Origin: an uncultured Spirochaetaceae bacterium
GTDB lineage: Bacteria; Spirochaetota; Spirochaetia; Treponematales; Treponemataceae
Length of the DNA: 33,374 nt
Direction of reading: 5' to 3'
Assembly: GCA_902778325.1 (NCBI GenBank)
Contig: CACYWZ010000035.1
Span: 1-33,374 of the forward strand
In this document: in pieces, positions 1 through 33,374 of the stretch
Numbering within the stretch: the first letter of the stretch is position 1
Layout: each line of letters begins with the position of its first letter
Position numbers and translations under genes: made by a program
The notes under the pieces: model-generated
What the model saw: the letters and a program-made list of their open reading frames with translations, nothing else
Databases searched by the model: none
Told to the model about the DNA's origin: nothing

Positions 1-1489
1 TCACTGTCGGCTTTTTTCGCGTGTCGGTTGTGTCGGCAATTTTTTCAACAGCGCCCTTACATTCGCCGTATCTGCCTTTCGCCCACATATCAAGCCCTGT
101 TCCCTGTGTCGGAGTGTCCTTGCTTTCAAGGAACGCCGAGCAAGCGCGGGCAAACTCGCCTTTGTTGTACTTCGCCATCTCTTTTCCGAGCGCATAGCGA
201 AGTTGCTTGTGAACGTCGTTTTTCGTGCATTCGATGGCAAGGTCGACGATTTCTTTTGCGCCGGTGTGTCCTTCTTGCAAAAGCGCCGCTGCAGCCTTCG
301 CCTTCGTGGTGTCGCCTGACTTTTTGTCTGTAATCAGCGACACAAGATACTCATTTCCCTCGCTCGTGTTCAACGCCGCAATCACGGGATAGCACGCGTT
401 TTTGACGACAGCCTCGCCGTCGTTTTTCGCGCGGTACACGAGAGACGGGACGGCGCTTTTTATCTCTTGTTTTTTCACCGCCTCAATCGCTTCGAGGCGC
501 ACTTTGTAAAATGAATCGCGGATTGCCTGCTCGATGACTTTCTGAGCGTCAGAGTCCTTGAAATATGCAAGTCCTTTGATGATATAAACGCGAAGATTTG
601 CGTCGCTTGCCGCTCTGTACTGCTCGCAAAGGATGTCGACGGAAGCGCTCTCGCCCATCGCGCCCAAGGCTTCCGCCGCGTACATTCTTACGAACGAGTT
701 TTCGTTCTCATCCTCAAGAATGTCGCGCAGTTTGTCCCAAGTTGAAGTGGCTTTGAGTTTTCCGAGCGCCTTCATTGTTTCCTGACGGCGACCGCTCGAC
801 AAATCGTCTTTGTCAAGATAATCCGCCAAAAACTGCGCTTCCTCATCTCCGCCGCAATCGCCAAGAGCCGCAATCGAGCCGTCGATGTAATTCTCCGCTT
901 CGTCTTCCATGAGCGCAATGAGCGCAGGACACGCCTCGCGGCACTTTACGGCGCTAAGATACTTGAAAACGGCGTCGGTGATGTTCTTTTTTATGTCGTA
1001 AGGGTCATTCACGACCGTGACGGCATAATCTTCAAGACACGGGTCTTTGAGCGCTGTGAAATACGAGAGCACTTTTTCGCGAACGACATTGCTCTCACTT
1101 GTCTGGAACATATTGTAAATCTCGTTCACAAAGCGCTTGTCTTCGGCGTTCTTGAGCGTGTCAATCTGGTCTGTGATTTCGGCTTCAAGACCAAAGAGGA
1201 ACGTGTCGCGGACTTTTTTCTCGTAATTGTCCATCTTGCTGTTCTCTCTTTTTTCAGCGTCCTCGATTTCCTCTCTCGTTGGCTGTATCGGCTTTTTTGC
1301 CGCAGGCACTTTCGCCTTTCCGCCACGCTTTTTCACTTCCTCTTTTTCTTCGCTCTCCTCAACTTGAGTGCTCTGCCCTTCGCTCGCGCCTGAAACAGCG
1401 TCAACTTCCTGAGCAAAAGCGTGTGATGAAAGCATCAAAAAGAAGAGCGAAAGCGAAAAAACTGTTTTTCTCCAAGTGCTTTTTTTCAT
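1..1489 (-). CDS. Secreted HEAT-repeat protein (3' end beyond window)
   Basis: The frame is open from ATG at 1489 to the window edge, so at least 496 residues are present and the C-terminus is missing. A strong Shine-Dalgarno (GAGGAGG) sits 5-6 nt before the ATG. The N-terminus is a signal peptide: MKKSTWRK, a hydrophobic stretch and a likely cut after AFA. A Glu/Lys-rich linker follows (about residues 35-85). The rest consists of helical pairs of about 30 residues with the spacing of HEAT repeats, for example VRMYAAEALGAMGE and FYKVRLEAIEAVKKQE. Such proteins are export-route scaffolds for protein contacts; no catalytic motif is visible. It follows tgt by 22 nt and is probably the last gene read from the dut-lpt-tgt run. 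The partner is unknown. The fold call is from sequence pattern alone. Confidence 0.8.
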   Translation of the reverse strand, partial: MKKSTWRKTVFSLSLFFLMLSSHAFAQEVDAVSGASEGQSTQVEESEEKEEVKKRGGKAKVPAAKKPIQPTREEIEDAEKRENSKMDNYEKKVRDTFLFGLEAEITDQIDTLKNAEDKRFVNEIYNMFQTSESNVVREKVLSYFTALKDPCLEDYAVTVVNDPYDIKKNITDAVFKYLSAVKCREACPALIALMEDEAENYIDGSIAALGDCGGDEEAQFLADYLDKDDLSSGRRQETMKALGKLKATSTWDKLRDILEDENENSFVRMYAAEALGAMGESASVDILCEQYRAASDANLRVYIIKGLAYFKDSDAQKVIEQAIRDSFYKVRLEAIEAVKKQEIKSAVPSLVYRAKNDGEAVVKNACYPVIAALNTSEGNEYLVSLITDKKSGDTTKAKAAAALLQEGHTGAKEIVDLAIECTKNDVHKQLRYALGKEMAKYNKGEFARACSAFLESKDTPTQGTGLDMWAKGRYGECKGAVEKIADTTDTRKKPTV

Positions 1490-1511
1490 AAATCCTCCTC
1501 TCTCCTATTTT

Positions 1512-2648
1512 TTATTTTATGTCGCCTGCACGGAAGCGGCGGAGGAAGTTTTCTTTGTATTCGGTGAATCTGTCCTCGCTTATCGCCTCGCGGATTTCGC
1601 CTATCATATTGTGCAAGAAATAGAGGTTGTGATATGAGGCGAGCATTGCGCTCAAAATCTCCTGGTCTTTGTAAAGGTGTCGCAGATAGGCTCTTGTGTA
1701 TGTGCGGCAAACTTTGCAGTTGCACTCTTTGTCAATCGGAGCGTAATCGTGCATGAAGCGCTCCTGCTTTATCGACAAGAAGCCGTCGTGCGTGAAATAC
1801 GAGCCGTTTCTGGCGTTTCTCGTAGGCAAAACGCAGTCGAACATATCGATTCCGTTCTCAACCGCCTGCAAAATGTAATCAGGAGTGCCGATTCCCATGA
1901 CGTACTTTGCCCTGTCCTCAGGAAGGCGGGCAGCCGTGTATGCAAGAAGCTCCTCGTAGACTTCAGGCGGCTCTCCGACAGACAAGCCTCCGATTGCAAG
2001 CCCCGGAGTCTCAAGAGAAGCGACAAAATCGGCTGACTTGTCGCGAAGGTCTTTGAAAAAGTTTCCCTGCACAATCGGGAAAAGCATTCCTTTGTAGCCC
2101 GCGTCCCTTTTTTCTTCCCAGCGCGCTTTTGCTCTCTTTGCCCAGTCGCTCGTGATTGAAAGAGCCTTCTCCGCTTCTTTTCGCTCCGTGTTCCAGCCCG
2201 TGCAGACATCGAGCTGCATCTGAATATCGCTGTTGAACTGCGTCTGCGTGTCAACGACGCTCTCAGGCGTGAAAAGATGGCGTGAGCCGTCAACGTGGCT
2301 TTGGAACGTTACGCCCTTTTCGGTGATTTTTCGGAGTTTTGCAAGCGAAAACACCTGAAATCCGCCCGAATCAGTCAAAAAGTTTCTCTTCCACTTCGAA
2401 AAACCGTGAAGTCCGCCCGCTTCCTCAATCAAATCGCTTCCCGGACGAAGATAAAGATGATAAGTGTTTGCAAGAATAATCTCAAAGCCAATTTCCTCAA
2501 GGTCGTCTTTCGTTATCGCCTTGACAGTCGCGTTTGTTCCGACAGGCATGAAAACAGGCGTCTTCACATCCCCGTGCGGAAGATGAATCACGCCTGTTCT
2601 TGCGCGGCATTTCGCGTCTTTGTGGAACTGCTCAAAAAAAGTACCCAT
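1512..2648 (-). CDS. tgt: Queuine/preQ1 tRNA-guanine transglycosylase
   Basis: This 378-residue enzyme swaps guanine 34 of GUN-anticodon tRNAs for preQ1, the first tRNA-bound step of queuosine synthesis. The length is normal for bacterial Tgt. The general-base and nucleophile aspartates are present in TDSGGFQVFS (D93) and DMFDCVLPTRNAR (D271), and the zinc site is C309-x-C311-x2-C314 with H340. The GGLSVGEP loop that recognises the base is also present. The substrate-side segment reads MQLDVCTGW, unlike the DECTP form of E. coli. ATG at 2648 is preceded by GAGGGA. It lies 131 nt after the LptG-like gene, across two small hairpins, and 22 nt before the HEAT-repeat gene. Confidence 0.96.
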   Translation of the reverse strand: MGTFFEQFHKDAKCRARTGVIHLPHGDVKTPVFMPVGTNATVKAITKDDLEEIGFEIILANTYHLYLRPGSDLIEEAGGLHGFSKWKRNFLTDSGGFQVFSLAKLRKITEKGVTFQSHVDGSRHLFTPESVVDTQTQFNSDIQMQLDVCTGWNTERKEAEKALSITSDWAKRAKARWEEKRDAGYKGMLFPIVQGNFFKDLRDKSADFVASLETPGLAIGGLSVGEPPEVYEELLAYTAARLPEDRAKYVMGIGTPDYILQAVENGIDMFDCVLPTRNARNGSYFTHDGFLSIKQERFMHDYAPIDKECNCKVCRTYTRAYLRHLYKDQEILSAMLASYHNLYFLHNMIGEIREAISEDRFTEYKENFLRRFRAGDIK

Positions 2649-2679
2649 ATCTATCCCTCAAAAAATAATTTTATTTGTT

Positions 2680-2740
2680 TTTCGCCTTTCCCAAAACAGG
2701 AAAGCACAAATCGTTTGCTCTTCCCAAAACGGGAGAACAA
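2680..2740. repeat. Two hairpin units 33 bp apart upstream of tgt
   Basis: The string TTCCCAAAAC occurs at 2688 and again at 2721. Each copy is the left side of a small inverted repeat: CTTTCC/GGAAAG around the first and TCTTCCC/GGGAgA around the second. They fill the gap between the LptG-like gene and tgt. They may weaken read-through or process the mRNA; no U-tract typical of a full terminator follows. Confidence 0.5.
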
Positions 2741-2779
2741 AAACATCTTTATTTTCGGCATTGTATCACATTTTCTTTT

Positions 2780-3859
2780 TTATGTGCGGGCAAATCGCAA
2801 CAAAACAATGCTGAGCGCGACAAAAAGAACGACGGGAAACCAAGCGCCCGTGAGAGGCGGAATTGAGCCGAACTTTGCGAGGAGCATCGTTATCATTTGA
2901 ATGACGTAAAAAAGAACGACGGCGCTGATGCAAAGCGCAAGGCTCACGAGAAGCACGTTCTTCTGCGTCTTTCCCGAAAGCCCGACTGCAAGGAAGACGA
3001 CGATAAAGACAACGAAAGGAAACGAAAACTTTTTGTAGTAAACACTGCGCGCTTCGGCTGACGGCAAGCCCGCTTTTTGAAGATGCTCGATGTATTCACG
3101 CGCTTCTTTTGTGTTCACTTCCTCGACGCTTATCGTGTTGTTTCGGAATGTGGAGGGAACTTCGGTGAAAAGCGAAAAATCGTCCTCGCTCATTTCGCTT
3201 ATAGAAATCTCTCCGTCTTCGCCCTTTTTGTATTTTTGCGCTTCCGAGAAAATCCAGTGTGAGACATTTTCGTCCCAAAGCGCGCTGTTCGCCCTGAACG
3301 CCGAAACGAAACGCCGCTCATCGTCCCTCACAACGATGTAAATGCCGAAAAGTTGCTGTGCCGCATCGTCGTAAAAATCAGCCTTGTAAATTATTTTTCC
3401 GCCGTCCGCCATTATGACGATTCTGTCATTGTTGCGCTTTTCTTCTTGCTTCAGCACTTTTTTTTGCAAGGCGACTTTTTTTGCATAAGTGGGAACGACG
3501 ATATTGTCCTCGAACAAAAAGAGCGCGACGCTCATAAAAAGCGAAAAGACAAGAAGCGGCGATGTGAAGCGCAAAAGGGAAACTCCGCAAGCAAAGACCG
3601 CCGTGAGTTCGTTCTTCGCGTAAAGGCTGCTGAGCGTGTATGCTGTGGCAAAAAGAACGGCAATCGGAACGGCGTACGAAATCGTCTTTGGAACGTAGTG
3701 AACAAGCACTTTTAGAACGTCTGAGGCAGAGGCAGAGACGCTTATATAGCGCCAAAGGTTCATCAGCAAATCCGCAAGGTTCAGCACAAGGCAAAAAAAT
3801 CCAAGCGCTCCGAGGAACACAAGGAAAAAGGAGCGATAAATATAAAAAACGAGTTTCAT
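2780..3859 (-). CDS. LptG-like permease (YjgP/YjgQ family)
   Basis: This 359-residue inner-membrane protein has the LptF/LptG layout: three hydrophobic segments near the N-terminus (about 8-30, 55-78, 97-118), a soluble periplasmic domain of about 150 residues, and three C-terminal segments (about 275-355). In organisms with LPS these proteins pair with the LptB ATPase to pull lipid from the inner membrane. Many treponemes lack typical LPS, so the cargo here may be another lipid or glycolipid. Its ATG overlaps the stop of the LptF-like gene by 4 nt (ATGA), indicating coupled translation. The choice of G over F rests on gene order and is tentative. Confidence 0.85.
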   Translation of the reverse strand: MKLVFYIYRSFFLVFLGALGFFCLVLNLADLLMNLWRYISVSASASDVLKVLVHYVPKTISYAVPIAVLFATAYTLSSLYAKNELTAVFACGVSLLRFTSPLLVFSLFMSVALFLFEDNIVVPTYAKKVALQKKVLKQEEKRNNDRIVIMADGGKIIYKADFYDDAAQQLFGIYIVVRDDERRFVSAFRANSALWDENVSHWIFSEAQKYKKGEDGEISISEMSEDDFSLFTEVPSTFRNNTISVEEVNTKEAREYIEHLQKAGLPSAEARSVYYKKFSFPFVVFIVVFLAVGLSGKTQKNVLLVSLALCISAVVLFYVIQMITMLLAKFGSIPPLTGAWFPVVLFVALSIVLLRFART

Positions 3860-4968
3860 TTTTTCCTAAGCCTAAAGTAAAGCACGACGCCTGCAAGCCC
3901 GATGACAAAGTTCGGCGTCCACATTGCCCAAAAGCCGTTCAAGCCGATACGGATTCCGAAAATCTGTCCCAAAATCGTGAGAGCCCAATACAAAACGCTA
4001 ATCATAAGCCCGATTATAAGCCCGATTGTCTGTCCTGAGCGCTTTGCGAAAATCAGCGAAAGCGGCATTGCCAAAAGCGCAAAAAAGAGAGAGGCGAACG
4101 GAACGGAAAACTTCTTGTTGTATTCAACGCGATAATTGTTCAGCGTCCTTTTTGACACTTCCTCCTCTGCTTCCATTCGCAAAAGTTCTTTTTTTAGGTC
4201 ATAAGAAGTCATTTCACTTGGCATAATGCGGTTCGAGGAATCGACAAACGCTGAAGAAAAAACGTTCAGCAACACTGTCTTTGCAAAAAGTGAATCAAGC
4301 GTTGTTTTTTCTTTTCGGTCAAAAAAAAGAACTGTCGCGTTTTGCATTTTCAGTTCCATGAGAATACCGCCAAGACTTGATTTTTCGACGCTTGAGTTTT
4401 CCGCGACGATTATGCGCTGATTGCCTTTTTCGTCGCTGTCGAACACAACCAAATCCGAAACTTGATTTTTGTCGACATCGCCAATCACCAGCGTCGAATC
4501 ATTCGTGCGCTTTATCGAGCGCGACTCAAGCTCTATCGCGGGGTTTGTGTGTATGATTTCTTTTTTGAGGCGGTTGAACTTGAGTTTCCCGACTGGCAGA
4601 AGATAATCGTTGACGAAAAACGACGAAACAGAAATGAGCGCGCCCAAAACGACGACGGGAATCATTATAAAGCGGTATTCAAGCCCGCTCGCCCGCAAAA
4701 TCAGTATCTCGTTGTCGCTCACGAGCCTGCCAAGACACATCAAAAAACCCACGAGAGTGGCAAAAGGCGCAGATTGCGCTATTACCGCAGGAAGAGAGTA
4801 CGTTATGAGGCGAAAGACTGTCGCGACGGGAACGCGCTGTCGCAATATTGTCTCTGCAAGAAGCAGAATTTCATTCACAAAAAAAATCATAAAGAAAAAG
4901 AGAAACGAAATAAAGAAATACAAAAAGAGTTCTTTCACGATATAGCGAACAAGCACGTTTTTTTTCAT
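3856..4968 (-). CDS. LptF-like permease (YjgP/YjgQ family)
   Basis: This is a 370-residue partner of the next gene, with the same topology: hydrophobic segments at about 10-35, 50-75 and 95-118, a periplasmic beta-rich domain, and three C-terminal segments. It opens with MKKNVLVRYIVKELFLYF, which resembles the amino-terminal helix of LptF. The start chosen is ATG at 4968, with GGA eight bases upstream. A TTG in frame at 4980 would add four residues but has no better ribosome site. It begins 23 nt after dut and shares ATGA with the LptG-like gene, so both subunits are probably made in equal amounts. The family call is sure; the F/G assignment is inferred. Confidence 0.85.
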   Translation of the reverse strand: MKKNVLVRYIVKELFLYFFISFLFFFMIFFVNEILLLAETILRQRVPVATVFRLITYSLPAVIAQSAPFATLVGFLMCLGRLVSDNEILILRASGLEYRFIMIPVVVLGALISVSSFFVNDYLLPVGKLKFNRLKKEIIHTNPAIELESRSIKRTNDSTLVIGDVDKNQVSDLVVFDSDEKGNQRIIVAENSSVEKSSLGGILMELKMQNATVLFFDRKEKTTLDSLFAKTVLLNVFSSAFVDSSNRIMPSEMTSYDLKKELLRMEAEEEVSKRTLNNYRVEYNKKFSVPFASLFFALLAMPLSLIFAKRSGQTIGLIIGLMISVLYWALTILGQIFGIRIGLNGFWAMWTPNFVIGLAGVVLYFRLRKK

Positions 4969-4991
4969 CAATTTTTCCAAATCAAAAAAAC

Positions 4992-5447
4992 TTATCCGCG
5001 AATCCCCGTTGAGCCAAAGCCGCCTTCTCCGCGCTCTGTTGAAGACAATCTTGCTGCGCTTTCAAAAGACGCTTGCACAACAGAGGCGATGACGAGCTGC
5101 GCGATTCTGTCGCCGTTTTTGACTGTGAACGGCTGCTTTGAGTGGTTTATCAAAATCACTTTGACCTCTCCGCGATAATCGCTGTCAATCGTTCCGGGCG
5201 TGTTCAAGACTGTAACGCCGTTTTTTGCCGAAAGCCCGCTTCTTGGTCTAACCTGAACTTCAAAGCCTTCTGGGATTTCAAGAAACAGCCCTGTCGGAAT
5301 CATTTTGTACTCGCCGCTTTCAATTACGACGTCCTCGCTCAAAAAAGCGCACACATCAGCGCCTGCCGCGCCTTTGCTCTGATATGACGGCACTTTTGCA
5401 CCAGAGGCGCATGTGAACTTTATCACGCATTTTTCATTCTTTTCCAT
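4992..5447 (-). CDS. dut: dUTP diphosphatase (trimeric dUTPase)
   Basis: This 151-residue enzyme hydrolyses dUTP to dUMP and pyrophosphate, keeping uracil out of DNA and feeding dTMP synthesis. All five trimeric-dUTPase motifs are present in order: [34 protein letters not shown] (with the catalytic Asp and the uracil-binding hairpin), NGDRIAQLV, and the C-terminal P-loop-like [10 protein letters not shown]. The length matches the family. AAGAGG lies ahead of ATG 5447. It heads the minus-strand run dut-lptF-lptG-tgt-HEAT. No functional link is obvious, so this is probably a co-transcribed housekeeping group. Confidence 0.96.
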
Positions 5448-5465
5448 AAATCAAACCTCTTCAAG

Positions 5466-5493
5466 ATGATATTTTATTCATTTATTACGTCAG
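5466..5493 (-). promoter_or_regulatory. Candidate promoter for dut operon
   Basis: On the minus strand CTGACG (5488-5493) and TATCAT (5466-5471) are spaced by 16 bp, giving a plausible sigma-70-type -35/-10 pair. The predicted start lies just before the Shine-Dalgarno of dut. This rests on pattern only. Confidence 0.4.
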
Positions 5494-5549
5494 CGGCTTT
5501 CAATATAGCAGATTTGAGCAAAATGCTAAAGAGCGTCAAAACTGCATTG

Positions 5550-5766
5550 GCGTTTCTAATCCAAAATTGTCTTCTTCAAAGTGAAGTAATCAATTTCTAA
5601 TCCGAAATTGACTCATGCAACACTGCGGCAATCAATTTCTAATCCAAAATTGTCTTATGCAGAGTGAAGCAATCAATTTCTAATCCGAAATTGACTTATG
5701 CAACAGTGAAGCAATCAATTTCTAATCAAAAATTGTCTTCTTCAAAGTGAAGAAAGCAATTTCTAA
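5550..5766. repeat. Tandem array 1, 41/42-bp period, hairpin units
   Basis: Five units and a partial sixth start at 5550, 5591, 5633, 5674, 5716 and 5757, with steps of 41, 42, 41, 42, 41. Each intact unit opens with CAATTTC-taatcc-GAAATTG, a 7-bp inverted repeat (6-bp in the variant units). The units alternate in type: 1, 3 and 5 carry TTGTCTT after the stem, while 2 and 4 carry TTGACT and CATGCAAC or TATGCAAC. The true repeat is therefore about 83 bp. The array sits between divergent dut and the I42 gene. No spacers and no coding frame are present. Confidence 0.9.
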
Positions 5767-5780
5767 AAAAAAATCTCAAA

Positions 5781-5809
5781 ATGACAAGAGAGAAAAAAAA
5801 TGCTAGAAT
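5781..5809 (+). promoter_or_regulatory. Promoter for the I42-kinase genes, probably leaderless
   Basis: ATGACA (5781-5786), a 17-bp spacer and TAGAAT (5804-5809) form a good -35/-10 pair. Only 8 nt separate the -10 box from the ATG at 5818, so transcription should begin at or next to the start codon. No Shine-Dalgarno is present. Confidence 0.6.
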
Positions 5810-5817
5810 AAGCGCAT

Positions 5818-6228
5818 ATGAAACACACAGTTATTTTTGGTTTGATTTTGGTATGTATGTTTTCTTCTTGCAAAAGCACGAACGTAAGCGATGCGAAAAG
5901 CGAAAGCGAAGATTTTTCCCAAGCGCTCTCAGAGCATATCGCGCTCGTGTCGCTCGAAGCGAACTTTTCCACGGGCTACAAATGGGAATGCAGCGTTGAG
6001 GACAGCGAAATCGCAGAGGTAATCGCAGACGATTATGTCAGCGACGACGCAGACGAAAAACTCGTCGGCGCAGGCGGTGTTCAGACGTTCTTCATCAAAT
6101 GCAAAAAAGAAGGAAGCACAACGCTGACGTTCCGCTACAGGCGTCCTTGGGAAGATGCGGGCGAAGTTGAGGAAAGGGTCATGACTCTCAAAGTCGGCGA
6201 AGACTTGAGCGGAGAAATCTCGGAATAA
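5818..6228 (+). CDS. Chagasin-type (I42) protease-inhibitor lipoprotein
   Basis: This 136-residue protein opens with a signal peptide ending in a relaxed spirochaetal lipobox (MFSS then C18), so it is probably lipid-anchored to a membrane facing the periplasm or outside. The mature part carries the three loops of the I42 family: NFSTGYKW (about 49-56, matching NPTTGYxW), GAGG (84-87), and YRRPWE (107-112, matching RPW). Members block papain-type cysteine proteases by plugging the active-site cleft. The gene ends 2 nt before the histidine kinase and must be co-transcribed with it. The start is the ATG set by the promoter. Whether the target is a host or a self protease cannot be told. Confidence 0.85.
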   Translation: MKHTVIFGLILVCMFSSCKSTNVSDAKSESEDFSQALSEHIALVSLEANFSTGYKWECSVEDSEIAEVIADDYVSDDADEKLVGAGGVQTFFIKCKKEGSTTLTFRYRRPWEDAGEVEERVMTLKVGEDLSGEISE

Positions 6229-6230
6229 AA

Positions 6231-7517
6231 ATGAAAAGATTTATGAAAAGGGCGTCGGAGAAAATTTCCAAACTCTCTGATGAGCAAATAGAGCGCATTT
6301 TGGACGCACTCAACGACGAAAACGACAAATTTGCTTCGATTTTGGAATCAATCTCAACGGGCATAATTATCCTAGACAAAGATTGGAACGTGCTTTTGAC
6401 AAACAAAGCCGCCGAACGCTATGTTCCATTCACCAGCGCAAAAGACAAAAAGAGCGTTTGGGAGCTAATCGCGGACGAAAGCGTTTCAGCCTTCCTCAAA
6501 AAATGCCACGACGACGACAAAGCAAACGCGAGCGAAGAATTTTCTTTGCAGCTCTTTGGAAGCTCGGCGGTGCGCTTCGTAACAGTTTCGCTAATGCCGC
6601 TCGTGCAGAAAAAAGGCGAAAAAACGCTCGTTACAGGCTCAATCGTCAAAATTGATGACAACACCGAAAAGCGCAAGCAAGATATTTTGCTTCACAGAAT
6701 GGAAAGTCTTGCCAGCCTCACAAACCTTGCCGCGAACGTTGCCCACGAAATCAAAAATCCCCTTGGCGCAATTTCTATCCACATTCAGCTTTTGCAAAAA
6801 GCCCTCAAGCGCGCACGGAGCAGCGACGGCAGACTTCCAGAGCCCAAGTTTATGGAAGAGCGGCTCGACGTGGTGAACGAAGAAATTGAAAACCTCAACA
6901 AAGTCATTATGGATTTTCTTTTTGCGGTGCGCCCCGTAAAAGCAGAGCTTGTTCTTGCCGAGCCAGACGCGCTCGTGAGCCATTTTGCCACGTTCTTTAT
7001 CGATGAGCTAAAAAGCCGCGGTATTCACTTTGAAACTAGGCTCAATGCGGGCGCGACACGGCTTTTGATTGACGAGAAACTCTTCCGGCAAGTGGTTGCG
7101 AACATTGAGCAGAACGCGATAGCAGCGATTATCGAAAAGTTTGGCGAGAACAAAGGCGGCGAAATGCGCATTGAAAGCGAAATCAAAGACGGCGTTTATG
7201 AAATCCGCTTTTGTGACAACGGCGAAGGTATGAGCGAAGAAACCGCAAGCCATATTTTTGAGCCATATTTCACAACAAAGGTCAACGGCACGGGCTTGGG
7301 AATGACGATGGTGTACAAAATCATTCGCGAGTTTGCGGGCGACATCAGTGTAAAAAGCGAAAAGGGCAAAGGCACTCAGTTCACAATTCGCCTGAATGTT
7401 CCGCAAGCCGACAAGCCACTTTTGACCTGCAACAAAGAAGATTGCTTGGCTATCGAAAGCAAAATCAACACGCTCCGTCCGTTCATCGACGCCGCTGGCA
7501 CTCTTGAGCAGGCATAG
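6231..7517 (+). CDS. Soluble PAS sensor histidine kinase (NtrB-like)
   Basis: The 428 residues contain no membrane segment, so sensing is cytoplasmic. A PAS domain covers about 32-142 (SILESISTGIIILDKDWNVLLTNKAA), followed by the phospho-acceptor helix AHEIKNPLGAI with H172. The HATPase domain has its N-box at IEQNAIAAI (N295), G1 at DNGEGM, F-box FEPYFTT and G2 at GTGLGMTM. This is the layout of NtrB/AtoS kinases that drive sigma-54 activators, and such an activator lies just downstream. GGA eight bases before the ATG, inside the end of the I42 gene, is the ribosome site. The last ~35 residues, with two cysteines, form a tail outside the domain. The signal is unknown. Confidence 0.92.
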   Translation: MKRFMKRASEKISKLSDEQIERILDALNDENDKFASILESISTGIIILDKDWNVLLTNKAAERYVPFTSAKDKKSVWELIADESVSAFLKKCHDDDKANASEEFSLQLFGSSAVRFVTVSLMPLVQKKGEKTLVTGSIVKIDDNTEKRKQDILLHRMESLASLTNLAANVAHEIKNPLGAISIHIQLLQKALKRARSSDGRLPEPKFMEERLDVVNEEIENLNKVIMDFLFAVRPVKAELVLAEPDALVSHFATFFIDELKSRGIHFETRLNAGATRLLIDEKLFRQVVANIEQNAIAAIIEKFGENKGGEMRIESEIKDGVYEIRFCDNGEGMSEETASHIFEPYFTTKVNGTGLGMTMVYKIIREFAGDISVKSEKGKGTQFTIRLNVPQADKPLLTCNKEDCLAIESKINTLRPFIDAAGTLEQA

Positions 7518-7533
7518 CAACTGCGTTGGCTCT

Positions 7534-7890
7534 CCAAAGTTCGTTGGAATGTCTAAAAAGTATTTTTCACTTCACCAAAGTACTTTGGAATGTAGAAAAA
7601 AAATTTTTTGAACAAATCCTGTGCGGGAAAAGGTCAAAAAATCGTTTTTTGAAGAAATCCCGTGCTGGCGAGAGGTGAAAAACATTTTTTTGAATAAATC
7701 CTGCGCTGGCGAGAGTCAAAAAACATTTTTTTGGATAAATCCTGCGCTGGAAAAGGTCAAAAAACATTTTTTTGAACAAATCCCGTGTTGGAAAGGGTTA
7801 AAAAAGAGTTTTTGAGTAAAATCCCGTGCTGGCGAGAGTTGAGAAAAAAATTGGGAAAAATCCCGTGCGGGAAAAGGTTTGGGAGAAAAG
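7534..7890. repeat. Tandem array 2, 41-bp period, two unit types in one phase
   Basis: Two units start with CCAAAG at 7534 and 7575; the second holds the perfect palindrome CCAAAGTACTTTGG. Seven units of a different sequence follow, with AAATCC at 7614, 7655, 7696, 7737, 7778, 7819 and 7858. Steps are 41 bp throughout except 39 at the junction and 39 at the end. The second type carries CCCGTGCTGG-like cores and A-tract/T-tract hairpins (CAAAAAA-ca-TTTTTTTG). The array separates the kinase from its activator. Short open frames here, including a GTG at 7826 joined to the activator, are repeat artefacts. Confidence 0.9.
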
Positions 7891-7894
7891 AAAA

Positions 7895-9241
7895 TTGAAG
7901 TTTACGATTTTGATTATTGATGATGAAAAAAATATTCGCGACGGGCTTGCAGCTTCTTTTGAAATGGACGGCTACAACGTCAAGACGGCAGAAAACGGCG
8001 CAGACGGCTTGGAGCTTGTGGCAAAGGGCGACATCGATTTGGTGATTACCGATTTGCGTATGCCTGGCGTTTCTGGCGAAGAAGTGGTGCGCCGCATTGC
8101 TTCGGACACGCCTGCAATTCCTGTCATCGTCTTAACTGGGCACGGCTCAATTGACGCTGCTGTGGATGCTATGCGAAACGGTGCGTACAACTTTTTGACA
8201 AAACCGCTCAATCTTGACCAGCTTTCGATGATTGTAAAGCGCGCGCTTCAAGGCAGAGAACTAAAGCTACAAAACAGTGAACTCAAAGAAGCCGCCGAGA
8301 AAAACGCTGTTACAAGCGATATGATTGGAAAATCTGCTCCAATGCAGCGCGTTTTGGCAATGATAAAAAAGGTTGCAGACAGCAAAGCTTCTGTGCTGAT
8401 TACGGGCGAGAGCGGCGTTGGCAAGGAACTTGTGGCGAATGCAATTCACAATCTTTCGAGCCGAAAAGACAAGAGTTTTGTAAAAGTGCACTGCGCGGCT
8501 TTGAGCGAAACGCTGATTGAAAGCGAGTTGTTCGGGCACGAAAAAGGCGCGTTCACAGGTGCGGATTCAATGCGCAAAGGGCGTTTTGAGCTGGCTCACG
8601 AAGGAAGCATTTTTCTTGACGAAATCGGTGAAATCAATCAAAGTTTGCAAATAAAAATCCTGCGTGTTTTGCAAGAACGCAAGTTTGAGCGCGTTGGCGG
8701 CGAGCAGACGATTGAAGTTGATGTGCGCGTGATTGCGGCAACAAACAGAAATCTTGAAGATGAAGTGAAAAAGGGCAATTTCCGCGAGGATTTGTATTAT
8801 CGCTTGAACGTTGTTCACATTCACGTTCCGCCTCTTCGCGAGCGAAAAGAGGACATTCCGCTAATTCTTTCGCATTATCTTGAGATTTTCTCAAAAGAAA
8901 ACGGCAAAAACATCAAGGGCTTTGACAATCGTGCAAAGTCTGCGCTTTACAGTTATGATTGGCCTGGCAACATTCGTGAGCTTCGTAATTGCGTGGAAAG
9001 TGCGGTGGTGATGGCTTCTGGCGATGTGATTACGGTGGACGATTTGCCGCCTGCGATTAACACAAAAGAAGCGGACGAGGGAATAAAGATTCCGCTTGGT
9101 GTGAGTCTTGATGAAGCTGAGCGAATGATTATTGAGCAAAATTTGGCAGCAAACAAGAACAACAAATCTAAGACAGCAGAGATTTTGGGCATTGGCAGAA
9201 AAACTCTTTCGCGCAAACTTGAAGAATGGGGAATAGAATAA
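7895..9241 (+). CDS. NtrC-family sigma-54 response regulator
   Basis: This 448-residue regulator should be phosphorylated by the upstream kinase and then open sigma-54 promoters. The receiver has D9/D10, phospho-acceptor D53, T81 and K103. The AAA+ domain has Walker A GESGVGKE (171-178, with V where T is common), the sigma-54 contact loop GAFTGA (218-223) and Walker B IFLDEIGE. A Fis-type helix-turn-helix closes the protein (KSKTAEILGIGRKTLSRKL). The start chosen is TTG at 7895, with GGGAG upstream, because it gives the usual receiver N-terminus MKFTILIIDDE. The longer GTG start would translate tandem-repeat DNA. A bidirectional terminator follows directly. Confidence 0.94.
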   Translation: MKFTILIIDDEKNIRDGLAASFEMDGYNVKTAENGADGLELVAKGDIDLVITDLRMPGVSGEEVVRRIASDTPAIPVIVLTGHGSIDAAVDAMRNGAYNFLTKPLNLDQLSMIVKRALQGRELKLQNSELKEAAEKNAVTSDMIGKSAPMQRVLAMIKKVADSKASVLITGESGVGKELVANAIHNLSSRKDKSFVKVHCAALSETLIESELFGHEKGAFTGADSMRKGRFELAHEGSIFLDEIGEINQSLQIKILRVLQERKFERVGGEQTIEVDVRVIAATNRNLEDEVKKGNFREDLYYRLNVVHIHVPPLRERKEDIPLILSHYLEIFSKENGKNIKGFDNRAKSALYSYDWPGNIRELRNCVESAVVMASGDVITVDDLPPAINTKEADEGIKIPLGVSLDEAERMIIEQNLAANKNNKSKTAEILGIGRKTLSRKLEEWGIE

Positions 9242-9285
9242 AAAAGCGGGCGGGTGCTTTTATCACACTCGCCCATTTTGTTTTA
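9241..9285. terminator. Bidirectional rho-independent terminator
   Basis: GGGCGGGTG (9248-9256) pairs with CACTCGCCC (9266-9274), giving nine pairs with one G-U and a 9-nt loop. A T-rich run follows on the plus strand and AAAAA precedes it, which is a U-tract for the minus strand. It ends the activator transcript and the convergent secreted-protein transcript. Confidence 0.85.
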
Positions 9286-10460
9286 TTCTTTCTTGCTGTT
9301 CTGCTCGGCAATGTCGTCGAGATATGTAACAGGCTTCAAGTACCAGCGATTGCCCTTTGCTTTGAACGCCTGAATTGTCGGATTATACTTTTCAAGTTCA
9401 TCGATAAGTTCTGCATGGAAATCGAGAGTTGAGCTCTTGAAAAGCGGCTTTGCAGGAGGCTTTTTGTGGCTGTTCGCTTCTTTTATTATCGCTTGAAGAA
9501 CGCCGTCATCGCGAACGAGATACGGCTCTCCAAAGACCGCAAGAAGCACTTTTCCGTCGTCCCGCTCGCCAAGTTCGTAATCTGTTATCACGTCGGGAAC
9601 GGCTTTATTCATATTGCGAACTTCCTTTCTTCGACCAGGAACGCTCGTGAAAACCTCGTCGGCAGAGATGAGGTGCTTTTTCACTTCGTATTTCTCGCCA
9701 GAAAGAGGCGTGAAAGAAACAATGGCGTCGCTTTGATACTCCATATCTGTGCGCCAGTATCGAAGATGATAAGCGAAAAGCGGCTTTGATGCATTTTTCG
9801 CTTCTGTTTTCTCTTCGTCCTCGCCTGCTCCTGTTGCGCCATAATATGCGAGCATTCTCGCTGATGTCGGAAGATAAGGGATTTGCTTTCGGCTTCCTTT
9901 TTTGCTCTTTTCCTCACTTTCAACGCTCTCAGCGTTCCCTTCGACGAGGTAAAGGCAATCAAGTTCTTTTTCGCGATACGGAAGGCTGATTGTGATTCCG
10001 CTCGCGTTTCCTGTGCGCTTGTAAAAGCCAAAAAGTTTTTCTTCGCCTTCGTGAAGCGCAAAGTCAAGATAAAGGCGCTCTCCGATTACAGCAACGGGGA
10101 TATGCACACTTTGTTTTTCGCCGGGATACTTCACGATTAAATCCCACGCACCACAATTTTCATAATCTGCGTCTAAAAGGTTTTTGTATGTAACGCTGAT
10201 TTCCTCTGCGGCAGTGCTTTGGGCGGCGTTCGACCGTAGTACTCTTTTAGGACGATTGAAAGCGGGAATGAAGCGTCGCTTGCGTTTTCACCGCCATCAA
10301 AATAAACATAGCGGTCACTTCCTCGCCACAATCCTGCAAGGAGCGCGGGACATCGGCTTTCGGAAGCGGAAGATGTTCCTTGTGAGGAACTTTGCTGAGA
10401 AAAAAGTTGGAAAGTTGATAAAAAGAGCGCTATAAAAGCGACAAATGATTTTCGTTTCAC
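9283..10460 (-). pseudogene. Secreted protein of unknown function, split by a frameshift
   Basis: Two frames make one protein. The first (GTG 10460 to a stop at 10173) opens with the signal peptide MKRKSFVAFIALFLSTFQLFS. The second covers 10134 to 9283, and its open frame extends upstream through STAAEEISVTYKNL and GAWDLIVKYPGEKQ. The two differ by one missing base near 10205-10240, so a single-base deletion or a sequencing error explains the break. The joined product would be about 391 residues and exported. It is not recognised: it has beta-rich segments, an acidic stretch (GAGEDEEKTEAKNA) and a C-terminal HAELIDELEKYNPTIQAFKAKGNRWYLKP. A likely leaderless promoter precedes it and a terminator follows. 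Confidence 0.7.
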
Positions 10461-10467
10461 AGTTTTT

Positions 10468-10497
10468 ATTATCGGCTTTTCTCTTTGCGATTGGCAT
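10468..10497 (-). promoter_or_regulatory. Candidate leaderless promoter of the secreted-protein gene
   Basis: On the minus strand ATGCCA (10492-10497), an 18-bp spacer and GATAAT (10468-10473) are followed by seven bases and then the GTG at 10460. No Shine-Dalgarno is present. The match is fair, not strong. Confidence 0.4.
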
Positions 10498-10503
10498 TAA
10501 AAA

Positions 10504-12381
10504 TCACGCTCTGCGCGGACGGCTTGCCATGATTGAAAGTGTAACGTTCTTTTCGACTTCACGCCCTGCTGCAAGGTCAACGTCCCAGCAAAGAGAAACC
10601 GAAACGGTGCGCCCGCCTTGTGTATCGCTCTGGCTCACGACAACGCCTGCATTCTCGTTCGGAACTAGCACGAATGCGACGTTCGAGAGCGTATCGGTGA
10701 GCTGCACATAGGATACTTCGCTTGTGAATGTGTTGTTCTCTGGGTTCTTTCGCGTTCCAGCTGAGATTATCTCTGATGCGTAACAACAGTTTTCTGCAAA
10801 GTGTGTGTCAGCAAAGTTCAGCTCAGCGACAAGTTTTGCGCGAACAACAATCGGACTTTCATTTCGCAAAATGTACTGAACTGAGATGCCAGAACTTGTT
10901 GTCATAAACTTCTTTCGAAGCGACACTGTTTGTTGCATTTCGGAGAACACGCCACTTCCAGAAAGGCGAACTTCCCTTCTCTGCGGGTCAAACATAGTTT
11001 CACTAAAGAGCGTCTTTGCGAAAATAGCGTTTCCTGCATACTTTCCGCTGACAAAATCATCAAAATCAGAAACTTCAAGAAGATAATCAACAAAAAGCCC
11101 GTGTTTTTTCTCTGAAAGGCTGTCGGCTGCATTTCCGCCACGCAATATTTCGAGTTCCGAAATACACGCACCAACTCTTTCTATGCACGCTGTATAACTT
11201 TGCATCTGGCAAATATACTCTGCAATTCCGTCGGCATTGTAATCAAACGCTGTTACGGATTCATTGAACTCACCCGCCTCGCGAACAAGTTTTTCTGCTG
11301 CATTCAAACTTCTGAAAGCTGCCTGTCGAACCTGCGTTGGAGCAAAACTTCCTGTCGTTGAGCAAATATAAGCCTTTCCATTTTGCCCTTCCCAAAGGCG
11401 CTCACGGGCTTCTTTTTTTCGCATTTTGTCGCCATGACACTGGTTTGTGAGAAGGCTCACATACATCATTCTGCGATAAAGACTGTCGCTTCTTGGATGA
11501 TATTGCAAAAGGTCATAAATCGTAGCCCGAAGTATTCCGTTATCACAAAGAGAGGCGTTTTTTGCTATGTCAGCGTTCATTCCTGCAGGGATATACTGGC
11601 GCTCAAAGTGCGTGCAGTTTTTCACTGCAACAAGAGGGTTTGAAATCTCTACATCACGAACGCTTTTGTTTTCAGCAACCGCTGCCAAATCATCAAGGAA
11701 ATGAGAATCAAGCAGTTTTTCCATTTCTTCGGCGCTAACGCTTATACTGACAACATGATCAGCATCGAAGTTCTCATCATCGCGAATCTCGTCTTGGACT
11801 TTGCGCAAAACAAGGGAAACATAATCGGCTGCACTTTGATTTCCCATGCTTTCAAGATTTCTAAAAAGTGGCAAAACAGCAACAGACTTTCCCTGATATG
11901 CAGCGATAATCGGAAGGTAGCGATTTTTTTTATGTGTGAGAAGCGTGCTGTCAAGAAAGATATACTCCATGCCACACGTCTGCAAACACGGTATCAAAGA
12001 GGACTCCCAAACTGAACCACAAAGCGTCATTCCACGAGGACGCTTTCCGATTGTTTGTCTGAGTTCTGATGTCAAAAGCTCAATCTGCCCGCTTCTGTCT
12101 TGCGGAAACAAGAGCGGGAAAATCGGATTATAATATCCACCACCAAGAACCTCAAGTTGCTTTCTGCTTGTAAGTTGTGAAATTAAATCAATATATTCAA
12201 GGTGATTTTTCTTATAAAATGAAAGTTGCGCACCTGAAAAAGAGACCGAAAACGGCAATTTTGGATGCGCGTACAAAAAAGACGCAAATCTTTTATAAAC
12301 TTTATGATAATTCTGCTCAAGAGCATCGTCGCGGTCTGATTTATCAGCCACGAGAGAAAAGCATAATTTTAGTATCCCCAC
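10504..12381 (-). CDS. GH57-like protein lacking all catalytic motifs (pseudoenzyme)
   Basis: The 625 residues follow the GH57 alpha-amylase/4-alpha-glucanotransferase pattern with the associated C-terminal domain: FSVSFSGAQLSFYKKNH, LEVLGGGYYNPIFPLLFPQD and the tail AFDYNADGIAEYI match the family closely. The catalytic positions are gone, though. The first motif (HNHQP) reads SLVADK; the nucleophile motif (W-L-A-E-R-V-W-E-P) reads TLCGSVWESS; the acid motif (DDGEKFG) reads SISVSAEE; and AYWHG reads AYICS. No signal peptide is present, so it is cytoplasmic. It starts at GTG 12381, two bases after the RnfB-like stop, with GGGA inside that gene as ribosome site. It is therefore part of the Rnf-like operon. 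It may bind glucan or have a structural role. The family call is firm; inactivity is inferred. Confidence 0.8.
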   Translation of the reverse strand: MGILKLCFSLVADKSDRDDALEQNYHKVYKRFASFLYAHPKLPFSVSFSGAQLSFYKKNHLEYIDLISQLTSRKQLEVLGGGYYNPIFPLLFPQDRSGQIELLTSELRQTIGKRPRGMTLCGSVWESSLIPCLQTCGMEYIFLDSTLLTHKKNRYLPIIAAYQGKSVAVLPLFRNLESMGNQSAADYVSLVLRKVQDEIRDDENFDADHVVSISVSAEEMEKLLDSHFLDDLAAVAENKSVRDVEISNPLVAVKNCTHFERQYIPAGMNADIAKNASLCDNGILRATIYDLLQYHPRSDSLYRRMMYVSLLTNQCHGDKMRKKEARERLWEGQNGKAYICSTTGSFAPTQVRQAAFRSLNAAEKLVREAGEFNESVTAFDYNADGIAEYICQMQSYTACIERVGACISELEILRGGNAADSLSEKKHGLFVDYLLEVSDFDDFVSGKYAGNAIFAKTLFSETMFDPQRREVRLSGSGVFSEMQQTVSLRKKFMTTSSGISVQYILRNESPIVVRAKLVAELNFADTHFAENCCYASEIISAGTRKNPENNTFTSEVSYVQLTDTLSNVAFVLVPNENAGVVVSQSDTQGGRTVSVSLCWDVDLAAGREVEKNVTLSIMASRPRRA

Positions 12382-12383
12382 GT

Positions 12384-12989
12384 TTATTTCCCGAAAAACA
12401 GTTTATAACATCTTTCCCAAAATTTAAAGTCTTTGCTGGGAGGAAGCTCATTTTTTTCAACAGAATGACACTTAGAGCAATCTGTTTTTTCTTCAGCAGG
12501 AACTGCACAATGCTTGCATTCTGCAAAATTAAGATTGACGAGTTTTATAATCTTTTTTGGGCAAACATCAACGCAATTTCCACAACCGCTACACAGTTCT
12601 GAAACAACAGCAACACCGTTTGTTATTTGAATTGCTTCTTGAGGACACACAGGAACACAATCGCCAAGCCCAACACAACTCCAATCACAAAAATCAAGTG
12701 TCTCACACTGTTCAAAAAAGAGTTTGCATTTTTTTATACCATAATAGTTCATTCGCTCTTTTTCAAAATTACGCTCTGGAGAGCAACGAACAACTGCAAC
12801 TTTTGAAAAATGCTCTGGCTTCAATTCATTTTTCTGAACAGCGAACTGTATTTCTTCACGAGAAAAAAGAGGTGCTTCTGTGCTTATTGCTTGCTGGTGC
12901 AATGCAGGAAGAAGAATATTGAAAATGAAAAACAGTATTCCGCTTAAAACAAATAAAAACAAAAAAAAGAAAAGCATTGAAAAAATCAT
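12384..12989 (-). CDS. rnfB: RnfB-like iron-sulfur subunit, first cluster domain missing
   Basis: This 201-residue protein has one N-terminal membrane helix (about 1-30). It then lacks the N-terminal Fe-S domain typical of RnfB (CGxCGxxxC motif), having no cysteine before C69. It keeps the later part: C101-x3-C105-VGLGD-C111-x3-C115-P and C133-SG-C136-GN-C139-x3-C143-P, two ferredoxin-type [4Fe-4S] sites, plus an unusual cysteine-rich tail (C158, C161, C171, C174). In Rnf complexes RnfB passes electrons between ferredoxin and the membrane subunits. The ATG overlaps the RnfA-like stop by 4 nt and follows AGGAG. This is the final rnf-type gene, in canonical order. Confidence 0.85.
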   Translation of the reverse strand: MIFSMLFFFLFLFVLSGILFFIFNILLPALHQQAISTEAPLFSREEIQFAVQKNELKPEHFSKVAVVRCSPERNFEKERMNYYGIKKCKLFFEQCETLDFCDWSCVGLGDCVPVCPQEAIQITNGVAVVSELCSGCGNCVDVCPKKIIKLVNLNFAECKHCAVPAEEKTDCSKCHSVEKNELPPSKDFKFWERCYKLFFGK

Positions 12990-13543
12990 TTTACTGCTCC
13001 TGTGTTAAGCCAAGACACATTCCATGAGAAAAGTGCAAGAAGAATTACCGCAATGCTCAAAAACACAAGTGAATGGCTTGAAAAATCTTTGCATGGCTCG
13101 CCTGATTCGATTCTTCGGAAAATAGCATGCAAAATTGGAACAAACAAATAAAATGCAAGTACACAACATAAAGATATTATTGTAACTCTTGCAAGTGAAG
13201 AGCCTTCATTGACAGAAAGCAAAATTGAAAGCAGTGAAATTGAAAACTCTGCTGCTGATTTTCGGGATGTTATTCTGACGATTGATTCACAAAAAACAGA
13301 AAGCGAAATAAAAATCAACGCACAAACAAAAGGATACAGCTCAGCCAATCCAAACGGCACAAGAAGACTTGAACAAACAAGATAGCTCAAAACAGCAGAA
13401 GACGTTACTGTCAAAATAGACTTTATAGCCCTTACAGTCTGCCCTTTTAACTCCATGCAGACAACAGCAGAGCGATTTAAGCCAATGCCATAAAAAAGGA
13501 CTGCTGATGAATAGAAAATATAATAGACAATACTTGAAATCAT
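12986..13543 (-). CDS. rnfA: RnfA-like membrane subunit, cluster cysteine lost
   Basis: This is a 185-residue protein with six hydrophobic segments, the size and topology of RnfA/NqrE. In that family two conserved cysteines (in LCPF and TNCAVLG) hold half of the [2Fe-2S] centre between RnfA and RnfE. Here the segment matching PLITTNCAVLG reads LSILLSVNEGSSLA, so that cysteine is absent. C29 lies near the first site but out of register. The alignment is otherwise continuous: VFCESIVRITSRKS matches the helix that ends in KKTSP. A strong ribosome site (GGAGG) lies inside the RnfE-like gene and the two overlap by 4 nt. Assignment rests on gene order and topology as much as on identity. Confidence 0.75.
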   Translation of the reverse strand: MISSIVYYIFYSSAVLFYGIGLNRSAVVCMELKGQTVRAIKSILTVTSSAVLSYLVCSSLLVPFGLAELYPFVCALIFISLSVFCESIVRITSRKSAAEFSISLLSILLSVNEGSSLARVTIISLCCVLAFYLFVPILHAIFRRIESGEPCKDFSSHSLVFLSIAVILLALFSWNVSWLNTGAVK

Positions 13544-14181
13544 TTTTCTTCCTCCGATTTTGCTCCACGATTAAAATAGAGATTTTCAGCAATTCGGAAT
13601 TTTCGTGATATATGGTTTTGAAAAACAATCAAAAGTCCAACAAGAACAAGCGTTCCAGGAATTGATGCTATAAAATCTCCTGCTTGCATAAAGAACTTTC
13701 GTGCTGGAAGATAAAAGCAAAGTAAAGAATCTTTAGCAGGCAATGTTATCGTTCCATATCCAAACATATCACGGAGCAAAAATAGAACAATAGCAATTGT
13801 CGAAACACGTAAACACTGGCTCATATTTTCAGCCAACTCGACAGAAATCTTTTCGCGGCTAGGGTCGAAAAAATATCCAATCAAAAAAGATGACAATGCA
13901 GGAAGATAAAGCAAAAAGCCAAGTGTCAGTGCATAAATCGGGCAATAAAGCGAAAGAACCAATTTTGCTGCCATTGAGATACAAACAAGCATCATTGCGA
14001 CAAGGACACTTTGCAAATTGCCAAGTTTCAAAACGCAAATAAGTTTTCTGAACAATGTTCCAAAAAGCATTGTGATATTAAGAAAAAGAATTAGAATTAT
14101 GCCAAACGCAAAACGACCAGGAGCCGGAACAAAAAGTGCAAGAGAGGCTGCAACAAAAACATAAAGATTATTCTGCTTCAT
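13540..14181 (-). CDS. rnfE: RnfE-like membrane subunit, both cluster cysteines lost
   Basis: This 213-residue protein has about six membrane segments. RnfE/NqrD normally carries GLCP in the first helix and TNCxxxGR further on. Here the matching stretches read SLALFVPAPGR and LYLPALSSFLIGYF, with no cysteine at either place. LLRDMFGYGTI matches the family's LREIIGNGTL, which supports the identity. The start is ATG 14181 with AAGGAG six bases before it; a TTG further up (14208) would only add charged residues over the ribosome site. The gene overlaps the RnfG-like end by 14 nt. A role in a membrane complex with the flanking subunits is inferred. Confidence 0.75.
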   Translation of the reverse strand: MKQNNLYVFVAASLALFVPAPGRFAFGIILILFLNITMLFGTLFRKLICVLKLGNLQSVLVAMMLVCISMAAKLVLSLYCPIYALTLGFLLYLPALSSFLIGYFFDPSREKISVELAENMSQCLRVSTIAIVLFLLRDMFGYGTITLPAKDSLLCFYLPARKFFMQAGDFIASIPGTLVLVGLLIVFQNHISRKFRIAENLYFNRGAKSEEEK

Positions 14182-14650
14182 TTTGAACTCCTTCTTCTTT
14201 CTCTGCAAAAATTCTCATAAGTTCAGAACTCCAATACGAAAGTTGAGATTTTTCTGCAGCACGCTCAATTCTTTTGCTCACCTCCAAGTCAGAAAGTGCA
14301 AATCCAATGAAAGCAACACTGTTATCATTGCACAAAAAAACAGCAGGCTCAGGTCCGTAAATCGTTGCCACTCGCAAAATCACGGCATATCTTGCATTAG
14401 CACCATTATTCGCAGAAACCTTATAGCACGCAGCACTTGTTGAAAGAGGAGAATTTATTGAAACAAAATCCTCAACAAAATATTCGCCAGGACACTCACG
14501 CTCAAGAACATTTTGAACTTGACTTCTCAAGCCATCTTCCCAACTTTTTCTTGAGAAAATCGTTAATACAAACAAGACAGCAAACATAAAAACAAGCAAT
14601 CCAAGGAAAATACCATAATCACGAAGTTGACGCTGTGAACTGCTAAGCAT
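14168..14650 (-). CDS. rnfG: RnfG-like subunit, flavin-attachment motif absent
   Basis: This is a 160-residue protein with one membrane helix (about 11-33) and a soluble domain placed outside the cytoplasm, as in RnfG. Typical RnfG is near 200 residues and ends with S/T-G-A-T, where FMN is joined to the threonine. This protein stops after LSYWSSELMRIFAEKEE without such a motif. The preceding part still looks like the family FMN-binding domain core (YAVILRVATIYGPEPAVFLCNDN), but the ETPGLG segment is also missing. GGAGG precedes ATG 14650, and the gene overlaps the RnfD-like gene by 8 nt. Assignment relies on position and domain layout. Confidence 0.7.
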   Translation of the reverse strand: MLSSSQRQLRDYGIFLGLLVFMFAVLFVLTIFSRKSWEDGLRSQVQNVLERECPGEYFVEDFVSINSPLSTSAACYKVSANNGANARYAVILRVATIYGPEPAVFLCNDNSVAFIGFALSDLEVSKRIERAAEKSQLSYWSSELMRIFAEKEEGVQNEAE

Positions 14651-15737
14651 TTTTCGCCTCCTTCATTGATTTTGCTTCAGGAAAAAGCTCTAACAAAACA
14701 TGACGATTTATCCTTGAGTCTTCAAGAAGCTGAATAAACGGAGAAACAGTATTTGCAACAAGAACAGAGAAAATACAACCCGCAGGAGAAGAACCAAGTC
14801 CTGCTATGACAAACAGAATAAAGCCACAAACTGCACCATAAAAGATTCTGCCACCAGTTGTATACGGAATAGTTCCATACCACGGAAGCACAAACAAAAC
14901 ACAAAAAAGAACACCGCCTGTCAAAAGCGCAAAAAGCATATCACCTTGGAAGAAAAGCCCTCCTGCAAAAAAAGAGCCGACAGTTCTCACAAGTATCAAA
15001 TACACAGCAACAGTCGAAATAGGAAGAACACACGAAACCATATCAAGCGAAAAAAGAATCAAAGACGAAACAATATTCAACACATTGAATCTGAACGCAG
15101 GAATAGAAGAACCATTGTCAATAAGGAGAGAAACATAGCCTGTCGGGAGCGAAATGCCAAAAAAGGAAAACACTTTTTCATTCAAAAACGGTGTAAGAGA
15201 AAAATCTGATTTCAACGGCTCAAGAACTCCGCTCTGGTAAATAGACCCGCCGATATTTACGCTTCCAGCAAAATCCGAAGTCATAATTGCAGACGGGAAA
15301 AACTGTGTGCCTGTAAAATATGCAATTGCAACAACAACAGCAACAGGATTTACCCAAGAACCTGAAAATGTTTCAAACGCATTTTTTACTAGCGTGAACA
15401 CAAAAAACGTTATGCAAAAAACTGCAAGGAGCGGAAAAGTTTCTGGCAAAAACATTCCTGTAAAAAGCCCCTGTGCAATAGAAATTGCAAGAGTGTCATG
15501 ATGACGGCGATATTTTTTCAAATTAACAAACTCAGAAAGAACTGACGCCATTACTGCTGCTAAAATTACAAAAAGAGAAGAAAAACTCCTTGTCGCAAAA
15601 AGCGCCAAAAGTTGTGGCACAAGCAAAAAAATCTCAGAAAGAACTGACGCTCTGACAGAAGGTTTTGTATAAACAAACGGGCGCAAAATAACAGTTTCTT
15701 TTGCTGCTATAGATTTTTTCAAAAAAACATTATTCAT
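14643..15737 (-). CDS. rnfD: RnfD-like membrane subunit
   Basis: This 364-residue protein has eight to ten membrane segments, with family landmarks NPVAVVVAIAYF (usual NPA...), GGRIFYGAVCGFILFVIAGLG and SPAGCIFSVLVANTVSPFIQ near the C-terminus. RnfD normally carries FMN on a threonine in SGATPL or SQATPL. The matching place here, SDFSLTPF, keeps Thr-Pro but not Gly/Gln-Ala, so attachment is doubtful. The TDP motif before the C-terminal helices is replaced by LPW. AAGGAG precedes ATG 15737, which overlaps the RnfC-like stop by 8 nt. In Rnf this subunit forms the membrane path with RnfA and RnfE. Confidence 0.85.
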   Translation of the reverse strand: MNNVFLKKSIAAKETVILRPFVYTKPSVRASVLSEIFLLVPQLLALFATRSFSSLFVILAAVMASVLSEFVNLKKYRRHHDTLAISIAQGLFTGMFLPETFPLLAVFCITFFVFTLVKNAFETFSGSWVNPVAVVVAIAYFTGTQFFPSAIMTSDFAGSVNIGGSIYQSGVLEPLKSDFSLTPFLNEKVFSFFGISLPTGYVSLLIDNGSSIPAFRFNVLNIVSSLILFSLDMVSCVLPISTVAVYLILVRTVGSFFAGGLFFQGDMLFALLTGGVLFCVLFVLPWYGTIPYTTGGRIFYGAVCGFILFVIAGLGSSPAGCIFSVLVANTVSPFIQLLEDSRINRHVLLELFPEAKSMKEAKNA

Positions 15738-17052
15738 AATTCCGCTCCTTTTTCAAAACTGCAATCGACTGGCTCAACGGAAGTCTGGAAGGACAAACAC
15801 TATTGCACAATGAACAACCAGAACAAAGCAAAGCAGTTTCAAGAAGTTCCTTTTTCACAACCTTATCCATTCCCTTTAACCTTGAATGTAAAAGGTCAGG
15901 ATACAAATGCTCAGGACAAACTTTTCTGCATTCACCGCACCTGACACAAGAAGCATAATGAGGGTCTACAAGTTCAAAAACTGGCAAGAATGTAACAGAT
16001 TTTACAATTTTTGTTACAGGAACATCAAAACCAGGTGCGGCAGTTCCCGTGTAAAGACCGTTCACAACAACTTTTGATACATTATGCAAAAATCCACCAC
16101 ACTGAGATGCCAAAAATCCCATGCTTGTTCCAATGCTCACCCGAAGAACGCCCGAAACACGAAGACAATCACCTGTTACATGCACAAAGCAACTTGTCAT
16201 CGGGATTCCACAAACAACAGCCTCGTAAACAGCAAATGCAGTTTCTGGGTCAATGAAAAGGTCTTTATGAGAAAGGCTTTCAAAAACAGGAGCGATATTC
16301 TTTGAGTTTTTTTTCACAAGCCGAACAATATCGCGCTTGAATCCACACGGATACTGAGATGTATCAGCAGAAACGGTAGCATGCTCAATATTTTCAAAAA
16401 AGCGACTCTTTATTTCTGTCGTAATCGGAGAGCCGTCTTTTTTGGACGCGACAAGAATGATACCTTCTGCTTGCAAAGCGGAGGCAATGATAGAACAGCC
16501 CTCTGCAACTTGAGCAGGGTATCGATTTGAAACAAAAGAATCTGTCTGGCGACTTGGGTCTTCATCAAAAAGGCGAAGAACAACAAAGCGCTTTGAAGAA
16601 GATTTCACACGAGATATTTCAGAAGCAAGACTGCAAGGTTTTTCAAAAGTGCTTATAATTCCTTTTTCTGCAATCATGCTCTGAAGACTTTCAGGAGAAA
16701 ACAAACTCCATTCCGCAGGAAAATTCTTTTTTCCGAGAAACGAGAACGAGCCTCCAACAGCAATTACAGCAGCATCGCTTCGCTTCCCGTCAGGAAGTGA
16801 AACAGAGCGTATTTCTTTCACGACACCAGGAAGAGGAGCATGAATATTCGCTGAATAACTATTCTTGATTATCGAAAGAGGAGTTGCAATTATCTGCCCT
16901 TCACTTACTTTATCCCCTACTTTCACAAGAGGACGGCAATGACAAGAATCTTCTTGCATAAAAGGCACGACAGCCAGTTGTGGCAAAAATGCACGAGAAG
17001 CGCACTTGAACTGCCACTTTTCCGTTATGTTGAAATTAGATACTATTGGCAT
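15730..17052 (-). CDS. rnfC: RnfC-like peripheral subunit, NADH/FMN loops missing
   Basis: This 440-residue cytoplasmic subunit has the RnfC domain order: a lipoyl-like fold (VKVGDKVSEGQIIATP), a Complex I 51-kDa-like domain, a SLBB region (TGDCLRVSGVL) and two [4Fe-4S] motifs, CVRCGECRKVCP and CSGCSLCNSVCP, near the C-terminus. The glycine-rich loop that binds FMN and NADH (GGAGFPT) reads ISTFEKPCS, and GAECEPYLTADHRLM reads LFDEDPSRQTD, so the usual NADH site is lost. The start is ATG 17052, which overlaps the upstream gene by 17 nt; an upstream in-frame start would add 21 residues of unlike sequence. It may accept electrons from something other than NADH, or serve only as a scaffold. Confidence 0.88.
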   Translation of the reverse strand: MPIVSNFNITEKWQFKCASRAFLPQLAVVPFMQEDSCHCRPLVKVGDKVSEGQIIATPLSIIKNSYSANIHAPLPGVVKEIRSVSLPDGKRSDAAVIAVGGSFSFLGKKNFPAEWSLFSPESLQSMIAEKGIISTFEKPCSLASEISRVKSSSKRFVVLRLFDEDPSRQTDSFVSNRYPAQVAEGCSIIASALQAEGIILVASKKDGSPITTEIKSRFFENIEHATVSADTSQYPCGFKRDIVRLVKKNSKNIAPVFESLSHKDLFIDPETAFAVYEAVVCGIPMTSCFVHVTGDCLRVSGVLRVSIGTSMGFLASQCGGFLHNVSKVVVNGLYTGTAAPGFDVPVTKIVKSVTFLPVFELVDPHYASCVRCGECRKVCPEHLYPDLLHSRLKGMDKVVKKELLETALLCSGCSLCNSVCPSRLPLSQSIAVLKKERNYE

Positions 17053-18466
17053 ATTGTTTTCTTCTTCTATGTATATAATAAAGTGCCATTCCAAGCGGAA
17101 TGCATACAGTTCCAAACAAAATCACGAGCGAAATCTGATTTACTCTTTCTACTTCTCCAGATGATGAAGAATACGAAAAGCGCGCATTTTCACCTTGAGA
17201 AGCCAAGAGCAATTCAATTCGATTTTGCCCTTCATCTTTTATGGACGAGAGCATCTCTTTCAAAAACTGCTGTCCATAGACAAATTGCTTTGAAGAGCGC
17301 TTCACAACCTTTGAGCCGTCCATTCCATAAAAAGGGACTTCCACAACATCACCCTCTTTGAATGTTGAAGCGCTGTCATTGACAGAAGCCCAAAGCGGGC
17401 GATATTGGAATGTTACAAGATTCCAGCTCCAGTTCAAATAATCATTCAAATCAGGAAGATACTCTTCTTCTTGAGAAGCCGTCGGCGACGGAAGAGCCAA
17501 GCCGCTCACGCTCATTCCAGATGAAAAATGTCCAAGAGGAAAAAGCGAAAACACAATTTGGAGCAAAATTGCGCCCGCACACAAAAAAAGACAATCCGCA
17601 ACTTCTCGCGTTATCACAACCTCGTAGGGCGAAGATATTATGCTGATTGGAGAAAAACTCGAACTTCCAACGCGGAAATTGCGAGCAAAGCCTTTCGGTG
17701 ATTTTCCGTCAAAATGCAAAATCATGACAGCACAAGAGAGAAGCCCTATCGCAGCAACTGCGCAAAGAAGCGCATTTTTTGGCGATACAGAAAAGCAAAT
17801 CAAAACAGGCGCAAAAATCGAAAGCAACAAAAACACATTGTGAAAGCCCGGAAAAATCGCATTCGGCTTTTGATAAAGTTTTTGAAGCAAGAAGCAGCCA
17901 TAAAGCAAAAGACAAGAAGCAGCGCCATTTATGCTGTTTGGGACGCAAATTGCGAATGCGAGCGGGAAAATCGAGAACAAAACAAACGAAAGCCGACTTT
18001 CTGCGCTGAAAAGCAAGCACACAAAAAACAAAAAGCACACCACAGGCACCAAAAACGGGTATGAAAAAGACTCATCGATTCCACAAGTGCCAAATGCCAA
18101 AAGAGATGACAGCGCAGAAGAAAGCTCACCCCTAAAATCGTCAGGGATATAATAAAGCTCAAAGCGCTTGTTTTCGTCGAAAAAATACTTTTTGACTTCC
18201 TCAGGATAATCCATCGAAAGAGCATTCTCGCTTTCAAACCGAGCAGGCGCCATTGTTTCAAGAGCCTTCCCGTGCTCCCTCATCGAGATAACCCCGCTTA
18301 TGCCATATTTTGAAAGAATATCCAAAACAGTATTCTCAGCGATTGCAACATCAGCATAAAGAACAGTGTATCCTTTCCAGATTTTTGAAACAGGCACTAC
18401 ACGAGAATAAACAAGAAAAACAAGGCTGAGGCAAATTATTAAAACAGATAAAAGACGTTTCAACAT
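17036..18466 (-). CDS. Unknown multi-pass membrane protein heading the Rnf-like genes
   Basis: The 476 residues are not recognised. There is an N-terminal helix (5-22), a soluble part of about 110 residues, a block of seven or so hydrophobic segments (about 135-310), a second soluble stretch with LPDLNDYLNWSWNLVTFQYRP and a C-terminal helix (about 447-465) ending in basic residues. The soluble parts probably lie outside the cytoplasm, going by positive charges at the ends. No catalytic motif is visible. It starts 9 nt after the PAP2-like gene and overlaps the RnfC-like gene by 17 nt, so it is made with the complex and is a candidate extra subunit or assembly factor. No clear Shine-Dalgarno is seen, so translation may depend on coupling. 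Confidence 0.8.
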   Translation of the reverse strand: MLKRLLSVLIICLSLVFLVYSRVVPVSKIWKGYTVLYADVAIAENTVLDILSKYGISGVISMREHGKALETMAPARFESENALSMDYPEEVKKYFFDENKRFELYYIPDDFRGELSSALSSLLAFGTCGIDESFSYPFLVPVVCFLFFVCLLFSAESRLSFVLFSIFPLAFAICVPNSINGAASCLLLYGCFLLQKLYQKPNAIFPGFHNVFLLLSIFAPVLICFSVSPKNALLCAVAAIGLLSCAVMILHFDGKSPKGFARNFRVGSSSFSPISIISSPYEVVITREVADCLFLCAGAILLQIVFSLFPLGHFSSGMSVSGLALPSPTASQEEEYLPDLNDYLNWSWNLVTFQYRPLWASVNDSASTFKEGDVVEVPFYGMDGSKVVKRSSKQFVYGQQFLKEMLSSIKDEGQNRIELLLASQGENARFSYSSSSGEVERVNQISLVILFGTVCIPLGMALYYIHRRRKQYANSI

Positions 18467-18475
18467 TTTTATTTT

Positions 18476-18955
18476 TTACAATACTGCAAATGCAAGACCA
18501 TTTATAAATCCCAAAAGGCTTCCTATCACAACTTCCATCGGAGCATGTCCTTGAACTTCTTTCACAGGAGTATACTCAACCAAGCCCTTTTCGCTGAGCG
18601 CACGCCCAATCACATTCAAGACCTTTCCCTGAACGCCGCTTGAGCGCCTGACTCCGACAGCATCGCGAACCGTAATAAGATAAAGGCAAAGCGCCAATAC
18701 AAACACATCAGAATCAAAGCCTGAGTGGAAGCCAATAGAAATGCTAAGACATGCCACAAGAGCGGCATGACTCGACGGCATACTGCCTGTCCGCCACAAC
18801 AACAACTCAAACAAATCTTTTATTGAATGAACTCTTCCAGAAAATAATTTGATAACAGTCTTTATGAATTGAGCGGAAAACCAACTGAATATGCACGCAA
18901 TGAGAATCGGGTTTTGAAATAATACGTAAACTTGTGCTTTTGCGTTGACCAACAT
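18476..18955 (-). CDS. Divergent PAP2-family membrane protein (DUF212/YuiD type)
   Basis: This 159-residue protein with four or five hydrophobic segments carries the family signature in order: TGSMPSSHAALVA, RDAVGVRRSSGVQGKVLN and EVQGHAPMEVVIGSLLG. The family is related to lipid phosphatases and vanadium haloperoxidases; its substrate is not established. ATG 18955 is chosen over the in-frame TTG at 18976 because the TTG falls inside the promoter. No Shine-Dalgarno is present, and the -10 box ends seven bases before the ATG. It is the first gene of the long minus-strand operon leading to the Rnf-like subunits. Confidence 0.88.
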   Translation of the reverse strand: MLVNAKAQVYVLFQNPILIACIFSWFSAQFIKTVIKLFSGRVHSIKDLFELLLWRTGSMPSSHAALVACLSISIGFHSGFDSDVFVLALCLYLITVRDAVGVRRSSGVQGKVLNVIGRALSEKGLVEYTPVKEVQGHAPMEVVIGSLLGFINGLAFAVL

Positions 18956-18961
18956 GCTTAT

Positions 18962-18990
18962 ATTATGGCTTTTCAATGCTATTTTGTCTA
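18962..18990 (-). promoter_or_regulatory. Promoter of the Rnf-like operon, probably leaderless
   Basis: On the minus strand TAGACA (18985-18990), a 17-bp spacer and CATAAT (18962-18967) are followed by seven bases and then ATG 18955. Transcription would start at the start codon itself. Confidence 0.6.
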
Positions 18991-19095
18991 GTCATTTCTT
19001 TTTTGACATTCATACTGTCGCTTTCGACCTTTTTTGTGGCTCATTGTTATGCTTTTTGTGAAAATCTGCAAGGAAATCGCTCGCTTTTTACAAAA

Positions 19096-19357
19096 TTGTA
19101 TACGCTTCTTTCAATAGAAAAAGCAGGTCGTATACAGTTTGTATATGAGCAAAAAACACTCAAAGTCAGTCGTATACAAACTGTATAAATTCTATCAATA
19201 GAAAAAGTGAGCCGTATACAATATGTATATTTGCAAAAAACAAGTGTTTTCTCCTCGTATACAATGTGTATATTGCTTGCCTGACGCGTTTTCTCCTCGT
19301 ATACAATATGTACACGGCTCAAAAATTCTACAAATGAGAGCGTATACAGTTTTTCAT
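19096..19357. repeat. Tandem array 3, 42/43-bp period, operator-like palindromes
   Basis: The motif CGTATACAnnnTGTATA, an imperfect inverted repeat, starts at 19129, 19171, 19213, 19256 and 19299. A half copy starts at 19341 and an inverted half copy lies at 19096-19105. Steps are 42, 42, 43, 43 and 42. Flanking text is partly shared: ATAGAAAAAG precedes two copies and GCAAAAAACA follows two. The array fills the gap between the minus-strand Rnf-like operon and hsdM. It looks like a cluster of protein-binding sites in helical phase; no protein is identified. Confidence 0.88.
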
Positions 19358-19599
19358 TGACATACAAAAGCTCTTGGCTATGGGTAGTTAAGTGTCTTCG
19401 AGGAGTATTGGAGCACTAGAGATGAGATGGGGGCTATTCACTTACTATTTTTAAACAAGATTTACAACTATGAGAAAATATAATAGTATTGCTAATTATG
19501 TAAGCTCAGAATATCTTGAAGAATACTAAAGCTGATACAGAAAAGGAACAAAATTATAGTTTTTAGCTATAAAACACTTATTGATAAGGAAGAAAAACA
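19358..19599. other. Leader region of hsdM
   Basis: No gene is seen here. A TATAAT at 19479-19484 lacks a convincing -35 box. A 6-bp inverted repeat TTATAG/CTATAA (19554-19572) lies 28 bases before the hsdM start and could be an operator. GGAAG at 19588-19592 is the hsdM ribosome site. Confidence 0.4.
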
Positions 19600-21132
19600 A
19601 TGATTACTGGTGAAATCAAAAACAAGCTCGACAATCTTTGGGACGCAATGTGGTCAAATCAGATGACCAACCCTTGGATTGATATTCAGCAGATAACATA
19701 TCTCATCTTTATAAAAATGCTGGACGACAACCAGATTAAAATTGAGAGAAAAATAAACAGTCTTGTCGCGGCGGGACTGGAAGTAAATATTGAAGACTAC
19801 GACCTTATTTTCAAGGACGGCTTTTATATCGACGAAGAAGACAAAATCAACTGTCCTTATGCAGACCTTCGCTGGAGTGTTTTCAGCACTTGGGGCGACA
19901 ACGGCAAAAAGTTCGACAACCTCAAGAACAATGTTTTCCCTTTCATCAAAAAACTTCATGGCGACAAAGTGACTTCTTTTGCCAAGTACATGGAAAAAGC
20001 AGAGTTTGCAATTTCAAATCCATATATCTTGGGCAAAATGATTGAAGCCTTGAGCGACCCAGAACTCGGATTCAACAAGACGGATATGATGGGCGACTGC
20101 TACGAGTACCTGCTTTCAAAAATGGCAACCAGCGGCGACAACGGACAGTTCCGCACTCCCCGCCACATAATCGACATGATGGTGGAAATTGCAAAGCCTG
20201 GTCTTACAGACACAATCATTGACCCTGCAATGGGAACAGCGGGATTCTTGAGCGAAAGTGCAAAATACATTCAGGAGCACTACGCAAAGGAACTCACGAA
20301 CAAAACAAACAATCAGCATTTTCACAATGAGATGTTCACAGGCTTTGACACCGACACAGACATGCTCAGAATCGGCTGTATGAATATGACCTTGCACGGA
20401 GTGGAAAACCCGACAATCAAATACAACAATTCTTTGGGCGAAGATTACGAGGAAAAAGATTCACACACACTTATTCTTGCAAACCCGCCATTCAGCGGAA
20501 GTCTTGACCCAAGCACTGTTGCAAAGTCCCTTATCCAGATTAGTGGCGGAACAAAAAAGACAGAGCTTTTGTTCTTGAGTCTATTCTTGCGTCTTCTTAA
20601 AGTCGGTGGTCGCTGTGTAAGCATTATTCCTGTCGGTGTTTTGAACAACACAAACGACAAAGCTTACAAAAAACTTCGCAAAGAACTTGTGGAAAATCAG
20701 AAGCTCGAAGGCATTATCTTTATGCCGGGCGGAGTTTTCTATCCATATTCTGGAGTTCAGACAGGAATCCTTATTTTTACAAAAACAAATGCGGGCGGAA
20801 CAGACAAAGTCTGGATGTACAACATGGAAAACGACGGTTACAGCCTTGACCAAAAGCGCGACCCAATCGATGCAAACGATATTCCAGATATCATCAACCG
20901 CTGGAACAACCGCGACAAAGAAGCAGAACGTACTCATTACGAAAAATCTTTCTTTGTAGATAAGCAAGAAATCGTTAATAACGATTATGTTTTCTCTTTC
21001 AACAAGTATCAGAAAAAAGAAGTTGAAAAGAAAGAATACCGCCCTGTAAGAGAAATCTTTGCTTCAATCAATGAGCTCGAAAAGCAATTCGGTCAGATTA
21101 TGAGTGAGTTGCAGGGGAATACGGAAAGCTGA
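19600..21132 (+). CDS. hsdM: Type I restriction-modification N6-adenine methyltransferase
   Basis: This 510-residue modification subunit methylates adenine in the target chosen by HsdS, with S-adenosylmethionine as donor. It has the N-terminal helical HsdM domain (about 5-140), then GQFRTPRHIIDMMV, SAM-binding motif I DPAMGTAGF (208-216) and catalytic NPPF (295-298). The C-terminal coiled region (about 470-505) normally contacts HsdS. The length fits the family. GGAAG precedes ATG 19600. It is separated from hsdS by a truncated nuclease gene and tandem array 4, an unusual split for genes that are usually adjacent. Confidence 0.96.
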   Translation: MITGEIKNKLDNLWDAMWSNQMTNPWIDIQQITYLIFIKMLDDNQIKIERKINSLVAAGLEVNIEDYDLIFKDGFYIDEEDKINCPYADLRWSVFSTWGDNGKKFDNLKNNVFPFIKKLHGDKVTSFAKYMEKAEFAISNPYILGKMIEALSDPELGFNKTDMMGDCYEYLLSKMATSGDNGQFRTPRHIIDMMVEIAKPGLTDTIIDPAMGTAGFLSESAKYIQEHYAKELTNKTNNQHFHNEMFTGFDTDTDMLRIGCMNMTLHGVENPTIKYNNSLGEDYEEKDSHTLILANPPFSGSLDPSTVAKSLIQISGGTKKTELLFLSLFLRLLKVGGRCVSIIPVGVLNNTNDKAYKKLRKELVENQKLEGIIFMPGGVFYPYSGVQTGILIFTKTNAGGTDKVWMYNMENDGYSLDQKRDPIDANDIPDIINRWNNRDKEAERTHYEKSFFVDKQEIVNNDYVFSFNKYQKKEVEKKEYRPVREIFASINELEKQFGQIMSELQGNTES

Positions 21133-21149
21133 AAGCGGAGAATTGAGAG

Positions 21150-21542
21150 ATGAATGAAATAATCATACAGAATCAGGAATATGAAGAATGGAAAAATGAA
21201 ATTGTCTCTGAAATCCATACTCGACAGCTGAAAACTGTTATGAACATAAATGCTGATACTTTGAAAAACTATTTTGGGATCGGCAAAAAGATACTTGCAG
21301 CCCAAAAAGAAAAAGGCTGGGGAAGCCACGTCATAGATAAGTTATCCGAAGATTTGGAAAAAGAGTTCGGTAAAAATAACGATTACTCTGCTCGTAATTT
21401 GCGAAACATGAAGATTTTTGCAGAAGAGTATCCTGAATTTCCAATTTGGCAAGTGCCTCTTGCCAAATTAGGCGGAGAAACGCAAAAAGTGCAAGTGTCG
21501 CTTGCACAAATCACTTGGTATCATCATATTACGACAAATTGA
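21150..21542 (+). pseudogene. Truncated DUF1016 (YhcG-type) nuclease gene
   Basis: The 130 residues match the N-terminal DUF1016 domain: LKTVMNINADTLKNYFGIGKKI, a segment reading EFGKNNDYSARNLRNMK and SLAQITWYHHI. Full proteins are about 330-350 residues, with a C-terminal PD-(D/E)xK nuclease domain that is wholly missing here. The frame stops two codons after WYHHI and no other frame downstream restores it. The gene begins 17 nt after hsdM with GGAG ahead of ATG. Genes of this family often sit inside type I loci. The remnant may be dead, or a free N-terminal domain. Confidence 0.75.
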
Positions 21543-21710
21543 ACTTAAAAGCATCAAAATCGAATGAATATGGGCTTGTAATCTATCCAAAATGAATTTA
21601 AAACAAGAACACCACCTACGAAGCATTCGCTTTTTCAGTGGTTCAAATGTAGTATAATGTTAGATTAAGCAGATGTCAATGGGAAATTTGAAAAATGAAA
21701 ATCGGAAAAC

Positions 21711-21740
21711 CGTCATTCTGAGCTTGTCTCAGAATCTCTT
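21711..21740. repeat. Short palindromic element TTCTGAG-n5-CTCAGAA
   Basis: A 7-bp inverted repeat (21716-21722 with 21728-21734) lies in the gap between the broken DUF1016 gene and array 4. It has the look of a short dispersed chromosomal repeat. No function is visible. Confidence 0.4.
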
Positions 21741-21795
21741 GTGGATAATTGCCACACGGATTTGTTCACGCCTAACGGCGTTCACTAATTTAGAT

Positions 21796-22010
21796 AAGGA
21801 AAGCTGACTTTATCGAAAGACGGTTTTCCTTAAAATAAGGAAAGCTGACCTTGATGAAAGACGACTTTCCTTAAAATAAGGAAGGCTGACCTTGTTGAAA
21901 GACGCCTTTCCTCAAAATAAGGAAGGCTGACCTTGTTGAAAGATGGGTTTCCTTAAAATAAGGAAGGCTGACTTTGATGAAAGAGAGTTTCCTTAAAATA
22001 AGGAAAGGCA
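21796..22010. repeat. Tandem array 4, 41-bp period
   Basis: Five units start at 21796, 21837, 21878, 21919 and 21960, and a partial sixth at 22000, with steps of 41, 41, 41, 41 and 40. Each unit starts with AAGGAAAGCTGAC or AAGGAAGGCTGAC and ends with TTTCCTTAAAAT, so AAGGAAA and TTTCCTT arms can pair across the unit. The array lies just before hsdS, inside the type I locus. The open frame on the minus strand here only translates the repeats. Confidence 0.92.
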
Positions 22011-22069
22011 CGCAGATGCTGAAACGAGTTTGAGCATGACAAAAAGCATAGAAAACGGAGAAAAATGAG

Positions 22070-23164
22070 ATGAAAAAGAAACTCAAAGATATTTGCAAGA
22101 TAACATCAGGCCAAAGTGCACCACAGAATGTTTCTGATTATATTGAAAACGGAAAGACTTTTATAAAAGTCTCGAACCTAGATGATATTATTGCAGATGA
22201 TAATGAAAATCGTGCTTGCAAGATTTCTGATGAAGCAATCGAAAAAGGAAAATTAAAATTATTTCCTGCTAATACAGTGATTTTTGCGAAAAGTGGGCTT
22301 TCTTGTGTGAAAAATCGTGTTTATGTCACAAAAGAACCTGCTTATTTGGTCAATCATTTTTGCTGTCTTTATGATTTTGATGAAAACATAATGACAAAAT
22401 GGTTTGCATATTTTTTAAGGGCTTATAATGTTACGAATCTTATAAAAGATTATGCTTATCCGTCTATTCCCATAAAAGAAATTGGACAGATATATGTTTC
22501 AATTACTCCTCTTGCCGAACAGCAAAAAATCGCCGCGGAACTCGATACAATCCAATCCGCAATCGACAACAAAAAGCAGCAGCTTGCTTTGCTTGATGAA
22601 GCGGTCAAATCCGAATTTGTCGAGATGTTTGGAGAGAATCCAACTGAAAATGGAAAATGGAAAGTTGAGAAATGGGAAAACATATTTAATACAACAACTG
22701 GAAAACTTGATTCAAATGCTATGGTTGAAAATGGGCAATATCCATTTTTTACATGTGCAAAAGAAATTTTTGCTATAGATCACTATGCATTTGATCAAGA
22801 AGCTTTGTTGCTTGCAGGTAATAATGCGGCTGGAAAATATGATGTAAAATACTATAAAGGAAAATTTAATGCATATCAGAGAACTTATGTTCTTTCTTTA
22901 AAGGAAGATTGGTCTTACAGATTATTTCAATTTCAACTCGAAGATAAACTTCTATATTTAAAGGAACAGTCAAAAGGAATTAATACAAAGTTTTTAACTC
23001 TGAAAATTCTTCAAGAACTTGAGTTTATAATTCCACCAAAAGAACTTCAACTTAAATTTGAAACTTTCGTCCAGAAAATCGACAAATCGAAATCGCTGGT
23101 AAAACAGCAGATTGCGGACTTGCAGGAGCTGTTAGACAGCAAAATGCAAAAATACTTTGGGTGA
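22070..23164 (+). CDS. hsdS: Type I restriction-modification specificity subunit
   Basis: This 364-residue subunit sets the DNA target of the HsdM/HsdR complex. It has two target-recognition halves (about 1-150 and 200-330), each followed by a conserved helix: EQQKIAAELDTIQSAIDNKK with LALLDEAVKSEFVEMFGENP, and a C-terminal helix from FVQKIDKSKSL to the end. The length is a little short for two domains but typical of compact HsdS. GGAG lies ahead of the ATG. The tail region (23065-23150) is repeated almost exactly at 23826-23911, beyond the toxin-antitoxin pair, suggesting an earlier second hsdS or a recombination event. Confidence 0.93.
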   Translation: MKKKLKDICKITSGQSAPQNVSDYIENGKTFIKVSNLDDIIADDNENRACKISDEAIEKGKLKLFPANTVIFAKSGLSCVKNRVYVTKEPAYLVNHFCCLYDFDENIMTKWFAYFLRAYNVTNLIKDYAYPSIPIKEIGQIYVSITPLAEQQKIAAELDTIQSAIDNKKQQLALLDEAVKSEFVEMFGENPTENGKWKVEKWENIFNTTTGKLDSNAMVENGQYPFFTCAKEIFAIDHYAFDQEALLLAGNNAAGKYDVKYYKGKFNAYQRTYVLSLKEDWSYRLFQFQLEDKLLYLKEQSKGINTKFLTLKILQELEFIIPPKELQLKFETFVQKIDKSKSLVKQQIADLQELLDSKMQKYFG

Positions 23165-23180
23165 TATTTTTGTATGGTTA

Positions 23181-23189
23181 TGGTATAAT
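23181..23189 (+). promoter_or_regulatory. Extended -10 promoter for the toxin-antitoxin pair
   Basis: TGG followed directly by TATAAT (23184-23189) makes an extended -10 element. GAGGAGG follows at 23195-23201, with the ATG at 23209. Confidence 0.55.
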
Positions 23190-23208
23190 ATATTGAGGAG
23201 GTAAGTGT

Positions 23209-23463
23209 ATGCCTTTAGCAGTTTTACAGCAGAAATTGAGTTCTTTTCCCGAAGAATATTTTGACGAAATAAATGCATTTTTTGACTTGCTATCTTATAA
23301 GGTTGCGGCTCTTTCTTCTAAAAATCAGGCACAGAAAACACAAGCACAAAAAGTTGATGAAGTCAATTCTGTTCTTGCAAAAATTCCTCTTTCAGAGCAA
23401 ACGCTTTATTGTGACGCAGGCTTAGAGAGTGTTCGGGAGGCTTTAAAAAATGACACGTGGTGA
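23209..23463 (+). CDS. Probable antitoxin of a MazF-type pair
   Basis: This 84-residue protein is not a named family to my eye. Its N-terminus (LQQKLSSFPEEYFDEINAFFDLL) resembles small antitoxins of the DUF2281 type. The middle is a Lys/Gln-rich linker, and the C-terminal half would be the toxin-binding part. Its stop overlaps the start of the MazF-like gene by 14 nt, the usual toxin-antitoxin arrangement, and it comes first as antitoxins do. It has its own promoter and a strong ribosome site. The role is inferred mainly from its partner. Confidence 0.75.
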   Translation: MPLAVLQQKLSSFPEEYFDEINAFFDLLSYKVAALSSKNQAQKTQAQKVDEVNSVLAKIPLSEQTLYCDAGLESVREALKNDTW

Positions 23464-23785
23464 AATATGGTGGGTCGATTTTGGCGTTCCGTTCGGCAGT
23501 GAAGTCGGTTTTCGTCGTCCTGTGATTATTTTGCAAAACAACATTTTGAATGAAAGCAATCTTCGTACTGTTGTTGTTTTGCCGTTGACAACAAACATTT
23601 TGTATGCAGATTTGCCGAATAATGTTTTGCTTGAGAAAAGCGTTACAAAGCTGCCGAAAGACTGCGTTACACAGCCACATTTGATTGTACACATTGATAA
23701 AAGTCGACTTGTTGAAAAGGTCTCAAAACTCACCTCTTCAGATATTGATACAATTCTTGAGGGCGTAATTGCAACACTAAAATAG
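23450..23785 (+). CDS. MazF/PemK-type endoribonuclease toxin
   Basis: This 111-residue protein has the full MazF pattern: RGEIWWVDFGVPFGSEVGFRRPVIILQNN at the N-terminus (G-E-V/I-W, then RPV), VVVLPLTTN in the core strand and a closing ...SDIDTILEGVIATL helix. MazF enzymes cut mRNA at short motifs and are blocked by the upstream antitoxin. The length is typical. It lies inside the type I locus between hsdS and a duplicated hsdS tail, so it may help keep the locus, or may have arrived as an insertion. Confidence 0.93.
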   Translation: MTRGEIWWVDFGVPFGSEVGFRRPVIILQNNILNESNLRTVVVLPLTTNILYADLPNNVLLEKSVTKLPKDCVTQPHLIVHIDKSRLVEKVSKLTSSDIDTILEGVIATLK

Positions 23786-23816
23786 TTTTTGCGAAAAGCA
23801 TTTTCTTTGCTCCACA

Positions 23817-23925
23817 CTTCGCAGTTTTCGTCCAGCAAATCGACAAATCGAAATCGCTGGTAAAACAGCAGATTGCGGACTTGCAGGAACTGTTGGACAG
23901 CAAAATGCAAGAGTATTTTTCATAG
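23817..23925 (+). pseudogene. Duplicated 3' end of hsdS
   Basis: Positions 23826-23911 repeat the last part of hsdS (23065-23150) with only a few mismatches. The frame is kept to a TAG at 23923-23925: FVQQIDKSKSLVKQ and onward. It has no start codon or recognition domain. With hsdS it forms a direct repeat of about 86 bp around the toxin-antitoxin pair. Confidence 0.85.
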
Positions 23926-23937
23926 GGAGATAGAATA

Positions 23938-25104
23938 ATGGCTGATTTTGAAAGAAAATATAAAGAAAATAAACCTGTAGTAGCAATTTGCTATGATTTT
24001 GATAAAACACTTTCCCCTGATGATATGCAGGCACAAGGTTTCATTCAGTCTGTAGGCTGTGATGTTGATAGTTTTTGGAAAGAATCTAATGGTAGAGCAA
24101 CAGATAATGATATGGATCAGAATCTTGCATATATGTATACCATGCTTGATAAATCCTATGGAAATTTCGTTTTTAATAAACAAAAACTCAGAGAATATGG
24201 TGCTCAAGTTGGATTATTCCCTGGTGTCGATTCATGGTTTGAAAGAATCAGAAATTATGGAAAAGAAAAAAGTGTAATAGTTGAACATTACATTATTTCA
24301 TCTGGCTTGAAAGAAATGATTGAAGGAACGTGTGTAGCAAATTCTTTTGAAAAAATATATGCAAGTTCTTTTTATTATGATGACAAAGGTGTAGCAAAAT
24401 GGCCAGCTCAGGTTGTTAATTACACAAATAAAACACAATTTCTTTTCAGGATTGAAAAAGGTGTTTTAGATATTAATGATCAAGGGGTAAATGATTACTT
24501 TGCGCCAGAAGATATTCGAGTTCCTTTTAGAAATATGATTTACATAGGTGATAGTGATACTGATATCCCATGTATGAAACTTGTAAATTCTTATGGGGGA
24601 CATTCTGTAGGAGTTTATAATCCCCATACTAACAAAAAAGAAAAAGTTTATAAGATGATGCATGACAATAGAATAAAGTATTTTGCAGCAGCAGATTATT
24701 CAGAGGGAAGTGATTTAGATGTGCTTGTAAAAGCTATTATTGATAGAACTTATTCAAATGAAATCCTCGAAAATATCCACTATGAGAATAAAAAAGAATA
24801 TGAAAAAAATGACGAGAATATTACAAAAGAACAGAAAGAGAGACGTTCTTTGATTCTTGACCTAGAAAACAGCGGTACTTTCAAAACAACTCATATGGTT
24901 GTTGAAAAAATGCGCAAAATTACCGAGTGGTCAGATTCAGAAAAAAATTGGCTTTTAGATATTGCAAATACAAATAGTCAGGTATGGGGTATCCTTGAAG
25001 ACAATGACGTTAAATCCTTTTTTAACTATATCTTAAAGGATATGAAAAATCTTTCAGAAAATGGTCAAGAAGTAAAATCTAAGATAGAGAAAGAAATATT
25101 ATGA
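23938..25104 (+). CDS. HAD-superfamily hydrolase in the restriction locus
   Basis: This 388-residue protein has HAD motif I at CYDFDKTLS (D20 and D22) and motif IV at MIYIGDSDTDIPCMKL. IISSGLKEMIEG supplies the motif II serine and KNK-type lysines follow. The class is a phosphatase of the phosphoserine-phosphatase type, soluble and cytoplasmic. About 120 residues after the HAD core (from about 270) are charged, helical and unlike other HAD proteins. GGGAG precedes ATG 23938. Proteins of this type recur inside type I restriction loci, but the substrate is unknown. Codon use is more A+T-rich than in hsdM. Confidence 0.85.
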   Translation: MADFERKYKENKPVVAICYDFDKTLSPDDMQAQGFIQSVGCDVDSFWKESNGRATDNDMDQNLAYMYTMLDKSYGNFVFNKQKLREYGAQVGLFPGVDSWFERIRNYGKEKSVIVEHYIISSGLKEMIEGTCVANSFEKIYASSFYYDDKGVAKWPAQVVNYTNKTQFLFRIEKGVLDINDQGVNDYFAPEDIRVPFRNMIYIGDSDTDIPCMKLVNSYGGHSVGVYNPHTNKKEKVYKMMHDNRIKYFAAADYSEGSDLDVLVKAIIDRTYSNEILENIHYENKKEYEKNDENITKEQKERRSLILDLENSGTFKTTHMVVEKMRKITEWSDSEKNWLLDIANTNSQVWGILEDNDVKSFFNYILKDMKNLSENGQEVKSKIEKEIL

Positions 25105-25118
25105 TATAATAATATGTA

Positions 25119-25135
25119 CATACATTTTGTATACG
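25119..25135. promoter_or_regulatory. Single copy of the array-3 palindrome before the DUF3990 gene
   Basis: Read on the minus strand, this is CGTATACAAAATGTATG, matching the array-3 motif CGTATACAnnnTGTATA at all but the last base. A TATAAT lies beside it at 25105-25110 and GGAGG follows at 25146. It is placed to act as an operator of the three-gene unit downstream. Confidence 0.55.
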
Positions 25136-25155
25136 ATGAAATATAGGAGGTAAAC

Positions 25156-25632
25156 ATGCTTTTATACCACGGCAGTAACATAGAAGTTTCAAATCCTCAA
25201 ATATTGGAATCAGACAGACGCCTTGATTTTGGTAAGGGATTTTATCTCACCTCCAGCTTTGATCAGGCTAAACGCTGGGCCGAATTAACCGTAAAAAGGC
25301 GTGAAACTGGAAAAGCAACAGTCTCTGTATTTGATTTTGATGATACTTCAGTTTCAGACTTAAAGATTCTTCATTTTACACAAGCTCAAAAAGAATGGCT
25401 TGAGTACGTTACAATGAACCGAAAAAATCAGGTAATTCCTAATGACGACTATGATATTGTAATTGGACCTGTTGCAAACGACAGGACAATGCCTGTTATA
25501 AGCCTTTATTTTGCAGGAATCTATGATATTGAAGAAACAATAAAAAGATTGATGCTGCAAAAATTGTGCGACCAGTATACTTTTAGAACTGAAAATGCAA
25601 TAAAAAAACTAAAGTTTCTGGAGGTAAAATAA
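25156..25632 (+). CDS. DUF3990 protein, ADP-ribosyltransferase-like toxin candidate
   Basis: This 158-residue protein opens with LLYHGS (H5) and continues with DFGKGFYLTSSFDQAKRWA (Y30). These match the first two catalytic positions of the H-Y-E group of ADP-ribosyltransferase folds, to which DUF3990 has been related. The third residue cannot be fixed from sequence alone. No signal peptide is present. It ends at the base before the next ATG and lies with two small genes in one unit headed by GGAGG and an operator-like palindrome. Toxin-antitoxin function is inferred from the unit and from the common DUF3990/DUF3791 pairing. Confidence 0.78.
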   Translation: MLLYHGSNIEVSNPQILESDRRLDFGKGFYLTSSFDQAKRWAELTVKRRETGKATVSVFDFDDTSVSDLKILHFTQAQKEWLEYVTMNRKNQVIPNDDYDIVIGPVANDRTMPVISLYFAGIYDIEETIKRLMLQKLCDQYTFRTENAIKKLKFLEVK

Positions 25633-25878
25633 ATGGAAAAAGAACTGCCATATATTCTTCAGTTTTATGATAACGAGGTTTCTCTGCTTATAAGCAATAA
25701 GTATGGATATTCAATTATGGACTCACTCAGAAAATTCTTATTTTCTAAGACCTATCAGATGCTTTGTAATCCAGAACTTGAAATGTGGGAATTTAGTCCT
25801 GCAGGTATTTTTGATATGTGGGAAGCTGAACTTGTTACAGGAGAACCTCGCAATTCCTTGTATTTAAGGAGAGATTAA
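25633..25878 (+). CDS. Small unknown protein of the DUF3990 unit
   Basis: The 81 residues are not recognised. The protein is acidic, with no membrane segment and aromatic-rich phrases (ILQFYDNEV, EMWEFSPAGIFDMWEAEL). Its ATG follows the DUF3990 stop directly, and the ribosome site GGAGG is inside the DUF3990 gene. It could be a second toxin partner or the antitoxin. Confidence 0.7.
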   Translation: MEKELPYILQFYDNEVSLLISNKYGYSIMDSLRKFLFSKTYQMLCNPELEMWEFSPAGIFDMWEAELVTGEPRNSLYLRRD

Positions 25879-26082
25879 ATGTCAAAAGAAATGGAATTCT
25901 TTACTTTCCTTATGGAGCAATACGCACGCTATAAAAATACAACAGCAGATAAGATTCTTCATAAACTTGATGAATTAAATCTAACTGATTATGTTTTTAA
26001 TATGTATGAAATGTATCATAGCGAAGCTCTGGAAAATGCTTTTGCAGATATAGATAAGCTTATTGAAAGCAAGACCAAATGA
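25879..26082 (+). CDS. DUF3791 family protein, possible antitoxin
   Basis: This 67-residue protein matches DUF3791: EFFTFLMEQYARYKNTTADKI, then LNLTDYVFNMYEMYH and a closing ALENAFADIDKLIE. Proteins of this family are small, helical and usually encoded beside DUF3990 genes. Its start directly abuts the stop of the preceding gene and AAGGAGAG lies ahead of it. It ends 18 nt before hsdR, so hsdR may be read with it. Confidence 0.78.
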   Translation: MSKEMEFFTFLMEQYARYKNTTADKILHKLDELNLTDYVFNMYEMYHSEALENAFADIDKLIESKTK

Positions 26083-26100
26083 TAAAAAGAGAGAAAGACT

Positions 26101-29100
26101 ATGAACTTTGATTTTCTGAAACAATATTCTGAATTAAGCGATTTGTATAATTACTGCAATCAGGCAGAAGTTTTTGTCACTCAGTTTCCTGATGCTTCTG
26201 TGCGTTCTGCCCGCAATGGCTTGGAATGTGCAATCAAACTTTTTTATATAACAAAGTATGGGCAATATTCAGAAAACTCAGACCTTTTTGGTCTTATTGA
26301 AGATTACAAGTTCAAAGCATATCTTGAAGAGCCGCAGTTAAGCGCCGTTCACAATGTCCGAAAGCTCGGAAACATGGCAAGTCATGCAGAACCTATTAAC
26401 AACCGTATGGCGCTTCTCTGTTTGCATTCGCTTTACGACTCTGTTTGTGAGATATTAAAGTTTCTCGGAATCATTCCCTCTTATCTTCCGTTCAACAAAG
26501 ACGCGGTAACAGGTATTATTTCTAATGCCTCCGAAGCAGAAAAGACAAAAAAGAAGATTGTCATAAAAGTAAAAAAATCCGCCTTTACTCAAGCTCAGAA
26601 AGGAAAAATCGCAACTGACACAAAGATGACGAGCAGCATTGATTACACGGAAGCTGAAACTCGTGCAGCTCTCATCAATATGGATCTTCGTGAAGCTGGC
26701 TGGTCTGTTTGTGATATTAAGGAAGCCGTTAAAGCAGAAACTGCTTGCATTGAAACAAAACTTACTAATATTCCTGTTTCTAGTGATTTTCCCACAGGAG
26801 TTGGCTATGCAGACTATGTTCTTTATGACACCGACGGAAAACCTCTCGCCGTTATTGAAGCAAAACGCACTTGCAAAGATGTGGACACTGGTGCAAAACA
26901 GGCAAAAATCTATGCTCAGGCACTAAAAGACAAGTTTGGCATAATGCCTGTTATTTTCTATACAAACGGCTATCAGATTTATATGATTGATGGAGTCGGA
27001 GGTCCTGCCCGCCGTGTATTTGGTTATTATTCATTAAAAGAACTCCATTCTCTTATTGTTCGTCGCAAACTTGGCGCAATCAAAGATACTCGTGTAAATA
27101 AAGAAATCTCTGACCGCTATTTTATTCAAAACGCATGTACGGCTGTTTGTACTGCTTATTCTGGTTTTAAGCGAAAAGCTTTGAATGTTATGGCAACAGG
27201 AACAGGAAAGACTCGTTTTGCTATTTCTCTTGTTGATATTTTAATGCGCAATGACTGGGTAAAAAATGTTTTGTTTCTTGCAGATAGAACAGAACTTGTT
27301 GATCAGGCAAAAAAGGCTTTTGCAAAATATCTTCCTAATGCAACTCTTTGTGCAATTTCAGAAGTAAGCGGAAGTCAGCGTGATTTTGATGCGAATGTTA
27401 TTTTGAGCACTTACCCCACAATGCTTAATCTTCTTGATACAGATGAAAAGACATTTGGAATTGGCAGGTTTGATTTAATCATCATCGATGAATGTCATCG
27501 TTCTTGTTACAACAAATATCAAGCTATCTTTCACTATTTTGATTCTCTTGTTTTAGGTCTTACTGCAACTCCAAAAGACCAGGAAGGTCAGGAAGATACA
27601 TATTCTTTGTTTGGTCTGGAAGTCGGTCACCCAACATTCAGCTATGACTACCCTACCGCTGTTCAAGAAGGCTTCCTTGTGGATTATGCTGCTATTGACA
27701 AAACAACGGCACGACTAAAGAATGGTGCAAAATATTCTGAACTTACTAATGCTGAAAAGAAAGAATATGATAAAGTTTTTGCTGATGAAGGAGCTTTACC
27801 TGATAATCTAAAAGAAAAACAGGGCAATGAGTTCTACAAAAATATTATCAATATTCCAACAATCAAGCTTGTTCTTGAAACATTGATGAATGAGGGGCTT
27901 CGCGTAGACAATGGCGAAAGGCTTGGAAAATCCATCATTTTTGCAGTAGACCACGACCATGCAGAAAAAATCGTAAAAACTTTTAAAGATGTTTATCCTG
28001 ACAAAGGAGATGATTACTGTCAGCTTGTAGATTACAGTGTAAGCAAGGCGGGAGCAATTATTGATGATTTTAAAATGCCTGAAAAAGAACCAATAATTGC
28101 TGTTTCAGTAGATATGCTCGACACTGGAATTGACGTGCCAGAAGTTTTGAATCTTGTCTTCTTTAAGAGAGTGTATTCTGTAATTAAATTCTGGCAGATG
28201 ATTGGTCGTGGAACTCGTGTCTGCAAAGATTTTAATGTGTTCAGTCCTTCAAAAGAATTCTTTGGAAAAGGAAAAGAAGGAATTACAAATGCAGAGCTAA
28301 AGTCTTATTCAGAAAAACAGGGTTTTTACATTTTTGACTTCTGTGACAACTTTGATTTCTTTGACATAAATCCTAAAGGCAAGATTACTGGCGGGGGCTT
28401 GAATCTTTCTCAGAAAATCTTTGAGCTTAAACTTGATATGGTTTATGAGCTCCAGAACCGTGAGCATCAGGAAAATGAAGAACACGTTAAGTTTTACAAT
28501 AAATGGAAAGGTGAACTTATTTCTATTGTTCAGAATCTTGATAAAAACCACATCAATGTCCGCTATAACTTAAAGGAGGTTGATAAATATTCAGACAGTA
28601 AGACTTGGGATTATGTTACGCCATTGATGATTGCAGAAATCAAGAAAGTTATAACTCCTCTGATTGACCCTATTGGTGGGGAATCCAGTGCAAAAATATT
28701 TGATGTCTGGATATTTAATATTGAACTTTCTCATTTGGTTGGTGAAGAAGATTACAGTAAGCCTCTTCAGAAAGTTACAACAATAATTTCCCAGTTGCTT
28801 AATATGCAGACTATACCTGAAATCAAGGTCAAATCTGAAATTCTAAAAACTTTCCTTTCAACAGAATTCTGGGCAGAAGTTACTGTTTCCAAGTTTGAGT
28901 TGGTACGAACAGAAGTGCGTGATTTAATCAAATATCTTGATGCTCCAAACAAGAAAGTTGTTGAAACAAATTTCAAAGATGAAGTGATTAAAAAAGATAG
29001 CAAGCATATCAATCCTCAGTTTAAGAACTATAAGCAGAGAGTAATTGATTACCTTGCAGAAACAACAGACTGTGAAGCTGTAAACAAAATCAAGAATATT

Positions 29101-29472
29101 GAGCCATTGAATGAAAAAGACATTCAAGATTTGCAGCATATTCTTTGTGAAGAACTTGGTACTCAGGCAGATTATGATGCTATTTCTGAAGGAGCTCCTT
29201 TTGGAGTTTTTGTCCGAAGAATTGTTGGAATGAATCCAGAAGCGGTAACAAAACTCTTGAGCGAATATCTTTCAAAATACAACTTTAATCCAGCCCAGGA
29301 AGAATTCTTGCATCAGATTGTAACATTTGTTCTTCAGAATGGTGACATTGAAGTCAAAAATCTTATTAAAGATGATCCATTCAAATCTATGGACTTTACT
29401 GAACTGTTTGATGGAAATGTTGTTCCAGTTACGGAATTTGTTTCATACTTGCATAAATCAATTGCGGCGTAA
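26101..29472 (+). CDS. hsdR: Type I restriction endonuclease, motor/nuclease subunit
   Basis: This 1123-residue protein cuts unmodified DNA after ATP-driven translocation. Order of parts: a DUF4145 domain (about 10-125), a Lys-rich linker, the HsdR nuclease domain with D238 and E253-A-K255 (PD-(D/E)xK), a superfamily 2 helicase with Walker A ATGTGKT (365-371), DECH (463-466), TATPK, and motif VI MIGRGTR, and a C-terminal EcoEI-type domain (about 930-1110). All catalytic motifs are intact, so the enzyme should be active. It starts after the DUF3791 gene with AAAGAGAG upstream. The usual hsdR-hsdM-hsdS set is complete here but spread over 10 kb. Confidence 0.95.
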   Translation: MNFDFLKQYSELSDLYNYCNQAEVFVTQFPDASVRSARNGLECAIKLFYITKYGQYSENSDLFGLIEDYKFKAYLEEPQLSAVHNVRKLGNMASHAEPINNRMALLCLHSLYDSVCEILKFLGIIPSYLPFNKDAVTGIISNASEAEKTKKKIVIKVKKSAFTQAQKGKIATDTKMTSSIDYTEAETRAALINMDLREAGWSVCDIKEAVKAETACIETKLTNIPVSSDFPTGVGYADYVLYDTDGKPLAVIEAKRTCKDVDTGAKQAKIYAQALKDKFGIMPVIFYTNGYQIYMIDGVGGPARRVFGYYSLKELHSLIVRRKLGAIKDTRVNKEISDRYFIQNACTAVCTAYSGFKRKALNVMATGTGKTRFAISLVDILMRNDWVKNVLFLADRTELVDQAKKAFAKYLPNATLCAISEVSGSQRDFDANVILSTYPTMLNLLDTDEKTFGIGRFDLIIIDECHRSCYNKYQAIFHYFDSLVLGLTATPKDQEGQEDTYSLFGLEVGHPTFSYDYPTAVQEGFLVDYAAIDKTTARLKNGAKYSELTNAEKKEYDKVFADEGALPDNLKEKQGNEFYKNIINIPTIKLVLETLMNEGLRVDNGERLGKSIIFAVDHDHAEKIVKTFKDVYPDKGDDYCQLVDYSVSKAGAIIDDFKMPEKEPIIAVSVDMLDTGIDVPEVLNLVFFKRVYSVIKFWQMIGRGTRVCKDFNVFSPSKEFFGKGKEGITNAELKSYSEKQGFYIFDFCDNFDFFDINPKGKITGGGLNLSQKIFELKLDMVYELQNREHQENEEHVKFYNKWKGELISIVQNLDKNHINVRYNLKEVDKYSDSKTWDYVTPLMIAEIKKVITPLIDPIGGESSAKIFDVWIFNIELSHLVGEEDYSKPLQKVTTIISQLLNMQTIPEIKVKSEILKTFLSTEFWAEVTVSKFELVRTEVRDLIKYLDAPNKKVVETNFKDEVIKKDSKHINPQFKNYKQRVIDYLAETTDCEAVNKIKNIEPLNEKDIQDLQHILCEELGTQADYDAISEGAPFGVFVRRIVGMNPEAVTKLLSEYLSKYNFNPAQEEFLHQIVTFVLQNGDIEVKNLIKDDPFKSMDFTELFDGNVVPVTEFVSYLHKSIAA

Positions 29473-29509
29473 TAGGAATGTATAGTTACAGAAAATGTAA
29501 TATTCATGC

Positions 29510-29621
29510 AGGAACGAAAGTAGAAATTTGGTAGTTCTGAAATGTATTTTTGGGTGTAAGATAATTCTTTTCTGCGATTTCGGATTGCCTGACCGAGCGA
29601 AACGGAATCATTTACCTGCAT
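29510..29621 (-). pseudogene. Remnant of a HipB-like (XRE) regulator
   Basis: ATG 29621, with GGAG seven bases upstream, begins VNDSVSLGQAIRNRRKEL and SYTQKYISEL, the first helices of a HipB/Y4mF-type helix-turn-helix. Similarity ends after about 36 residues, where the frame runs into antisense of hsdR. No hipA is present. It marks the right border of the island. Confidence 0.6.
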
Positions 29622-29677
29622 TGTTTTCTCCTGTAAATATAGCCGAACGGCGTTGTCAACGATTGTTTTGAGATGTT

Positions 29678-29713
29678 AAAAAAATCCCCCGCACACTTTT
29701 GTACGAGGGATTA
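29678..29713 (-). terminator. Rho-independent terminator of ppdK
   Basis: On the minus strand AATCCCTCGTAC pairs with GTGCGGGGGATT-type sequence over twelve positions (a few G-U), with a 6-nt loop, and a run of seven T follows. It lies 55 bases after the ppdK stop. The plus strand lacks a U-tract. Confidence 0.9.
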
Positions 29714-29767
29714 TTCGTTACTGCAAAATTATTTTATCAAGTCGCTATATAAAACAAGCGTCAGAAC

Positions 29768-32455
29768 TTATTTTGAAGCCTTGATAACTGCCTGTGCGCC
29801 TGCAAGACGAGCTGCTGGAACACGGAACGGTGAACAAGAAACATAGTTCAAACCGAGCTTGTAGCAAAGTGCGATAGAAGCTGGGTCTCCACCGTGCTCA
29901 CCACAGATTCCGAGGTGAAGGTCAGTCTTAACCTTGCGTCCCTTCTCTTCTGCCAAGCCAATCATTACACCTACGCCGTCCTCATCAAGAGTCTTGAATG
30001 GGTCTGTGAGAAGAACTTTCTGGTCAAGGTAAGAATCGATGAACTTAGAGTAGTCATCGCGGCTGAAGCCGAATGTTGTCTGAGTAAGGTCGTTTGTTCC
30101 GAATGAGAAGAAGTCTGCGTACTCAGCAATCTTGTCAGCTGTAGCTGCTGCGCGTGGGAACTCAATCATAGAACCAATCTGGAACTTGAGAGATGTTCCG
30201 AGCTCTTTGTTAACGTTAGCAATAACAGCTTCTGCTTGTGCGCGAATCTGCTTCAATTCTGCGAATGTTGTTACATTCGGAATCATAATGCGAACATCGT
30301 GCTTGAGTCCTTCTTTCTCTGCCTGTGCTGTAGCGCGAGCGATAGCCTCAACCTGTGTCTCGTAAATCTCAGGATATGTGATAGCCAAGCGGCAACCACG
30401 GTGTCCGAGCATTGGATTGTGCTCATTGAGCTCAGCATACTTCTTGTTGATTACCTCAACAGCAACACCGAGTTTCTTTGCAAGAGCAGAAGCAAGCTCT
30501 GGAGTCTCAGCCTGTACGAACTCGTTAAGCGGCGGGTCGAGCAAGCGGATTGTAACAGCGCGACCTTCCATAGTCTTGATGATGCCATAGAAGTCTTTCT
30601 GCTGCAATGGGAGAATTTCCTTTAGGTTTGCCTTTCTCTCTTCTGTTGTGTCAGAAATAATCATCTTCTGGAATGAAGTGAGTTTTGGCTCTTCAAAGAA
30701 CATGTGCTCTGTGCGGCAAAGACCGATACCAGCTGCACCGAAGCGGAATGCCTGTGGAGCTTCGTTCTGCTCTGCGTTTGCAAGAACATCGAATCCCTTA
30801 ACAGTCTTTCCAGACGGAGTTGTGCGAACGCTCTTAGCGCGAACTTCATCAGCCCAGCTCAAGAATGTCTCGAGGTCGCCAGAAACAGCAGCAGGAGTTA
30901 CAGGGATTTCAGAACCGTAAACGTTACCTGTTGAGCCGTCGATAGAAATTACATCGCCCTTCTTGAACTCTTTTCCGCCGATTGTAACAGTGTCTTTTCC
31001 TGTGAATACAACGTCTGAACAACCACAAACACAAGGTGTTCCCATACCACGAGCAACAACAGCAGCGTGTGATGTGCGTCCACCAGTTGAAGTCAAGATA
31101 CCCTGTGCAACATACATACCCGCGATGTCGTCTGGAGATGTCTCTTTGCGAACGAGGATAACTTTCTTTCCAGCCTTGTCCCATTCAACAGCTTCTTCTG
31201 CTGTGAAGACAATCTGACCACAACCTGCTCCAGGAGATGCGTTGAGAGCTGATGCCAAAGGCTTTGCGCTCTTCAATGCCTTTGCCTCAAACTGTGGGTG
31301 GAGGAGCTGGTCAAGCTGATCTGGCTTTACGCGAAGAAGAGCCTGCTCTTTTGTAATCATTCCCTCTGCAACCATGTCTACAGCCATCTTTACAGCTGCA
31401 GGACCTGTTCTCTTTCCGTTGCGGCACTGGAGCATGAAGAGCTTTCCTTCCTGAACAGTGAACTCCATATCCTGCATATCGTGATAGTGAGCTTCGAGGC
31501 GGTCGCGGATTGTAGAGATTTCCTTAAAAATCTCTGGCTGCTGCTTCTCAAGAGCAGAAATATCCATTGGAGTGCGGATACCAGCAACAACGTCTTCACC
31601 CTGAGCGTTGATGAGGTACTCTGCCATAAAGTGGTTCTCACCTGTTGATGGGTCGCGAGAGAATGCAACACCAGTTCCAGATGTATCGCCCATGTTACCA
31701 AAGACCATAGCCATAACAGTAACAGCTGTTCCCTTGATAACGTTCTCGTCGATATTGTTGAGCTTGCGGTAGATGATAGCGCGCTCGTTCATCCAAGAAC
31801 CGAATACAGCTCCGATAGCTCCCCACATCTGAACCTGTGGATCCTGTGGGAAGTCCTCGCCCTTCTCTTTCTTGTACATTGCCTTGTACTTTGTAACGAT
31901 TTCCTGAAGCTCTTCTGTTGTAAGCTCAACGTCTTCTTTGATACCGCGGTGTGATTTTACCTCTGCGATAATCTCTTCGAACTTGTCGTGCTCAACGCCC
32001 ATTGCAACGTTACCATACATCTGGATAAAGCGACGGTAAGCGTCCCAAGCAAAGCGAGGATTATTTGTCTTGTTTGCAAGACCAAGAACTGATTTATCGT
32101 TAAGACCGAGGTTGAGGATTGTATCCATCATACCTGGCATAGATTCAGCAGCACCAGAGCGAACAGAAACGAGCAATGGATCGTTCTCATCTCCGAGCTT
32201 CTTGCCGAATGTTGTTTCGAGCTTGTTCAAATACTCTGCAACTTCCTTATCAAGACCAGCAGGGTATTTCTTTCCCAATTTATAATATTCCTGACATACG
32301 TCAATAGAAATTGTAAATCCCGGTGGAACTGGCAAACTCAAAGGAGCTTTTGCCATCTGAGCAAGGTTTGCACCCTTACCACCAAGAATAGGACGCATTG
32401 ACTCATCGCCCTCTGCGTCTCCGTTGCCAAAAAAGTACACATACTTTGTAGCCAT
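29768..32455 (-). CDS. ppdK: Pyruvate, phosphate dikinase
   Basis: This 895-residue enzyme interconverts pyruvate, ATP and Pi with phosphoenolpyruvate, AMP and PPi; in anaerobes it often runs as PPi-saving glycolysis. The N-terminal nucleotide-binding domain (GGKGANLAQM, VRSGAAESMPGMMDTILNLG), the phosphohistidine loop GGRTSHAAVVARGMGTPCVCG and the C-terminal PEP/pyruvate barrel with FGTNDLTQ and LGICGEHGGDP (catalytic Cys) are all intact. The length matches the family. ATG 32455 is chosen for the standard N-terminus MATKYVYFFG, with GGAGA ten bases upstream. It has its own promoter and terminator, so it is transcribed alone. Confidence 0.97.
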   Translation of the reverse strand: MATKYVYFFGNGDAEGDESMRPILGGKGANLAQMAKAPLSLPVPPGFTISIDVCQEYYKLGKKYPAGLDKEVAEYLNKLETTFGKKLGDENDPLLVSVRSGAAESMPGMMDTILNLGLNDKSVLGLANKTNNPRFAWDAYRRFIQMYGNVAMGVEHDKFEEIIAEVKSHRGIKEDVELTTEELQEIVTKYKAMYKKEKGEDFPQDPQVQMWGAIGAVFGSWMNERAIIYRKLNNIDENVIKGTAVTVMAMVFGNMGDTSGTGVAFSRDPSTGENHFMAEYLINAQGEDVVAGIRTPMDISALEKQQPEIFKEISTIRDRLEAHYHDMQDMEFTVQEGKLFMLQCRNGKRTGPAAVKMAVDMVAEGMITKEQALLRVKPDQLDQLLHPQFEAKALKSAKPLASALNASPGAGCGQIVFTAEEAVEWDKAGKKVILVRKETSPDDIAGMYVAQGILTSTGGRTSHAAVVARGMGTPCVCGCSDVVFTGKDTVTIGGKEFKKGDVISIDGSTGNVYGSEIPVTPAAVSGDLETFLSWADEVRAKSVRTTPSGKTVKGFDVLANAEQNEAPQAFRFGAAGIGLCRTEHMFFEEPKLTSFQKMIISDTTEERKANLKEILPLQQKDFYGIIKTMEGRAVTIRLLDPPLNEFVQAETPELASALAKKLGVAVEVINKKYAELNEHNPMLGHRGCRLAITYPEIYETQVEAIARATAQAEKEGLKHDVRIMIPNVTTFAELKQIRAQAEAVIANVNKELGTSLKFQIGSMIEFPRAAATADKIAEYADFFSFGTNDLTQTTFGFSRDDYSKFIDSYLDQKVLLTDPFKTLDEDGVGVMIGLAEEKGRKVKTDLHLGICGEHGGDPASIALCYKLGLNYVSCSPFRVPAARLAGAQAVIKASK

Positions 32456-32490
32456 GAAAATTTTTCTCCAAAAAAGATTGATATTGTTTA

Positions 32491-32519
32491 AAAATAATGC
32501 CATTTCTTATTGCTGTCAA
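32491..32519 (-). promoter_or_regulatory. Promoter of ppdK
   Basis: A perfect TTGACA (32514-32519, minus strand), a 17-bp spacer and TATTTT (32491-32496) precede the ppdK leader of about 30 nt, which carries GGAGA. Confidence 0.6.
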
Positions 32520-32594
32520 CATAAAAACATTGTTATTTTTGAAAAAAGCGTTATTTCGTGCATTCTTTTTACCGATTTTTATCAGTTTTTCGTT

Positions 32595-32647
32595 TGTACA
32601 AAATCTATGCATAGAAAAAGCAAGTATACATTTTGCACGGTGCATAG
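32595..32647. repeat. Element related to array 3, with a 33-bp direct repeat
   Basis: TAGAAAAAGCA followed by GTATACATTTTG (32612-32635) parallels the array-3 unit around 19115-19140, where TAGAAAAAGCA is followed by CGTATACAGTTTG. TGCATAG occurs at 32608 and 32641. It lies in the divergent gap between ppdK and the GH8 gene. It may be a degenerate copy of the same binding site. Confidence 0.4.
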
Positions 32648-32703
32648 TATTTTTCCAATGCAAAAAGTCTGTGTATTAAAATTCTTTGATAAAAAACAAT
32701 AAA

Positions 32704-32732
32704 TTGACTTATCGGTTAATTGCCTTTATTCT
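32704..32732 (+). promoter_or_regulatory. Promoter of the GH8 gene, probably leaderless
   Basis: TTGACT (32704-32709), a 17-bp spacer and TATTCT (32727-32732) are followed by eight bases and ATG 32741. An in-frame TGA at 32732-32734 excludes any earlier start. No Shine-Dalgarno is present. Confidence 0.65.
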
Positions 32733-32740
32733 GAAAAAAT

Positions 32741-33374
32741 ATGCGTAATCTTTTTAAGGAATATGGATATTCTCAATTTGATATTGAGAACAAAGTAATT
32801 GGGTGTTGGAACACTATTTTTGACCAACGAAGCCCTAATCGCTTGTACTTTGAGACTACGGACTCTATGGGCTACATAGAAGACACAGGAAACGATGATG
32901 CCCGCACAGAAGGTATGTCTTACGGTATGATGATGGCTGTCGAGATGAACAGAAAAGATGTGTTCGACAGGATTTGGAAGTGGGCTAAAAAGTATATGTA
33001 CCTTGAAAGCGGTGCAAATGCGGGTTATTTCTGTTGGTCAAATCAGCTTGACGGCACAAAGAACTCAGAAGGTCCTGCCCCAGACGGAGAGGAATTTTTT
33101 GCTGCGGCTTTGTTCTTGGCAGCACTGAAATGGGGAAACGGAGAGGGCATTTTTAACTACACGGAAGAAGCGCGCGCTATTCTTCGGGTAGCGATACACG
33201 GGGAGCAAAAGATGTGGTTTGATAATCATCACGTTCGCTTTATCCCGAATTGTCCTTTCACAGATCCGTCTTATCATCTGCCGCATTTCTACGAGCTTTT
33301 CGCAAAGTGCGCCGATGAAGCAGACCGAGCTTTTTGGGCTGAGTGCGCAAAAGAAAGCCGCCGCTATCTCGTCA
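32741..33374 (+). CDS. GH8 exo-oligoxylanase-like hydrolase (3' end beyond window)
   Basis: 211 residues are visible. Family 8 landmarks are clear: NDDARTEGMSYGMMMAV with the catalytic-acid Glu, GYFCWSNQLDG, GPAPDGEEFFAAALFLAALKWGNG and FTDPSYHLPHFYELFA with the base-region Asp. These fit the reducing-end xylose-releasing enzymes (Rex type), which trim xylo-oligosaccharides. No signal peptide is present, so it would act in the cytoplasm on imported oligomers. The start is the ATG set by the upstream stop and promoter. It suggests a plant-fibre diet and a gut or rumen habitat. The C-terminal half is cut by the window edge. Confidence 0.9.
   Translation, partial: MRNLFKEYGYSQFDIENKVIGCWNTIFDQRSPNRLYFETTDSMGYIEDTGNDDARTEGMSYGMMMAVEMNRKDVFDRIWKWAKKYMYLESGANAGYFCWSNQLDGTKNSEGPAPDGEEFFAAALFLAALKWGNGEGIFNYTEEARAILRVAIHGEQKMWFDNHHVRFIPNCPFTDPSYHLPHFYELFAKCADEADRAFWAECAKESRRYLV

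Follow-up and report, generated by a model that had tools for sequence, protein, structure and literature searches.

In canonical Rnf, RnfG moves as an electron shuttle coupled to Na+ translocation. Na+-NQR keeps the NqrB/C flavins and the NqrD/E cluster and has NqrF. The Rnf complexes of A. woodii (9eri), A. vinelandii (8ahx), and C. tetanomorphum (7zc6) are composed of six subunits, C-D-G-E-A-B, with two [4Fe-4S] clusters in RnfC. In the accessible part of one report (PMC11889175), activity and growth were lost when A. woodii Rnf lacked the [2Fe-2S] cysteines, RnfG Thr185, or RnfD N123/D249. Since these variants were inactive, a complex without all of these sites should not work as Rnf. Na+-NQR is derived from Rnf, and its NqrA is an RnfC homologue that lost its cofactors, as stated in excerpts of PMC4014512. 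The NQR/RNF-like flavinylated systems are gene clusters with incomplete or modified relatives of Rnf/Nqr; the excerpts of PMC8238504 describe a flavinylation-associated cluster whose NqrB/RnfD-type domain is fused to an NAD-binding domain. Our literature searches, whose coverage did not extend to the gene assignments of the key 2015 mBio paper, returned no description of a cofactor-stripped Rnf. Herein, we describe a treponemal Rnf copy that has kept the membrane parts of the complex, has lost nearly all of its electron sites, and probably has another job in the cell envelope.

The window, which is the whole stretch of 33,374 nucleotides analyzed, carries homologues of all six Rnf subunits in one operon on the minus strand. 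In the order of transcription, the genes are PAP2-like, X, rnfC, rnfD, rnfG, rnfE, rnfA, rnfB, and GH57, and their frames overlap or nearly abut. The first gene (18476..18976) encodes a divergent PAP2 / DUF212 membrane protein (PF02681, E=1.6e-37); an alternative ATG start lies at 18955. Protein X (17036..18466) comprises TM1, a periplasmic domain, further TM helices, a second periplasmic domain, and a last TM helix, with a predicted RND-like fold. The RnfC-like frame opens at 17115, and its start was set at 17052 by the conserved Met22 (15730..17052; TIGR01945, E=3e-49, under the curated cut-off). It is followed by the RnfD-like gene (14643..15737; PF03116, E=2.3e-34) and the RnfG-like gene (14168..14650), whose product has a single TM helix and a periplasmic RnfG/NqrC-type fold. 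The RnfE-like protein (13540..14181, frame opening at 14208) and the RnfA-like protein (12986..13543) were aligned by hhalign to their canonical counterparts with probabilities of 97.9 (E 6.4e-13) and 98.2 (E 3.2e-14), respectively. In the RnfB-like protein (12384..12989), a TM helix is combined with a single ferredoxin domain holding two clusters (NF005503, E=7.9e-20, under the cut-off). The final gene of the conserved cluster encodes a GH57-family protein (10504..12381; PF03065, E=8.5e-24).

The cluster resembles Rnf in its six subunits, their topology, and the two [4Fe-4S] clusters of RnfC. Unlike Rnf, it lacks the RnfC loops and the RnfD/RnfG FMN, riboflavin, RnfA/E, and RnfB N-terminal sites, has the extra PAP2-like, X, and GH57 genes, and scores under the curated NCBIfam cut-offs (RnfC 167.7 vs. 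245.95, RnfD 69.2 vs. 207.05, RnfB 71.3 vs. 252, and RnfA, an edge match, 15.6 vs. 229.3). The window's RnfE and RnfG had no NCBIfam match, and neither these two nor X had a credible match in Pfam or NCBIfam. Unlike Na+-NQR, the complex keeps the Fe-S clusters of RnfC, has lost the core cofactor sites, and has no NqrF; among the nine proteins of the cluster, Pfam gave no match to an NqrF-type (FAD/NAD) domain. It also differs from the flavinylated systems, as far as PMC8238504 could be consulted, in that no flavinylation motif was found in the cluster.

The initial annotation had claimed that the C-D-G-E-A-B order and overlapping frames are kept, that the genes are under selection as a set, and that the two membrane proteins ahead belong with them. 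The order, the selection, and the association with the two membrane proteins held in a wider collection of loci. Eighty named loci were found via RnfD peptide patterns and therefore lean towards the window's own type; no rearranged order was observed among them. In the 68 of these that show both PAP2 and GH57, the order PAP-X-C-D-G-E-A-(B)-GH57 on one strand was invariant (68/68). The other 12 lacked an end, ten being cut by the end of the contig; in L225 and L227 the PAP2-like gene was missing despite 5.2 and 2.1 kb of upstream DNA. Where more than 3.5 kb lay upstream of rnfC, X was present in 70/70 named loci and the PAP2-like gene in 68/70. Where more than 3.5 kb lay downstream of rnfA, GH57 was present in 63/63, so that the gene behind also belongs to the cluster, and RnfB in 50/63. 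Of the 40 unnamed family loci, 39 contained PAP2, 39 GH57, 38 X, and 29 RnfB; X was missing from L083. The rnfA-GH57 gap spanned only -3 to 164 bp in all 14 loci where RnfB was missing, indicating a clean deletion.

Selection was estimated from the 30 closest of 66 pairs (dS 0.05-2), of which L157-L163 and L073-L157 gave identical dN/dS and are therefore probably the same genomes. The median dN/dS was 0.047 for RnfC, 0.064 for RnfD, 0.118 for RnfG, 0.106 for RnfE, 0.042 for RnfA, and 0.131 for RnfB (0.04-0.13 overall), and 0.057, 0.112, and 0.084 for PAP, X, and GH57. Together with the constant gene order, these low values rule out random decay, in agreement with the initial annotation.

Of the 242 genomes sampled in the order, 241 encode an NqrB/RnfD-family protein. 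A search with the window's RnfD matched all 118 genomes of the window's family. In eight of them, each less than 90% complete, the only match was weak (E 1e-8 to 1e-13); the divergent rnfD was held by the other 110, including all 87 high-quality genomes. The 94 family genomes sampled fell into two groups. In 78, at least two NqrB/RnfD-family proteins were found, and the top-scoring one reached the canonical range (E 1e-98 or lower); the stripped complex is thus a separate paralogue. In the remaining 16 (the window's and 15 others), a single, divergent RnfD was found (E 1e-18 to 1e-41). A canonical Rnf elsewhere in the window's genome was rejected, given its single PF03116 match and the lack of any PF02508 match, although a copy could conceivably have been missed because the assembly is 94% complete. 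An ApbE gene was present in this genome, and no FMN_bind domain was matched. Genome G013, a single contig of 1,139,633 bp, likewise has the divergent copy as its only NqrB/RnfD-family protein; RnfB and X were not found in it, and neither of its two FMN_bind matches lies inside the cluster.

Cluster-level RnfD matches extended to other families (41/49 genomes of f5, 23/23 of f4, and 11/30 of f3). We examined 20 of the matching loci, which supplied 20 RnfC, 20 RnfD, 19 RnfE, 18 RnfA, and five RnfB rows (L141, L150, and L154-L156). The gene order was the same, with exceptions: X was not found in L138, L140, L151, or L156, where the X profile is weak; PAP2 was not found in L140, which is also without X; and GH57 was not found in L148 or L149 (a short contig). 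The suggestion of a second class of Rnf-derived membrane complex is supported by the constant order, the low dN/dS, the presence in 110/118 genomes, and the grouping in a single clade described below.

These data also bear on slow decay, in which expressed genes are losing function and cofactor loss is a stage on the way to pseudogenes. Site loss is graded across families, RnfB is absent from 11/40 family and 14/68 named loci, and the catalytic Glu is lacking from the GH57 proteins of most family members. In addition, dN/dS was raised in one pair, L074-L189, for all genes except PAP2 (0.12-0.28, and 0.57 for RnfG). However, the median dN/dS and the intact order argue against decay, as does retention in every high-quality family genome, the reduced 1.14-Mb one included. 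We regard slow decay as highly improbable and already largely contradicted.

The cofactor sites were compared in 41 family rows each of RnfC, RnfD, RnfE, and RnfA, the window included, and in 30 RnfB rows. Four RnfB rows were left out before counting: L064 and L074 were false matches that are really RnfC, and L110 and L121 were short canonical sequences. The canonical locus L109 gave no RnfB match. In canonical Treponema Rnf, the tested residues of RnfC, RnfD (motif S, A, T), RnfE, and RnfA were kept in 20/20 rows and the RnfB cysteines in 17/17; a Pro stands beside the Cys of RnfA in 18/20. The losses claimed from the window alone proved to be general in its family. First, the FMN/NAD+ loops of RnfC (GxGG, ECEP) were found in 0/41 family rows vs. 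20/20 canonical rows. Second, the FMN attachment motif of RnfG, [ST]GA[ST], was found in 0/41 vs. 16/20; this strict motif misses variants such as AGAS, and therefore only 16/20 canonical and 3/7 'other' RnfG sequences matched. Third, the [2Fe-2S] cysteine positions, Cys in 20/20 canonical rows, are N and S in the window's RnfA and A and S in its RnfE. Cys was the commonest residue at none of these four positions in the family, and RnfE C26 was Cys in 6/41. Finally, the N-terminal cysteines of RnfB were replaced by gaps in 30/30 family rows; the window's RnfB lacks the N-terminal Fe-S domain and the C-terminal clusters. The two ferredoxin sites said to remain in RnfB were indeed retained in 29/30 rows, the exception (L068) being truncated.

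Further losses came to light in RnfD, besides the second RnfA cysteine. The FMN threonine, T in 20/20 canonical rows, is Ile in the window and mostly Pro, Ala, or Ser in the family, and PAFRFN replaces the canonical GCIGETS signature. The riboflavin-site positions, N123 and D249 of A. woodii (PMC11889175, as far as excerpted), were transferred by alignment. Canonical rows have N and D in 20/20, and the window has S and W. These are also the commonest residues in its family (22/41 and 24/41); N was kept in 9/41 and D in 5/41. The 20 rows of f3, f4, and f5 have N in 20/20 and D in 17/20, with E in the other three, all in f5.

The initial annotation left a choice between a different electron path and a non-redox job. 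The second, in the wider sense of a job that is not transmembrane redox, fits better, because no column of RnfD/E/A/G has Cys or His in at least 60% of the 41 family rows and replacement ligands for a metal cofactor are thus not conserved. The same test ruled out a shift of the cofactor cysteines or histidines to other positions. A non-covalent flavin may be present in the stripped complex. A working non-canonical Rnf would build on this, with electrons crossing the membrane via non-covalent flavins or another carrier and coming from flavodoxin, as proposed for a noncanonical, flavodoxin-dependent RNF of T. pallidum (PMC7512555, in the portion available). It is consistent with the Fe-S clusters retained in RnfC and often in RnfB, with the riboflavin residues kept in f5 (N 12/12; D 9/12, E 3/12), and with the ApbE gene still present in the window's genome. 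We nevertheless consider it clearly unlikely: the window's family lacks the RnfA/E [2Fe-2S] ligands, the RnfG and RnfD FMN threonines, and the RnfC loops, most of its rows have replaced the riboflavin residues, and the missing Cys/His columns and FMN_bind domain point the same way.

RnfC is the exception to this pattern. Its eight cysteines, which form the two [4Fe-4S] sites that were said to remain, were present in 39/39 full-length family and 20/20 other-family sequences. Counting the two partial rows, the figure is 39/41; the Cys motifs are missing from L082 (contig end) and L091 (a short ORF, apparently read in split form) owing to the incompleteness of both rows. When 76 named RnfC sequences of at least 400 aa were scanned, two CX2CX2CX3C motifs were found in 76/76. 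One of them also matched a flavin-type motif, an ECEP that occurs by chance at residue 41 and does not lie in the site. No redox site examined other than the RnfC clusters was present in every complete sequence; the clusters persisted even in loci from which RnfB was cleanly deleted. This pattern suits a redox-sensing switch, in which the RnfC clusters would respond to oxidative damage or to the redox state of cytosolic ferredoxin/flavodoxin and control a passive conduit, formed by RnfD/E/A, for ions or solutes. Two conserved acids of RnfA, E99 (E/D 38/41) and E113 (35/41), would fit such a conduit. However, their placement in the membrane comes from a gapped, low-identity alignment, and the gap is the reason that we did not rely on E99 being near the Na+ site. 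Furthermore, the positions of the R67-E115 ion pair published for RnfE show no conservation. We consider the switch possible, if rather unlikely. The complex might also be a purely structural scaffold for envelope assembly, with the RnfC clusters serving only protein stability. NqrA, which lost the RnfC cofactors and kept a structural role (PMC4014512, in the excerpts available), offers a precedent, but in RnfC all eight cysteines were held throughout the three sets while the flavin loops drifted, and a mere scaffold appears distinctly unlikely.

Loci from other orders of the class shed light on the origin of the cluster. Six of them (L239, L242, and L246-L249) have rnfCDGEAB followed by GH57, as in the stripped cluster; unlike it, they have the flavin and Fe-S sites, with Ser for the RnfD Thr in L242 and L246. 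By eye, their RnfG reads GA[ST][IV]TF in 6/6. A PAP2-like gene is present in L246, and X-like genes lie upstream in L246 (229 aa, matching the X profile at E 3e-15) and L249 (496 aa, at E 3e-16). Four other loci (L241 and L243-L245) are stripped and carry PAP2 and X; GH57 was found only in L243, and RnfB in none of the four. We built a quick tree from RnfC and RnfD (55 rows, 20 of them of unusual composition, and 789 columns), rooted on the canonical rows. All 38 stripped rows grouped together with an SH-aLRT of 100. This clade branched from within the intact Rnf-GH57 series, where the two following forks had values of 98 and 91, and stood apart from canonical treponemal Rnf (99). Because the stripped clade nests among intact operons, and reading the tree with the site tables, we infer the direction of change and a stepwise loss of the cofactor sites. 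The alignments suggest that the GxGG loop of RnfC, altered in every stripped row, went first. The RnfA/E cluster, the RnfD/RnfG flavin sites, and RnfB would have followed, several of which are retained in f3 and part of f4. The final loss, that of the riboflavin residues, would have affected most of the window's family. Partial retention is seen in L154 (RnfG SGAT), in L150, L154, and L156 (all RnfA/E cysteines), and in L150 and L154-L156 (RnfB N-terminal cysteines). A respiratory pump that loses its electron wiring piecemeal under strong selection would be very unusual, and the living intermediates allow each step of loss to be studied.

T. pallidum is credited with an Rnf pump in published models. 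Some treponemes, including a syphilis-type genome (G013), apparently have the stripped complex as the sole Rnf-like complex found. We infer that G013 is T. pallidum; if so, the only Rnf found there is stripped and without residues needed elsewhere for electron transfer. A 2024 genomics paper names tp0151 rnfD (PMC11371664, as excerpted). If the same genes are meant in the T. pallidum work, the flavodoxin-RNF model would have to be demonstrated directly by biochemistry. Models of electron pumping built on a treponemal 'Rnf' would be called into question, which bears on the long-standing question of how treponemes, including the syphilis agent, generate energy.

Our leading reading, held tentatively and at somewhat less than an even chance, is a neofunctionalized Rnf paralogue whose core has given up transmembrane electron transfer and which serves an envelope task. 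The sequences show that a clade related to intact operons lacks the RnfC GxGG loop and that the window's family also lacks the covalent-FMN residues, the RnfA/E cysteines, RnfB in large part or entirely, and, in most cases, the riboflavin residues. The membrane subunits, the RnfG-type domain, the PAP2/X operon order, and the eight RnfC cysteines are under purifying selection. The D-G-E-A core would then carry out neither transmembrane electron transfer nor ferredoxin:NAD+ oxidoreduction. On the cytosolic face, a docked RnfC could act through its two clusters as a redox sensor or, alternatively, as a local electron port to some cytosolic partner. The core, X, and the PAP2-like protein may together move or process, for example, a lipid-linked substrate, powered by changes in conformation, perhaps together with an ion gradient, instead of by electron flow. 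We propose the envelope role from the gene neighborhood and the predicted fold of X.

RND proteins carry an acidic proton-relay residue in TM4. X, of 476 aa, resembles the RND superfamily (MmpL, AcrB, Patched, NPC1) in its predicted TM1-porter-TM2-7-porter-TM8 arrangement. It differs in lacking TM9-12 and any Pfam/NCBIfam match, and no acid is conserved at 90% within its predicted TM helices. A bolder version of the envelope reading is an electron-free machine driven by an ion gradient, in which RnfG would be a mechanical arm, RnfD/E/A the ion path, and the RnfC clusters a switch, powering X and its PAP2-like partner in export or assembly of the spirochete envelope. Lacking a conserved TM acid, X would have no proton relay of its own in such a machine. 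We find this version very doubtful; if true, it would be a new envelope energy transducer, like ExbBD-TonB/MotAB in function, made from a respiratory complex.

The GH57 protein was aligned to 1k1w. Position E123 of the T. litoralis enzyme, which we take to be its catalytic Glu, corresponds to Gly122 in the window. A joint loss of this Glu with the Rnf cofactors was considered and dropped, since the column is also non-Glu in five GH57 proteins of the intact operons. In the GH57 of L248, a Glu lies one position off the catalytic column, where the alignment is weak.

The GH57 protein of the cluster (window 10504-12381) carries a Gly where the catalytic Glu is expected. This Glu was likewise absent from most GH57 proteins of the window's family, and the protein was nevertheless conserved there, with a median dN/dS of 0.084. 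Because the family mostly lacks the catalytic residue while the protein has been conserved, the GH57 protein looks like a pseudoenzyme. In six loci from other spirochaete orders (L239, L242, L246, L247, L248 and L249), a GH57 gene lies directly after a cofactor-intact rnfCDGEAB operon; a gene of this glycoside hydrolase family travels with Rnf in those loci.

We also found two conserved acidic residues in the RnfA-like protein, at positions 99 and 113 (window 13205-13249). Residue 99 was E or D in 38 of the 41 family rows and, as placed by a gapped alignment, is near the canonical Na+-site motif. Residue 113 was E in 35/41 rows.

Regarding flavinylation, some canonical treponemal RnfG ORFs are long and carry two SGAT motifs each, as in loci L104 (2896-4017, 373 aa) and L114 (2369-3979, 536 aa). 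The window's own genome (G000) retains a gene for the flavin transferase ApbE (contig C12, 34604-35434; locus L032). Despite this gene, a search of G000 for an FMN_bind domain found none.

Upstream of the cluster, window 19600-21542 holds a putative gene for the M subunit of a type I restriction-modification system, together with a putative DUF1016-like gene; both names were assigned from sequence. In many relatives, an RluD-like gene was present at this place.
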